From the NCBI GenBank assembly GCA_947063855.1, contig CAMSTW010000001.1:59466-123465 (forward strand): 64,000 nt of DNA, given 5' to 3'. A program made the translations under genes and the position numbers. The notes beneath the pieces were generated by a model. The model searched no databases. It was not told where the DNA came from and saw nothing but the letters and a program-made list of their open reading frames with translations. This DNA comes from an uncultured Dorea sp. (GTDB lineage Bacteria; Bacillota; Clostridia; Lachnospirales; Lachnospiraceae). This document shows, in pieces, positions 1-64,000 of the stretch (positions are counted from its first letter, which is position 1; each line of letters starts with the position of its first letter).

Positions 1-673
1 GGACAGATCTATACAAGGGGAATTTATACAGGCGTGTTACCGCAGCAGCGCGGCGATTCTTGGAATTGCCTTCATCCAGAATATCTATGGGAATGCGGGA
101 ATGGCGCCGCTTATGATTATCGGGAGTGTTCCGCTATACAACGTAATGGCGGTGCTGGTTCTTTCCGCCACGAACCCGGAAGCGAAACAGAGCGGTCAGG
201 GGATGATTGCAAAGACCGCAAAAGGCGTCGTAACGAACCCGATTATCCTTGGAATCGCGGCGGGGCTTCTGTGGTCGGCGCTTAAGTTTCCCATGCCCCA
301 GATGTTAGAGAGGATTACCTCCAATGTGGCGGCGGTGGCGACTCCGATGGGGCTGATGGCGATGGGGGCTGCCTTCGATATCCGAAAGGCTTCTGCCAAG
401 GCCGGTCCGGCAGTCACGGCGGCGCTGATCAAGCTGGTCGGATTCTGTGCGCTCTTCCTTCCGGCGGCCGTGTGGCTGGGATTTAGGAGGGAGGAGTTGA
501 TTGCGATTCTGATCATGCTCGGTTCGTCGACTACGGTTACCTGCTTTGTGATGGCAAAGAATATGGGGCATGAAGGCGTACTCTCTTCGAGCGTCGTCAT
601 GCTGACGACTCTGTTCAGTGCATTTACACTGACAGGGTGGCTGTATGTGCTTCGAAGTCTGGGATTGGTATAG
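1..673 (+). CDS. AEC (auxin efflux carrier) family permease, C-terminal part, truncated by window start
   Basis: Frame open from base 2 (DRSIQGEFIQACYRSSAAILGIAFIQNIYGNAGMAPLMIIGSVPLYNV...), hydrophobic, AEC-like C-terminus. Confidence 0.8.
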   Translation, partial: DRSIQGEFIQACYRSSAAILGIAFIQNIYGNAGMAPLMIIGSVPLYNVMAVLVLSATNPEAKQSGQGMIAKTAKGVVTNPIILGIAAGLLWSALKFPMPQMLERITSNVAAVATPMGLMAMGAAFDIRKASAKAGPAVTAALIKLVGFCALFLPAAVWLGFRREELIAILIMLGSSTTVTCFVMAKNMGHEGVLSSSVVMLTTLFSAFTLTGWLYVLRSLGLV

Positions 674-844
674 CCTTTTGCTGCTGCGGAGTATATTTTT
701 CATTTGGCCTTACAGGTAGAAAAAACCAATAAAATGTGATAAAATAATTTATCGAAGACGATGTAAGACAGATTGCTTGCAGATTTTTGAGAATACGCAG
801 CAGAGAAAGGCCTTTGAGGCACTGCAAAACAGGGGAGAGGACAT

Positions 845-3238
845 ATGAGGCAGTGGATTGAATATGCCGTAGAGAATTACCGCGGCAAGAATTCATTTGG
901 ATTTCAGCTGGCAAAGGATCTGAAGGAGAGGCAGATCATACAGGCGGTGGAGAGATACGCAAGAGGGGTGAAGCCGGAGGAAGTGGTTGCGCTTATGGAT
1001 ACGTCTGTGTTCCGGTCAGGCAAGACGGGATTCTTACTTACCGAACGGTATCTGTACAGTGACAAATATAGGGAAGAAGGACCGGTCAGTCTGATGTTTC
1101 TGAAATCCGTTTCCGTCAGACCGGAGAATAACAGTTGTTGTGTACTGACTTTCAAGGATGACAGTACGCGGGACGTGGATATATCTGTTTTTCTGGATGT
1201 TGTGGATGTACTGAAGCTGATCATCGAACAGAGAGACGAGCATGAATCAGACGAGGAAGAATTCGAGGATTCTGCAAAAGGCGGGCATGCAGGGGAAGAC
1301 AGAGACGGGCAGAGGGATCAGGAGAAAGAGCACACTGGAACCGTGGCAGAGATGAGAGCATTGGGATACCAGAAAGGGACGGCAGAGGACAGGACAGTAT
1401 TCGAGGATTCGGCAGAGGATTTCTTAAGAACCGTGCGGTCGGATGAAGCCGCAAGGGACGAAGGCGTGCCTGATGTATCGGGAAGGTCCTCACAAGGTGC
1501 ATCTGCCGGGGATGAGAGGTTTTTGCAAGGTACGCCTGCCGGGGATGAGCGTTTTGCGGGAGTTGTCGATGGCAGGAAGCATATAGAAGGCCGGGATGCG
1601 CATACGGTATCGGATAGCTTTGTGAAAGAGGCTCTGGAGGCGTCAAAGATGGCTGTGCCGGGGATTTCTGTGGAGGAAGGCGGTATCCGCGCGTCTGAGA
1701 ACCATGGGGAAGGTATCACAGCAACAGAGGGTTGGGCATCTGGTCTGGATGGCGCCGGGAAGACGTCAGGAGAAGATATCCATCCTGCAAAAGAGGCAAA
1801 AGAGCCGGAAGATAGCAGAGAAGCAGGGAAGTATGAGGTTTCCGGTCTGTCGATAGAGATCATCCCGGTCGATGAATTTGAAGAACCGGGAGAATCCGAA
1901 GAGTCAAGAGAACAACGCTGGCTGTCGGAGTTCTCCAAATCCGGCGAACCCGGAGATCTGATTCTGGAAGATGAGCCGGATCTTGTCCAGGGCCAGGAAG
2001 AGCCGGCAATCCCCGGACAAGAAGAAAACAGCGGGAAGGAAGAAAATGAAGAGACTTTGGAGACTGGCGCACAGACCGGGGAGTCAGATCAGATAGAAGA
2101 ATCTTTTGAAGAGCTTCTTAAGAAAGCGGAAGCAGGCGACAGCGCCGCCATGTATCAGGCGGCGGAGGTATATTATACCGGAGAGCAGACGGCGAGGGAT
2201 GCGAAGCAGGCAGGGGACGCCAGGCAGGCACAGAATGAGAAGCATGAAGATGAAGCACGGCAGAAACAGAGCATAAAGCGGGCAGAGGATGCGCGGCAGG
2301 TGCAGAATGAAGAGCAGATAAAGAATGCGAAGCCGGCACAGGATATAAAGCAGGCGATGAGATGGTTCCGGGAATCGGCGAGACTGGAATATGTACCTGC
2401 AATGCTTAAGATGATGTACTTCTACCGTGAAGGAGAACAGGTGAAGAAGAACTTTACCCTCAGCTTAAGCTGGGCGAAGAAGGCGGCCGCGACAGGGGAT
2501 CCGAAGGGGCAGTATGCCCTGGTCAATTCTTATCTCTATGGTCTGGACGGAAAGCAGGATACGAGAGCGGGTCTTGCGCTTCTTTCGAAGATGGCAGAGC
2601 AGGGCGATGAGTCGGCGAAGGAGACAGCGGATGACGTGCTGAATAAGATCAAGGAAGCGAAGGAGCGGTTTGATGCAGGAATCAAGAATCCAAGCACGGC
2701 GTCCGGATATTATGAGATGGGAATGTACTGCCTGAACGGGGACGGATTCTATAATTATCCCAAGGAAGCCGTCCGGTATCTCAGGAAAGCGGCAGAGAAG
2801 GAGCACGTCCACGCTGAGTACCAGCTTGCCCTTGCCTATCACACTGGCGAAGGCGTCAAGAAGGATGAGGACGAGTGCATCAGATGGCTTGAGAAGGCGG
2901 CGGCGAAGAGCCATAAGGAGGCCGGCGAATTGTTGGCAGACCTTCAGGAGAAGCGGCGGATCAAGCAGGAGAAGACAGAGTTCAAGAACCATCTCAGGCA
3001 GGCAGAGAAAGGAGACGCTTACGCCCAGTCCAAGACCGCAGAGCTGTATCTGCAGGGGATTGGCGTGAAGCAGGATATACAGAAGGGTATCGAGTGGTAT
3101 GAGAAGGCGAGCGAGACGGATGAAGGATATGCCGCCCGCCAGCTTGCGAAGCTCTACTCCGACGGAGAATTTGTCCCGGTAGATCCCGAGAAAGCGGCAT
3201 ACTGGCGGATGGTTGGCGGGGTGTTGGATGAGTTGTAA
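845..3238 (+). CDS. Sel1-repeat (SLR/TPR-like) protein with long acidic low-complexity linker
   Basis: Several Sel1-type repeats (e.g. AEYQLALAYHTGEGVKKDEDECIRWLEKAA); Asp/Glu-rich middle region. Confidence 0.85.
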   Translation: MRQWIEYAVENYRGKNSFGFQLAKDLKERQIIQAVERYARGVKPEEVVALMDTSVFRSGKTGFLLTERYLYSDKYREEGPVSLMFLKSVSVRPENNSCCVLTFKDDSTRDVDISVFLDVVDVLKLIIEQRDEHESDEEEFEDSAKGGHAGEDRDGQRDQEKEHTGTVAEMRALGYQKGTAEDRTVFEDSAEDFLRTVRSDEAARDEGVPDVSGRSSQGASAGDERFLQGTPAGDERFAGVVDGRKHIEGRDAHTVSDSFVKEALEASKMAVPGISVEEGGIRASENHGEGITATEGWASGLDGAGKTSGEDIHPAKEAKEPEDSREAGKYEVSGLSIEIIPVDEFEEPGESEESREQRWLSEFSKSGEPGDLILEDEPDLVQGQEEPAIPGQEENSGKEENEETLETGAQTGESDQIEESFEELLKKAEAGDSAAMYQAAEVYYTGEQTARDAKQAGDARQAQNEKHEDEARQKQSIKRAEDARQVQNEEQIKNAKPAQDIKQAMRWFRESARLEYVPAMLKMMYFYREGEQVKKNFTLSLSWAKKAAATGDPKGQYALVNSYLYGLDGKQDTRAGLALLSKMAEQGDESAKETADDVLNKIKEAKERFDAGIKNPSTASGYYEMGMYCLNGDGFYNYPKEAVRYLRKAAEKEHVHAEYQLALAYHTGEGVKKDEDECIRWLEKAAAKSHKEAGELLADLQEKRRIKQEKTEFKNHLRQAEKGDAYAQSKTAELYLQGIGVKQDIQKGIEWYEKASETDEGYAARQLAKLYSDGEFVPVDPEKAAYWRMVGGVLDEL
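1493..1558 (+). repeat. 33-bp (11 aa) in-frame tandem duplication in Sel1 protein
   Basis: QGASAGDERFL / QGTPAGDERFA. Confidence 0.75.
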
Positions 3239-3350
3239 TCTGATGTAGGTATAAAAATTTTGTTGCATAAACGATGATAAAACCATACAATATAAGAGGG
3301 GAAGTATGTATGCTGTAAAATGAGCCATACTGAAAAAGGAGGTGTTTCTT

Positions 3351-3545
3351 ATGGCAACTTCAAGCATTACAAAGAATTTTGTTATATCAGGCCAGAAGCA
3401 GGTGGAGATGTTTGCTGATGCGATTGAAGCATCGGCCAACGACAAAACACCTCGTGTTCCGATTAATGTGACTTACCTGCAGGGAGCAGATGAAATAGTA
3501 AAATTCATGGAGAAAAGGAAAAAAGCGGATGCAGCAGGCGAATGA
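3351..3545 (+). CDS. Small antitoxin-like protein (partner of a GNAT-type toxin)
   Basis: MATSSITKNFVISGQKQVEMFADAIEASANDKTPRVPINVTYLQGADEIVKFMEKRKKADAAGE; AGGAGG-type RBS just upstream; GNAT C-terminal remnant immediately downstream. Confidence 0.6.
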   Translation: MATSSITKNFVISGQKQVEMFADAIEASANDKTPRVPINVTYLQGADEIVKFMEKRKKADAAGE

Positions 3546-3554
3546 TTTTATTGT

Positions 3555-3692
3555 GTGGTATTCGTAGAAGCGGAAAATAAAGCAAAACTGCTTTCCTTTT
3601 ATGAAAGTTATGGTTTTAAGCAGTTTGACACAAGACAGACCGTAAAAGAATCTGAACCGTATGAACTGGTGCAGTTGTTAAGGCTGGTTTAG
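3555..3692 (+). pseudogene. C-terminal remnant of a GNAT-family acetyltransferase (toxin-like)
   Basis: VVFVEAENKAKLLSFYESYGFKQFDTRQTVKESEPYELVQLLRLV*; resembles a GNAT C-terminal strand/helix (FYESYGF); N-terminal domain absent. Confidence 0.6.
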
Positions 3693-3845
3693 ATGTTAAA
3701 ATCTCATAGTATCAATAATTTTAGGTGATTAGCAACGAAAACCTAAACCAAATACGGAAAGACGTTTTTGGAAAATGGAGCGCAGGCTCCGGGTTAACGA
3801 TGAGGCGGGAACACCTTAAGACTTTCTGAAAATTCCTTAAACTCC

Positions 3846-3874
3846 TTGACAAACCTTGCCGGGATGTCTATAAT
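3846..3874 (+). promoter_or_regulatory. Sigma-A-type promoter for valS
   Basis: TTGACA - 17 nt - TATAAT, perfect consensus hexamers. Confidence 0.8.
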
Positions 3875-3880
3875 CCTGTT

Positions 3881-4288
3881 TAAAGTTCAAAGAACAAGTT
3901 TATAGCACAAAGGCGTTGAGGAAGAGGAGTACGCATAAGTTCATCCTGACAGAGAGAGCGTCCTGCCAAGACACAGATGCAGCAGACAGTATATCGGTAT
4001 CGGCTGCTATACCTCGGCAGGCTGAGAGGCGCTTGAGGATTGAGATGCGGAAGGTAGCTTCGGAGCCGGATGACTGAATCTTCTTTCATATTATGGTTTG
4101 CTTATTTATGGTTTACCATTAATACAGAGGCCGGATTGTAAGCGGCAGAAAGAAGCATAGGCCATCCCGGAGTCGTTCCCGTTACAGAATATGATGAGAT
4201 ATGGAAGAACGGATTCTCTTCTATATAAAATAAAGGTGGTACCGCGATTAATTTGATCGCCCTTTACAGAGTAAAGGGCGGTTTTTTA
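3881..4288 (+). ncRNA. T-box leader (valine) upstream of valS
   Basis: AAAGGTGGTACCGCG T-box motif at 4232-4246; terminator CGCCCTTTAC-AGA-GTAAAGGGCG-GTTTTTT at 4258-4287; GAGGAGTA-like Stem I motif near 3920. Confidence 0.92.
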
Positions 4289-4489
4289 TACCTTGAAGAG
4301 ACGTAACTGTGCGCTATTTGCAAGTTATTTCCGGACAGTTCCTAAGCAGGAGATATAACTTCCGGCAAGGTACATACGCCCTTGAATGTATCTTGAGGTT
4401 TTGAATAAATGTAACGGGTCTTAAGAAACAGATTCCTTACATGGGAAAACAGCAGATACATGCATCAACAGGAAAGAGAGGAAATGTAC

Positions 4490-7144
4490 ATGAGCCAGAA
4501 TCTTGAGACAACCTACAATCCAAGAGAGATTGAACCAAAGCTGTATGAAAAGTGGTGCAGGAACAAGTATTTTCATGCAGAAGCAGACCGGAGCAGGAAG
4601 CCTTTCACGACGGTGATGCCGCCGCCGAATATCACGGGTAAGCTGCACATGGGCCACGCCCTTGATAATACCATGCAGGACATCATCATCCGTTACAAGC
4701 GGATGCAGGGATATAACGCCTTGTGGGTGCCCGGCACGGACCACGCCGCCATCTCCACGGAGGTAAAGGTAACGAACCAGTTAAAGGAAGAGGGCATAGA
4801 CAAGAAGGAATTAGGACGCGAGAAGTTCCTTGAGAGGACCTGGCAGTGGAAGGAAGAGTACGCCGGGACCATCGAAGGACAGCTCAAGAAGCTGGGCGTA
4901 TCCTGCGACTGGGACAGAGAGCGGTTCACCATGGACGAGGGCTGTTCGAAGGCGGTGGAAGAGGTATTCATAAGTCTGTACGAGAAGGGATATATTTACA
5001 AGGGATCCAGGATTATCAACTGGTGTCCGGTATGTAAGACGGCCCTGTCCGACGCGGAGGTTGAGCACGAGGAGCAGGACGGCTTCTTCTGGCATATCAA
5101 GTACCCGATCGCAGGGACGGAGGATTTCCTTGAGATTGCCACCACCCGTCCGGAGACTATGCTTGGCGATACGGCGATCGCGGTACATCCGGATGATGAG
5201 AGATACAAGGACATCGTTGGGAAGAAGGCGCTGCTTCCGCTGGTGAACAGAGAGATCCCGATTGTGGCAGACTATTATGTGGATAAGGAATTCGGGACCG
5301 GCGCGGTGAAGATTACGCCGGCCCATGATCCTAACGACTTCGAAGTGGGCAAGAGGCATAACCTTCCGGAGATCAATATCATGAACGACGACGCCACCAT
5401 CAACGAACAGGGCGGCAAATATGCCGGTATGGAGCGTTATGAGGCGAGAGGGGCGATTGTAGAGGACCTTAAGGAGCAGGGATATCTTGTGAAGATCGTT
5501 CCCCACTCCCATAACGTAGGGACCCACGAGAGATGTAAGACGACGGTGGAGCCGCTTATTAAGCAGCAGTGGTTTGTGCGGATGGAGGAACTGGCGAAGC
5601 CTGCCATAGAGGCGATCAAAAACGGCGAGCTTAAGTTCGTGCCGGAGCGGTTTGACAAGGTATATCTGCGCTGGCTTGAGAATATCCGCGACTGGTGTAT
5701 CTCACGCCAGATCTGGTGGGGACACAGGATTCCGGCGTACTACTGTGACGAGTGCGGCGAGATTGTAGTGTCACGAGGGATGCCGGACACATGCCCGAAG
5801 TGCGGATGCCGGCATTTTACCCAGGATGAGGATACCCTGGATACCTGGTTTTCTTCCGCGCTGTGGCCCTTCTCCACCCTGGGGTGGCCAGAGCATACGG
5901 AAGATCTTGACTATTTCTACCCGACGGACGTACTGGTAACCGGGTATGATATCATCTTCTTCTGGGTAGTGCGGATGGTATTCTCCGGGTATGCGCATAC
6001 AGGGAAGTCACCCTTCCATACGGTCTTCATCCACGGCCTGATCCGGGACTCCCAGGGACGCAAGATGAGCAAGTCTCTTGGAAATGGTATCGATCCGCTG
6101 GATATTATCAGCCAGTACGGCGCCGATGCCCTGCGTATGACGATCATGACGGGAAATGCGCCCGGCAACGATATGCGTTTCTATAACGAGAAGGTGGAAG
6201 CGAGCCGTAATTTCGCCAACAAGGTATGGAACGCTTCCAGATTTATCCTGATGAATCTGGGGGATAAGGAACTGAAAGAACCGTCGGACTACAGCCTGCG
6301 CCCGGGGGACCGCTGGATCATGTCGAAGTGCAACAGCCTGATTAAGGAAGTGACGGAGAACATGGATAAGTTCGAGCTTGGCATCGCATTATCCAAGATC
6401 TACGATTTCCTGTGGGATGAATTCTGCGACTGGTATATCGAGATTGCGAAGTACCGCATCTACCATGCCGATGAGGACGCACAGAGTGCGAATGATGCGC
6501 TGTGGACGCTGCGCGAGGTGCTTAAGAATTCACTGAAGCTTCTGCATCCATATATGCCGTTTGTAACGGAGGAGATCTACAGCAAGCTGATCCCCGAGGA
6601 GGAATCCCTGATGATGTCCCGATGGCCGGTCTATGATGAGAAGAAGAATTTCCCGATGGCAGAGAGTGTTGTGGAGCATTTCAAGGAGATTATCCGCGGC
6701 GTGCGTAACGTGCGTGCCGAGATGAATGTTCCGAATTCACGGAAGGCTACCATCTATGTGGTATGTGAGGATCAGCAGCTGTGTACGGGGCTTGCGTTCT
6801 TAAGTAATTCGGCGGTTATGATGGCGGCGGCAAATGAATTCATCATACAGAAGGATAAGACGGGGATCGCGGAGGATGCGGTATCCATTGTGGTGCCGGA
6901 TGCGACGGTATATGTTCCGCTTGAGGAGCTGATAGATTTTGCGCAGGAGATCGAGCGTCTGACGAAGGAAGAGACGAGACTGACTAAGGAGATCGCCCGC
7001 GGGGAAGGTATGTTAAGTAATGAGAAATTCATAAGCAAAGCGCCGCAGGCGAAGGTGCAGGAAGAGCGGGAGAAGCTTGAGAAGTATAAGCAGATGAAGG
7101 CACAGGTAAGCGAGCGCCTTGCCAGCCTTAAGGCGAAGGTATAA
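4490..7144 (+). CDS. valS: Valyl-tRNA synthetase
   Basis: PPPNITGKLHMGHAL and KMSKSLGNGIDPLD class I synthetase signatures; T-box upstream. Confidence 0.97.
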   Translation: MSQNLETTYNPREIEPKLYEKWCRNKYFHAEADRSRKPFTTVMPPPNITGKLHMGHALDNTMQDIIIRYKRMQGYNALWVPGTDHAAISTEVKVTNQLKEEGIDKKELGREKFLERTWQWKEEYAGTIEGQLKKLGVSCDWDRERFTMDEGCSKAVEEVFISLYEKGYIYKGSRIINWCPVCKTALSDAEVEHEEQDGFFWHIKYPIAGTEDFLEIATTRPETMLGDTAIAVHPDDERYKDIVGKKALLPLVNREIPIVADYYVDKEFGTGAVKITPAHDPNDFEVGKRHNLPEINIMNDDATINEQGGKYAGMERYEARGAIVEDLKEQGYLVKIVPHSHNVGTHERCKTTVEPLIKQQWFVRMEELAKPAIEAIKNGELKFVPERFDKVYLRWLENIRDWCISRQIWWGHRIPAYYCDECGEIVVSRGMPDTCPKCGCRHFTQDEDTLDTWFSSALWPFSTLGWPEHTEDLDYFYPTDVLVTGYDIIFFWVVRMVFSGYAHTGKSPFHTVFIHGLIRDSQGRKMSKSLGNGIDPLDIISQYGADALRMTIMTGNAPGNDMRFYNEKVEASRNFANKVWNASRFILMNLGDKELKEPSDYSLRPGDRWIMSKCNSLIKEVTENMDKFELGIALSKIYDFLWDEFCDWYIEIAKYRIYHADEDAQSANDALWTLREVLKNSLKLLHPYMPFVTEEIYSKLIPEEESLMMSRWPVYDEKKNFPMAESVVEHFKEIIRGVRNVRAEMNVPNSRKATIYVVCEDQQLCTGLAFLSNSAVMMAAANEFIIQKDKTGIAEDAVSIVVPDATVYVPLEELIDFAQEIERLTKEETRLTKEIARGEGMLSNEKFISKAPQAKVQEEREKLEKYKQMKAQVSERLASLKAKV

Positions 7145-7205
7145 TATGTAATAGAATGCCGGGACTTTTCGGATGAGAGGGACCGGCAGTTCTGAAGGGG
7201 AGACT

Positions 7206-9413
7206 ATGAAGAAGTTTCATGTTAAGAAGCCAGATATGAAAGGAACATTTCACAAACTGAAGAATATCAAGAGAGAAGACGTGAAAGCGTACTGGAAGGC
7301 CAGGAAGGAACGGCGCGAGCGGATTATCGAAGAGAGAAGGAACAGTGCGTTTGCCCGGAAGATGAAGCCGGTATACCGGTTTATGAACCGGATATCGCTG
7401 GTATTTCACGCGCTTCTGGCGTGCGGCATCAATTTTGTGATCGAAGCGGTTTCCAGGCATTCGGCAGTGGAGGCATGGAATTATATGACAGGGACGCCGG
7501 TGGTGTTCCTGTATAATGCGTTTATGATATTTATCACATTTTCCGTGGTGTATCTGGTCAAGCGGAGGATGTTCGTGCGTATCATCATCAGTGTCCTGTG
7601 GCTGGCCCTTGGCGTGGCGAACGGCTATATGCTTATGAAGCGTGTGACGCCCTTTAACGCGCAGGACTTCAAGGTTGCAAAAGACGGAATCACGCTGATC
7701 AACAATTATTTCAACGGAGCGGAGCTTGTGGGTCTCGCGGTGGGAATCACCGCGGTGGTGATCTGGGTAATCTCCATGTGGAGGCGCGGCGGACAGTATG
7801 ACGGGAAGATGCACCGCCTGTGGGCGCTGGCAGGCGTTATCGTCTGGTTTGTGATATACGGGATGGTCTCGGACCTGGCTGTCGAGAAGCGGGTGGTGTC
7901 CACTTACTTTGGAAATATTGCGTTTGCCTATGAGGACTACGGGCTTCCCTATTGCTTTATGGCGAGTGTGTTCAATACCGGTATCACAGAGCCGAACGAT
8001 TATAATGAGGATACGATCGTGAAGATCAGTGACCAGCGGAACATGACCAGGAATGAGACGGGACGCGCAGAAGAGGAGCTTCCCAATATCATCTTCATCC
8101 AGCTGGAATCGTATTTTGACGTGGCGGAGGCAGAGTTCTTCACTACATCAGAGGATGCATGCCCCAACCTTCATGCCATGTATGAGAAGTATTCGTCGGG
8201 ATATTTCAAGGTGCCCTCCATTGGCGCAGGAACGGCGAATACGGAATTTGAGGTGCTGACAGGCATGAATCTTCGGTATTTTGGTCCGGGAGAATACCCA
8301 TATAAGACGGTGCTTAAGAACCAGGTGAGTGAGAGCGCCGCGACGGCGCTTGGCGCTTTGGGATACGGGACGCATGCGCTTCATAATAATGGCGGGAACT
8401 TCTACAGCAGGGCGAAGGTTTTTAACAACACCGGTTTTGACAGCTATACCAGTAAGGAATTCATGAACATCCTTCAGACGACGGAGAACGGATGGGCGAA
8501 GGATGATATCCTTATCCAGCATATCATGGAGGCCATGGATACGACGGAGGGGCAGGATTTTGTGTTTGGCATCAGCGTCCAGGGACACGGGGACTATCCG
8601 GAGGAGAGGATTATCGAGAACCCGAAGATCCTGGTAGAAGGGATTGCAGATGAGGCTGTAAAGAATAAGTGGGAATACTATGTCAATCAGGTCTATGAGA
8701 TGGATCAGTTTGCCGGGAATCTGGTCAGGGCGGTGGAAGGACGGAATGAACCGTCGGTGATCGTGTTTTACGGCGACCATCTGCCGACCATGGGGCTTAA
8801 GGCAGAGGACCTGAAAGGGCGCTATCTGTATAATACGAATTATGTGATCTGGGATAACATCGGACTTCCGAAAGAAGACCGCAATATTCCCTCCTATCAG
8901 ATCATGGCGGATGTGCTGGACCGTCTGGATATCCATTCCGGTACGGTGTTCAATTATCATCAGGAGCGGAGGAAGACGAAGAATTATCTGGCGGATCTGG
9001 AGCTTCTGCAGTATGATATCCTCTATGGGGAGCAGTATGTCTATGACGGGAAGCTGCCGATTACTAAGGGCCACATGGTCATGGGAGTCCGGGATGTGAC
9101 GCTTAAGAATCTCATTCCCCATCTGGAAGCGGGATACAGCCTTTATGGCGAGAATTTTACGAAGTCCAGCAGGGTATATGTGAACGGGGAGCGGCAGAAG
9201 ACGACTTTTCTGAATAATACGAGGATCGATCTTCCGGAGACGGAGCTTGAGGATGAAGATGTGATCGTGGTCTGCCAGTACGGATCCAGCGACACCCTTT
9301 TTCGGAAAGCGGATGAATATGTCTATCAGGACGGCGAACTGATCGTGCAGGAAGGCACTGCGACGGATAAGACGAGATCATGGGTGGAACAGACGGAGAC
9401 AGAAAAAGAATAG
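7206..9413 (+). CDS. LTA synthase/sulfatase family membrane protein (MdoB/LtaS-like)
   Basis: N-terminal TM helices; IIFIQLESYFD, PSIGAGTANTEFEVLTGMN, VFYGDHLP motifs. Confidence 0.9.
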   Translation: MKKFHVKKPDMKGTFHKLKNIKREDVKAYWKARKERRERIIEERRNSAFARKMKPVYRFMNRISLVFHALLACGINFVIEAVSRHSAVEAWNYMTGTPVVFLYNAFMIFITFSVVYLVKRRMFVRIIISVLWLALGVANGYMLMKRVTPFNAQDFKVAKDGITLINNYFNGAELVGLAVGITAVVIWVISMWRRGGQYDGKMHRLWALAGVIVWFVIYGMVSDLAVEKRVVSTYFGNIAFAYEDYGLPYCFMASVFNTGITEPNDYNEDTIVKISDQRNMTRNETGRAEEELPNIIFIQLESYFDVAEAEFFTTSEDACPNLHAMYEKYSSGYFKVPSIGAGTANTEFEVLTGMNLRYFGPGEYPYKTVLKNQVSESAATALGALGYGTHALHNNGGNFYSRAKVFNNTGFDSYTSKEFMNILQTTENGWAKDDILIQHIMEAMDTTEGQDFVFGISVQGHGDYPEERIIENPKILVEGIADEAVKNKWEYYVNQVYEMDQFAGNLVRAVEGRNEPSVIVFYGDHLPTMGLKAEDLKGRYLYNTNYVIWDNIGLPKEDRNIPSYQIMADVLDRLDIHSGTVFNYHQERRKTKNYLADLELLQYDILYGEQYVYDGKLPITKGHMVMGVRDVTLKNLIPHLEAGYSLYGENFTKSSRVYVNGERQKTTFLNNTRIDLPETELEDEDVIVVCQYGSSDTLFRKADEYVYQDGELIVQEGTATDKTRSWVEQTETEKE

Positions 9414-9436
9414 TTTCTTAGACGAGGGTAAGTGGG

Positions 9437-10852
9437 ATGAGTATATCGGAGAGATATCCGGATGGAACGAGGAAAGGGATTCCGGGGAATTACGAGGAGG
9501 CGGCGGCTTATATTGAGGAGCTTCCGAGATTCACGAAGAAGCATTCGCTTGAGCATACGAAGGAATTCTTAAGGCGGCTTGGGAATCCCGCGGCGGACCG
9601 GAAGATTATACACGTGGCAGGCACCAATGGAAAAGGCTCGGTCTGTGCCTTTCTGCAGGCGCTTCTGATGGCGGAAGGGAAGCAGACCGGATTCTTCACA
9701 TCGCCGCATCTGGTTTCGGTCAATGAGCGGATACGAAGGAATAATGTTCCGGTTGATAACGGGATGTTTTTTGCAGTGTTCTGCGAAGTCTTGGAGGCGG
9801 CGCGGCAGATGGAGGAAGAAGGAGCGGGACATCCGTCTTATTTCGAGTTCCTGTTCGGAATGGGAATGAAAGCATTTTCCCGGATGGATGTGGAATATAT
9901 CATATTGGAGACAGGACTTGGGGGAAGGCTGGATGCTACGAATTCCATTGAGCATCCGGCGCTTTCTGTTATTACGTCCATAAGTCTCGACCATACGGAT
10001 ATCCTGGGGGATACGATCACGCAGATTGCCGGGGAGAAGGCCGGGATTATCAAGAGCGGGGTGCCTGTGATCTTCGACGGGAGCAATCAGGAGGCCGCAG
10101 AGGTAATCCGCAGGAAGGCGCGTGAAAAAGGCGCACCCTGTAAAGAAATATCGAATCATGCGTTCGAAATCCGGGAAGTTACCCGAAAACATATTGCATT
10201 TTCCCGGGTGAATGCGTATGATAAATATGTTATCTGCAAAGTATCCATCTGCGGCTGCTATCAGGCGATGAATGCAGAGCTTGCGCTTGAGGCGGCGGAG
10301 TACCTGATGGGAGACAGAAGGATTCCAGACGGCAGGGATTTGCGCGGCGGGCAGGACGTCGGCTGTACGGCGGACGAGATCCGGGACCAGAGACGGCGGG
10401 AAGCCATCGCGTCCGTCCGGTGGGAAGGCCGGATGGAACAGGCGGCGCCGCATCTGATCATAGACGGGGCGCATAACCCGGGGGCGGTCGAGGCGTTTGT
10501 GGAGAGTGTGAAGGCGCTGGGCGCTGAGGGGAAGGGCGGGATGGTCCTTATCTTCTCGGCGGTCAGTGATAAGAAATATGAACAGATGATCGCGTATCTG
10601 TGCGGACATCTGGATGTGAAGGCTTATGTGGTGACAGAAGTAGAAGATGCAAGGAGAGTACCAGCAGGGGAGCTTATGTGGGTCTTTCGGAGATATACGG
10701 ACAGGCTGGTGGTCTGTGAGACGGATATAGGGGAAGCTCTTCGCAGGGCGGAAGCCTTAAGAGAAGGAGAGGGCGATATCTATTGTCTGGGCTCACTGTA
10801 CCTTGCCGGGATGGTCAGGAAGCGACTGAAAGGAGGCGTGGATTATGCTTAA
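9437..10852 (+). CDS. folC: Bifunctional folylpolyglutamate synthase/dihydrofolate synthase
   Basis: HVAGTNGKGSVCAFL, TSPHLVSVNERI, IIDGAHNPGAVEAF motifs. Confidence 0.93.
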   Translation: MSISERYPDGTRKGIPGNYEEAAAYIEELPRFTKKHSLEHTKEFLRRLGNPAADRKIIHVAGTNGKGSVCAFLQALLMAEGKQTGFFTSPHLVSVNERIRRNNVPVDNGMFFAVFCEVLEAARQMEEEGAGHPSYFEFLFGMGMKAFSRMDVEYIILETGLGGRLDATNSIEHPALSVITSISLDHTDILGDTITQIAGEKAGIIKSGVPVIFDGSNQEAAEVIRRKAREKGAPCKEISNHAFEIREVTRKHIAFSRVNAYDKYVICKVSICGCYQAMNAELALEAAEYLMGDRRIPDGRDLRGGQDVGCTADEIRDQRRREAIASVRWEGRMEQAAPHLIIDGAHNPGAVEAFVESVKALGAEGKGGMVLIFSAVSDKKYEQMIAYLCGHLDVKAYVVTEVEDARRVPAGELMWVFRRYTDRLVVCETDIGEALRRAEALREGEGDIYCLGSLYLAGMVRKRLKGGVDYA

Positions 10853-10979
10853 TTTTGAAGAGGAGCTGAAGAAGTTTCAGCCAAGCCTGGAAGTGGAGGA
10901 TATAGAGGACGCGGTCTATCAGGAGGACCTGACGGATATGACGGATATCCTCCGGGAGATGATGGAGCAGACCAAGTAA
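10845..10979 (+). CDS. Small acidic protein (44 aa) overlapping the folC end
   Basis: Below the ORF-track cutoff; AAAGGAGG upstream of ATG; MLNFEEELKKFQPSLEVEDIEDAVYQEDLTDMTDILREMMEQTK*. Confidence 0.65.
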   Translation: MLNFEEELKKFQPSLEVEDIEDAVYQEDLTDMTDILREMMEQTK

Positions 10980-10994
10980 AGAAGAGGATTGTAT

Positions 10995-12449
10995 ATGGAT
11001 TATTCAACAAAGCTATCATACCAGTCCATGTACTGGTATAATGACGGATTGAAGAAAGCGAAGATCCGCGATCTGACCGGCGCGGTGGCGTCTCTGAGGA
11101 AGAGCCTGCAGTATAACAGAGACAATATTGCCGCAAGGAATCTGCTTGGGCTGGTCTACTATGGCAGAGGAGATGTGGTGGAGGCTCTGGTGGAGTGGAT
11201 CCTCAGCAAGAATATTCAGTCCCATGATAATATTGCGAATTATTATATTCTGAAGGTCAGGGAGACCCCCGGGGAGCTGGAAGCGATCAACCAGGCGGTG
11301 AAGAAGTATAACCAGTCTCTGGAATACTGCCGTCAGAACGGCGAGGATCTGGCGATCATCCAGCTTAAGAAGGCGGTGACGGTGCATCCGTCCTATGTCA
11401 AGGCGCATCAGCTTTTGGCGCTGATCTATATGCATACGGAGCAGTATGCGTATGCGCGGCAGTCGATCCGGGCCGCCCATAAGCTGGATACGACCAATGA
11501 ATTTACCTTACGCTGTATGCATGAACTGAACCAGATCCGCAGGTCGAGGAATGTCAAGCTAAAGGAGAAGGAGAAGAAGGACAAGCATACAGTCACCTAT
11601 AATCTGGGAAATGAGACCATCATCCAGCCGGTATCCAGCAATCTGAAGGACAACGCCGGACTGCATACGGTGGTGAACATCGCGATCGGAGTGGTGGTAG
11701 GCGTCGCGGTCATGCGGTTTCTGATCATGCCGGCTATGAACGCGTCGCAGCAGCAGGAGGTAAACCAGCAGACGATAGAGTTCAGCGACCAGATCGCCAC
11801 GCAGGAGGCGCAGGTCAGCGCCCTTAAGAAGGAGCTGGAGGAGTTCCGGTCTACCAGCGAGGCGACGCAGAATGTCCAGGCGACGGCGGAGTCGACGAAG
11901 GAGAGTTATGAGATTGTGATCAATGTCGCGTCCCACTACCGGGCGAAGGATATGGGAGACGCCGCGATGGTGGAGGAGCTTCTGCGGGTGAACCCGGATT
12001 CCCTGGGGACCGTGGGAAGAGAGAACTACGACGAGATCGCGGAAGATTTGTTCCCTAAGGTGTGCAATTCGTTATACAGCACCTCAAGGGAGAATTTCGA
12101 GGCGGTCAATTATCCTGCGGCCATAGAGAATCTGGAGAAGGTTATGCAGATGGACGAGGGCTTCAAGGATGGAGAGGCGCTGCTCCTGCTTGCGCAGACA
12201 TATGAGAAGAGCGGAGACCAGGATCAGGCCAATCTGAAGTATCAGAAGCTTGTAGAGAGTTATCCGGATACAGAGGCCGCGGCGGCGGCGAAGGAAGCGC
12301 TGGAGGCCCAGAACAAGAAAGCCGGCAAAGCCGGAGATGACGACGGGGCCGGGGACGGCGGTGATGACGGAGCCGGGGACGGCAGTGCCGACGGAGCCGG
12401 AGATGATGGAGCCGGAGACGCCGGAGATGATAATGCGGCTGCAGAGTAG
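10995..12449 (+). CDS. TPR-repeat membrane protein with Gly/Asp-rich C-terminal tail
   Basis: TPR-like repeats at both ends, one TM helix (VVNIAIGVVVGVAVMRFLIMPAM), tail GAGDGGDDGAGDGSADGAGDD... Confidence 0.85.
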   Translation: MDYSTKLSYQSMYWYNDGLKKAKIRDLTGAVASLRKSLQYNRDNIAARNLLGLVYYGRGDVVEALVEWILSKNIQSHDNIANYYILKVRETPGELEAINQAVKKYNQSLEYCRQNGEDLAIIQLKKAVTVHPSYVKAHQLLALIYMHTEQYAYARQSIRAAHKLDTTNEFTLRCMHELNQIRRSRNVKLKEKEKKDKHTVTYNLGNETIIQPVSSNLKDNAGLHTVVNIAIGVVVGVAVMRFLIMPAMNASQQQEVNQQTIEFSDQIATQEAQVSALKKELEEFRSTSEATQNVQATAESTKESYEIVINVASHYRAKDMGDAAMVEELLRVNPDSLGTVGRENYDEIAEDLFPKVCNSLYSTSRENFEAVNYPAAIENLEKVMQMDEGFKDGEALLLLAQTYEKSGDQDQANLKYQKLVESYPDTEAAAAAKEALEAQNKKAGKAGDDDGAGDGGDDGAGDGSADGAGDDGAGDAGDDNAAAE

Positions 12450-12484
12450 AACGATTAGAATATAGAGTATACATACGAAGGATG

Positions 12485-12513
12485 AGGATATGCGAAGATG
12501 CATATCCTTTTTT
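12485..12513 (+). terminator. Intrinsic terminator after TPR gene
   Basis: GGATATGC-GAAGAT-GCATATCC followed by TTTTT. Confidence 0.75.
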
Positions 12514-12581
12514 GTACCCGTAATGTGGTCATATATACAACAGCAGGAACGCGGACGATAGAATCATAAAGGAGGACGAAT

Positions 12582-12893
12582 ATGAAGTATCAGGTACAGG
12601 AGAACTGTCTGACGGTATTTCTGCCGAATGAACTGGATCACCACAATGCAGAAGAGATCCGTAAGGAATCAGACCATCTGATCGAACACAACCACATCCG
12701 GTATGTCATCTTTGATTTTCAGGATACGAATTTTATGGACAGCTCGGGAATCGGAGTGATCATGGGACGCTATAAGCGGATCTACATGCTGGGAGGAGAG
12801 GTGTGTGCGGTGCACACGAATGAGAGAATGAGGAAGATATTAACCATGTCAGGAGTGACAAAAATCATGCAGATATATGAGGAGGAAGGATAG
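12582..12893 (+). CDS. spoIIAA: Anti-sigma F factor antagonist
   Basis: STAS domain with DFQDTNFMDSSGIGVIMGRYK; operon with spoIIAB and sigF. Confidence 0.95.
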   Translation: MKYQVQENCLTVFLPNELDHHNAEEIRKESDHLIEHNHIRYVIFDFQDTNFMDSSGIGVIMGRYKRIYMLGGEVCAVHTNERMRKILTMSGVTKIMQIYEEEG

Positions 12894-13349
12894 ATGGAAC
12901 ATACCAATGAGATGCAGTTAATCTTTGACAGCCGCTCATCCAACGAGTCATTTGCCAGGGTGACCGTGGCGGCATTCATGACAAGTCTGAACCCGACGGT
13001 GGAGGAGGTCTCCGATGTCAAGACGGCAGTGTCGGAGGCGGTGACCAACGCCATCATCCACGGATATGAGAATGAGGTACATAGCATCTGTATCCGCTGC
13101 CGGACCGAAGGAAGGACCCTTTATCTGGAGATCGAGGATACGGGAAAAGGGATCGAGGATGTAGGACAGGCTATGGAGCCTCTCTTTACCACGAAACCGG
13201 AGCTTGACCGTTCGGGGATGGGGTTCTCATTCATGGAGGCGTTCATGGACCATCTGGAAGTCTGTTCTGTTCCGGGTAAGGGGACGACCGTGAAGATGGA
13301 CAAAACAATTGGAAGAGGACGGAGATTATGGACCACACAATCGCTTTGA
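12894..13349 (+). CDS. spoIIAB: Anti-sigma F factor (serine kinase)
   Basis: GHKL ATPase: AVSEAVTNAIIHGY, DTGKGIEDVGQAMEPLFTTKPELDRSGMGFSFME. Confidence 0.95.
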   Translation: MEHTNEMQLIFDSRSSNESFARVTVAAFMTSLNPTVEEVSDVKTAVSEAVTNAIIHGYENEVHSICIRCRTEGRTLYLEIEDTGKGIEDVGQAMEPLFTTKPELDRSGMGFSFMEAFMDHLEVCSVPGKGTTVKMDKTIGRGRRLWTTQSL

Positions 13350-14041
13350 TTCAGAAGTCTCACGAAGGGGATGAAGAAGCAAAGGCACGGTTGGTGGAGG
13401 AGAATACGGGGCTTGTCTGGTGTATCGTGAAGCGTTTCTATAACAGGGGCGTAGAAGCAGAGGATCTGTTTCAGGTGGGGAATATCGGACTTTTGAAGGC
13501 GATTGACAAGTTCGATCTGTCTTATGATGTGAAGTTTTCCACCTATGCGGTTCCGATGATCTCCGGCGAGATCAAGAGGTTCTTAAGAGACGACGGGATG
13601 ATCAAGGTGAGCCGGTCGCTTAAGGAACTGGCGTATAAGGCATATCTCTGTCAGGAGAAGCTCCAGGAGAAGTGGGGGCGGGATCCGACGGTGTCCGAGA
13701 TTGCACAGCATCTGGGCGTGGAGCGTGAAGAGCTTACGCAGGCGCTGGATGCAAGCGGCGATATCGAATCGCTCTACAAGCCCATCTACCAGAAGGAAGG
13801 GCAGGAGGTCCGGCTGATGGATAAGCTCAAGGAGGAGGAAGGCGGTGAGGAGAAGATCCTGAACCAGATGCTCTTAAAGCAGCTGCTTGCTTATCTCAAC
13901 AAGGAGGAGAGAAGGCTGATCTATCTTCGGTATTTTGCAAACCAGACGCAGACACAGGTAGGCGATGCTCTGGGAATCTCCCAGGTCCAGGTATCACGGA
14001 TGGAGAAAAAAATATTAAAAAATCTGCGGGAGAGGATATAA
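13328..14041 (+). CDS. sigF: RNA polymerase sporulation sigma factor SigF
   Basis: Sigma-70 region 2 (EDLFQVGNIGLLKAIDKFD) and region 4; spoIIA operon context. Confidence 0.95.
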   Translation: MDHTIALIQKSHEGDEEAKARLVEENTGLVWCIVKRFYNRGVEAEDLFQVGNIGLLKAIDKFDLSYDVKFSTYAVPMISGEIKRFLRDDGMIKVSRSLKELAYKAYLCQEKLQEKWGRDPTVSEIAQHLGVEREELTQALDASGDIESLYKPIYQKEGQEVRLMDKLKEEEGGEEKILNQMLLKQLLAYLNKEERRLIYLRYFANQTQTQVGDALGISQVQVSRMEKKILKNLRERI

Positions 14042-14188
14042 AGGATTATTTTCCGAATGCAAAGGTGTCCGAGGTTGTTTTTTTGCGTTGATTTATAGTG
14101 TCCGGAGTTTTGGAATCAAATGTATATTTTTACGGAAAACATCCATACTAACTGGCAGAAGGAATAAAAGGTAAAGAAGGTGGACAGT

Positions 14189-14380
14189 ATGGAACGGGCA
14201 AGAAGGAGGATCAGAGTATGTCTGATCTGTGTGGTAATGGCGGCAGTGATTGTCGGTTTTATCTATTATTTTAATGACGTAAGAGATCATGGCGATATGA
14301 GTGAGGGAACTCTGGTGCAAAGGGAGGTATCGCCCGGAGCATATTCGGAAGTGGCGCTGTATACGCCTGCGAACCGATGA
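14189..14380 (+). CDS. Small single-pass membrane protein between sigF and spoVAA
   Basis: MERARRRIRVCLICVVMAAVIVGFIYYFNDVRDHGDMSEGTLVQREVSPGAYSEVALYTPANR; RBS AAGAAGG upstream. Confidence 0.6.
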   Translation: MERARRRIRVCLICVVMAAVIVGFIYYFNDVRDHGDMSEGTLVQREVSPGAYSEVALYTPANR

Positions 14381-14414
14381 TTAAGATTATCAAACAAAAA
14401 GGCAGGAGGAAAAT

Positions 14415-15086
14415 ATGGCGGCAGGCGGTGAGACAGTATATATCAAGGCAGACAGGAATGTGGAGGTCACGGAACCGGAGGTTACTCTGGGGGATGTGGT
14501 TCAGATGGAATGCTCCAACCCTTCCCTGGTGCCAAGGCTTAAGGTAATCAAATTATTGAAATTCCATCATACGGATAACAAACACCAGAATCGTACGGCG
14601 GTATCCATCCTTAAGGTTATTGAGTGCATTCACAAGGAATGTCCCAGTGTGGACGTGCAGAACATGGGGGAGACGGATTTTATCGTTACTTATGAAGAGC
14701 AGCAGACGGCGGGCGGCGCGGTTCATTATGCGAAAGCCGCCGTGGTAGTTGCAATCAGCTTCATCGGGGCCGCATTCTCTATTATGGCCTTTAACAACGA
14801 CGTTGATACCACGAAGATGTTTTCGCAGATCTATGAACTGCTGACAGGGCAGAAGTCCGACGGCTTCACGATTCTGGAGCTGACCTATTGTATCGGGCTG
14901 GTGATTGGAATCCTGACTTTCTTCAATCATTTCGGAAAGAAGAAGTTCACGGTGGATCCTACGCCTATGGAAGTCGAGATGCGTCTGTATGAGAACGATA
15001 TCCAGACGACCCTGATCGAGACGTATTCCAGAAAGGAGAAAGAGTTGGATGTGGGTTCAAATTCTAATGGCAGTCATCGGACTTAG
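14415..15086 (+). CDS. spoVAA: Stage V sporulation protein AA
   Basis: Position at head of the spoVA operon; VYIKADRNVEVTEPEVTLGDVVQMECSNP. Confidence 0.88.
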   Translation: MAAGGETVYIKADRNVEVTEPEVTLGDVVQMECSNPSLVPRLKVIKLLKFHHTDNKHQNRTAVSILKVIECIHKECPSVDVQNMGETDFIVTYEEQQTAGGAVHYAKAAVVVAISFIGAAFSIMAFNNDVDTTKMFSQIYELLTGQKSDGFTILELTYCIGLVIGILTFFNHFGKKKFTVDPTPMEVEMRLYENDIQTTLIETYSRKEKELDVGSNSNGSHRT

Positions 15087-15462
15087 CGCAGGCATGGTGG
15101 TGGCCGGGGGCTTGTTCTCCTTTATCAGCGGGCTGGGCGTCATATCGGATTTTGCAGACCGGACCCATACGGGGGAGCATATCATGCTGTACGAGGACAG
15201 CGTGGCGCTTGGAGGGATTCTGGGAAATATATTCTTTATCTATCAGATTGAGATTCCCTTTGGTGCGTGGATCGTCCCGGTGTTCGGCCTGCTTGGAGGA
15301 ATCTTCGTGGGCTGCTGGTCTATGGCGCTGGCGGAGATCCTTGACGTCTTTCCGATCTTTATCCGCCGGGTGAAGCTGCTGCGGGGGATACAGTTTTTGA
15401 TACTTGGAATTGCCCTAGGGAAAGGAATCGGGGCCTTTATATTCTTTTTCAACAGGTTTTAG
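15049..15462 (+). CDS. spoVAB: Stage V sporulation protein AB
   Basis: Membrane protein overlapping the spoVAA 3' end; operon context. Confidence 0.88.
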   Translation: MWVQILMAVIGLSAGMVVAGGLFSFISGLGVISDFADRTHTGEHIMLYEDSVALGGILGNIFFIYQIEIPFGAWIVPVFGLLGGIFVGCWSMALAEILDVFPIFIRRVKLLRGIQFLILGIALGKGIGAFIFFFNRF

Positions 15463-15481
15463 GTATAGAAAGGAGATATAT

Positions 15482-15943
15482 ATGGATAAAGAGAGACAGC
15501 AGCAGGCGTATGAGAATTATGTGAAGAAGAAGACGCCGGTGCATAATCTTCCGGCGAATATGGCGAAGGCGTTTGTGGCGGGAGGGGTGATCTGTACCGT
15601 CGGGCAGGTTATCTTGAACCTTTGTGAGAGGATGGGGCTTAATAAGGATATCAGCGGAGGATGGACTTCGATGATCCTGGTGGTGTGCAGTGTCCTGCTG
15701 ACGGGGTTTGGTATCTATCCAAGGATTGCGAAATGGGGCGGCGCGGGGACGCTGGTCCCGATCACGGGATTCGCGAATTCTGTTGCGGCGCCGGCGATTG
15801 AGTATAAGAAGGAAGGCCAGGTCATGGGAATCGGTTGTAAGATCTTTACCATTGCGGGGCCGGTGATCCTGTATGGGATATTTACCAGCTGGGTTCTGGG
15901 ATTTGTATACTGGATGCTGAAGGTCAGTGGGATTGTGGCTTAG
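15482..15943 (+). CDS. spoVAC: Stage V sporulation protein AC
   Basis: YENYVKKKTPVHNLPANMAKAFVAGGVICTVGQ, ITGFANSVAAPAIEYKKEG. Confidence 0.95.
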   Translation: MDKERQQQAYENYVKKKTPVHNLPANMAKAFVAGGVICTVGQVILNLCERMGLNKDISGGWTSMILVVCSVLLTGFGIYPRIAKWGGAGTLVPITGFANSVAAPAIEYKKEGQVMGIGCKIFTIAGPVILYGIFTSWVLGFVYWMLKVSGIVA

Positions 15944-16031
15944 AAGCGTGATGGTTATGAAGACTGACGATCATATCCAAGAAGGATATAATTTTAGAAG
16001 AGAGCATCAAGAAGAAAGCAGGTAAGGATGA

Positions 16032-17036
16032 ATGACAAAAGGATTGCAGAGTATAGAATTTGAGAAGTCCCCGTATCTGGTCAGCAGTGCGTCCGTGGCG
16101 GGGAAGAAGGAGGGCGAAGGTCCCCTGGGGAAGATGTTTGATATGGTAGAGAAGGAAGATCTGTTCGGGGAAAATACATGGGAAGAGGCAGAGAGTACCA
16201 TGCAGAAGGAGGCGTGCCTCCTTGCGATGGGGAAGGCCCATGTGCAGGCGGGGGACGTCAGATATCTGTTCGGAGGCGACCTGCTGCGGCAGGGAGTGGC
16301 TACCTCCATGGGAGTGGCAGAGCTTGGGATCCCCCTGTTCGGGCTGTTTGGCGCCTGTTCCACATCCGGAGAAGCCCTTGCCCTGGCGTCTATGAGTGTG
16401 GCGGCGGGATATGGAGACTATATGCTCGCCGTGACCTCAAGCCATTTCGGGAGCGCCGAGAAGGAATTTCGTTTCCCGCTTGGATATGCGAACCAGAGAC
16501 CGTTGTCCGCCCAGTGGACCGTGACCGGAAGCGGTGCATTTCTGGTAGGGAACAGACGAAGCCACGTGCGGATCACAGGAGTGACCGTGGGGAAGATCGT
16601 AGATTTCGGACTTAAAGATTCCCAGAACATGGGAGCCTGTATGGCGCCCGCCGCCTGTGATACGATCATACGGAATCTGGTGGATCTTGAAAGGACAGCG
16701 GAGGATTATGACCGCATTGTGACGGGAGACCTGGGGTATGTGGGACAGAGTATCCTGTTCGACCTGATGCGCGGGAAGGGGTACGATATCAAGAAGAATC
16801 ATATGGACTGCGGAATGACGATATTTGACCAGATGTCCCAGGATACCCATGCGGGAGGAAGCGGGTGCGGATGCGCGGCGACAACGCTGTCGGCCTATAT
16901 CCTGCCGAAGCTTATCAGAGGAGAATGGAAGCGGGTGCTGTTCGTACCGACCGGGGCGCTGATGTCTACCGTGAGCTACAACGAAGGATCGAGCGTGCCG
17001 GGGATTGCGCATGGGATTGTGCTTGAGCATTGCTAG
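16032..17036 (+). CDS. spoVAD: Stage V sporulation protein AD
   Basis: Thiolase-like fold; FGACSTSGEALALASMSVAAGYGDYMLAVTSSHFGSAEKEFRFPLGYANQRP. Confidence 0.96.
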   Translation: MTKGLQSIEFEKSPYLVSSASVAGKKEGEGPLGKMFDMVEKEDLFGENTWEEAESTMQKEACLLAMGKAHVQAGDVRYLFGGDLLRQGVATSMGVAELGIPLFGLFGACSTSGEALALASMSVAAGYGDYMLAVTSSHFGSAEKEFRFPLGYANQRPLSAQWTVTGSGAFLVGNRRSHVRITGVTVGKIVDFGLKDSQNMGACMAPAACDTIIRNLVDLERTAEDYDRIVTGDLGYVGQSILFDLMRGKGYDIKKNHMDCGMTIFDQMSQDTHAGGSGCGCAATTLSAYILPKLIRGEWKRVLFVPTGALMSTVSYNEGSSVPGIAHGIVLEHC

Positions 17037-17059
17037 TGTGCTGTCTGCAGACAGCACAC
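17036..17059. repeat. Perfect 24-nt palindrome between spoVAD and spoVAE
   Basis: GTGTGCTGTCTGCAGACAGCACAC, self-complementary with no loop; starts at last base of the spoVAD stop. Confidence 0.85.
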
Positions 17060-17087
17060 CAGGCAGATGAAGAGGAGGAGATAGGAG

Positions 17088-17444
17088 ATGGATTATATAA
17101 ATGCATTCTGGATCGGAGGCCTGGTCTGTGCGCTGGTGCAGATTCTGCTCGACCGGACGAAACTGATGCCGGGGCGTGTCATGGTTCTGCTGGTGTGTTC
17201 GGGAGCCGTGTTAGGCGCACTGCATATCTACCAGCCGTTCCAGGATTTTGCCGGGGCAGGAGCGAGCGTTCCGCTTACAGGATTCGGGAATCTCTTGTGG
17301 AAAGGCGTGAAGGAGGCCGTCGATCAGGAAGGCTTCATCGGTATATTTATGGGCGGCTTTAAGGCCAGCGCGGTGGGTATCTCTGCGGCTCTGATATTCA
17401 GTTATCTGGCGTCCCTGGTATTCGAACCCAAGATGAAGAAATAG
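17088..17444 (+). CDS. spoVAE: Stage V sporulation protein AE
   Basis: NAFWIGGLVCALVQILLDRTKLMPGRVMVLLVCSG, PLTGFGNLLWKGVKEA. Confidence 0.94.
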   Translation: MDYINAFWIGGLVCALVQILLDRTKLMPGRVMVLLVCSGAVLGALHIYQPFQDFAGAGASVPLTGFGNLLWKGVKEAVDQEGFIGIFMGGFKASAVGISAALIFSYLASLVFEPKMKK

Positions 17445-17584
17445 TGATTTGCTAAGATTTGCTAAGAAAAGAAAGAAAATGATTGTGTTTTATCTGTATA
17501 GATGATATTTTAAGGAGGTAGGAAATTAATGAAAGAGCGTTTGGGATCAAAGTGAAAAACGCTCCATACATCAGGAGGAATGTA

Positions 17585-19222
17585 ATGAATTATCTCGATA
17601 TCATCATACCGTTTGTCGGCGGACTTGGAATGTTCATATACGGTATGCAGATCATGGCCCAGGGTCTGGAGAATGCGGCCGGCAACAAGATGAAGTCTCT
17701 GCTTGAGGTACTGACCAAGAATAAGCTTATGGGCGTGCTCTTAGGAGCGGCGATCACTGCCGTCATACAGAGTTCGTCGGCGACGACGGTCATGGTCGTC
17801 GGATTCGTCAACGCAGGGATCATGAACCTGACACAGGCGATGGGAGTCATCATGGGCGCGAATGTAGGTACGACTGTGACCGGATGGCTGGTATCCGCCG
17901 TAGAGTGGGCGGAATTCCTAAGTCCGTCGAAGCTTGCGCCGGTTGCGGTTATGCTGGGCGTGATCATTATGCTGACGGGGAAGAGGCGTTCGTCCAAGGA
18001 GATTGCAAGTATCATCGTTGGATTCGGCCTGCTCTTCATTGGCATTACGACGATGTCGTCGGCCGTCTCCCCGCTGAAGGAATCGGAGAGCTTCTGCAGT
18101 CTCTTTGTCACGCTGGGGGACAACCCGGTGCTTGGTATCCTGGCCGGTACGCTTGTAACGGCGGTGATCCAGAGTTCGTCCGCGTCGGTAGGTATCCTGC
18201 AGAGCCTGGCGGCGGCAGGACTGGTGCCTTTCAGCGCGGCGGTCTATATCATCATGGGACAGAATATCGGTACTTGCGTGACAGCGATCCTGTCAAGTCT
18301 TGGCGCGAAGAAGAACGCCAAGACAGCGGCGCTGATGCATCTGCTGTTTAACATTATCGGAACGGTGCTGTTCAGCGTGCTGGCCATCATTTACTATGAG
18401 TTCGTGAATCCCGAGATCGGATTCGGCCTGATCACCCAGACGGAGATCAGTATGGTGCACACCGCCTTCAATATCGGTACGACCGTGGTTCTCTTCCCGT
18501 TGTCTAACTGGATCATCAAGCTTGCGAAGAAGATCGGACGGGTAGACGAGAATGAGCAGGACAAGAGCGTGGTGCTCCTGGACGAACGTATCCTGGAGAC
18601 GCCGGGTATCGCCCTGCAGTCCACGGTGAGAGAAGTAGCCCGTATGGGAGAGATCGTAGAGAAGTCTCTGGAGGTGGCCAGGGGAGTCTTATTCTCACTT
18701 AAGGAAGAGGAGATCCGTTTCCTTAAGGAGGAGGAAGACACGGTAGACAAGCTCAGTGCAGGAATCTCGAATTATGCCATCAAGCTTGGAGGCCTTCGGA
18801 TCAGTGAGAAGGAGCATCAGGAGGTGGCGCATCTGTTGCAGATGGTTTCGGATATTGAACGTATCAGTGATTATTGTGAGAATATCTCGGAATTCGCGGA
18901 GACGCTGTATGAGAAGAAGGTGACATTTTCCGAGGTGGGACGCGCACAGCTTAAGGAGATGTTCGAGGTATGCGCGGACAGCTACCGGTATGCATATGAG
19001 GCGTTCGTGGAGCAGAGCAGGGAGAAGGCACTCAAGGTGATTGAGAAGGAGACCCAGGCGGACGACCTTGAGATCACCCTCCGGAGCAGGCATATCAAGC
19101 GGCTGGCGAATAATCAGTGTAACGCAGAGGCCGGGATCGTCTTCTTAGATACACTGGTGTGCCTGGAACGTATCTCCGACCATGCGCGCAATATTGCAGA
19201 AGAAGTGCTGGAGCGGGCGTAA
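17585..19222 (+). CDS. Na+/phosphate symporter (NptA/PNaS family) with PhoU-like C-terminus
   Basis: Duplicated QSSSATT / QSSSASVG motifs; C-terminal PhoU-like helices. Confidence 0.93.
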   Translation: MNYLDIIIPFVGGLGMFIYGMQIMAQGLENAAGNKMKSLLEVLTKNKLMGVLLGAAITAVIQSSSATTVMVVGFVNAGIMNLTQAMGVIMGANVGTTVTGWLVSAVEWAEFLSPSKLAPVAVMLGVIIMLTGKRRSSKEIASIIVGFGLLFIGITTMSSAVSPLKESESFCSLFVTLGDNPVLGILAGTLVTAVIQSSSASVGILQSLAAAGLVPFSAAVYIIMGQNIGTCVTAILSSLGAKKNAKTAALMHLLFNIIGTVLFSVLAIIYYEFVNPEIGFGLITQTEISMVHTAFNIGTTVVLFPLSNWIIKLAKKIGRVDENEQDKSVVLLDERILETPGIALQSTVREVARMGEIVEKSLEVARGVLFSLKEEEIRFLKEEEDTVDKLSAGISNYAIKLGGLRISEKEHQEVAHLLQMVSDIERISDYCENISEFAETLYEKKVTFSEVGRAQLKEMFEVCADSYRYAYEAFVEQSREKALKVIEKETQADDLEITLRSRHIKRLANNQCNAEAGIVFLDTLVCLERISDHARNIAEEVLERA

Positions 19223-19241
19223 GTCTGGTCGGTTAAGTGTA

Positions 19242-19541
19242 CTAGGAGGTTTCCAGGAATATGCGCATCTTGTCTTTGTCGATGTGCTCCCAGTGCAGGC
19301 GGTCAGCCTCATGGCGTTCATTCAGCCAGGCAATCGCCGCATCGAGCCCTTCCTGGGTGAAGGGGAAGTCCTTCTTCTCCTTCTGTTCGTCCGGTGTGGC
19401 TTCGAAGCACCAGGGTTCCGGGTAGAGGAAGGCCGTCAGCGTGTCGCCGGATGCAGCCAGATAATAGCGCATGCCGCAATGAGAGCCGGAAAACGGCTCT
19501 TTTTTTAATGCTTTTAGAGAAAGTCCAAGGGTTGGGATCAT
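19242..19541 (-). CDS. Conserved hypothetical protein (~100 aa)
   Basis: MIPTLGLSLKALKKEPFSGSHCGMRYYLAASGD...; GAGGTGA RBS upstream. Confidence 0.6.
   Translation of the reverse strand: MIPTLGLSLKALKKEPFSGSHCGMRYYLAASGDTLTAFLYPEPWCFEATPDEQKEKKDFPFTQEGLDAAIAWLNERHEADRLHWEHIDKDKMRIFLETS
19482..19506 (+). terminator. Candidate intrinsic terminator of the Na/Pi gene, inside the convergent ORF
   Basis: AGAGCCG-GAAAA-CGGCTCT-TTTTTT. Confidence 0.6.
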
Positions 19542-19768
19542 GGCAGTCACCTCACGAATGAAATAATCATAATTCAGAATCTAATCGTGATTCAGTAAAT
19601 CGTGATTTGATATTATTATGCATCCGGTTGTGGGGAAATGCAAGAAGTAGTTTACCAAAACTTCGGCAAACAAGTATTAGACATTACATCAGTTACCAAG
19701 TATAATGAAGATTAACAGTGGTCACAGAGTGATGCATCTATGGATCAGGAAATCAGGAGGAAGAGAAT

Positions 19769-20917
19769 ATGCGATACAGAGAATTGGGAAATACCGGGCT
19801 TAAGGTCAGCGAGATTGGAATGGGATGCGAAGGTTTTGTGGATCATGAGGGAGCTTATACACAGGATCTGATGGATACGGCAGACAGATGCGGCGTGAAT
19901 TACATCGACCTCTACATGCCCAATCCCGGGGTGCGCCGCCTGATTGGCGAAGCGCTGAAAGGGAGAAGGGAGAAGTTCATCCTGCAGGGGCATATCTGTA
20001 CCGTGTGGAAGGACGGTCAGTATAAGAGAACCCGTGTGATGGAAGAGGTGAAGGAAGGCTTCGAGGATCTTCTTGTGAATCTTGGAACGGACTACATAGA
20101 GGTGGGAATGATCCATTATGTGGATTCCATGGAGGACTGGAAGAGGATTGTGAACGGGCCGGTCATGGAATATGCGAAAGAACTGAAAGCGGCGGGGCGG
20201 ATTGGTCATATAGGTCTGAGCAGCCACAATCCGGAGGTGGCTATGGCCGCCGTAGAAAGCGGTCTGATCGAGGTACTGATGTTCAGTGTGAATCCCTGCT
20301 ATGACATGCAGCCTGCCGGAGAGAACTGTGAAGATCTGTGGGATGAGAAGAATTATGAAGGTCAGCTTCTCAACATGGATCCGGCCAGGGAAGCCTTATA
20401 TGAGCTGTGCAGCCAGAGGGGCGTGGCGATTACAGTTATGAAGGCCTATGGAGGCGGAGATCTGCTGGACGCCAAGGCTTCGCCGGCGGGGATGGCTCTG
20501 AGCGCGTACCAGTGCCTGCACTATGCCCTGACACGTCCGGCGGTGGCAACGGTGCTTGCGGGAGCACATACAGTGGAGGAACTGGAATTAAGCGCCGGTT
20601 ACGCGGACGCGCCGGAGGAGGAGAAGGATTATGCGGCCGCATTTGCGTCCTTCCCCAAGATCAGCTGGAAGGGGCACTGTATGTACTGCGGACATTGCGC
20701 GCCCTGTCCGAAGGGGATCGATGTGGCGTCAGTGACCAAGTTTTTGAATCTGGCGAAGGCACAGGGAGAAGTCCCGGAGACGGTGCGGGAGCATTACGGG
20801 GCGCTTGCGCATACGGCTTCTGAGTGCGTGGGATGTAGGGCGTGTGAGAAGAGATGCCCGTTCGAGGTGCCGGTCGCAGAGAATATGCAGGAGGCAGTCC
20901 GGGTATTTGGAAGATAA
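19769..20917 (+). CDS. Aldo/keto reductase with C-terminal 4Fe-4S ferredoxin-like domain
   Basis: MRYRELGNTGLKVSEIGMGCEGF; CMYCGHCAPCPKGID and CVGCRACEKRCPFEVPV. Confidence 0.92.
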   Translation: MRYRELGNTGLKVSEIGMGCEGFVDHEGAYTQDLMDTADRCGVNYIDLYMPNPGVRRLIGEALKGRREKFILQGHICTVWKDGQYKRTRVMEEVKEGFEDLLVNLGTDYIEVGMIHYVDSMEDWKRIVNGPVMEYAKELKAAGRIGHIGLSSHNPEVAMAAVESGLIEVLMFSVNPCYDMQPAGENCEDLWDEKNYEGQLLNMDPAREALYELCSQRGVAITVMKAYGGGDLLDAKASPAGMALSAYQCLHYALTRPAVATVLAGAHTVEELELSAGYADAPEEEKDYAAAFASFPKISWKGHCMYCGHCAPCPKGIDVASVTKFLNLAKAQGEVPETVREHYGALAHTASECVGCRACEKRCPFEVPVAENMQEAVRVFGR

Positions 20918-20964
20918 ATTGAACCGGAAAAGATGTACCGGGAATTTAGGCAAAGGAGAATAGG

Positions 20965-22488
20965 ATGAATAAAGAATGTGGAAAGACATTGTATCTTGAG
21001 TGTTACAGCGGAATCAGCGGGGATATGACGGTAGGGGCCCTGCTGGATCTGGGAGCAGACCAAAAGCTGCTTAAGGAGTATCTTAAGAGCCTTCCGGTGA
21101 AAGGATTTGAGATAGAGATCGGCAGGGTGAAGAAATCCGGCCTGGACGCCTGTGATTTCAGGGTGATTCTGGATGAAGAGCATGAGAATCACGACCATGA
21201 CAATGAATATCTGTATGGGCATCTGCATGGTGAAGAAGAGCATCGCGGATATGCTTTTTACGAGCATGTGCATGGAGAACATGTGCACGGCGGGGATCAT
21301 ATGCACAGGCATATCCATCATGCAGGTGAGTGTGGACACGTTCATGCGCATACGCATGAACACCGTGGATTACCTGAGATACTGGATATCATCCAGGGCT
21401 CCCGGATCCCTGCACGCGCCAGGGAGATTGCGGCGGATATCTTTACGATACTGGCTAAGGCCGAGGCGAAGGCACACGGAACAACTATGGAAGAAGTCCA
21501 TTTCCACGAAGTCGGGGCAGTGGATTCTATCGTCGATATCGTGGCTGTGGCAGTCTGCCTGGACAACCTTAATATTACAGAGGTTATCGTGCCGGAACTC
21601 TATGAAGGAAGAGGAACGGTCCGGTGTCAGCATGGAATCATCCCTGTCCCGGTGCCTGCGGTGACTGCCATCGTAAGCCGGCATGGCATCACCCTGCATA
21701 TGACGGAGACAGAGGCTGAGCTTGTGACGCCGACAGGCGCGGCAATCGTGGCCGCGGTACGGACCTCTGACAGGCTTCCGGACAGATATAAGCTGTGTAA
21801 GGTGGGTATAGGAGCCGGGAAAAGGGATTACGGGAGAGCCAGTATCCTTAGAGGAATGTTGATTGAACCGGAGTCCGGGAAGGCAGAAGAGACGAAAGCG
21901 GCTGGTCTGGATGCCGGAACAGACAGGGAAGATGCGGCTGCAGGGATTGCCGGAACGGACAGGGAAGATGCGGCTGCAGAGATTGCCGGAAACGCAGGAG
22001 ATGATGTGATTTATAAATTAGAAAGCAACATAGACGATTGTACAGGCGAATCGCTGGGATATGTTATGGAGCGGCTGTTTGAGGCCGGCGCAAGGGATGT
22101 ACATTACACTCCGGTATATATGAAGAAGAACCGTCCGGCATACCAGTTGAATGTCATCTGTAGTAAAGACAAGGTCTCTGAGTTGGAGGAGATCATATTC
22201 TGTGAGACGACTACGATTGGAATCCGCAGGATGAAGATGGATCGTACGGTGCTTAAGCGCAAGTGCTGTAAGTTTTTTACATCTCTGGGCGAGGCAGAAG
22301 TCAAGATCTGCGGGGCGGAAGGGGAGGTCAGAGTCTATCCCGAATATGAGAGCGCGGCGGCAATCAGCAGAAAGACAGGGCTGTCTTACCAGGAGGTATG
22401 GAAGCGGATACAGTTCGAGGCGCTGGAAGGCTGTTCCAATGGCAGAGAGGGAAGAACTGCCGAAGAAGTCAGAAAAGCTGCCGATTAA
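20965..22488 (+). CDS. larC: Nickel-pincer cofactor biosynthesis protein LarC (single ORF)
   Basis: YLECYSGISGDMTVGALLDLGAD, HFHEVGAVDSIVDIV, ESNIDDCTGESLGYVMERLFEAGARDVHYTPVYMKKNRPA; His-rich insert. Confidence 0.95.
   Translation: MNKECGKTLYLECYSGISGDMTVGALLDLGADQKLLKEYLKSLPVKGFEIEIGRVKKSGLDACDFRVILDEEHENHDHDNEYLYGHLHGEEEHRGYAFYEHVHGEHVHGGDHMHRHIHHAGECGHVHAHTHEHRGLPEILDIIQGSRIPARAREIAADIFTILAKAEAKAHGTTMEEVHFHEVGAVDSIVDIVAVAVCLDNLNITEVIVPELYEGRGTVRCQHGIIPVPVPAVTAIVSRHGITLHMTETEAELVTPTGAAIVAAVRTSDRLPDRYKLCKVGIGAGKRDYGRASILRGMLIEPESGKAEETKAAGLDAGTDREDAAAGIAGTDREDAAAEIAGNAGDDVIYKLESNIDDCTGESLGYVMERLFEAGARDVHYTPVYMKKNRPAYQLNVICSKDKVSELEEIIFCETTTIGIRRMKMDRTVLKRKCCKFFTSLGEAEVKICGAEGEVRVYPEYESAAAISRKTGLSYQEVWKRIQFEALEGCSNGREGRTAEEVRKAAD
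21913..21984 (+). repeat. 36-bp (12 aa) tandem duplication in larC linker
   Basis: AGTDREDAAAGI / AGTDREDAAAEI. Confidence 0.85.
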
Positions 22489-22505
22489 CAGCTGAAGGGG
22501 GAGTC

Positions 22506-22610
22506 ATGGTAAGACAGAAGAAGTTTAATATTACAGGAATCTGTATTCCAATTATTCTGAATGGAAGATTGAATATGGATATGGTGATGCAAAAACAATA
22601 TTGGAAGTAG
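22506..22610 (+). pseudogene. Possible remnant of an AAA-ATPase-like (PF09820-type) N-terminus
   Basis: MVRQKKFNITGICIPIILNGRLNMD..., resembling 'KKFNxTGxCIPEKHYMVD' N-termini; then loses similarity. Confidence 0.3.
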
Positions 22611-22618
22611 TGGTGTAA

Positions 22619-23428
22619 GTGAGTAATTTTGAAAAAAAGAAAGAAATAATCAGACAGAAAATGAAGGAATATGCGTCGGAGGACCTGATTGTCGCGTTCT
22701 CCGGCGGCGTGGACAGCAGTCTGCTGCTGAAGCTTGCGTGTGACGCCGCAAAGGAGACAGGGAGGAAGGTCTATGGGATCTTTCTTCACACCATGCTGCA
22801 TCCGGTCAAAGAGGCAGAAGCGGCGCGGCGTGTGGCGGAGGAGACGGGGGCTTTTTTTAGTGTATTTGAGATTGACGAGCTTGAAGGAGCCGGTATTGCG
22901 GACAATCCCGCAGATCGCTGCTATCGCTGTAAACGTTATCTCTTTCAGGAGATTCTGAAGGAGGCAGAGAAACTTGGAGTGCCCAGGATACTTGAGGGAA
23001 CGAATGAAGACGACCTGCATGTATACCGCCCGGGGATACGTGCGGTCCGGGAACTTGGGATTATAAGTCCGCTGGCAGATGCAGGATTCACCAAGGAAGA
23101 GGTCCGCAGGATGGCGGACGAGTGCGAAATCTCCGTATCACGCAGGCCTTCCACTCCGTGTCTTGCCACCCGTTTTCCCTATGGTACACACATTTCCTAT
23201 GATGAGATGCGTAAGGTAGAAGAAGGAGAAGCATACTTGAGAGAGTTGAACCTTTATAATGTGCGGCTGAGAGTCCATGGAAGTGTCGCAAGGATTGAGA
23301 CAGACTTGAAGGATCTGGGTATCGTCCTGGCGCGAAGAGAGGAAGTGGCGGAATCTCTGAAAAAGCTTGGATATACGTATGTGACGCTTGACCTGGAAGG
23401 ATTCCGTTCGGGAAGTATGGATGTGTAG
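22619..23428 (+). CDS. larE: ATP-dependent sacrificial sulfur transferase LarE
   Basis: VAFSGGVDSSLLLKLACDAA PP-loop; NPADRCYRCKRYLF; adjacent to larC. Confidence 0.94.
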   Translation: MSNFEKKKEIIRQKMKEYASEDLIVAFSGGVDSSLLLKLACDAAKETGRKVYGIFLHTMLHPVKEAEAARRVAEETGAFFSVFEIDELEGAGIADNPADRCYRCKRYLFQEILKEAEKLGVPRILEGTNEDDLHVYRPGIRAVRELGIISPLADAGFTKEEVRRMADECEISVSRRPSTPCLATRFPYGTHISYDEMRKVEEGEAYLRELNLYNVRLRVHGSVARIETDLKDLGIVLARREEVAESLKKLGYTYVTLDLEGFRSGSMDV

Positions 23429-23497
23429 ATGCTTGACTCTTCTTTGGAAAAACGATAGCATACATTACATTCTTTATTTATCATACTTGGGTTAATC

Positions 23498-23518
23498 CCC
23501 CGCAGCTTTGCTGCGGGG
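23498..23518. repeat. GC-rich hairpin element (copy 1 of a small repeat family)
   Basis: CCCCGCAGC-TTT-GCTGCGGGG, flanked by TTAATC and CGATTCATT. Confidence 0.6.
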
Positions 23519-23522
23519 CGAT

Positions 23523-24908
23523 TCATTTTGCCACTGGAAATAAAACCCGGAAGGTACATCCTCCGCCTTCCGTATCCAGCACCTCAATCTTCACGCCCAT
23601 CTGTTCTGCCAGTGATTGTGCGATCGAAAGCCCCAGCCCGAAATGTTCCTTGTCTTTCCTTGAGACATCACTCCGGTAGAACCGGTCGAAGATCAGGGAT
23701 TTCTGCTCGTGCGGTATCCCCGGCCCGTGATCGCAGACGCAGACGGCAAGCTTTCTGTCGACGGTACTGACCCGGATCTCAATCACAGGCTTCTTGTCAG
23801 GGATGTATTCTTTATCGTTCCGGATCTCAATCACAGGCTTCTTGTCAGGGATGCGTTCTTTACCGTCTGGGGACGCAGCAGACGTCCCGCACCCGTAAGC
23901 AATGGCATTGTCAAGAAATATGGACAGCATCTGCTGAATTCCCTGCGCGTTTCCGTCCACATTCGGAAGAAGCTCATCCGGCAGCGTAAGCTTAAGACGG
24001 ATACTTTTGGCGTTGCAGAGCGGTTCATAGGTCTCGAACAGCTTAAGCAGCAGAAGGTCGATCTCGACGTTTTCTCCGGGCAGCTTCATTTCCTTCGGAT
24101 TGGAGGAGGTCAGCCGCAAGAGATTCCGGATCAGCTTCCCGGAGCGGACGCATTCGTCCAGGATCAGCCGGTTCATCTTCTCCGCCTGTTCCGGCATGGA
24201 CAGACCTGTGGCGGCGCAATTCTGGATCACTGCCAGCGGGGAGCGCAGCTCATGAGAGGCGGCAGCTATGAAGTCCGTCTGCTTCTGGTGGTACTCCGCC
24301 ACCGGAGCCACGGCCTTTGCAGATACGAAACGGCTGACCAGAAAGAGCGCCAGTACGCCCAAGGTTTCCATCAGAAGAAACAGCATGAGACGCCAGGGCT
24401 CCTGGCGTTCCAGCTCTGTAATGTCAGAAAGCAGCGTAAGAGAACGGAATCCGCTCTCCGTCGCCATGACGACCACGGCGCCCTGGTAGGTATCGTGATT
24501 CTCTCCTTCCAGAGTGAAGATGGATGATTTCTGCAGTGTGGACGAGAAAGGCCGCATGGAAGTATCAATATGTTCCGCAAGCGCCGTCTCCTTCGCCAGA
24601 TTCACCAGAGTCTCCCGCTTCGTACGCGGTTCCCAGGAGCCGGAGAAGAACAGAGGGATATTGTTCTCTTCGATGTGGATAATCAGGCGGTGGTCGTGCT
24701 CCAGACTTGCAAGCCAGTCGTCGGAGAAGAAATAAGTCCCCTCAAGCTGATAGGTCAGATTCAGGATCTGGTTCTGCAGGGATACGGTCTGCTCATTTCT
24801 TGACTGGGAGGACTGCCAGAAAAAGAGCACGCAGAGGATCAGAGACAGGATCAGGCTGGTAGGTACGGCGAAGAGAAGCATCAGACGCCGCCGGAGTCTG
24901 TGGATCAT
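23523..24908 (-). CDS. Sensor histidine kinase
   Basis: AASHELRSPLAVIQNCA H-box, DNAIAYG N-box, DHGPGIPHEQKSLIFDRFYR G1-box; two N-terminal TM segments. Confidence 0.93.
   Translation of the reverse strand: MIHRLRRRLMLLFAVPTSLILSLILCVLFFWQSSQSRNEQTVSLQNQILNLTYQLEGTYFFSDDWLASLEHDHRLIIHIEENNIPLFFSGSWEPRTKRETLVNLAKETALAEHIDTSMRPFSSTLQKSSIFTLEGENHDTYQGAVVVMATESGFRSLTLLSDITELERQEPWRLMLFLLMETLGVLALFLVSRFVSAKAVAPVAEYHQKQTDFIAAASHELRSPLAVIQNCAATGLSMPEQAEKMNRLILDECVRSGKLIRNLLRLTSSNPKEMKLPGENVEIDLLLLKLFETYEPLCNAKSIRLKLTLPDELLPNVDGNAQGIQQMLSIFLDNAIAYGCGTSAASPDGKERIPDKKPVIEIRNDKEYIPDKKPVIEIRVSTVDRKLAVCVCDHGPGIPHEQKSLIFDRFYRSDVSRKDKEHFGLGLSIAQSLAEQMGVKIEVLDTEGGGCTFRVLFPVAK
23773..23868 (-). repeat. 48-bp (16 aa) tandem duplication within histidine kinase ATPase domain
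   Basis: ERIPDKKPVIEIRNDK / EYIPDKKPVIEIRVST. Confidence 0.9.
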
Positions 24909-25600
24909 GCCTCCGCCTCCATCTTATAGCCAATCCCGTGTACCGTCAGGATATGGACACGGCTCTTTAAGGTACGCAGATGCTTGCGCAGATAATAGAT
25001 GTAGGTGTCCAGATTCCCGTCCTCCACCTCTGCGTCCGGTCCCCATACCCGGGTGTAGATGAGCTGCCGGGGCAGCGTCTGGTTCGGACGCTGAAGGAAA
25101 TATTCCATCAGGACGGCTTCCCGCCTGGAAAGATGTATGGCCGCATCCAAAGCGCCTGTCTGTCCCTTGATCCGAAGGTCAAGGCTTGAGGGCGAGAACT
25201 CCAGATCCTCGAAGCTTAGCGAATCAGAGACTTCCAGTGTGCCGGGACGCCGGCACAGCGCGCGGATCCTGGCAAGCAGCTCCCCGATATCATAGGGCTT
25301 CACCAGATAATCATCCGCTCCGTTATCCAGCCCCGCGATCCGCTCCTCTACAGAATCCACAGCCGTCGCAAGGATGACCGGCGTAACGACATTACTCTCC
25401 CGTATGATCCTAAGCAGGGCAATCCCATCCATCCCCGGCAGCATCCGGTCCAGAATAATAAGGTCATAGACCGACTGCATCACATAATACAGCGCGTCAA
25501 TCCCATTATGCACAAAGTCCGATTCAAACCCATGATGCGCAAACTGCAGCCGCAACGTCTCACACAACTGTTCATCATCCTCAATCACCAAGATACGCAT
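24905..25600 (-). CDS. OmpR/PhoB-family response regulator
   Basis: MRILVIEDDEQLCETL, ILDRMLPGMDG, winged helix C-terminus; overlaps the HK start by 4 nt. Confidence 0.93.
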   Translation of the reverse strand: MRILVIEDDEQLCETLRLQFAHHGFESDFVHNGIDALYYVMQSVYDLIILDRMLPGMDGIALLRIIRESNVVTPVILATAVDSVEERIAGLDNGADDYLVKPYDIGELLARIRALCRRPGTLEVSDSLSFEDLEFSPSSLDLRIKGQTGALDAAIHLSRREAVLMEYFLQRPNQTLPRQLIYTRVWGPDAEVEDGNLDTYIYYLRKHLRTLKSRVHILTVHGIGYKMEAEA

Positions 25601-25650
25601 AACAATCCCCCTTCTAAAATCTATCATTCCACATGCCCCTAATTAACTAT

Positions 25651-25906
25651 ATTTCTACCTGTACGGTTGTAAATCCATTTCCAGTGCACAGGAAGTTTTC
25701 AGATGCCCTTCCTATAAGCAGACATTCGAGGGCGTTTTTAACGGAGGTGAGATCCACGACTTATGGAGACTTAGACTCGAAGGCATTCCTGAGAGTCTTA
25801 GTCGTAGTTAGTCGTTAGCTCACCGGAGTGTTGCCCAGTCTGCGTTAGGAAGGGCATCTGAAAACTTCCGTCCCTAGAACAACACCTCAACCGTACAGGT
25901 AGAAAT
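25651..25906. repeat. ~256-nt nested near-palindromic element (MITE-like or structured regulatory element)
   Basis: Arms ATTTCTACCTGTACGGTTG(25651-25669)/CAACCGTACAGGTAGAAAT(25888-25906); GGAAGTTTTCAGATGCCCTTCCT(25691-25713)/AGGAAGGGCATCTGAAAACTTCC(25847-25869); GCAGAC/GTCTGC; GGTGAG/CTCACC; ACGACT/AGTCGT; apex GACTTAGACTC/GAGTCTTAGTC. Confidence 0.85.
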
Positions 25907-25926
25907 TTTTCTACTATTATAGCATG

Positions 25927-25985
25927 CAAATCTCAAAAAAATCTTTAAGATTTTTATAAGGTTCTCGAAGATTTTCTGAGATTTG
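25927..25985. promoter_or_regulatory. AT-rich dyad upstream of solute-binding protein gene
   Basis: CAAATCTCA...TGAGATTTG with AAAATCTTTAAGATTTT inside. Confidence 0.45.
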
Positions 25986-26040
25986 TCTGTTAAGATACGG
26001 TTTACAGGAACTTAATCAGCAAACCAGAGGAGTGATGTAT

Positions 26041-28266
26041 ATGAAGATGCGAAGAGTCATCAGCCTTATCCTGGCAGTCATACTCACGGCAGGAATCACA
26101 GCCGGATGTAAGCCGCAGGATGAAAAGAAGGAAGAAGATACGAAAGACGGTAAAGTTACCGCAAAGGGCCGTTATGTCGAGCAGGAGATTCCCCTGCCGG
26201 AAGGGGCCGGGGAGGCGTTTGGGATTCAGAATAAGGATGGAGACCTGGTGTTATATACCAGAAACGGCAGCGCCTGCCATAGTTATACCAGAAGCGGGGA
26301 AGAATGGGCAGATTCCGGCGATGTTACCTGGATGACGGATGCGGCGGACCGGCTGGGACTTCAGATCAATCATATCTATACAGGAAGAGACGGCAACATC
26401 TACGGGATGGCGCTCCCATGCAGAGAGGGAATCCCCTATGGACAGCACATTTTAAGGGACGCCGGGGACGGCAGCGCACAGGACTGCACGCCGGCTGTGT
26501 GCCTGGAGGTGCAGGAGGACGGCAACACCACCCTGCTGGTGGATATGGCCGTGCTGGAAAATGGCGTCGTAGGCGTCGGGCAGATGGATGGAATGATCCG
26601 GTTCTATCAGGACGGCAGGGTGGCGGCAGAGACAGAGAGCATTCCTATTGGAATGGACCATCAGCCGGTGATGGCAGCGTCAAAAGGAGCCATTGCCATA
26701 TATGGAAAGGACGGGCAGAGCATTGATTTCTACAGTGCAGATAGTTACGAAAAGAAGAATTCAGTGTCTGTAAAGAAGAACTTGACAGAAGCGCTGATCA
26801 CGCCGGGGGAAGAGGGAATCTGGTATCTCGCGGATTCAGAAGGCATACAGCGGGTAATGGAAGAGGGCAGCATCGTAGAACTGATGATGGAAGGAACCGG
26901 GACCCTCATGAGCACAGATTCCGCATGGCTGATTAATTTCCTCACAGGAGCAGACGGGGAATTCTACGGTCTCTATAAGATTCAGGGAGGCGGCCACAGG
27001 CTCATGTGCTACCAGTTTGACGAGACGGCTGCGGCAGTCCGGAACGAGACTTTAAGTATCTACGGACTCAGGGAGAACCAGACGGTATCTCAGGCCGTGT
27101 ATGTGTTCCAGAGCAGGCATCCGGAGGTGAAGGTAGATTATCAGGCGGCCGTCACAGATACCATGGAAGTGCCCACAGCCGATACGATCCGCGCGCTGAA
27201 CGCCGAACTTCTGAACGGGAGCGGGGCAGATGTGCTGATGCTGGATGGACTGCCTGTGGAATCTTATATGGAGAAAGGGATTCTTGCAGACCTGTCAGAC
27301 CTGTCAAAGCAGTTGTCCGATCAGGGAGTCCTTACGGATGTCATTGGAAATACGGCTGTTGTGGATCAGAAGGTCTACGGGATTCCGGCAAGAGTCAGCG
27401 TCCCGGTGATCTTTGGCGAGGAAGGGAAGGTGGATGCGTGTCAGAACCCGGATGCCCTCCATGCCTATCTGAATCAGAACCCGGGCGGGCGACTCTTTGG
27501 CGCGACGACTCATGAACGGGCAGGAATGACCTTGTTCAATGCATTTTATGAAGACCTTAAGACAGAAAAGGGCAGCCTTGACGAGGAGAAGCTGACGCAG
27601 TTTCTTGAGGACTGGATGCTGTTGTGCGAGGTACAGGCAACGAAGACGATAGAGGAGAAGACAGGGCTTGAGTCAGGCGGCTGGAAGCAGATGGGAAGCC
27701 GGTTCAATTCTGCGTTCGGGCTGGCAGATAATCCGGTTCTGATCGAAGAGATCAACGGTCTGATGTCTTCCATGGTTCCATACGCAATGGCAAGAGAGAG
27801 CGGGAAGGCGGTCGCAGGGTTTAAGCAGTATTATATACCCCAGGTGATCGCAGGGATCAATGCGTCCTCGAAACAGCAGGAGCTGGCGGAGGAATTTATC
27901 GAATGCCTCTTTGAGGAATCGGTACAGAAGGGGGATAATGTAGACGGATTCCCTGTCCTTAGGAGCGCTCTTGACTATATGGCGGAATACGTGGAGACTC
28001 CGGAAGCAGTAGAAATGTCTGTCGGCATGGGCAGCGAAGATCCGGAGACGGGGGAAGAAGTCCACATTGACGCCCAGTTTCCGTCAAAGGATGAGGTAAA
28101 CCAGCTGATCGGGATTATAGAAGGACTTAAGACGCCGTTCATGGTTGACAGCATAGTCGCAGATACCGTTCTCGCCGAGATGGAGAATTGCTATACCGGC
28201 AAACAGACGCTCCGGGAGACGGCAAAAGCGATCTGCCAGAAAGTGGATACGTATCTTGCCGAGTGA
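26041..28266 (+). CDS. Lipoprotein: extracellular solute-binding protein with large extra N-terminal domain
   Basis: Lipobox ILTAGITAGC; C-terminal half SBP-like (ADVLMLDGLPVESYMEKGILADLSDL); N-terminal ~300 aa repetitive beta-like. Confidence 0.8.
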   Translation: MKMRRVISLILAVILTAGITAGCKPQDEKKEEDTKDGKVTAKGRYVEQEIPLPEGAGEAFGIQNKDGDLVLYTRNGSACHSYTRSGEEWADSGDVTWMTDAADRLGLQINHIYTGRDGNIYGMALPCREGIPYGQHILRDAGDGSAQDCTPAVCLEVQEDGNTTLLVDMAVLENGVVGVGQMDGMIRFYQDGRVAAETESIPIGMDHQPVMAASKGAIAIYGKDGQSIDFYSADSYEKKNSVSVKKNLTEALITPGEEGIWYLADSEGIQRVMEEGSIVELMMEGTGTLMSTDSAWLINFLTGADGEFYGLYKIQGGGHRLMCYQFDETAAAVRNETLSIYGLRENQTVSQAVYVFQSRHPEVKVDYQAAVTDTMEVPTADTIRALNAELLNGSGADVLMLDGLPVESYMEKGILADLSDLSKQLSDQGVLTDVIGNTAVVDQKVYGIPARVSVPVIFGEEGKVDACQNPDALHAYLNQNPGGRLFGATTHERAGMTLFNAFYEDLKTEKGSLDEEKLTQFLEDWMLLCEVQATKTIEEKTGLESGGWKQMGSRFNSAFGLADNPVLIEEINGLMSSMVPYAMARESGKAVAGFKQYYIPQVIAGINASSKQQELAEEFIECLFEESVQKGDNVDGFPVLRSALDYMAEYVETPEAVEMSVGMGSEDPETGEEVHIDAQFPSKDEVNQLIGIIEGLKTPFMVDSIVADTVLAEMENCYTGKQTLRETAKAICQKVDTYLAE

Positions 28267-28389
28267 GAGTGTCTGTTCTGGAATCCGACTTGTGTGTGAA
28301 GGGGTTCGTGAAGGCATGGCAGACTGGCTCAGAACTCCTTCCGGCAGTCTGGCAGAAGGCTGGTCAAGGAATGGAAGGAGACTGGATCT

Positions 28390-29253
28390 ATGAAGAGAAA
28401 GACACAGAAAACGGCATACCTGTTTTTATTTCCAAGCCTTATGGGAACCGCCGTGTTCGTATTGATCCCATTTGTGGATGTAATACGCCGTTCATTCCTG
28501 AAGGCGGTGGGAAATACATTCGTGGGCCTGGCGAATTATAAGGATGTGCTCGCGAATCAGGCGTTTCAGGAGGCCGTCCGCAATACGGCGCGGTTTCTGG
28601 GCGTCTGCCTGCCGCTGCTTCTGGCGGTTTCCTTTGGTACGGCCCTGATGCTTTACCGTCTCCCGGCGGCGAAGGCATTTTTCCAGACTGTATTCCTTCT
28701 GCCCATGGCGGTCCCGGTGGCCTCTCTGGTGGTATTCTGGAAGATTATTTTCCACGGAAATGGTTTTCTGAACGAGATACTTGCCATCTTTTGGATCCAG
28801 GGGAAGGAATGGATGAGTACGGATGCGGCCTTTGGAATCCTGGTATTCTCCTATATATGGAAGAATCTGGGATATGATATCGTGCTCTGGATCGCGGCGT
28901 TATCGGGCATAGGGGAAGAGCAGTATGAGGCGGCGCGGGTAAGCGGAGCGGGTCCGTGGGAATGCTTCCGTTATATCACGCTGCCGCAGATGAAGCCGGG
29001 GCTGGTCATGATCGGCGTCCTGTCCTTCGTGAATGCATTCCGCGTGTTCCGGGAAGCCTATCTGATCGCGGGCGATTATCCCCATGAGAGCATCTATATG
29101 CTGCAGCATCTGTTCAATAACTGGTTCACGAAGCTGGATATCCAGAAGATGAGCGCGGGGGCGGTGATGATGGCGGCGGCGGTCAGCCTGTTTCTCTGTC
29201 TGCTGGAGAGATGGAATGAGAAGCAGCCGGCAGATGAAGATAACAGGACGTAA
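28390..29253 (+). CDS. ABC sugar permease (MalF/UgpA-like)
   Basis: TM protein with EAA-type loop EQYEAARVSGAGPWECFRYITLPQMKPGL. Confidence 0.9.
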   Translation: MKRKTQKTAYLFLFPSLMGTAVFVLIPFVDVIRRSFLKAVGNTFVGLANYKDVLANQAFQEAVRNTARFLGVCLPLLLAVSFGTALMLYRLPAAKAFFQTVFLLPMAVPVASLVVFWKIIFHGNGFLNEILAIFWIQGKEWMSTDAAFGILVFSYIWKNLGYDIVLWIAALSGIGEEQYEAARVSGAGPWECFRYITLPQMKPGLVMIGVLSFVNAFRVFREAYLIAGDYPHESIYMLQHLFNNWFTKLDIQKMSAGAVMMAAAVSLFLCLLERWNEKQPADEDNRT

Positions 29254-29277
29254 GGAAAGGGGGGGAAATGGTGCGAT

Positions 29278-30126
29278 ATGAGGCAAAGGAAATATATACC
29301 TGTATATATAGCCCTTGGTATGGCGGGACTGCTCATGGCGCTTCCGGTACTCATGATGGTGTGTAACTCCGTCATGGGAGGGCAGGAGCTTAAGGAGGCA
29401 TACGGGGCTGTGCTGGGGGACGGCGCAGGCAGACTGTCGGCAAGGCTTCTCCCCGTGTATCCCACGCTTCAGCCTTACGTGGAACTGCTTCTGGATTCTC
29501 CGGATTTCTTCGTGATGTTCTGGAATTCCGTAAAGCAGGTATTCGCAATCCTCCTGGGGCAGATGGCCGTGGGAACCCTGGCCGCATGGGCGTTTGCAAG
29601 ATACGAGTTTCGCGGACGGAAAATATTGTTTCTTACGTACATGATATTGATGGTCATGCCCTTTCAGGTCACTATGGTTTCCAGTTATCTGGTGCTGTCC
29701 AGATTATCCTTGCTTGACAGTCATCTGTCGCTGATCCTGCCGGGGATCTTCTCGACCTTCCCGGTTTTTATCATGGAGAAATTCTTCCGCGGGATACCGG
29801 GAGAGGTATTCGAGGCGGCGAAGGTGGACGGGGCGGGAGAGCTTACAAGCTTCTTAAGGATCGGGATTCCTCTTGGCAGTCCGGGGATCATCTCCGCGAT
29901 GCTTCTTAGTTTCCTCGAATACTGGAATGCCATGGAGGCGCCGATGACATTTCTCAAGACGAAGGCGAAGATGCCCCTCTCGCTGTATCTGCCGGAGATT
30001 ACGGCAGATCAGATGAGCGCGTCCTTTACGGCGTCGGTGATCATGATGCTTCCGGCGGTGCTGGGGTTCCTGTGGGGACGGGAGTATCTCCAGAAAGGGA
30101 TAGAAGCGTCGGGGCTTAAGGAGTGA
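29278..30126 (+). CDS. ABC sugar permease (MalG/UgpE-like)
   Basis: TM protein with EVFEAAKVDGAGELTSFLRIGIPLGSPGI EAA loop. Confidence 0.9.
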   Translation: MRQRKYIPVYIALGMAGLLMALPVLMMVCNSVMGGQELKEAYGAVLGDGAGRLSARLLPVYPTLQPYVELLLDSPDFFVMFWNSVKQVFAILLGQMAVGTLAAWAFARYEFRGRKILFLTYMILMVMPFQVTMVSSYLVLSRLSLLDSHLSLILPGIFSTFPVFIMEKFFRGIPGEVFEAAKVDGAGELTSFLRIGIPLGSPGIISAMLLSFLEYWNAMEAPMTFLKTKAKMPLSLYLPEITADQMSASFTASVIMMLPAVLGFLWGREYLQKGIEASGLKE

Positions 30127-30206
30127 CCGGAAAAGAGGCAGACTGTCCCCAAACTGCTTTCTGCAAGATGTGAAAGGAAATATTTGGAGAGGTATAGGAG
30201 AGTCAG

Positions 30207-31643
30207 ATGAACAGAAAGATATTAAGAATCATCCTGTCGTTTTTTGCCGTGATGCTGTGCTGTACACTTATCGCACGGGGCGCGTCTTCCATGACGGTGG
30301 CGAAGGTGAAGACAGAGCCGCCCGGACGGGGAAGCCTTGCGGACGAGTTCGAGGGAACGGGCAGTATCAGGGCGAAGGATAAGGTATACCAGTCGCTTCC
30401 GGAGGATCAGAAGGTCATAGATATCCTGGTGAACCCCGGCGGCGAGGTACATGCAGGCGAAGGGATTGTGCAGCTGGATCCGGTTTATCTGGAAGAAAGA
30501 TATAAGGAACAGGCACAGGAGATAGAGAGGCTTAAGCTTCGCATGGAACAGCAGAGGATATCGGGAGCCGTGAAGGCGCGGACTCCGGCGACCGCCCAGG
30601 CACAGCTTACCCTTGACGAGGCCGCCGATGCACTGGCGGCGGCGCAGACTGCGTACCAGGAAGCGCAGAGCCGGTATGATCAGGCGTGCCGGGAGGCACA
30701 GAGCCAGAATGATACAGCTGCGGGGCAGAATGTGCGCCAGGGGACGCAGAGCCAGAATGACACGGTGGCGGGGCAGAATGCACGCCAGGAGGCACAGAAC
30801 CAATATCGTGGGGCAGAGGCCGCGGCGTTGGAGGAGGAGAGAGCGCGCCTTGAGTCGGAGCTTGCCGCGGCAAAGGAGAATTTGCAGGCGGCAGAGCGGG
30901 CATACCGGTCGGCCCAGGGATCTTACGGCGTCGCCAGACAGGACGAGGCCAACAATCAGGCCAATGAAGCCAGCGAAGCCAGAGCTTCCCAGGCGGCGCT
31001 TGGTGAGATGCAGGTGGAGCTTGACGCCTTGCAAAGCAAGCTGGATCAGCTGAACCAGCTTAGGGAGACCGGAGGCGTCATTACAGCCCGAACGGACGGG
31101 GTGCTGGAATCGGCCGGCGCCGGGGAAGGAACCATAACGGCGGGAACAGAGCAGATTACACTGATTGTAGGAAGCATGGAGGCATGCGGTACGATTCCGG
31201 ATGAGAAGATCGCGACTGTTGCGGCCGGGGATGAGATAGAAGTGTCCCTGCAGGGCGAGGCAAAGAAGAAGACCCTCGAGATCGGGCGGGTCGGCCAGGA
31301 TGAGGAAGGGAATTATGTCTGGTATGCGGATCTGCCGGATGGCAATTACCGCGCCGGGACGGGGCTGACCTGCTATTACAGCAAGAAGTCGCAGAGCAGT
31401 TATGACATGCTGATTCCCTTAACGGCGCTTCGGGAATCCGGCGGCAGCAGCTATGTACTGATTGCCGAGATCCGTTCCGGGATATTGGGAGAGTCTTACA
31501 CGGCGGTGAAAGTGGGAGTGACCGTTCTTAAGAAGGACGACTGCTTGGCCGCTGTGGAGACGAATCTGCCGGGAGAGGCCAGGATCATAACGGAATCCAG
31601 CAAATACGTGAAAGAAGGTGACCGCGTACGACTGACCGAGTAA
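30207..31643 (+). CDS. HlyD/RND-type periplasmic adaptor-like protein
   Basis: N-terminal TM, lipoyl-like LVNPGGEVHAGEGIVQLDP, long coiled coil, beta-barrel region. Confidence 0.8.
   Translation: MNRKILRIILSFFAVMLCCTLIARGASSMTVAKVKTEPPGRGSLADEFEGTGSIRAKDKVYQSLPEDQKVIDILVNPGGEVHAGEGIVQLDPVYLEERYKEQAQEIERLKLRMEQQRISGAVKARTPATAQAQLTLDEAADALAAAQTAYQEAQSRYDQACREAQSQNDTAAGQNVRQGTQSQNDTVAGQNARQEAQNQYRGAEAAALEEERARLESELAAAKENLQAAERAYRSAQGSYGVARQDEANNQANEASEARASQAALGEMQVELDALQSKLDQLNQLRETGGVITARTDGVLESAGAGEGTITAGTEQITLIVGSMEACGTIPDEKIATVAAGDEIEVSLQGEAKKKTLEIGRVGQDEEGNYVWYADLPDGNYRAGTGLTCYYSKKSQSSYDMLIPLTALRESGGSSYVLIAEIRSGILGESYTAVKVGVTVLKKDDCLAAVETNLPGEARIITESSKYVKEGDRVRLTE
30699..30806 (+). repeat. 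48-bp tandem repeat (~2.3 copies) in adaptor coiled coil
   Basis: QSQNDTAAGQNVRQGT / QSQNDTVAGQNARQEA / QNQY... Confidence 0.85.
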
Positions 31644-32737
31644 AAAGGAAACTGTCTGTAAGTCTGCTTGTCCTGCTGTTCGCCGGTACGCTGGCCGCAG
31701 AGACGCATTTCTATGCGGGGCTAAAACAGACGGAGGGACAGAGCGGCTTCTATTATAGAGAAAATATACTGACAAGAGAGCAGATAGAAAAATTCTGGGA
31801 AAATGCTTCTGACGATGCGAAGAGGGAGATTGCAGATATCACTCTGTTCAGGGAGAAGCAGGGAAAGCTTCTTAAGAACGAGGACCTGGGCCGTGACGAC
31901 AAGGTGAAACTCATAGAGACGGCCGGAAATATGAACCTGGTCACGCCGGGCCGTCTGATGGCCGGAGCCTATGTGACGGACAGTGACAGGAAGGGGTGCG
32001 TGCTGAGCAAGAAGACGGCAGACACACTCTTTGGCGCCTGTGAGGTAACCGGGGAAAGCGTCCGCCTGGGGGATGATACCTATATCGTGAGGGGAATTGT
32101 AGACCTTGAGAGTCCGCTGTGTATGATCCAGGGAAAGGAGAAGGAGCAGTATTCCTGTATCCGCGCAGAGGCGCCGGGGATCCCGGTCTCTGTCGTGCGA
32201 CGGCGTCTGTCGGGTATCCTTGTGGATGGAAAAGGATGGTTCTCGGAATGCGACCTGTATCTGGGTCTTGGAAGGATACTTCTATATCTGCCGCTGTGGG
32301 CGCTTCTGATTCTCTCATATGCTTATTCCAGACGGAGACTTCCGGAGACATTCCGCTTCCTTGCGGTCATTGCAGGCTTCGCCGGCATATGCGCAATCTT
32401 GCTTCTGAGTCTGCATTTTTCCGACGATTACGTGCCGTCTGCCTGGTCTGACTTCGCATTCTGGACGCAGCTGTTCTCGGATAAGACGGAAGACCTTGGA
32501 AAGCTTCTGAATCATCCTCTGTACGGCGCAGATTCCCGGATGCTTCTGAGTCTGGCAGGAATGCTGGCGGCAGCAGCCGTTCAGTGCGGACTGTTCCTGA
32601 TCTGCCGGCGTGCGGCAGCCGAACTGCCGTCCATGAGAGGCAGATCCAAGTCCGGGGACGAAACTGCTTCACAATCAGACATCATAAATATGGACGGATT
32701 GTGCAGCGTTATACCAGAGAATTATATGCGGAAATAA
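31622..32737 (+). CDS. MacB periplasmic-core-like membrane protein; start codon unresolved
   Basis: Open frame from a TGA at 31619; KRKLSVSLLVLLFAGTLAAETHFYAG signal peptide; PGRLMAGAYVTDSDRKGCVLSKKTADTLFGACEVTGESVRLGDDTYIVRGIV; three C-terminal TM helices; no ATG/GTG/TTG in frame before 31904. Confidence 0.6.
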   Translation, partial: PRTTDRVKRKLSVSLLVLLFAGTLAAETHFYAGLKQTEGQSGFYYRENILTREQIEKFWENASDDAKREIADITLFREKQGKLLKNEDLGRDDKVKLIETAGNMNLVTPGRLMAGAYVTDSDRKGCVLSKKTADTLFGACEVTGESVRLGDDTYIVRGIVDLESPLCMIQGKEKEQYSCIRAEAPGIPVSVVRRRLSGILVDGKGWFSECDLYLGLGRILLYLPLWALLILSYAYSRRRLPETFRFLAVIAGFAGICAILLLSLHFSDDYVPSAWSDFAFWTQLFSDKTEDLGKLLNHPLYGADSRMLLSLAGMLAAAAVQCGLFLICRRAAAELPSMRGRSKSGDETASQSDIINMDGLCSVIPENYMRK

Positions 32738-32741
32738 AAAA

Positions 32742-32827
32742 CGCAGCGGGAGGGATTTGAACCCCCGGAGCCTTGCGGCTCTTCTGCTTTCGAGGCAGAT
32801 GCCATCAGCCAACTCGACCACCGCTGC
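32742..32827 (-). tRNA. tRNA-Ser (anticodon CGA)
   Basis: GCAGCGG acceptor stem pairs with CCGCTGC; GCCTCGAAAGC anticodon loop; long variable arm; GGTTCAAATCC T-loop; discriminator G. Confidence 0.93.
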
Positions 32828-32993
32828 ATGCCCTATATTATAGCACAACTACCCATGCTAAGGGAATACCCAATTTAAAAAAGTTTCCTAATCCTTTGAT
32901 GGTTGTTTTTGGTGCAAAGTTGTTGCAAATCTGCGGCATATTTACAAGAAGATATCACAGAGACCTGTGTTACAATATAGCTTGCAGGCAGGC

Positions 32994-33079
32994 ATGCCTT
33001 GTATAGGACAGCCGGATGCGGTTGTATATTATAGGTATGCCTTTCACAAGATAGCCGGATGCGGTTGCATATTGTAGAA
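32994..33079 (+). repeat. 43-bp imperfect tandem duplication upstream of murT
   Basis: AGCCGGATGCGGTTG(T/C)ATATT(A/G)TAG twice, period 43. Confidence 0.75.
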
Positions 33080-33179
33080 ATGAGTTTACAGGCTAGTCAG
33101 GCCGGAGGGTGAAGAAACTGTGCGGTCAGATGAAGGTTTACAGCATGGCTTACATAGAGACACGAGGTTTTGTTACGAC

Positions 33180-34517
33180 ATGAGATGGAGTTTACGCAGG
33201 ATATCAGCCGTCTGGGCTGCAAAAATCACAGAAAAGATCAGCATCCATATCTTCCGCAGACAGGGAGCGGCGTGGGCGGGGAAGATTGCGCTTAAGATCT
33301 GCCCGTCGATCCTCCATGAACTTGCAGGACAGGTGGGAAGGGGAATATTCGCGGTATGCGGAACCAACGGCAAGACGACCGTGAACAACCTGCTCTGTGC
33401 GGCCATCGAAGCAGAGGGGTATCGGGTTGTCTGCAATCATACGGGGTCAAATATGTTAAATGGTATCGCGTCGGCCTTTGCAGTATGCGCAGGACTGGAC
33501 GGCAATCTTAAGGCAGACTATGCCTGTATCGAGATAGACGAAGCGTCGGCGGGAAGAGTGATCCGGCATTTCCGGCCGGATTATATGGTGCTGACCAACC
33601 TCTTCCGGGACCAGCTGGACCGGTATGGGGAGATTGATACGGCAATGAAGATACTGGGCAGAGTCATGCGCCAGGCGCCAGAGATGAAGGTGGTCGTGAA
33701 CGGAGATGAACCGTTGTCTGCTTTTCTTGCGATGGACAGCGGGAATCCCTGCATTACCTACGGGATCCATGATCCGGTACGCGCCTGTGATCCTTTCCGT
33801 GAGATCCGGGAAGGAAGGTTCTGCAGACGGTGCGGTACAGGCCTTGACTATCATTTCTATCATTATAGTCAGCTGGGGGATTATTATTGCCCAAAGTGCG
33901 GGTTCCAAAGGCCAGGGCTTCAGTTTAATGCGTGCAATATCGAATTCGGTAAGGAGCTCACATTTACCGTTGAAGACAAGAGGATTCATTCCGCCCATAA
34001 GGGCTTCTACAATATCTATAATATACTGGCGGCCTACGCGGCGCTTCGGACAGCCGGGCTTGGCGGAAAGCATTTTGCCCGGGTGGCAGGAAGCTATGAG
34101 CCGGAGAACGGACGGATGGAGGAGTTTTGGATCGGGGGCGTGCGGGTCATGCTGAACCTTGCGAAGAATCCGGCGGGATTCAACCAGAACATCGACGTGG
34201 TCATGCAGGATGAGAATATCAAAGACCTCCTCATTGTGATCAACGACAACGATCAGGACGGCAGAGATATCTCCTGGCTGTGGGACGTGGATTTTGAACG
34301 GCTTAAGAGGACGGCAACAGGTTCTGTCATGGTCAGCGGGCTCCGCTGCAGTGATATGATGCTCCGCATGAAGTATGCCGGGATCGCTTCAGAGATCGAA
34401 GCCGACGTCAGGAAGGCGGTAAAGCGGTCCGTCAGGGAAGGATGCGGGAATCTGTATGTGCTTGTGAATTATACGGCGCTTTATGATATACGCAATATAC
34501 TGAGGAACTGCAGATAA
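33180..34517 (+). CDS. murT: Lipid II isoglutaminyl synthase, Mur ligase-like subunit
   Basis: FAVCGTNGKTTVNN, DUF1727-type C-terminus; adjacent gatD; start uncertain (ORF opens at 33120). Confidence 0.93.
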   Translation: MRWSLRRISAVWAAKITEKISIHIFRRQGAAWAGKIALKICPSILHELAGQVGRGIFAVCGTNGKTTVNNLLCAAIEAEGYRVVCNHTGSNMLNGIASAFAVCAGLDGNLKADYACIEIDEASAGRVIRHFRPDYMVLTNLFRDQLDRYGEIDTAMKILGRVMRQAPEMKVVVNGDEPLSAFLAMDSGNPCITYGIHDPVRACDPFREIREGRFCRRCGTGLDYHFYHYSQLGDYYCPKCGFQRPGLQFNACNIEFGKELTFTVEDKRIHSAHKGFYNIYNILAAYAALRTAGLGGKHFARVAGSYEPENGRMEEFWIGGVRVMLNLAKNPAGFNQNIDVVMQDENIKDLLIVINDNDQDGRDISWLWDVDFERLKRTATGSVMVSGLRCSDMMLRMKYAGIASEIEADVRKAVKRSVREGCGNLYVLVNYTALYDIRNILRNCR

Positions 34518-34636
34518 ATAACCAGATGGAACTTTTACACACGCCGGACCGTCCTGGTGTGCTTTCCGCAAGAGGTGCGGCGGAACATAAGATTATTTTG
34601 TGTGGATGATATCAGGTTGCAGGAGGAAGGAACATC

Positions 34637-35389
34637 ATGGATACCGCAGATATGAAACTTACCATCGGACATCTCTATCCGGATCTGCTGAATCTGTATG
34701 GAGACAGAGGAAATATTGTATGTATGGTCAAGAGATGTCTCTGGCGCGGGATTCGTGCCGAGACGATAGAATTCAATATGGGAGACAGGGTTGATTTCTC
34801 GAAGCTGGATATCGTACTCCTTGGAGGCGGGTCAGACCGGGAGCAGAAGATTGTCTGCCGGGAGCTTCGCAGGATCCGCCGGGAGTTTCAGCGTTATATC
34901 GAGGATAACGGCGTCGTGATCGCGGTCTGCGGAGGCTACCAGCTTCTTGGAAGATACTATAGGACAAAGGATGATATAATCGAAGGGCTTGGGCTTTTAG
35001 ATATCTACACGGAGCAGGGGGACGGCCGCCTGATTGGAAATATCGTCCTTGACAGCGAATGGTCGGACGTGCCGGTGGTGGGATTCGAGAATCACGGAGG
35101 AAGGACGTATATCGGCGGACATAAGCCCTTTGGAAGAGTCCTGTATGGAGCGGGCAACGACGGAAAGAGCGGTTATGAAGGAGTCGTCTATAAAAATGTG
35201 ACAGGCACCTACCTCCACGGCCCGCTTCTCCCAAAAAACGCGCAGATCTGCGATCATCTGATCAAAAAGGCGCTGGAGAGGAAATATGGTCCGGTTCAGC
35301 TTAAGAAACTGGACGACGGGATGGAGATGGCGGCAAATGCGTATATCTGCAGCCGGTTCGCAGGCAGGAAGAGGGCAACGCTAGTATAA
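34637..35389 (+). CDS. gatD: Lipid II isoglutaminyl synthase, glutaminase subunit
   Basis: LTIGHLYPDLLNLYGDRGNIVCM, VIAVCGGYQLLG, GFENHGGRTY. Confidence 0.94.
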   Translation: MDTADMKLTIGHLYPDLLNLYGDRGNIVCMVKRCLWRGIRAETIEFNMGDRVDFSKLDIVLLGGGSDREQKIVCRELRRIRREFQRYIEDNGVVIAVCGGYQLLGRYYRTKDDIIEGLGLLDIYTEQGDGRLIGNIVLDSEWSDVPVVGFENHGGRTYIGGHKPFGRVLYGAGNDGKSGYEGVVYKNVTGTYLHGPLLPKNAQICDHLIKKALERKYGPVQLKKLDDGMEMAANAYICSRFAGRKRATLV

Positions 35390-35403
35390 GACAGGCAGGA
35401 AAG

Positions 35404-35429
35404 AGGGCCGGTGCGTATGCACCGGCCCT
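35404..35429. terminator. Strong hairpin after gatD (terminator candidate, no clear U-tract)
   Basis: AGGGCCGGTGC-GTAT-GCACCGGCCCT, 11-bp stem. Confidence 0.45.
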
Positions 35430-35771
35430 TGGAGGGGGATGAAAAAAATCTATCTGAATTTAGCTAATTGTTAGGCGAAGTCCGGTAATCATACTCTATA
35501 TTATATGTAGTTCCCAAGCACGACTACCGTCTTCTTTCATTTGATGAATTTATTATATAAAACAAATGTGACACAAGTATGTCAAAAACTGGAAATGTTT
35601 ATAAAATTTCTTAAGATAATCATAAGACGGCATGAATATTTATATATTTACAGCAATACATTCGCTTTTTTCGGGTTGACGGAAATGTAATAGATTGGTA
35701 AAGTTAATATAGTGTTAAGATTATCTGTATGTCAGATGTTATATGCCAAAGATTAAAGAGGATGAGACGCT

Positions 35772-36710
35772 ATGCCTAAGAGAAGAAAACCAAAGATAGA
35801 GTTCCGGTACTACAGGATGCCGGAGGGCAGTCCGATCCTGGCGCTGCTTGGCCAGAAGTGGGTACAGGCATACGGGCGGGACGTGGATTATCTGCATTTC
35901 CATAATTATCTTGAGATTGGGTACTGTTATGGAGGGGAAGGGACGCTGACTCTGGGGGAGCGGGATTACCGGTTTACCGGCGGGGAGATCTCCATCATTC
36001 CCAAGAACTATCCGCATACGACCAACAGTGATCCCGGAACGATCAGTAAGTGGGAATATCTGTTTGTTGATGTGGATGGGATTCTGGAAGAACTGTACCA
36101 GAAGGGCGGCAATGAGAAGCGGATGAAGCATCTGCTGCGCAGGATCAATTCCCGGGCGATTTTCCGGGCGATCGAGGATGCGCCGGGGATCGCGAAGACG
36201 GTGCGGAACATCCTGGACATTATGCGGGATACGAAGGAATTCTATATCGAAGAGGCGAAGGGGCTGATGGTAGCGCTTCTGGTGTGCATTGCACGGGAGA
36301 ATCCCATGGAAAAAGGGCCGGTAGAACTGAGCGGAAAGATGACGATACCTGTGTCAAGGGCCCTGGATTATATTACGCTTCATTATATGGAGCCTCTGAG
36401 GGTGGAGGAACTGGCCAGGTGGTGCCATATCTCCGAGACACATTTCCGAAGAGTCTTCTCTACATATATGAAGATGGGGCCGCTGGAATATATTAATCTG
36501 GTACGGGTGCAGACTGCGTGCAACTATCTGAAGAATACCGATGAATCCATGGCAGATATCGCCAGCAAATGCGGATTTACCACGCTTTCTACGTTTAACA
36601 GGAATTTCAAGCAGGTTACAGGTGTGTCGCCGAGCGAATGGCGGAAGCGGCCGGAGAACTTCGAGCAGCAGCTGTTAAAATACTGGATTCATTCGGAGGA
36701 AGGCTGGTAG
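35772..36710 (+). CDS. AraC-family transcriptional regulator
   Basis: Cupin-like N-terminus; C-terminal double HTH (SMADIASKCGFTTLSTFNRNFKQVTGVSPSEWRK). Confidence 0.93.
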   Translation: MPKRRKPKIEFRYYRMPEGSPILALLGQKWVQAYGRDVDYLHFHNYLEIGYCYGGEGTLTLGERDYRFTGGEISIIPKNYPHTTNSDPGTISKWEYLFVDVDGILEELYQKGGNEKRMKHLLRRINSRAIFRAIEDAPGIAKTVRNILDIMRDTKEFYIEEAKGLMVALLVCIARENPMEKGPVELSGKMTIPVSRALDYITLHYMEPLRVEELARWCHISETHFRRVFSTYMKMGPLEYINLVRVQTACNYLKNTDESMADIASKCGFTTLSTFNRNFKQVTGVSPSEWRKRPENFEQQLLKYWIHSEEGW

Positions 36711-36730
36711 CAGATGTATGGATTTCATTT

Positions 36731-36748
36731 CCCGCGGCTTGCCGCGGG
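36731..36748. repeat. GC-rich hairpin element (copy 2)
   Basis: CCCGCGGC-TT-GCCGCGGG, flanks match the 23498 element in orientation. Confidence 0.6.
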
Positions 36749-36821
36749 GAGTTTCATTGGCTGGCATATCAGAGCAGGGAATCTGTAATCAAGAGGATAA
36801 GAAGATAAGGAGAGAGGGAAT

Positions 36822-38264
36822 ATGATACCAGAACCAAAAGAGTTCAGGCTTACAGGCGGGAAGATGGCGCAGAATGCTGTCATGGAGGAACAGGAATGTT
36901 CCGGTATAGGACGGGAGGAATACCGGATCAGTATTACTCCTGAGAAGATCAGGCTTGAAGGCGGCAGGGGGACAGGGCTTGTCTATGCCCGTACGACACT
37001 TGAGCAGCTGCGTCTTATATACGGGGAAGAGCTGCCCTGCATGGAGATCAGGGACTGGCCGGCTCATTCCTACCGTTCCTTCCATATAGATTGTTCGAGA
37101 CATTATTTTACGGTGGATGAACTAAAGAAGATGATCCGGATGTCTGCCTGGTTCAAACAGAATTATTTCCACTGGCACATATCCGACGACCAGGGATGGC
37201 GTATTGAGTGCAGGCGGTATCCGTTGCTTCATAAGATCAGCGCCGTGCGCCCGGGCGATCATTTTGGAAATTATGATTCCGACGAGGGGGAGGATCGGTA
37301 TTACTCCCGGGATGAGGTTCGTGAGATTGTAGAATACTGCGGCAGGTTTGGCATAGAGGTGGTGCCGGAGATTGACATGCCGGGACATGTGACGGCGATT
37401 CTGGCCGCATACCCTGAACTGTCCTGCACGGGGGAGCTGGTGGAGGTAGGCATGAAGGCAGGAATCTTCAAGGAGCTTTTCTGCGCAGGCAGGGAAGAGA
37501 CGTTTACATTCATCAGAAATCTTCTGGATGATATGATGGAGCTGTTCCCGGGGAGATATTTTCATATCGGAGGCGATGAAGCGCCAAAGGAGCGGTGGAA
37601 GGCGTGTCCGCTCTGCCAAAAGCGTATGGAGGAAGAGGGCCTTGGGAACGCGCAGGAGCTTCAGGGCTATATGTGTAACCGGATCGCGTCATATCTGCAG
37701 TCAAAGGGGAAGATACCGATCGTCTGGAACGAGGCGGTCTATGGGGGGAATATAGATAAGGACGTCGTGGTGCAGCTGTGGACGGAGGATAAGGATCATC
37801 AGATCAGGGCACATCTTGACAAGGGCGGGAAGGCGATCCTGTCTATGGTGGAGCACTGCTATTGCGACTATCCCTATGGGATGCATTCTCTGAAGGATAT
37901 GTATGAGCTGAACATGAATCCGGCCGAGCTTGGAGCGCGGGGAGGAGATTCTGTGCTGGGGGCGGAATGTCTGGTATGGACGGAGTTCATCCGCAGCGAC
38001 GCAAGGCTTGAAAAGCTGTGCTGGCCGAGATTCGCGGCTACGGCGGAAGCGGGCTGGTGCGGGGTCCGGCGGCCGGAATATGAAGATTTCCGCAGGAGAC
38101 TTACGGCGCTGTTCCCGATATTTGAGAAGTACAAGATCCAGGCGGCCGGGATGGAGGAATGGGATCCGGATGAGGAGACGGCGGCAAAGCAGACGGCCGG
38201 ATTCCAGATGAATTTCTCCTCCGAGGAGCGCGATGAAGTCAGGAAGGCGCAGGAAGACATCTGA
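36822..38264 (+). CDS. Glycoside hydrolase family 20 (beta-N-acetylhexosaminidase-like)
   Basis: YRSFHIDCSRHYFTVDELKKMIRMSAWFKQNYFHWHISDDQGWRIE; VPEIDMPGH; YFHIGGDEAPKERW. Confidence 0.94.
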   Translation: MIPEPKEFRLTGGKMAQNAVMEEQECSGIGREEYRISITPEKIRLEGGRGTGLVYARTTLEQLRLIYGEELPCMEIRDWPAHSYRSFHIDCSRHYFTVDELKKMIRMSAWFKQNYFHWHISDDQGWRIECRRYPLLHKISAVRPGDHFGNYDSDEGEDRYYSRDEVREIVEYCGRFGIEVVPEIDMPGHVTAILAAYPELSCTGELVEVGMKAGIFKELFCAGREETFTFIRNLLDDMMELFPGRYFHIGGDEAPKERWKACPLCQKRMEEEGLGNAQELQGYMCNRIASYLQSKGKIPIVWNEAVYGGNIDKDVVVQLWTEDKDHQIRAHLDKGGKAILSMVEHCYCDYPYGMHSLKDMYELNMNPAELGARGGDSVLGAECLVWTEFIRSDARLEKLCWPRFAATAEAGWCGVRRPEYEDFRRRLTALFPIFEKYKIQAAGMEEWDPDEETAAKQTAGFQMNFSSEERDEVRKAQEDI

Positions 38265-38335
38265 AGTAAGGGATCCTGTATGGATGCGAAGTGTAAGCAA
38301 TCGCATATTCGGGCTGGTTGAGGCGTCTTCTTGTA

Positions 38336-38364
38336 TTGACATGGTATCAGACAGTTGTTAGAAT
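38336..38364 (+). promoter_or_regulatory. Sigma-A-like promoter of hybrid kinase gene
   Basis: TTGACA - 17 nt - TAGAAT. Confidence 0.6.
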
Positions 38365-38469
38365 ATTAAGGTAGAGAAATAGGTTGTCGAAACATAAGGT
38401 TGTTTCGTGTGAGATATACCAGGACTGCCGAAGAAGGTATCCGTAAGGGAATAGAGGAGAGAACGCACG

Positions 38470-41400
38470 ATGTATCATTGTCATATATATTTCTATTTAA
38501 CAGGATGTTCTTGTAATGCATTTGAAATGATTAAGGAGACGCGCCCGTATGATCGTTTTGTGCACGAGTTTCTGGAAAGCGATAAGCCGGAGGCCGGGAT
38601 GGCGGCCAGGGCGGATGTGATATTCTTCAACCTGCAGGGAACGGACGGCCGGGAGAGATTACAGGACTTGCTTGCGGCAAAGAAGCCGGAGGCAGAGCTT
38701 ATACTGCTCACGGAACAGGAGAAGATTATGTCCCTGGAAGAATATTTACCGTCGGTTGAGGATATCTGGGTCATGCCTATGACGGACACGGAGGCCGGTT
38801 TCCGTATCCAGAGGTGGATGGAAGGGTGCAAGAGGGAGAAGGATGCCTGGCAGACCAGCCATTTCCTGGATTCCATGATTAATAATACGCCGAACCTTAT
38901 CTGGTTTAAGGATAAGGACGGGGTACATGAGAAGGTGAACGACAGCTTCTGTGCGACGGTCAATAAGACCAAGAAGCAGGTGGAAGGGCAGAGGCACGCC
39001 TACATATGGGATGTTGAGGAGGATGATCCGGCCTGTATCGAATCCGAGCGGGAAGTGATGAGCAAGAAGAAGACCTGTATATCTGAGGAGACGATCAAGA
39101 CCGGAGGAGGCATGCGGCTTCTGACAACCTATAAGTCGCCGCTGTATGATCTGGACGGAAGCGTGATGGGTACGGTAGGAGTTGCGATTGATATCACACA
39201 GGAGCGGGCTTATGAGAGAGAGATCGTACAGAAGAACCAGACTCTTGAGACGATATTTACAACCATAGACTGTGGAGTCATGCGTCATTCGGTGGACGGG
39301 ACGCAGATTCTAAGTGTGAACCGGGCTGCGCTTAACATTCTGGGGTATGAGACGCAGGAGGAACTGATGGCCGGGTTCCAGATGGTAGCGGCTTCTGTCA
39401 TGGATGAGGACAAAGGCAAGCTCAGAGACTGTATCAAGAAGCTTGGAAAGCCGGGAGACAGTGTCAGTGTCGAGTATCGTGTACAGCACAAGAACGGTGA
39501 GATCCTGCACGTCATGGGGAATGTCAAGCTGCTCGAAGAGGACGGGAAGCCCTTCTATCAGCGGTTCCTTCTGGATTGTACGGCTCAGAAGCTTAAGGAG
39601 AAGAAGAATGAACACCGCCAGAAGGAATTGATCCAGGCATTGGGGATTGACTACAATCTGGTCTGCTTCTTTGACTTTAATACAGGCAGAGGGAATGCCC
39701 TGCGCAATGAGGACAGTCATGGGGGTGTGTTTGATCCGGCCTTTGAGGGGGAGATTGTACTGGAAGAATGCGTCATGTCTTACATAGATCAGTATGTGTA
39801 TGGGGATGACAGAGAGATGATGCGCCAGTTCTTTTCCATAGATCAGCTGAAGGAAGTAATGACGGAGAAGAAGGTGACCAGTGTGAATTACCGGACCTTC
39901 AGGGACGGTGAGATGAAGTACTGCCAGATCAAGATTGTCCGCACCGGCTCCTGGGAGGGCGGACACGGTATCGTCATGGGATTCCGCAGTGTGGATGATG
40001 AGATCCGCAAGGAGATGGAGAAGAAGAGCCTTCTTGAGGATGCGCTCTCTCAGGCGAACAGAGCGAGCAAGGTCAAGAGTGTCTTCCTGTCGAATATGTC
40101 CCATGACATCCGCACGCCTATGAACGCCATCGTCGGGTTCACGGCTCTGGCGATTACGCATATAGAACACAGAGAGCGTGTGGAGGAGTATCTTAAGAAG
40201 ATTATGTCGTCGGGTAATCATCTGCTCAGCCTGATCAACGACATCCTGGATATGAGCCGTATCGAGAGCGGCAAGATGCGTCTGGATGAGAATCCGTGTC
40301 GTCTGCCGGAGATTCTTCATGGGCTGCGCAACATCGTTCAGGCGGATGTACATGCCAAGCAGCTGGAGCTGTTTATTGATACGGTGGATGTACTGGATGA
40401 GGATATTTACTGTGATAAGCTGCGGCTGAACCAGGTGCTTCTGAATCTTTTAAGCAACGCTGTGAAGTATACGGGAGCGGGCGGAACAGTCAGTATCCGG
40501 ATTACGGAGAAGCCCGGAGCGGCGGCCGGTTATGCTAATTATGAATTCTGTATCAGGGATACGGGGATTGGGATGAGCGAAGAGTTCGTCTCACATATCT
40601 TCGAGCCCTTTGAGCGGGAGAAGAATACGACGACCAGCGGGATTCAGGGCACCGGCCTTGGTATGGCGATCACGAAGAATATCGTGGATATGATGAACGG
40701 CTCGATCGAGGTGAAGAGCAGGCAGGGCGAGGGTACAGAGGTGAGCGTATCCTTTACCTTCCGTCTGCATTCGGGCGAGAAGGAGCCGCAGGAGATACCG
40801 GAGCTGTGGAACTGCAGGGCGCTGGTTGTAGATGATGACTTTAATTCCTGTGACAGTGTGACATATATGCTGGGACAGGTGGGGATGCGCGCCGAATGGA
40901 CGCTGTCCGGTAAAGAGGCAGTCCTGCGTACCCGGCAGGCGGTTTCCAGAGGCGATAATTACAGTGTATATGTGATTGACTGGCTGTTGCCGGACATGAA
41001 CGGAGTCGAGGTTACCAGAAGGATCCGCAAAGAGGTCGGCGACGACGCGCCGGTCATCGTATTGACGGCATACGACTGGGCCGATATCGAAGAGGAAGCA
41101 AAAGAAGCAGGCGTTACGGCGTTCTGCAGCAAGCCTTTGTTCCTGTCAGAGCTAAGAAGCTGCCTCCATTCCATCATAGACGCCAAGAATCCGGGAGTGA
41201 AGAAGGACAGCGAGACAAAGGTGCGGTTTACGGCCGGCCGTATACTTCTGGCGGAGGATAACGAGCTGAATCAGGAGATTGCCGTGGAGATTCTGAGCGA
41301 CGCGGGATTCCGTGTAGATGTCGCAGGAGACGGGAAGATTGCGGTGGATATGCTTGAGAAGTCAGAGCCGGGATATTATCAGGTGATCCTGATGGATATC

Positions 41401-41610
41401 CAGATGCCGGAGATGAACGGCTATGATGCGACGCGGGAGATCCGGAGGCTTGAGAACCGGAAGCTGGCAGGGATACCGATTATCGCCATGACTGCCAATG
41501 CGTTCGAGGAAGACAAGCGGGAAGCATTGAAGTGCGGGATGAACAGCCATATATCGAAGCCGATCAATATGGATGTTCTGTTCAATACGCTGGATAAGAT
41601 ACTCGGGTAA
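38470..41610 (+). CDS. Hybrid sensor histidine kinase with PAS domains and two receiver domains
   Basis: SNMSHDIRTPMNAIVGF H-box; REC domains with DDDFNSCDS...VIDWLLPDMNG and AEDNELNQEIA...LMDIQMPEMNG. Confidence 0.94.
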   Translation: MYHCHIYFYLTGCSCNAFEMIKETRPYDRFVHEFLESDKPEAGMAARADVIFFNLQGTDGRERLQDLLAAKKPEAELILLTEQEKIMSLEEYLPSVEDIWVMPMTDTEAGFRIQRWMEGCKREKDAWQTSHFLDSMINNTPNLIWFKDKDGVHEKVNDSFCATVNKTKKQVEGQRHAYIWDVEEDDPACIESEREVMSKKKTCISEETIKTGGGMRLLTTYKSPLYDLDGSVMGTVGVAIDITQERAYEREIVQKNQTLETIFTTIDCGVMRHSVDGTQILSVNRAALNILGYETQEELMAGFQMVAASVMDEDKGKLRDCIKKLGKPGDSVSVEYRVQHKNGEILHVMGNVKLLEEDGKPFYQRFLLDCTAQKLKEKKNEHRQKELIQALGIDYNLVCFFDFNTGRGNALRNEDSHGGVFDPAFEGEIVLEECVMSYIDQYVYGDDREMMRQFFSIDQLKEVMTEKKVTSVNYRTFRDGEMKYCQIKIVRTGSWEGGHGIVMGFRSVDDEIRKEMEKKSLLEDALSQANRASKVKSVFLSNMSHDIRTPMNAIVGFTALAITHIEHRERVEEYLKKIMSSGNHLLSLINDILDMSRIESGKMRLDENPCRLPEILHGLRNIVQADVHAKQLELFIDTVDVLDEDIYCDKLRLNQVLLNLLSNAVKYTGAGGTVSIRITEKPGAAAGYANYEFCIRDTGIGMSEEFVSHIFEPFEREKNTTTSGIQGTGLGMAITKNIVDMMNGSIEVKSRQGEGTEVSVSFTFRLHSGEKEPQEIPELWNCRALVVDDDFNSCDSVTYMLGQVGMRAEWTLSGKEAVLRTRQAVSRGDNYSVYVIDWLLPDMNGVEVTRRIRKEVGDDAPVIVLTAYDWADIEEEAKEAGVTAFCSKPLFLSELRSCLHSIIDAKNPGVKKDSETKVRFTAGRILLAEDNELNQEIAVEILSDAGFRVDVAGDGKIAVDMLEKSEPGYYQVILMDIQMPEMNGYDATREIRRLENRKLAGIPIIAMTANAFEEDKREALKCGMNSHISKPINMDVLFNTLDKILG

Positions 41611-41658
41611 AATGAACCGCATTAGAAACAAAAGACGGAGCATGCAGTAAGACAGGGT

Positions 41659-42510
41659 GTGAATATGGTTGCAGAGATTATAGAGGGACAGCTCAGGGAG
41701 CGGGATACGCTCCTTGAGGCTTTGTCCCTCATTCATATTAGAGATATCAGAGAAGATGTGGAGCGGGACAGGCCAAACGGGAATCAGAAGCCGAGAATTG
41801 CGGCCGTAGGGGCGGGAGGAAAGACTACGATACTTAAGAGACTGGCAGAAGAGTACCTGGCGGCGGGAGAGCAGTCTGTTATCACAACAACGACACATAT
41901 GAAAAAGGAGGATACGAGACATTTTCTTGTGGATCCTTCTATAGAAGAGATTCTTAAGGTGCAGGGGAGAGAAGGATACGTGATTGCAGGAGCAGAGGTC
42001 GTACAGGCGTCAGGGAAGATCCGGAGCCTGTCGCAGCATATGCAGGCATCAGGGAAGATCCGGAGCCTGCCGCAGCATGTTCTGGATGCGGTTTTGAATC
42101 TTTCATGCCCGGTGCTGATCGAGGCGGACGGCGCCAGGATGCTTCCGGTGAAGATCCCGGCAGAGCATGAGCCGGTACTTCTTTCACAGGTGACCTGCGT
42201 CCTGGCGTTGTATGGGCTGGATGCACCGGGGAAGAAGATCCGGGATGTATGCTTTCGGGCAGAGCGGATGACAGAGTTCCTTCATAAAGGGATGGAAGAC
42301 AGGCTTGGAGCAGGAGATATCGCGGCGCTTGCACTTAGCAGTTGTGGAGGAAGAAAATGTGTTACGAAAGATATGCAGTACAGGGTTGTGCTGAATAAGG
42401 CGGATACAGAAGAGAGGCGTAAGACGGCTCTTGAGATATGGCGTAAGATGGAGCAGATGAAAGGAGAATATGGAGTGGAGGAAGTCAGGACGGTGATTGT
42501 GGGAAGGTAG
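41659..42510 (+). CDS. yqeC: Putative selenium-dependent hydroxylase accessory protein YqeC
   Basis: AAVGAGGKTTILKRLAEEYLAAGEQSVITTTTHM; IEADGARMLPVKIPAEHEPV; cluster context. Confidence 0.88.
   Translation: MNMVAEIIEGQLRERDTLLEALSLIHIRDIREDVERDRPNGNQKPRIAAVGAGGKTTILKRLAEEYLAAGEQSVITTTTHMKKEDTRHFLVDPSIEEILKVQGREGYVIAGAEVVQASGKIRSLSQHMQASGKIRSLPQHVLDAVLNLSCPVLIEADGARMLPVKIPAEHEPVLLSQVTCVLALYGLDAPGKKIRDVCFRAERMTEFLHKGMEDRLGAGDIAALALSSCGGRKCVTKDMQYRVVLNKADTEERRKTALEIWRKMEQMKGEYGVEEVRTVIVGR
42004..42081 (+). repeat. 39-bp (13 aa) tandem duplication in yqeC
   Basis: QASGKIRSLSQHM / QASGKIRSLPQHV. Confidence 0.9.
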
Positions 42511-42540
42511 GTTCCACAGAAAGTGTTCAAGACTGTAAAT

Positions 42541-43044
42541 TTACCTGCGTCTTCTGGGTAAATTTACCGGTTTTGGTTCGTATGCTTTTAATCCTTCATC
42601 ACCTGTTAAAATCTCGACTTGAAAACCTGCTTTCATATAATAATCAGCTACGTCTTTTATTGTTGTATCACCTATAGATAGTCCGGAGACTGCAAGGGAT
42701 GGCCAGTCAGTTGCAAGCTTTATTAAATTCTCTTCATTCCATAGCTTGCTTTGGAATGTAAATGCCGCCCAAGGTTCTTCAGCAGCAGCTGTTTTCTTTA
42801 TTATGTTTGAGAATTTCATGGCAGAAGCATAACGATCGCCATTTGCCTGGGCAATATGATTCCCTGTCTCAATTAAAGTTGCCAATGGCAGAACCAATAA
42901 ACTATTTTGGTTAATCTCACTATTTATTTTCTTAGATATTCTTTGGTAATTCCATTTATGATTATCTGAACCACAATCATCCATATAAGGTACTTTCAAG
43001 TATACACACAATATACTTGTATCAATAATTAAAACCTTCTTCAT
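42541..43044 (-). CDS. PIN-like domain protein coupled to an upstream ATPase
   Basis: IIDTSILCVYL, LATLIETGNHIAQ, SIGDTTIKDVADYY, LTGDEGLKAY: acidic residues spaced as in PIN nucleases. Confidence 0.65.
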   Translation of the reverse strand: MKKVLIIDTSILCVYLKVPYMDDCGSDNHKWNYQRISKKINSEINQNSLLVLPLATLIETGNHIAQANGDRYASAMKFSNIIKKTAAAEEPWAAFTFQSKLWNEENLIKLATDWPSLAVSGLSIGDTTIKDVADYYMKAGFQVEILTGDEGLKAYEPKPVNLPRRRR

Positions 43045-44267
43045 TGTGTCTCCTCCCGTGCGAGGGCAGCTTCTATCTTTCCACTTGCAGTTAATTCCCC
43101 GATATTTCCTGTAGATATCATTTTGGGCAGATCATGTATATCTTCAAGTAAGGTCAACTGGCTTTGTCCGTTTTTATCTCTGTGTGCAACTGTAATAAAT
43201 GGAATCATTGTAGTTCCGGCCGCGTCTAATAAGGCGGGATTATGGGTCGTTATTAACACGTCTATATTTCGTTCACAGCCTAATTCCTTTAGCATATTTA
43301 TTAAGATATCTACTCTAGATGGATGCAAACCGTTATCTGCCTCCTCGATAACGATGAGTTTATCGGTTTCGTTTGTGAGCATTGCAGTTACAATCGCAAG
43401 GAATCTCAAAGTACCGTCAGACATTCCTCTGGCATCAACAGCATTTTCAGCTTTGTCTTGCCATGCCTCCTTACAATAAAGCATGGCGTCTGTGTTGAAT
43501 TTTCCTATTCGCTCAGCCCATACACTCTCAATATCCTTTTCTGGAATCTTTTTTAAATAAGCAGTCAATTTCTCCTGGATCTTTTCTCGTTTTTGATTAT
43601 CTAGGGCGGCTAAAACACCCGCAATATTTGAACCGTCTGTAGATAATTTTTCTGCTAACGGGGAATAGTCACGCATATGATTTGGGATTGGGTCCAATAC
43701 GAAAATTCCGCTTAATTGCTTTGAAAGGCCGGTAGTAATATCAATAATTTCTTTTCTTTTTAACTGCAGAGTTTTGCTTTGATACAGGATTGATACGTTA
43801 CGGCTTAATTCAAAAATTTGCCCTTTCCCTTGTCTGCCTGTTGAAAAATAGGTTGGAATATTTAACAATTGATTATCTTGAAGATTTGTATAGAATAATC
43901 TTCGGGTATTATCTCCACATTGAAGCAGCTTTTCCTCTGTAATCAATGCTTTAGCAGTTCCTGTTTCTACGGTGATTGAATATTCATAATCTGTATTTTC
44001 AAATTCCATGATGACATTCAGGGTAAAGGAATTCGTCCCTTTTTGGCAGACCCACTCCATCCCGCCTCTTAAAGAGCACATAGAAATATCTCCGTTGATT
44101 GCCTGAAAGATGCCCGCACCTCCCGCGATTCTGCTTAAGAAGACCAGTGCGTCTATAGCGTTCGATTTGCCGCTCGAATTAGTGCCGATTACAATTGTCA
44201 GTGGATCTATATAAAGAGTACTCTCTTCATAGCTTTTCCAGTTTTTTAATGTGACGCTTTTTATCAA
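43041..44267 (-). CDS. AAA/SMC-RecF-like ATPase (AAA_15/AAA_21 type)
   Basis: GTNSSGKSNAIDAL Walker A; ARGMSDGTLRFLAI signature; KLIVIEEADNGLHPSR Walker B; TTHNPALLD; ATGA overlap with PIN-like gene. Confidence 0.88.
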   Translation of the reverse strand: MIKSVTLKNWKSYEESTLYIDPLTIVIGTNSSGKSNAIDALVFLSRIAGGAGIFQAINGDISMCSLRGGMEWVCQKGTNSFTLNVIMEFENTDYEYSITVETGTAKALITEEKLLQCGDNTRRLFYTNLQDNQLLNIPTYFSTGRQGKGQIFELSRNVSILYQSKTLQLKRKEIIDITTGLSKQLSGIFVLDPIPNHMRDYSPLAEKLSTDGSNIAGVLAALDNQKREKIQEKLTAYLKKIPEKDIESVWAERIGKFNTDAMLYCKEAWQDKAENAVDARGMSDGTLRFLAIVTAMLTNETDKLIVIEEADNGLHPSRVDILINMLKELGCERNIDVLITTHNPALLDAAGTTMIPFITVAHRDKNGQSQLTLLEDIHDLPKMISTGNIGELTASGKIEAALAREETQ

Positions 44268-44483
44268 GATATCATCTCCCTACAGTTATAGTATAATCCT
44301 GTTCTATGCTCATATATGAAAACCGAGTGTTTATTTGGTATTTTTAACACATCTTCTGTAGCTGATTTTTTTAACATTATAATACGTAATTTGTTATGTG
44401 TAAATATTGGTGATATATTTTTCTGAATTCATTTTCTATGGCATAGCTACAAGTTTGATGCTTCATCTCTTTTAATAAAGAAC

Positions 44484-44529
44484 ACTGTCTGGAAAGCATG
44501 ACTGCATGAATCTGACATTTCCAGACAGT
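44484..44529 (-). terminator. Hairpin downstream of carbamate kinase gene
   Basis: ACTGTCTGGAAA...TTTCCAGACAGT, perfect 12-bp arms. Confidence 0.55.
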
Positions 44530-44541
44530 CTGTCCTATCTC

Positions 44542-45486
44542 TTATGCATGAAACGTTGTCCCCGTCTCCCCCCGCACAGCGTCCCGGGACTTCTCAAGGA
44601 GCGTGATAAGGGCGGTGCGTCCCTCCTTGGAGGAAGCGAAGTCAACCGCCGCCTGCACCTTTGGAAGCATGGAGCCGGGAGCGAAATGTCCTTCGCTGAT
44701 ATACTGTTTGGCTTCTTCCACAGAAATATTACCCAGCCATTTTTCATCCGGCTTCCCGAAGTTGAGGGCAACTTTCTCTACAGCCGTAAGAATGATCAGA
44801 TAATCCGCATCCAATTCTTTGGCCAGCAGACAGCTTGCGAAATCCTTATCAATCACAGCGCTTGCGCCCTTCAGGTGATTCCCCTGCTTCACCACAGGGA
44901 TTCCGCCGCCGCCTCCGGCAATCACCAGATTCCCGGCGTTCACCATCGTGCGGATGGTCTCGATCTCAACAATCTCCACCGGTTTAGGGGAAGCTACCAC
45001 ACGGCGGTAGCCCCTTCCGGAATCTTCCTTCATGATGTAGTGGAAGTTTTCCTCCATCTTCTTCGCCTGCCCTGCGTCCACGAACTTCCCGATAGGCTTG
45101 GACGGATTCTCAAAGGCAGGGTCATTCTCATCCACACGCACCTGTGTAATCATGGTTGCAACCGGTACATTGGTGATATTGCGGTTCAGCAATTCCTCCC
45201 GCAGTGCATTCTGCAAGTCATATCCGATATACGCCTGGCTCATGGCGACGCATACGGAGAGAGGAGTATTGGGCTGGTCCTTGTCCTCGTGGGTCAGGGC
45301 GATCATGGCGTTATTCACCATGCCTACCTGCGGCCCGTTTCCATGGGAAACGACAACCTCACAGCCGTCTTCTATCAGATCTACAATCGCCCTGGCGGTA
45401 ATCTTGACAGCCTGCATCTGCTCCGGAAGCGTATTCCCAAGCGCATTTCCGCCAAGAGCAATCACTACTCGTTTCTTTTTATCCAT
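44542..45486 (-). CDS. arcC: Carbamate kinase (YqeA/ArcC type)
   Basis: RVVIALGGNALGNTLPEQ, VVSHGNGPQVGMV, VIAGGGGGIPVV. Confidence 0.94.
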   Translation of the reverse strand: MDKKKRVVIALGGNALGNTLPEQMQAVKITARAIVDLIEDGCEVVVSHGNGPQVGMVNNAMIALTHEDKDQPNTPLSVCVAMSQAYIGYDLQNALREELLNRNITNVPVATMITQVRVDENDPAFENPSKPIGKFVDAGQAKKMEENFHYIMKEDSGRGYRRVVASPKPVEIVEIETIRTMVNAGNLVIAGGGGGIPVVKQGNHLKGASAVIDKDFASCLLAKELDADYLIILTAVEKVALNFGKPDEKWLGNISVEEAKQYISEGHFAPGSMLPKVQAAVDFASSKEGRTALITLLEKSRDAVRGETGTTFHA

Positions 45487-45527
45487 GCTATTGAATCCTT
45501 TCTTTTGAATTGAATTTTTCATCATTC

Positions 45528-46721
45528 TTATTTGAATACGCGCGGCTTACTGTTCTCTTCCAGCTTCTTAAGGACGTCGGCCGGATCCGCGAATTTTGCC
45601 AGGAAGATCATAGCCGCGATGATATAAGGCTTGAAGCTTGCTTCCTTATATAACGGAGTTCTGTAGCGGTCGAATACGGAGGCGTCCACCTCGCCGGTCT
45701 CACAGCTGACGCCGGTGATATCCGCCGGCAGACAGTGCAGGTAGAGCGCTTTGCCGTCCTTCGTAGTAGACATCAGTTCTTCCGTACAAGCCCAGTCCTT
45801 GTGCTCCGCGTTCTGGGCAAGCAACTCTTTTTCAAGGGCGTTGATTCCTTCTGTGTCTCCATTTCCATAGAGCTCTGTACGCTTCTCCATGGCGGCAAAC
45901 GGCGCCCAGCTCTTGGGGTATACGATATCCGCATCCTTGAAAGCCTCGGCCATGCTGTTTGTCTTGGTAAATGTACCACCGGATTTTTCCGCATTCCTGG
46001 CGGCAACCTCTTCCACCTCCGGGAAGATCTCGTATCCTTCCGGATGAGCCAGTACGACGTCCATACCGAAACGTGTCATCAGTCCGATGATTCCCTGCGG
46101 AACGGATAACGGCTTTCCATAGGAAGGAGAGTACGCCCATGTCATGGCGAGCTTCTTTCCCTTCAGATTCTCGACGCCGCCGAACTCATGAATGATGTGG
46201 AGCATATCCGCCATGGCCTGTGTCGGATGGTCGATATCACACTGCAGGTTCACCAATGTCGGCTTCTGCTCCAGGATGCCGTCCTTGTTGCCCTGTGTGA
46301 CTGCGTCCACAACCTCGTGCATGTAGGCATTTCCCTTACCGATGTACATGTCGTCGCGGATACCGATGACGTCGGCCATGAAGGAGATCATGTTTGCCGT
46401 CTCACGGACCGTCTCGCCGTGCGCCACCTGAGACTTGCCCTCATCCAGATCCTGAACCTCAAGGCCAAGCAGGTTGCAGGCAGAAGCGAAGGAGAAGCGT
46501 GTACGTGTGGAGTTGTCGCGGAATAAGGAGATTCCAAGGCCGCTTTCGAATACCTTTGTGGAAATGTTGTTCTCCCTCATGAAGCGGAGCGCGTCGGCAA
46601 GTGTGAAGACTGCCTCCAGCTCGTCGTCGGTCTTCTCCCATGTCAAGAAGAAATCTCCATTGTACATATCCTTGAAATTCAATGTGTTCAGCTTATCAAT
46701 ATAATCCTGTAATGTCTTCAT
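45528..46721 (-). CDS. ygeW: Knotted carbamoyltransferase YgeW
   Basis: FRDNSTRTRFSFASACNLLGLEVQDLDEGKSQVAHGE; LHCLPADITG. Confidence 0.93.
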   Translation of the reverse strand: MKTLQDYIDKLNTLNFKDMYNGDFFLTWEKTDDELEAVFTLADALRFMRENNISTKVFESGLGISLFRDNSTRTRFSFASACNLLGLEVQDLDEGKSQVAHGETVRETANMISFMADVIGIRDDMYIGKGNAYMHEVVDAVTQGNKDGILEQKPTLVNLQCDIDHPTQAMADMLHIIHEFGGVENLKGKKLAMTWAYSPSYGKPLSVPQGIIGLMTRFGMDVVLAHPEGYEIFPEVEEVAARNAEKSGGTFTKTNSMAEAFKDADIVYPKSWAPFAAMEKRTELYGNGDTEGINALEKELLAQNAEHKDWACTEELMSTTKDGKALYLHCLPADITGVSCETGEVDASVFDRYRTPLYKEASFKPYIIAAMIFLAKFADPADVLKKLEENSKPRVFK

Positions 46722-46814
46722 AATTAAAATCCTCCTGAATTTGTAATAGTTATTGTTTATTTACCAAGTATTCTGTAACTGGATATAGGGGCGCTTCTGT
46801 AATAGAACCCGGTT

Positions 46815-48128
46815 TTACTTACAATACTCCGTCGGCAATACCGCATATACAGCGGCGCAGGTCACCAGATCCTGCTTCCAGGTCTTCTCGTTTGGTGCGT
46901 GGGCCTGCGCCTCTGCGCCGGGTCCGAATCCGATACACGGGATGCCGTTTCTTCCCATGATGGAGACGCCGTTGGTAGAGAAGGTCCATTTGTCAACCAG
47001 CGGACGGGCCTTTCTCATCTCAAGCGTCTCGTCGGCGCCGATACGGCCGTCGCCGTAGAGACTCTTATAGGATGCTTCCAGAGCCCTGGTTACCTTGTGG
47101 TCCTTTGGGATCGCCCAGGTCGGGAAATAACACTCAATCTCATAGACACATCCGGTATAAGACGGGCGGTCATAGTTGTACATAGAGACGGTCACGTCAT
47201 CGCCGTACTTCCGGACACTTGGCAGGGCGCGGATCTCATCCAGACAGCTTTCCCAGGTCTCGCCGAAGGTCATACGGCGGTCGAGGGAGATCGCACAGGA
47301 ATCTGCCACTGCACAGCGGCTTGGCGATGTATAGAAGATCTGGGAAACCGTTACCGTACCGCGTCCAAGGAAACGTGCCTCTTCCCAATCCGGATTATAT
47401 TTTGCATCCAGCATCTTCACAAGACCTTTGATCTCGGTTCCGTCCTCGGCGTCATTCTCATTGAGCGCACGGACGTCCTGAAGAATATCGGCCATCTTGT
47501 AGATCGCATTATCGCCGCGTTCCGGTGCGGAACCATGGCAGGAGACACCCTTCACATCCACACGGATCTCCATACGTCCCCTCTGTCCGCGGTAGATACC
47601 GCCGTCCGTCGGCTCTGTGGAAACCACGAATTCCGGGCGCACCTTGTCTTCATTGATGATGTACTGCCAGCACAGACCGTCGCAGTCTTCCTCCTGAACC
47701 GTACCTACGACCATGATCTTGCAGCCTTCCGGGATCAGGTCCAGATCCTTCATAATCTTTGCGCCGTATACAGAAGAAACGATACCGCCGCACTGGTCAG
47801 ATACGCCCCGTCCGCCGATCTCCGTCTCTGTCTCATAGCCCTCATAGGGATCGAATTTCCAGTTCTCGATATTACCGATCCCCACCGTATCAATATGTGC
47901 ATCGTATGCGATGATCTTTTCCCCGGTTCCCATGTAGCCGATCACATTTCCCTGCGGATCGATCTGCACCTCGTCAAAGCCGACCTTCCTCATCTCGTCC
48001 GCAATCGTCGTGATATGAGCCTTCTCGTCGCAGCTCTCCCCCGGATTCCTTACAATAGCGCGAAGAAATGCAGTCATATCCTTCTCATACCCCTGTGCAG
48101 CTTCCTTTACTCTGTTAAAATCCAACAT
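46815..48128 (-). CDS. ygeY: YgeY-family selenium metabolism-linked hydrolase (M20-like)
   Basis: [33 protein letters not shown]; cluster context. Confidence 0.92.
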
Positions 48129-48218
48129 CTTTCTCTTCTCCTTTTATTTTTATTCTGTATGATTGCTAAATTACCGTCACTTAGATGACACGTTCATCTA
48201 TCCGGATAAGAAATCCGC

Positions 48219-49454
48219 TTATAATCCTTCAAATGGCTCCTTATCGGATCCGCATAATCCTTCCCAGGTAATCTCATGATACCGCTCTGGATCCGTATCT
48301 CCCTCAGAAGACACCAGAAGCACTTGAGAATCTGCGTCAAGCTTCAAGGCGTCCTTAAGTTCCTGATATTCCGGCTTCGTCATCAGCGCATGAACCAGCC
48401 CCATGGTCACAGAGCCTGATTCTCCGGATATCACCTGCCGGTCCCCCCTGACCGGGGCCGCATAGATACGGGAACCATTCGCACTCACCCAGTCCGGACA
48501 GGAAACAAAAGCATCCGCATGATTCCTCAGGATATCCCAGGAGACCGTGTTCGCCTCGCCGCAGGCAAGCCCGGCCATGATCGTAAGCATATCTCCGGTC
48601 ACATCCACGCGGTTTCCGTCGCCCTGCATGGCCGAACGGTAGAGGCAGTCAGCCGCATTCGCTTCCACGACCACCATCACCGGCGGATTCTCTTTAAATC
48701 TGTTGGCAAAGTATCCGATCACCGCGCCTGCGAGAGAGCCGACGCCTGCCTGGATGAAGATATGCGTCGGCCGGCAGCCGTCTGCTTCCAACTGCTGATC
48801 CGCCTCCATGGCAAGTGTCCCGTATCCCTGCATGATCCAGGTAGGGATCTCTTCATATCCTTCCCATGCCGTATCCTGCACCATGATCCCATGCTCCGTA
48901 TTCTCAGCCTCCTTTGCGGCCATACGCACGCAGTCGTCATAATTCAGATCTTCGATCGTAACCTCGGCATTTTCTTTGGCGATATTCTGCAGCCTGGTCT
49001 GGGTCGTGCCCTTTGGCATCCTGACCACACATTTCTGTCCAAGCTTGTTAGCCGCCCATGCAATCCCGCGTCCGTGGTTGCCGTCCGTTGCCGTGAAGAA
49101 GGTCGCCTGCCCGAATTCTTCCTTAAGCTTCTGGGAAGTAAGCACGTGATAAGGAATCTCGCTGACATCCTTATGAAGCTGCTGCGCCATGTACCTGGCG
49201 ATGGCATAAGATCCGCCCAGGACCTTGAAGGCGTTCAGCCCGAAGCGGTAAGACTCATCCTTCACATACAGCCGCTTAAGTCCCAGATACTCAGCCAGCC
49301 CCGACAGCCGTGTCAGAGGCGTCACCTCATACTGCGGAAAGCTCTTATGGAAATCCCCCGCCTTCTTCATCTCCTCCACAGACATATTCTGAACCTGCTT
49401 ATCCTCACTCCTGGCAATATGATTCAGCGTCCATTTCAATTCTCTGTTACCCAT
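48219..49454 (-). CDS. ygeX: Diaminopropionate ammonia-lyase
   Basis: PLP lyase: SYRFGLNAFKVLGGSYA, ATDGNHGRGIAWAA, FIQAGVGSLAGAV. Confidence 0.93.
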   Translation of the reverse strand: MGNRELKWTLNHIARSEDKQVQNMSVEEMKKAGDFHKSFPQYEVTPLTRLSGLAEYLGLKRLYVKDESYRFGLNAFKVLGGSYAIARYMAQQLHKDVSEIPYHVLTSQKLKEEFGQATFFTATDGNHGRGIAWAANKLGQKCVVRMPKGTTQTRLQNIAKENAEVTIEDLNYDDCVRMAAKEAENTEHGIMVQDTAWEGYEEIPTWIMQGYGTLAMEADQQLEADGCRPTHIFIQAGVGSLAGAVIGYFANRFKENPPVMVVVEANAADCLYRSAMQGDGNRVDVTGDMLTIMAGLACGEANTVSWDILRNHADAFVSCPDWVSANGSRIYAAPVRGDRQVISGESGSVTMGLVHALMTKPEYQELKDALKLDADSQVLLVSSEGDTDPERYHEITWEGLCGSDKEPFEGL

Positions 49455-49475
49455 GTTAAAATCCTCCTGTCGATT

Positions 49476-50126
49476 CTACTTGTTGATATCTACATAACTG
49501 TAGAGTGTATACTTGGAGATACCAAAATATTTTGCAACTTTATCTCCTGACTTTGTTATAAGGAAGGCGCCTGCGTCATTAAGGAAATTAATCGCCTTAA
49601 TCTTATCCTCCTTCGTCATAAGAGGCACAGGGACTCCCACCAGGGCAACGGACTGTTCGATCAGTTCGGACAACAGCTTGTTAACATCATGAGTGATCAT
49701 ACTGGGTGAACCGGTTTCCTGCTCTTTTTCACCGGGCTTCGTACAGCTGGTAAGAGCATGGATGCTGTTCTCTATCGCCAGAAGATTCGTGATATCGTAA
49801 TTGATGGAAAGTATGTAGTGCAGGTCTCCGTTGTCATCATTGATATAGATGGTGCTGGACTTGAAGATCCGTCCCCCCTCTGTCCGGGTCAGATAGGCAA
49901 GCCGGTCCTTTAACGGTCCCTTCTGATGCTTGAGGGCGCTAAGTACGGCGCCGGACGGACCGTCGCCGATCTTCCTGCCGGTAAGGTTCCCGTTCTCAAT
50001 GTGTACGATAGAACTGTTGGCGGAACCGGCAGTGAGATCGTGTACAACAATCTCGCAGTTCTCGCCGAATTGTGCTGCAAGTCCGGCCGCTATCTGCTTT
50101 AACATATCTAGTCTGGAAATAGCCAT
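49476..50126 (-). CDS. YheO/DauR-type PAS + HTH transcriptional regulator
   Basis: Domain order and motif IVVHDLTAGSANSSIVHIENGNLTGRKIGDGP; C-terminal HTH. Confidence 0.85.
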   Translation of the reverse strand: MAISRLDMLKQIAAGLAAQFGENCEIVVHDLTAGSANSSIVHIENGNLTGRKIGDGPSGAVLSALKHQKGPLKDRLAYLTRTEGGRIFKSSTIYINDDNGDLHYILSINYDITNLLAIENSIHALTSCTKPGEKEQETGSPSMITHDVNKLLSELIEQSVALVGVPVPLMTKEDKIKAINFLNDAGAFLITKSGDKVAKYFGISKYTLYSYVDINK

Positions 50127-50215
50127 GTGATACCTCCTTTTTGAATAGGTACGTTTTTACTGGTCTCTCTACCTCCATCATAACAGAAAAAAATAAAAAA
50201 GCAATAGAAAAATAC

Positions 50216-50331
50216 AAAAATTTTTAGGTAAGAAAAAATATTTTTGCATCAGGATTTATACAAACCCAGTAAACATGAGGGATTGCGTTGCGTTGTGATA
50301 AAAAATTTTTGTATAACAAAAAAATATTTGA
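50216..50331. promoter_or_regulatory. Two ~30-bp AT-rich direct repeats in divergent regulator/permease promoter region
   Basis: AAAAATTTTT-(8)-AAAAATATTT near 50216 and again near 50301. Confidence 0.45.
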
Positions 50332-50536
50332 GAATTGGATTGAATTTTGAGCAATTTGATGCTATTATAGAATCAACAGGAACGGAAATTGTTAAAATTA
50401 ATGAAAGAATGTGAACGGCTGCAAGATTGGTCTCTCTGAAATTACTAATTTTACCAGACGTTGACATAGGTTGAAAGTGCAGGGCAAAGTAAGAAAAGAA
50501 TAAGAAGAGGTGTAAGAGAAGAAGGAGAGAATAAGA

Positions 50537-51904
50537 ATGAGTAAAGGAGCAATGAGCGGAACATCAGATGCATTGTTTAAGGTTGACGGGAAGCCTTCGC
50601 CTTCGCAGGCAATTCCCCTGGCGCTGCAGCACGTAGTGGCGATGATCGTAGGATGTGTGACCCCGGCGATCATCGTGGCGGGAGTGGCGCAGCTTACGCC
50701 GGCAGATTCGGTAATATTGATACAGGCGGCGCTTGTTATGTCCGCGCTGACGACATTCATCCAGTTGTTCCCGATTCGTAAGGGAGGATGGATGCTGGGA
50801 TCCGGGCTTCCGGTGATCATGGGGATCAGCTTCGCCTATGTGCCGACGATGCAGGCGATTGCGGGAGACTTTGATGTAGCGGCGATTCTGGGGGCGCAGA
50901 TTGTAGGCGGTGTGATAGCGATTGTTGTGGGGATATTTATCAAGCAGATCCGGAAGTTCTTCCCGCCGCTGATCACGGGTACGGTTGTATTTGCCATCGG
51001 CCTTTCGCTGTATCCTACCGCCATCAACTATATGGCGGGCGGCGTCGCAAGTGAGGACTATGGCTCCTGGCAGAACTGGCTGATCGCATTTATCACGCTG
51101 ATTGTCGTCACGGCGCTGAACCATTACGGGAAGGGGATATGGAAGTTATCTTCTATCTTAATAGGTATTGCGGCAGGATATGTGATTGCATTCTTCTTTG
51201 GGATGATAGATTTCTCATCCGTGGCGTCGGCGTCATTTTTCCAGCTCCCAGGGGTGGGGCATTTTGGGATCCGGTTCGAGCCTTCCTCGTGTGTGGCGAT
51301 CGGGGTACTCTTTGCCATCAATTCCATTCAGGCGATCGGCGATTTCTCGGCGACCACCACCGGCGGACTGGACCGGATGCCTACGGATGAAGAGCTGAAC
51401 GGCGGGATTGTGGCGTACGGGATCAGCAACATCCTGTGTGCATTCTTCGGAGGACTTCCGACTGCTACATACAGCCAGAATGTCGGGATTGTGGCGTCCA
51501 CCAAGGTGGTGGCCAGGAGAGTATTTGCGATGGCGGCAGGGATCCTTCTGGTGGCGGGGCTGATCCCGAAGTTTTCTTCCATATTGACAACCATTCCCTC
51601 ATGCGTGCTTGGCGGGGCGACCGTGTCGGTGTTCGCCTCCATCGCGATGACAGGAGTGAAACTTATCACGGCGTCGCCGATGAATTACCGCAACACGACA
51701 ATCGTGGGGCTTGCCATAGCCCTTGGAATGGGGATCACCGAGGCAAACGCGGCTCTGGCGGCGTTTCCGGAGTGGGTGACGACAATCTTCGGAAAGTCTC
51801 CGGTCGTACTGGCGACGATCACAGCGATTGTGCTGAACCTGCTGCTCCCCAAGAACATGCTGTTGGAAGAGGAAGAAGCGCTGCTTAGAGAGCAGGAGAA
51901 GTAG
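50537..51904 (+). CDS. NCS2 family purine (xanthine/urate-like) permease
   Basis: ALQHVVAMIVGCVTPAIIVAG; GGLPTATYSQNVGIVASTKV. Confidence 0.93.
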   Translation: MSKGAMSGTSDALFKVDGKPSPSQAIPLALQHVVAMIVGCVTPAIIVAGVAQLTPADSVILIQAALVMSALTTFIQLFPIRKGGWMLGSGLPVIMGISFAYVPTMQAIAGDFDVAAILGAQIVGGVIAIVVGIFIKQIRKFFPPLITGTVVFAIGLSLYPTAINYMAGGVASEDYGSWQNWLIAFITLIVVTALNHYGKGIWKLSSILIGIAAGYVIAFFFGMIDFSSVASASFFQLPGVGHFGIRFEPSSCVAIGVLFAINSIQAIGDFSATTTGGLDRMPTDEELNGGIVAYGISNILCAFFGGLPTATYSQNVGIVASTKVVARRVFAMAAGILLVAGLIPKFSSILTTIPSCVLGGATVSVFASIAMTGVKLITASPMNYRNTTIVGLAIALGMGITEANAALAAFPEWVTTIFGKSPVVLATITAIVLNLLLPKNMLLEEEEALLREQEK

Positions 51905-51943
51905 AACATTTGCAGCATTCAAGTGCAGAAGGAGGACATGAAT

Positions 51944-53275
51944 ATGTTATTGATAGGAAATGGAAAGACAATTACCAGAGACGATAGTCTCCCATTTATA
52001 GAGAACGGAGCCGTAGCGATAGACGGCACGAAGATCGTATCCGTCGGAGAGACCGGCACATTGAAGGAGAGATATAAGGACGCCGAATTCATTGACGCAA
52101 AAGGCGGGCTGATCATGCCGGCGTTCATCAACGCCCATGAGCATATCTACAGCGCCATGGCAAGGGGGCTCAGTATCAAAGGCTACAACCCGCAGGGGTT
52201 CCTGGATATCCTGGACGGACAATGGTGGACCATCGACCGGAAGCTGACCCTTGCACAGACCAGATACAGCGCGGTGGATACCATGATATCCTGTATCCGC
52301 AACGGCGTGACGACCATATTTGACCATCATGCAAGCTTCGGCCATATCAGGGACAGTCTGTTCACCATCGCCGACGTGGCAAAGGAATTGGGCGTGCGTT
52401 CCTGTCTCTGCTATGAGATCTCAGACAGGGACGGCATGGATAAGGCGAGAGAAGCCGTGATGGAGAATGCAGATTTTATCCGCTATGCCCTCAAGGATGA
52501 TTCCGGGCTGCTCGCCGGGATGATGGGGATGCACGCACAGTTCACCATATCCGACGAGACGATGGAGCTGGCGGCGGCGAATAAGCCGGAGGGCGTGGGC
52601 TATCACATTCATGTGGCAGAAGGGATCGAGGATCTCCATGACTGTCTGAAAAGATGCGGCAAACGGATCGTCGACAGGCTGATGGATTTTAACATTCTCG
52701 GTGAGAAGACGCTGCTTGGGCACTGTATCTACATCAACTCCCATGAGATGGATCTGATCAGGGATACGGATACCATGGTGGTACATAATCCGGAGTCCAA
52801 CATGGGCAATGCCTGCGGCTGTCCGCCCACCATGGAGCTTGTGCACAGGGGTATCCTTACCGGACTTGGAACCGACGGCTATACCCACGACATGACCGAA
52901 TCCTATAAGGTGGCGAATGTACTTCACAAGCATCACCTGTGCGACGCCAATGCGGCGTGGAGCGAGGTGCCGCAGATGCTCTTTCAGAATAACGCGGCGA
53001 TTGCAAACCGTTACTTTAAGACGCCCCTTGGCGTACTAAGGGAAGGCGCGGCAGGAGACGTAATCGTGGCAGACTACAACCCGCCGACACACCTGGACGC
53101 GGACAACATCAACGGTCACATCCTCTTTGGAATGACCGGACGCGACGTAGTGACCACGGTCGGCAATGGAAAAGTCCTGATGAAAGACCGTGAGGTACAG
53201 GTCATTGACGTAGAGGAAGCCATGGCAAAATGCAGGGAGGAATCAGGGAAATTATGGAAAGAAATAAACGGATAA
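51944..53275 (+). CDS. ssnA: Putative aminohydrolase SsnA
   Basis: PAFINAHEHIYSAMARGLSIKGYNPQGFLDILDGQWWTIDRKL; amidohydrolase fold. Confidence 0.93.
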   Translation: MLLIGNGKTITRDDSLPFIENGAVAIDGTKIVSVGETGTLKERYKDAEFIDAKGGLIMPAFINAHEHIYSAMARGLSIKGYNPQGFLDILDGQWWTIDRKLTLAQTRYSAVDTMISCIRNGVTTIFDHHASFGHIRDSLFTIADVAKELGVRSCLCYEISDRDGMDKAREAVMENADFIRYALKDDSGLLAGMMGMHAQFTISDETMELAAANKPEGVGYHIHVAEGIEDLHDCLKRCGKRIVDRLMDFNILGEKTLLGHCIYINSHEMDLIRDTDTMVVHNPESNMGNACGCPPTMELVHRGILTGLGTDGYTHDMTESYKVANVLHKHHLCDANAAWSEVPQMLFQNNAAIANRYFKTPLGVLREGAAGDVIVADYNPPTHLDADNINGHILFGMTGRDVVTTVGNGKVLMKDREVQVIDVEEAMAKCREESGKLWKEING

Positions 53276-53338
53276 GAAGCCAGGGATGTAAAGAAAGATC
53301 AAAAGGAGAATAAAAGGAGAATAAAAGGAGAACAAGAT

Positions 53339-56323
53339 ATGAGTGATAGTATGACATGTATGCCCTTCGAACAATTATTGAATTGGATCAGAACAGAGCA
53401 TGATGAGAAAGGAACTGTATTTGGAGTACACAGACCATACACAGCAGACCCCGAAAAGGCGCTTACCATCTTCGGCCGGAAGCTTGAGACGCCCATCGGC
53501 CCGGCGGCAGGCCCCAACAGCCAGCTCGCCCAGAACATTGCCGCATCCTACTATGCAGGGAGCCGCTTCTTCGAATTGAAGACCGTCCAGATCATGGACG
53601 GCGCCGAGCTTGCGGCATGTGTGAATAAGCCGTGTATCAAGGCGGAAGACGAATGCTACAACTGCGAGTGGTCCACGGAGCTCTATGTACCCCAGGCGCA
53701 GGAGGAGTATATCAAGGCATGGTTCCTGAATGCATTCATGGCGAAGGAGTACGGGCTTGGGAGCATGGACGGCTTCCAGTTCAACATCAGTGTCGGCTAC
53801 GATCTCGCCGGTATCAAGTCAGAGAAGATCGACACATTTATAGAATGTATGAAGGATGCAAAGAAGACGGATACATTCAGGGAGTGTAAGGAAGCGCTTC
53901 TTGCACACGCAGACGAGTATGAGAACGTGACAAGAGAGGATATCGAGAACATTTCCCCGTATATCTGTAACTCTGCCACCATCTCCACCCTGCACGGCTG
54001 CCCGCCCCAGGAGATTGAAAGCATCGCAGACTATCTGCTGACAGAGAAGAAGCTCCATACCTTCATCAAATGCAACCCGACCCTGCTTGGGTATGAATTT
54101 GCCCGCGGGACACTGGACCGGATGGGGTATGACTATATCGCCTTTGGGAGATTCCATTTTGACGACGATCTCCAGTACGCCGACGCGGTGCCCATGCTCA
54201 CAAGACTGATGAAGCTTTCCGGGGAGATGCATCTGGAATTCGGTGTGAAGATCACCAATACCTTCCCGGTGGATGTGAAGGCGGGCGAGCTTCCAAGCGA
54301 AGAGATGTATATGTCAGGGAAATCTCTGTTCCCGCTCTCCATATCTCTGGCGGCAAGATTATCCAGGGAATTCGGCGGAAAGCTTCGGATCGCGTATTCC
54401 GGCGGAGCGGATGCATTTAATATAGAAAGGATCGTAGGAAGCGGAGTATGGCCGGTGACGGTGGCGACCACGATCCTGAAGCCGGGCGGTTACCAGAGGC
54501 TTTCCCAGATGGCAGAGTCCTTAGACGCCATGGGCGTGAAGCCTTTTGCGGGAATCGACGTGCCGGCGCTTGACAGACTGGCAGAGGACGCCGTCACAGA
54601 TCCGCACCATGTGAAGCCTGCGAAGCTTCCGGTCTCCAGAAAATCAGGGGAGAGAGTGCCGCTGCTTGACTGCTATACGGCGCCTTGTGAAGATGCATGT
54701 CCCATTCATCAGGAGATTACGACTTACGTGAAGCTTGCAGGAGAAGGGAAATACAAAGAGGCTTTAGAGGTGATCCTGAATAAGAATGCGCTGCCCTTCA
54801 TCACGGGTACGATCTGTGCACATGGATGCCAGAGCCACTGTAACCGCAGCTTCTACGAGACGCCGGTACAGATTCGTGATACCAAGCTTATCTGTGCGCA
54901 GAAGGCGTATGATGCAGTCATAGACGCTGTGAAGCCTCTGGGCAGTTGTGACAGGAAGGTTGCGGTCGTGGGCGGCGGTCCGTCCGGTATGGCGGCTGCG
55001 TTCTATCTGGCACGGATGGGCGTGGACGTAACGATTTATGAGAAACGGAGCCGGCTGGGAGGAATCGTAAGCGCGGTCATTCCGGATTTCCGTATTGACG
55101 ACAGCGTGATTGATAAGGATGTATCGCTTCTTAAAAAGCTGGGCGTGAAGATTCTTACCGATACTTGTGCGCCGGATGTGGCAGAGCTTAAAGAAACGTA
55201 TGACGACGTGGTTCTTGCCGTGGGCGCCTATGAGCGCGGCGAATTAAGGCTGGAAGGCAAAGAGGCGGTCAACGCTCTGGCGTTCCTGGAAGAGTTCAAC
55301 CAGAAGAAAGGGAAAGCAGAGCCTGGGAAACAGGTAGTCGTGATTGGCGGCGGCAATACGGCGATGGATACGGCAAGGGCGGCGAAACGGTGTGAAGGCG
55401 TAGAGCATGTTTATCTGGTGTACAGAAGGACCAGGCGGTATATGCCTGCCGATGAGCATGAGCTTCTCCTTGCGCTTAAGGACGGCGTGGAATTTAAGGA
55501 ATTACTGGCGCCTGTCAGAGTGGAGGACGGGAATCTCATCTGTAAGGTGACGAAGCTTGGAGAGCCGGATGCATCCGGCCGTGCGGGCGTCGTTGAGACG
55601 GAGGAGACTATAGCGATCCCGGCAGATACCGTGATTGCCGCAGTCGGCGAACGGGTTCCCACCAGCTATTATACGGCCAATGGACTGCTGGTGGATGACC
55701 GCGGCCGTGCGAAGACCAGTGAGAATCTTGAGAGCAGTGTATCCGGCGTGTATGTCATCGGCGACGGCCTGTTGGGTCCGTCTCTGGTGGTTAAGGGGAT
55801 GGCGGACGCGATGAAGGCCGCCGAAGCCATTGTCGGCGCGCCGGTGACCAAAGACCGGAGCGAACCGGCAGATAAGACCGTTATTTACCAGAAGAAGGGC
55901 GTCCTTAGAGAGCCGGGAAATGGAGCCGAATCGAACCGCTGTCTGGGCTGTTCTACCGTATGTGAGAACTGTGTGGACGTATGCCCCAACAGAGCCAATA
56001 TCTCGGTAAAGGTTCCGGGGATGGAAAAAGAGCAGGTGATCCATGTAGACTATATGTGTAACGAATGCGGAAACTGTAAGATATTCTGTCCGTATGCAAG
56101 CGTGCCGTATCTGGATAAATTCACGCTGTTTGCGGACGAGGCAGGCATGGCGGACAGCAAGAACGACGGATTTGCGGTTCTTGACAGGGATGCGCTTATG
56201 TGTAAGGTCAGATATATAGGAAATGAGATGGTCTGGAAGAAAGGGGAAGAGACAGCGCTTCCGGAAGGATTGCAGAGGCTGATCGAGGCGGTTGTCAGGG
56301 ATTACGCGTATCTTCTTGGGTAG
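53339..56323 (+). CDS. ygfK: YgfK, putative selenate reductase/oxidoreductase subunit
   Basis: 994 aa; GltD-like VAVVGGGPSGMAAAFYLARMG, C-terminal Fe-S CNECGNCKIFCPY; cluster context. Confidence 0.93.
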   Translation: MSDSMTCMPFEQLLNWIRTEHDEKGTVFGVHRPYTADPEKALTIFGRKLETPIGPAAGPNSQLAQNIAASYYAGSRFFELKTVQIMDGAELAACVNKPCIKAEDECYNCEWSTELYVPQAQEEYIKAWFLNAFMAKEYGLGSMDGFQFNISVGYDLAGIKSEKIDTFIECMKDAKKTDTFRECKEALLAHADEYENVTREDIENISPYICNSATISTLHGCPPQEIESIADYLLTEKKLHTFIKCNPTLLGYEFARGTLDRMGYDYIAFGRFHFDDDLQYADAVPMLTRLMKLSGEMHLEFGVKITNTFPVDVKAGELPSEEMYMSGKSLFPLSISLAARLSREFGGKLRIAYSGGADAFNIERIVGSGVWPVTVATTILKPGGYQRLSQMAESLDAMGVKPFAGIDVPALDRLAEDAVTDPHHVKPAKLPVSRKSGERVPLLDCYTAPCEDACPIHQEITTYVKLAGEGKYKEALEVILNKNALPFITGTICAHGCQSHCNRSFYETPVQIRDTKLICAQKAYDAVIDAVKPLGSCDRKVAVVGGGPSGMAAAFYLARMGVDVTIYEKRSRLGGIVSAVIPDFRIDDSVIDKDVSLLKKLGVKILTDTCAPDVAELKETYDDVVLAVGAYERGELRLEGKEAVNALAFLEEFNQKKGKAEPGKQVVVIGGGNTAMDTARAAKRCEGVEHVYLVYRRTRRYMPADEHELLLALKDGVEFKELLAPVRVEDGNLICKVTKLGEPDASGRAGVVETEETIAIPADTVIAAVGERVPTSYYTANGLLVDDRGRAKTSENLESSVSGVYVIGDGLLGPSLVVKGMADAMKAAEAIVGAPVTKDRSEPADKTVIYQKKGVLREPGNGAESNRCLGCSTVCENCVDVCPNRANISVKVPGMEKEQVIHVDYMCNECGNCKIFCPYASVPYLDKFTLFADEAGMADSKNDGFAVLDRDALMCKVRYIGNEMVWKKGEETALPEGLQRLIEAVVRDYAYLLG

Positions 56324-56408
56324 CATAATCTGGCGCCGGCGGCGATTGTCCGGCAAGGTTCAAAACAGAGTGGAGAACGTCGGTGGACAGTCAGATGAGG
56401 AGGATCAT

Positions 56409-57806
56409 ATGAGAACGATTATAAAAAACGGACACATTTTCACAGAGGCGGAGGATTATCAGGGAGATATCCTGATCGAGAATGAGAAGATCGTATGTAT
56501 CGGCAGGAATCTCATGCAGGATATGGATATGAACAGGAACGGCGGGGTTGAGGTGATAGACGCCGAAGGCTGCTATGTCCTGCCCGGCGCCGTGGATGTG
56601 CACACGCATATGGATCTGGATGTGGGAACCGCGCGGGCGGTGGATGATTTCTATGACGGGACGGTTGCCGCTGTCTGCGGCGGCACCACCGCGATCGTAG
56701 ACCATATGGCGTTTGGCCCGGCGGGCGTCCCTCTGCATTACCAGTTTGAGGCGTATAAGAAGCTGGCGCAGGGGAAGGCTGTGATTGATTATGGCTTCCA
56801 CGGGACGGCGCAGCATGTGGATGATGAGATCTTAGCCGAACTTGAGACGATGGCTTCGGACGGGATTCCAAGCGTGAAGGTCTATCTGACTTACGGGTTT
56901 AAGCTGAATGACGCCGAGGTGTATAGGATTCTTAAGAAGATGAAGGAGATCGGAGGAGTTACGGCGTTTCACTGTGAGAACCATGACGTGATCGAGTATC
57001 TGAAGCAGAAGTACAGGGACGAAGGATGTACGGCGCCGATCTATCATGCGCTGAGCCGTCCTGCCCTGGCGGAAGCAGAGGCGGTGGGGCGGGTGCTGAA
57101 GCTTGCGCTGCTTGCGGGCGACGCGCCGGTCTATATCGTACATCTGTCCTGCAAGGAGAGCTTAGATGCGGTCCGGGAGGCAAGAAGACGGGGGCAGAAG
57201 AACATATTCGTCGAGACCTGCCCGCAGTATCTGGTGCTGACGGAAGAGTGCTATCGCAGGGAGGATGCCCTGAAATATATCATGTCTCCGCCTCTTAGGA
57301 CGCAGGAGGATTGTGAAGCCCTGTGGGAAGGGCTTGCCGACGGGAGTATCCAGGTGGTTGCGACGGATCATTGTCCGTTTCATTATGGCAGGGAGAAGCA
57401 GATGGGAAAGGATGATTTCACGGCGTGTCCCAACGGTGCGCCCGGAGTGGAAGAGAGGCTTAGTCTGCTGTATTCGGAAGGCGCCGCGAAGGGCCGGATA
57501 TCCATGCATCAGCTGGTGAAGGCGCTCTGTACGGAACCGGCAAGGATCTATGGAATGTATCCAGAGAAGGGAGCGATTCTGCCGGGAGCCGACGGGGATC
57601 TTGTGATCCTGGACCCGAAGGGAGCGTATGTGCTGACGCAGGAGAGGATGCATGGCGCGGTGGATTATACCTGTTATGAGGGATTCCGGATTCAGGGGGA
57701 GATCCGGAAGGTACTGCAGAGAGGCCGGGTGCTTGTGGACGGGCAGAGATTCCTGGGGGAGAGAGGAGGCGGACGGTTTATCCGGCGTGGAGCTTGCCTC
57801 CTCTAA
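56409..57806 (+). CDS. hydA: Dihydropyrimidinase/hydantoinase-like
   Basis: VLPGAVDVHTHMDLDVGT; VKVYLTYGFKLNDAEVYRIL; VATDHCPFHYGREKQMGKDDFT. Confidence 0.92.
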   Translation: MRTIIKNGHIFTEAEDYQGDILIENEKIVCIGRNLMQDMDMNRNGGVEVIDAEGCYVLPGAVDVHTHMDLDVGTARAVDDFYDGTVAAVCGGTTAIVDHMAFGPAGVPLHYQFEAYKKLAQGKAVIDYGFHGTAQHVDDEILAELETMASDGIPSVKVYLTYGFKLNDAEVYRILKKMKEIGGVTAFHCENHDVIEYLKQKYRDEGCTAPIYHALSRPALAEAEAVGRVLKLALLAGDAPVYIVHLSCKESLDAVREARRRGQKNIFVETCPQYLVLTEECYRREDALKYIMSPPLRTQEDCEALWEGLADGSIQVVATDHCPFHYGREKQMGKDDFTACPNGAPGVEERLSLLYSEGAAKGRISMHQLVKALCTEPARIYGMYPEKGAILPGADGDLVILDPKGAYVLTQERMHGAVDYTCYEGFRIQGEIRKVLQRGRVLVDGQRFLGERGGGRFIRRGACLL

Positions 57807-57834
57807 GGGATTGTACAGGAAAGCAGGTGGAAGA

Positions 57835-58671
57835 ATGCGTATACTGATCCGGGGAGCCGGGGATCTGGCTTCGGGAATTGCATATGAGCTGTGGCTTGAG
57901 GGACATGAGATTCTCATGACGGATATCGCGGTTCCGCTTGCTGTCAGGAGAGCAGTTTCCCTCTCGCGTGCCGTTTATGAGGGAGAGGCTCAGGTAGAAG
58001 AGGCGAAAGGGGTGCTGGTGCATAACCTGGGGGAAGCCAGAAGGGCGATAGAGAAAGGGGATATTCCGGTGATCGTGGATGAGAGGGCGTTGATTCGAAA
58101 GGAATATCAGCCGGAGGTTCTTGTGGACGCGATTATGGCGAAGAGGAATACGGGGACGACGATAATGGATGCGCCGCTGGTAGTGGGCGTCGGGCCCGGG
58201 TTTACGGCGGGGGCGGACTGCCATTTTGTGATTGAGACGAAACGGGGACCGGCTCTTGGCAAAGTGATCCGGACAGGGAGCGCCAGGCCCAATACCGGGA
58301 TTCCGGGGGAGGTGGGAGGTTACACGGCAGAACGCCTGATCAGGGCGTCTGCGGATGGACGGATGGAGCCTGTGGCCGGAATCGGGGACCGGGTAGAGAA
58401 GGGGCAGATCGTAGCCTATACAGGCAAAGTTCCGGTGTTTGCGCGGATGTCCGGCGTCGTCCGGGGGATGCTTCAAAAGGACGCCGTGGTGACGAAGGGA
58501 CTCAAGATCGGCGATATTGACGCCAGAGAGATAGAAGCGTACTGCTATCAGATCTCAGATAAGGCGCGGTGTATCGGCCGGGGAGTCTGTCAGGCGGTTG
58601 CCATAGCCGCCTCAGAGAACGTCCGGACAGATGCGTGGAAATGTTTTGAAGATGATGGAAGAACTATGTAA
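57835..58671 (+). CDS. yqeB: Selenium-dependent molybdenum cofactor biosynthesis protein YqeB
   Basis: MRILIRGAGDLASGIAYELWLEGHEILMTDIAVPLAVRRAVSLSRAVYEG. Confidence 0.92.
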   Translation: MRILIRGAGDLASGIAYELWLEGHEILMTDIAVPLAVRRAVSLSRAVYEGEAQVEEAKGVLVHNLGEARRAIEKGDIPVIVDERALIRKEYQPEVLVDAIMAKRNTGTTIMDAPLVVGVGPGFTAGADCHFVIETKRGPALGKVIRTGSARPNTGIPGEVGGYTAERLIRASADGRMEPVAGIGDRVEKGQIVAYTGKVPVFARMSGVVRGMLQKDAVVTKGLKIGDIDAREIEAYCYQISDKARCIGRGVCQAVAIAASENVRTDAWKCFEDDGRTM

Positions 58672-58684
58672 AGAAGGTGAGAAT

Positions 58685-61267
58685 ATGTATACATTTACGG
58701 TGAACGGCCGGACGGTTACAACCCAAAAGAAGCAGTCTTTGCTTCGCTTCCTCAGGGATGAACTGCATCTGACTTCGGTAAAGGACGGATGCAGCCAGGG
58801 AGCGTGCGGGGCTTGTACGGTTATCATCGACGGTGCGGTCTGCAAGGCGTGTGTTCCGACGACGGACCGCCTCCAGGGCAGGAAGATCCTGACCGTCGAG
58901 GGACTAAGTGAATGGGAAGCGGAGGTATTTACCTATGCATATGGCGAGGCGGGGGCGGTACAGTGCGGGTTCTGCATTCCGGGCATGGTGATGTGCACGA
59001 AGGCGCTGCTGGATGTGAATCCGGATCCCACAGAGGATGAGATCCGCTATGCCCTCCGCAACAATTACTGCCGTTGTACCGGCTATGTGAAGATCATCGA
59101 GGCGGTGAAGCTGTCGGCAAGGATCCTGCGGGAAGGCGTGATTCCGGAGAAAAGCGGGGACGACTGGAAGGTCGGTTCGCGGGTACACCGGCTGGATGTG
59201 GAAGAGAAGGTCTTAGGATACGGGAAATATCCGGACGATTTCTATATGGAAGGGATGTGCTATGGCTCTGCCCTTCGGAGTAAATATCCAAGGGCAAGGG
59301 TGCTGTCCATCGACACTTCAAAGGCAGAGGCCCTGCCGGGCGTGATTGCCGTGCTGACCGCCGGAGATATTCCCGGGGAGAATAAGATCGGGCATCTGAA
59401 GCATGACCAGTATACCATGATCCCGGTGGGAGGACTTACGCACTATCTGGGAGATGCCGTTGCCCTGGTGGCGGCAGAAGACATGGAGACGGTGGAGAAG
59501 GCGAAGAAGCTGATCAGGGTAGAATACGAGGTTCTTCCGGCAATACATAATATAGAAGAAGCGGCGGCGCCTGACGCGCCTCTTGTGTTTGAGGAAGAAG
59601 AATCTAACGTACAGGCATATAAGCATGTCAGCCGCGGAAATGCAGGGAAAGCCATTGAAGAAGCCCGCCATGTGATCACACAGCATTTCGAGACGCCCTG
59701 GACGGAGCATGCATTCCTGGAGCCGGAATGTGCCGTGGCGTATATCGACGAGGATGAGGACGTGATGGTCATTTCCACGGATCAGTCGGCTTACTGTACG
59801 TATCATGAGTGCAGCCTGATGCTTGGAACGGATAAGGTAAAGGCAGAGAATGCGCTGGTGGGCGGCGGCTTTGGCGGCAAAGAGGATATGACGGTACAGC
59901 ACCATGCGGCGCTTCTTGCCTGGCATACGAAACGTCCGGTGAAGGTGAGGCTTACGAGAGCGGAATCTCTGCTGATCCACCCAAAGAGGCATCATTTTGT
60001 GATGGATTTTACCATGGGCTGTGATGCGGACGGGAAGATTCTGGGCGTGAAAGCGAAGGTTGCGTCGGATACGGGAGCGTTTGCCTCTCTTGGCGGCCCG
60101 GTGCTTGAGCGTGCCTGCACTCATGCGGCAGGTCCCTATGCCTACGAGAATTTTGAGATAGAGGGAACGGCTTATTATACCAATAATCCGCCGGCGGGAG
60201 CATTCCGCGGTTTCGGCGTGACACAGACCTGCTTCGCCGTCGAGACCCTGCTGAATATGATGGCGGATGAGATCGGGATCACGCCGTGGGAGATCCGTTA
60301 CCGCAACGCCATCCGGCCGGGAGGCGTGCTGCCCAACGGTCAGATCGTGGATGAATCCACCGGACTTGCGGAGACCCTGGAAGCCGTAAAGGAGGCGTAT
60401 GACGCGGCGTGTAAGGCGGGGAAACCGGCAGGGCTTGCCTGTGCCATGAAGAATGCGGGAGTCGGCGTGGGGATTCCGGACTGGGGCCGTGTGAAGCTGA
60501 TCATAGAGGAGGATGGGAAGCTGCATATCTATACGGGGGCGTCCTGCATCGGGCAGGGACTTGGAACCGTGCTGGTGCAGATGATTGTGAGCAATACGGA
60601 TCTCTGCCGTGAGGATATCGTGTATGAGCGCAGTAATACCTGGATTGCGCCGGATTCCGGGACGACTTCGGGTTCCAGACAGACCCTGGTCACGGGAGAA
60701 GCGTGCCTTCGCGCCTGCAGGAAACTGATGGAGGCAAAGGCGGACGGCAAGACGCTTTCCGATCTTACCGGGCGGGAGTTCTACGGAGAATATCTGGCGA
60801 AGACCGACCCTCTTGGGGCAGACGTGCCCAATCCGGTGTCCCATGTGGCGTATGGGTATGCGACACAGATGTGTATACTGGATCCAAAGACCGGGAGGAT
60901 CGAGCGGATTGTGGCGGCCCATGATGTGGGGAAGGCTGTGAATCCGTTGTCCTGTGAGGGACAGATCGAAGGAGGAGTGGTCATGTCCATGGGGTTCGCC
61001 CTCAGGGAACGCTACCCGATTGACGAGAACTGCAGGCCGACGGAGAGATTCGGGACGCTTGGATTATTCCGGGCGCATGAGATACCAAAGATTGAGCCTA
61101 TCGTTATCGACAAACCGGGACTGAAAGTAGCCCTTGGAGCCATTGGTATCGGGGAGATTACCTCTATCCCGACGGCGCCTGCCATCACGGATGCATACTA
61201 CAGGTTTGACGGGGAGAGAAGATTTTGTCTGCCGATCACCGGCACACCATATGAAAGGAAGGGATAG
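58685..61267 (+). CDS. Selenium-dependent xanthine dehydrogenase-like protein (2Fe-2S and Mo-binding domains fused)
   Basis: CSQGACGACTVIIDG, CGFCIPGMVMC, CRCTGYVKIIEAV, then Mo-subunit GGGFGGKEDM, GAFRGFGVTQ. Confidence 0.94.
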   Translation: MYTFTVNGRTVTTQKKQSLLRFLRDELHLTSVKDGCSQGACGACTVIIDGAVCKACVPTTDRLQGRKILTVEGLSEWEAEVFTYAYGEAGAVQCGFCIPGMVMCTKALLDVNPDPTEDEIRYALRNNYCRCTGYVKIIEAVKLSARILREGVIPEKSGDDWKVGSRVHRLDVEEKVLGYGKYPDDFYMEGMCYGSALRSKYPRARVLSIDTSKAEALPGVIAVLTAGDIPGENKIGHLKHDQYTMIPVGGLTHYLGDAVALVAAEDMETVEKAKKLIRVEYEVLPAIHNIEEAAAPDAPLVFEEEESNVQAYKHVSRGNAGKAIEEARHVITQHFETPWTEHAFLEPECAVAYIDEDEDVMVISTDQSAYCTYHECSLMLGTDKVKAENALVGGGFGGKEDMTVQHHAALLAWHTKRPVKVRLTRAESLLIHPKRHHFVMDFTMGCDADGKILGVKAKVASDTGAFASLGGPVLERACTHAAGPYAYENFEIEGTAYYTNNPPAGAFRGFGVTQTCFAVETLLNMMADEIGITPWEIRYRNAIRPGGVLPNGQIVDESTGLAETLEAVKEAYDAACKAGKPAGLACAMKNAGVGVGIPDWGRVKLIIEEDGKLHIYTGASCIGQGLGTVLVQMIVSNTDLCREDIVYERSNTWIAPDSGTTSGSRQTLVTGEACLRACRKLMEAKADGKTLSDLTGREFYGEYLAKTDPLGADVPNPVSHVAYGYATQMCILDPKTGRIERIVAAHDVGKAVNPLSCEGQIEGGVVMSMGFALRERYPIDENCRPTERFGTLGLFRAHEIPKIEPIVIDKPGLKVALGAIGIGEITSIPTAPAITDAYYRFDGERRFCLPITGTPYERKG

Positions 61268-61269
61268 TT

Positions 61270-61767
61270 ATGGCGGTTAAGAAGAGATTCCCATATCGTG
61301 CGGCAGTTGTGGCGTGTAACGGAAGCTGTCCGGCAAGGGCCGCAAACGAGTGCAGATATGGCTGTGCCGGCTGCGGCAATTGCGTCTCTGTCTGCAGATT
61401 CGGCGCGGTCTTTATGAATGAAAATGGAACCGCACAGGTGGATGAAGAGAAGTGTATCGCCTGCGGTATGTGTGTCAGGGCGTGTCCGCAGGAGGTCATC
61501 CATCTCCATGAGTGTGCCAATTATATTGTGGTCAGGTGTTCGAACAGGGACGAGGGGAAGGCCGCGGGTAAGGTCTGTGAGGTCAGCTGTATCGGCTGCG
61601 GGATCTGTGAGAAGAACTGTACGGCAGAAGCCATAAAGGTAATCGGGCATTGCGCCGTGATTCAGGAAGAGGCGTGCTTAAGCTGCGGCATGTGCGCAGT
61701 CAGATGTCCCCGGGGCGCGATTGCGGATCTGCGGGGAATCCTGACCCGGCGGCAAGAACGGCGCTGA
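61270..61767 (+). CDS. Multi-4Fe-4S ferredoxin-like protein
   Basis: CAGCGNCVSVCRFGAV, CIACGMCVRACPQEVI, CIGCGICEKNCTAEAI, CLSCGMCAVRCPRGAI. Confidence 0.92.
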   Translation: MAVKKRFPYRAAVVACNGSCPARAANECRYGCAGCGNCVSVCRFGAVFMNENGTAQVDEEKCIACGMCVRACPQEVIHLHECANYIVVRCSNRDEGKAAGKVCEVSCIGCGICEKNCTAEAIKVIGHCAVIQEEACLSCGMCAVRCPRGAIADLRGILTRRQERR

Positions 61768-61790
61768 TTTGCGCCGTCCCTGCCGTCTTT
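61750..61790 (+). terminator. Intrinsic terminator of the purine-catabolism operon
   Basis: CGGCA..ACGGCGC-TGATTT-GCGCCGT..TGCCG-TCTTTT, overlaps the ferredoxin stop. Confidence 0.7.
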
Positions 61791-61803
61791 TGCTTTTAGA
61801 AGC

Positions 61804-62649
61804 TCACTGCGCGCCCTTTTTACGGCGTTTGTCAAGCTGGGCCGCAAAAATATTCTGTGTGATCTTATCCTGATCCTCTTCGTTCAGCTCTAAAAACCGG
61901 CAGCCATATTCATATTTCGAGTCTTCTTTCACCGTGATGCGCAGCACTTCACAGAACATCGCGGACATCGGCTGGTCCTCCAGCAGCTGTACCTTCAGCA
62001 GGAATTTATCCCCTTTGTGGTAGGACTGCTCTGAGCGGATGCAGGCGCCGCCGACACTGATATTCAGTACCCTGCAGGGCTGTTCCCCGGCCGAAAATCC
62101 GCCGAACAGGGTAACCTCCGCCTCAAGATCCGTCTCCAGACGGAAAAAGGCGCGGTCATTTCCTATCCGGACGACCGTTAATCCCTCAACGCTCCAGGTA
62201 TGTCCTTCTCCAGGCCGGATGAATCCCTCCATGTAAATTGCTTTTTTATCACGGTCGCTGTACCCGCGGATCCTGACATGGAGCGGTTCCTTCTGTGCTT
62301 CGGATTCCGGCGGCAGTCCCTTTGCGGCGCGCTCCTCTTCCAGCGCCTTCTGTGCCAGCATCCTGGCAAGCGCCTCTTCCAGAGACTGAGGCTCCGGCTC
62401 CCGGGAGTCTTTCTCTCCGGTATATTGCTTCAGTATCTCCCTGGAATTCTCCGTCTCCGCATACTGCTGCAGTTGTGCCTGATTCTTCTGCAGGTTCGCC
62501 AGCTTTGCGGCAAACAGCAGCTGGCCGTCAAAGGTCGTCACCTCGACTCGCATACCGGAATAAGTCGTAAGCTTTGCATAGCTGATTGCTTCTGGCTTGT
62601 CTTCGGTCTCCCTGGGCTGTTCCTTTTTGTTCTTTCCAAATAGCAGCAT
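61804..62649 (-). CDS. PilZ domain (c-di-GMP-binding-like) protein
   Basis: C-terminal EQPCRVLNISVGGACIRSEQSYHKGDKFLLKVQL. Confidence 0.82.
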   Translation of the reverse strand: MLLFGKNKKEQPRETEDKPEAISYAKLTTYSGMRVEVTTFDGQLLFAAKLANLQKNQAQLQQYAETENSREILKQYTGEKDSREPEPQSLEEALARMLAQKALEEERAAKGLPPESEAQKEPLHVRIRGYSDRDKKAIYMEGFIRPGEGHTWSVEGLTVVRIGNDRAFFRLETDLEAEVTLFGGFSAGEQPCRVLNISVGGACIRSEQSYHKGDKFLLKVQLLEDQPMSAMFCEVLRITVKEDSKYEYGCRFLELNEEDQDKITQNIFAAQLDKRRKKGAQ

Positions 62650-62666
62650 CTTCCTACCTCCTGATT

Positions 62667-63632
62667 CTATGACGTCAATATACTCTTTGTGGTTTGCGCC
62701 CCGTTTGTGCGGCGTCGCTTTTCATACAGCTGATTCATCTTCTCGTCGGCCCAGATCACTCTGTTGCGGCCGCCCTTTTTCGCGTCATACAGCATCGTAT
62801 CCGCAATTTTTAAGTAAGAGGCATAGGAATTCTCCCTCTGCGGTATAACTGTCACGCCTCCGATACTGACCGTGACCCATTGGGAAACAGAGGGATCATG
62901 AGGAATGTGGAGATCCTCTATCTTCTTCCGGATCTTTATCAGCTGTGCAAATGCCTTCTGTGAGCTGTCTCCCATGAGGAGCGCTATAAATTCTTCCCCA
63001 CCGTAACGGGCCAGAAAATCCGTACTGCGCTTCAAATGAGCCGCCGCTGTTGCTGCTGTCGCAGCGATGACTTTATCCCCCGCGGGATGGCCGAAGGTAT
63101 CGTTGTATACTTTGAAACGGTCAATATCAAACATACAGATGGTGAACGGAACCCGCAGACGGATCGCTTCGTTCCATTTCGTGATGCTGTAGTCCTCATA
63201 CTTCCGTCTGTTTGCGATTCCCGTCAGCTGATCGGTCATGGATTGAAGTTCGATCTGCCTCCGGTATTTGTACAGCTTGATATGTGTGTTGACCCTCGCC
63301 TTTATAATCAGCGGGTGGAACGGTTTTGTAATATAGTCTACAGCCCCCAGGATCAGACCATGCTGTTCATTCTCGATATCTTTAAGGCTGGTGATCAGGA
63401 TAACCGGTATACTCTGGGTGATGATCTCCTCCTGCAGCTTTTTCAGCAGTGTAAAGCCGTCCATCCCCGGCATCACGACATCCAGAAGGACCAGGGAATA
63501 ATCTCCGGAGCTGGCGAGGCGTAGGCCTTCCTGCGCCGTATGCGCAGTGGTAATCTCATACTCGTCCTCTAAAATGGATTTTAATTGAGCAGCCTGCAAG
63601 ATACTGTCATCCACGATCAGAATTTTTTCCAT
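62667..63632 (-). CDS. Response regulator with GGDEF diguanylate cyclase domain
   Basis: VDDSILQAAQLKSIL REC; DQLTGIANRRKYED, RYGGEEFIALL (GGEEF). Confidence 0.94.
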   Translation of the reverse strand: MEKILIVDDSILQAAQLKSILEDEYEITTAHTAQEGLRLASSGDYSLVLLDVVMPGMDGFTLLKKLQEEIITQSIPVILITSLKDIENEQHGLILGAVDYITKPFHPLIIKARVNTHIKLYKYRRQIELQSMTDQLTGIANRRKYEDYSITKWNEAIRLRVPFTICMFDIDRFKVYNDTFGHPAGDKVIAATAATAAAHLKRSTDFLARYGGEEFIALLMGDSSQKAFAQLIKIRKKIEDLHIPHDPSVSQWVTVSIGGVTVIPQRENSYASYLKIADTMLYDAKKGGRNRVIWADEKMNQLYEKRRRTNGAQTTKSILTS

Positions 63633-63738
63633 AGCGGTCCGTTCCTTTCTTATAATCTTTATTTTGTAAGTAAATGTTTATTTACAGCACGTACCCAAAA
63701 TATACCCATCCGTGAGCAGAAGGGCATATCTTCCTTTT

Positions 63739-63939
63739 TCAGTTCTTTTTCTTTCTTTTTGTGTTCTCCGGCTTCAGATAACCGCTCAGTCCGGTACACA
63801 GCAGCTGGAATACCGTGTCTTCGGTCTCCTGGGTATCCGGGAGCACTCCTTCCACTACATATTTGGCGTACAGCACAGTACAGGTCAGTATATGAAGCCA
63901 CAGCAGGTCCTGGTTGATTTTTTTGCAGGCGGGGAAACA
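63739..63939 (-). pseudogene. C-terminal remnant of a TetR-family regulator
   Basis: Open frame CFPACKKINQDLLWLHILTCTVLYAKYVVEGVLPDTQETEDTVFQLLCTGLSGYLKPENTKRKKKN*, no start codon, HTH absent. Confidence 0.45.
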
Positions 63940-63966
63940 TCACCTTAAATGAGAAAGTTTTTTAAT

Positions 63967-63985
63967 CCCCCATCTGAGATGGGGG
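63967..63985. repeat. Hairpin element at window edge (possible copy 3, diverged stem)
   Basis: CCCCCATCT-G-AGATGGGGG preceded by TTTAAT. Confidence 0.5.
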
Positions 63986-64000
63986 AACAGGCAAAGCCGT

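Follow-up and report, generated by a model that had tools for sequence, protein, structure and literature searches.

An AT-rich ATPase and PIN-like gene pair in an uncultured Dorea sp. belongs to the candidate defence family PDC-M07

The presence of two overlapping, AT-rich genes in a purine-catabolism neighbourhood of an uncultured Dorea sp. raises the question of what this pair is and whether it may serve in defence against phage. The pair lies within the stretch of DNA analysed here (64,000 nucleotides, hereafter the window), and its features are collected in Table 1. The original prediction, made from the letters alone, described an SMC-like ATPase gene followed by a gene for a small PIN-like protein, and took the two for a horizontally acquired system in which an ATPase sensor gates a PIN-type RNase. 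Both reading frames proved to be as described, the stop of the ATPase gene and the start of the small gene do overlap in ATGA, and a ribosome-binding-like GGAGGAG is found within the ATPase gene 5-6 nt 5' of the small gene's ATG. The predicted AT-richness is also evident, with a GC content of 38.4% in the pair versus 52.7% in its flanks. The neighbouring genes between which the pair had been placed are confirmed by Pfam as encoding a carbamate kinase of the amino-acid-kinase family (PF00696) and YqeC (PF19842, E 1e-35); these are metabolic genes, and no defence island surrounds the pair in the window.

Table 1. Positions of the gene pair and of its sequence features in the window.
Feature	Coordinates	Strand	Evidence
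SMC/ABC-like ATPase, PDC-M07A, 408 aa, TTG start	43041..44267	-	Pfam AAA_21/AAA_15, PADLOC, Foldseek to PtuA/Rad50
PIN-like nuclease (predicted), PDC-M07B, 167 aa	42541..43044	-	PADLOC, acidic quartet, sub-threshold Pfam PIN matches in divergent members
ATGA stop/start overlap, 4 nt, ATPase end and small-gene start	43041..43044	-	Junction sequence
Promoter-like site TTTACA-17-TATAAT, 11/12, upstream of ATPase	44376..44404	-	Consensus match only
Inverted repeat, 13 pairs, over PIN gene 3' end; possible terminator hairpin	42535..42567	.	Consensus match only
Walker A GTNSSGKSN, residues 28-36	44160..44186	-	Motif reading
ABC signature SDGTLR, residues 283-288	43404..43421	-	Motif reading
Walker B / catalytic stretch EEADNGLHP, residues 308-316	43320..43346	-	Motif reading
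PIN motif I Asp, D8	43021..43023	-	Conserved in homologue alignment
PIN motif II Glu, E59 (ETGN)	42868..42870	-	Conserved in homologue alignment
PIN motif III Asp, D126 (GD)	42667..42669	-	Conserved in homologue alignment
PIN motif IV Asp, D149	42598..42600	-	Conserved in homologue alignment

By its matches to the profiles of PADLOC-DB 2.0, the pair belongs to PDC-M07, a candidate family that is catalogued but unvalidated. More specifically, the ATPase matches PDC-M07A with an E value of 1.4e-158 over residues 1-406 of 408, and the small protein matches PDC-M07B with an E value of 2.9e-50 over residues 1-159 of 167. The proteins of the relatives described below likewise match PDC-M07A and PDC-M07B, and the gene order and adjacency of the window pair agree with those of the family, no difference having been found. 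The pair had been presented as an unnamed one that matched no named system, with a PADLOC run proposed as a check; because both proteins match catalogued profiles at full length, that description does not hold and the pair is not an unlisted system. The sense in which it has a name is nevertheless a weak one, because PDC-M07 is a catalogue number for which no published function was found. Our literature search, which returned no paper naming PDC-M07, was made without subscription papers and preprints, so validation may exist there. 'Guilt-by-embedding' is the approach that yielded the PDC candidates, most of which are unvalidated (PMC10855318, PMC12988326), and two other PADLOC candidates, PDC-M63AB and PDC-S04, were inactive in tests (PMC12409345).

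The Walker A, ABC-like signature and Walker B motifs of the ATPase all read as predicted, and alignment with its homologues reveals invariant residues that include G33-K34 of Walker A, S283-D284-G285-T286, E309, D311 and H342. Pfam assigns the protein to AAA_21/AAA_15. Its structure model (pLDDT 71) resembles in Foldseek the PtuA proteins of retrons and Septu as well as Rad50 heads (E about 1e-12 to 1e-10), with values of 3e-12 for PtuA of retron Ec78 and about 2e-10 for E. coli Septu PtuA. The PADLOC profiles that follow PDC-M07A are HEC-01A (5e-45), PDC-M25A (2e-29), AbiLi (5e-28) and NsnB (1e-23), and the AriA models of PARIS match at about 1e-26; HEC-01A and PDC-M25A are the nearest to this ATPase by sequence after PDC-M07A itself.

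The small protein very probably adopts a PIN fold. The acidic positions that the original prediction pointed to are conserved, the quartet D8, E59, D126 and D149 being invariant in 15 of 15 paired homologues, while a cyanobacterial relative outside those 15 (L071) has Y in place of D8. We take the order and spacing of these acids to be consistent with PIN motifs I to IV, and from the sequence we infer a metal-dependent nuclease chemistry. No member of the small-protein family scores above the Pfam gathering score, and Pfam returned nothing credible for the window copy. Below that threshold, six divergent members match PIN, PIN_4 or PIN_12, PIN-domain models account for 10 of the 15 weak Pfam matches listed for divergent members, and in three members the PIN_4 match spans nearly the whole protein. 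An AF2 model built from six sequences attained a pLDDT of 68, and its top Foldseek match, VapC15, was not significant (E 0.23); because this model is poor, the assignment stops short of proof. In an hhalign comparison with 13 VapC-like proteins the first motif fell in register, but this alignment is not counted as support because one of the 60 column-shuffled controls outscored it. A sequence search of the PDB with the small protein and its family profile gave no real relative. Thus, the claim of a PIN-type partner stands as to the conserved acidic quartet and the weak, concordant Pfam matches, whereas a significant fold match was not obtained.

The pairing of the two genes is a constant feature of the relatives. 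The 16 loci compared derive from four Lachnospiraceae-type genomes (the window included), a further genome from that family, two additional ones from the phylum, Paraprevotella, a prophage-like contig, plasmids of Segatella, Dolichospermum, Lactococcus, Acinetobacter, Vibrio and Photobacterium, and a second copy in the genome of the window itself. In all 16, which span at least four phyla (Bacillota, Bacteroidota, Cyanobacteriota and Pseudomonadota), the ATPase gene and the small gene are direct neighbours on the same strand, separated by -8 to +13 nt. Between loci, the pairwise identities of the ATPases correlate closely with those of the PIN proteins (r = 0.93; 105 pairs from 15 loci), with none of 5000 label permutations as high, and such co-divergence is expected of partners inherited together.

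The genome of the window contains two further pairs. The second copy is a divergent PDC-M07 pair on contig C88 (L051:7174-8964; 31% identity for the ATPase and 38% for the PIN protein), situated downstream of a threonine synthase-like gene. A third pair, of ATPase and nuclease-type genes with a 4-nt overlap, is found on contig C36 (L055:4323-6328) and matches PDC-M25A/B in PADLOC; its ATPase is of the same kind, with another partner that has a weak match to DUF4276.

Two other genomes contain one member without the other. Genome G122 possesses an intact ATPase gene (L050:6460-8225; 78% identical) without a PIN gene or PIN remnant; a Phd/YefM antitoxin gene follows it and a carbamate kinase gene lies about 5 kb upstream, in a looser version of the window neighbourhood. 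In genome G347, by contrast, a frameshifted remnant of the PIN gene (L053:7681-7952) stands without the ATPase and follows a pseudouridine synthase-like gene. An intact orphan ATPase as against a broken orphan PIN gene fits a role of the ATPase as restraining partner, with one case of each.

The surroundings of the pair in the window and in its relatives argue for horizontal acquisition of a defence-type cassette, as had been proposed. The carbamate kinase-yqeC interval is occupied by unrelated genes in congeners G007 and G008, and in congeners G005 and G011, too, unrelated DNA follows carbamate kinase. The pair is absent from this slot in congeners, but a clean empty site was not seen, because they hold other genes there. 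In one congener the slot is filled by a sigma-factor and DUF2461 gene pair (L048:5922-7472), and at another locus (L007:2525-4152) a similar pair is separated from the PDC-M07 genes by about 2 kb, which may be shared cargo or coincidence.

Carriers of the pair among the relatives include a mobilisable plasmid of Acinetobacter (9 kb) and a Lactococcus plasmid of 11 kb. A viral-contig search by ATPase profile added one IMG/VR contig, prophage-like by gene reading, in which the pair has a GC content of 43% within flanks of 61%; the PIN protein as query gave no matches in phage records and two viral-contig scans. On plasmids of Vibrio campbellii and Photobacterium damselae (L060, L072) the pair separates hsdS from hsdR in a type I R-M locus, and in another relative (L068) it is flanked by genes with matches to the DUF1156 and DUF499 anti-phage families, with a DrmD-like helicase nearby, these matches being below curated cut-offs. 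Such embedding in defence loci, on which the listing of the candidate is based, is thus confirmed independently in these three relatives and is absent at the window locus.

The family is also rare. The ATPase was found in 2 of 396 genomes sampled from the bacterial family and the PIN protein in 3 of 396, one of them the remnant, while the phylum sample contained the PDC-M07-type family in 3 of 398 genomes and the Bacteroidales sample in 1 of 294, that one being the seed genome; at each level this is 1% or fewer. This sparse distribution argues against a housekeeping role, which the original prediction had named as the outcome to be expected if the pair were syntenic in all relatives; it is absent from almost all of them, and a housekeeping pair is rejected. 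Judged from the genes and their surroundings, the pair is a real, mobile and probably defensive two-gene module, with the standing of a candidate.

By analogy, the pair most likely acts in abortive infection in the manner of Septu and PARIS, with the ATPase gating a PIN RNase. The ATPase would dimerise as in other SMC/OLD-type heads and would bind the PIN protein, which the resting complex would keep inactive; an infection cue would then shift the state of the ATPase, and the PIN protein, once freed or activated, would cleave RNA, with tRNA as the likeliest target, so that translation in the infected cell halts. We favour this account of PDC-M07 as a mobile anti-phage module with somewhat better than even confidence. 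What it says of gating, of the RNA target and of an abortive outcome is modelled on Septu and PARIS. Septu cuts tRNA-Tyr (PMC13096335) and AriB of PARIS cuts tRNA (PMC12409363). A defence role has been validated for PIN RNases that have other partners, in DefensePredictor DS-3 and DS-5 (PMC13092281). Counted against a defensive role are the intact ATPase of G122 that is found where the PIN gene is absent, the metabolic setting of the window copy, the want of a significant profile or fold match for the small protein, and the inactivity of the two other PADLOC candidates when tested.

Some of these observations may be read differently. A toxin-antitoxin-type maintenance module, in which the ATPase neutralises a PIN toxin and the pair stabilises plasmids or islands rather than sensing phage, would agree with the VapC-type acidic quartet, with the occurrence on small plasmids, and with an orphan ATPase that is tolerated while the orphan PIN gene is broken, the pattern that a toxin held back by the ATPase should leave. 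However, this asymmetry amounts to one case each, the first gene has complete ABC motifs as in defence modules, the R-M and anti-phage-type embedding is typical of defence modules, and no VapB-like DNA-binding antitoxin is found at the pair; we consider such a module unlikely. PIN-like folds include structure-specific DNA nucleases, and besides its likeness to PtuA the ATPase model is similar to Rad50 and SMC heads, so that the ATPase could instead sense DNA ends or structures in the manner of Rad50/OLD while the PIN-like protein cuts invading DNA (FEN-like) and not RNA. The embedding of relatives in DNA-restriction loci agrees with this but says nothing about the substrate, the families matched weakly in Pfam (PIN, PIN_4 and PIN_12) are best known as RNases, and the 408-aa ATPase is without a long coiled coil; DNA targeting is accordingly given a low probability. 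The purine-catabolism neighbourhood of the window copy and the unvalidated state of most PDC candidates (PMC12988326) would suit a non-defensive accessory or decaying pair, for example a metabolic or regulatory RNA-processing module carried by chance, but with both frames intact, all motifs kept, and a family that is sporadic, plasmid-borne, repeatedly within defence loci and missing from almost all relatives, this appears very improbable.

If the ATPase-gated PIN RNase is active as proposed, a catalogued candidate would gain a mechanism, and PIN RNases, familiar chiefly as VapC toxins, would prove to be controllable by an ATPase sensor. Related ATPases in the genome of the window have different partners, PIN twice and DUF4276-like once, which makes modular effector swapping directly testable there.

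Comparison with known systems places the pair close to several of them. With Septu (PtuA and PtuB) it shares a PtuA-like ATPase fold, a small nuclease-type partner and a two-gene operon; however, PtuB is an HNH nuclease, whereas the window partner is PIN-like and has no HNH match in Pfam or PADLOC. PARIS (AriA and AriB) and OLD-type systems similarly combine an AAA_15/AAA_21 ATPase with a nuclease effector, but the TOPRIM domain of AriB, or of the OLD C-terminus, has no match in either window protein and the ATPase ends at 408 aa. The toxin of VapBC is of PIN type and has this acidic quartet too, but the upstream gene in the window encodes an ABC ATPase and not a VapB-type DNA-binding antitoxin. 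Membership in Septu, in PARIS/OLD and in VapBC is thus ruled out because the partner gene differs. HEC-01, PDC-M25, AbiL and Menshen have the next-closest ATPase profiles in PADLOC, but their partner is of the DUF4276/RloB type, as in the pair on contig C36. In ptuXYZ, proposed for defence, a PtuA-like ATPase likewise occurs next to a PIN-like-domain protein, but there are three genes including DUF262, and the PIN-like domain is inactive, without catalytic residues, and fused to a YoeB-like RNase (PMC11980606); the window pair has its acidic quartet intact and no fusion. ATPases of this kind pair with the nuclease folds HNH, TOPRIM/RloB and HEPN (PMC10440598), and given these varied partners and ptuXYZ, the present pair fits the pattern with an intact PIN partner. 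We are evenly divided as to whether PDC-M07 constitutes a separate branch of ATPase-gated immunity, in which an intact PIN RNase would replace the effector of Septu and PARIS and an SMC-like sensor would take the place of VapB.
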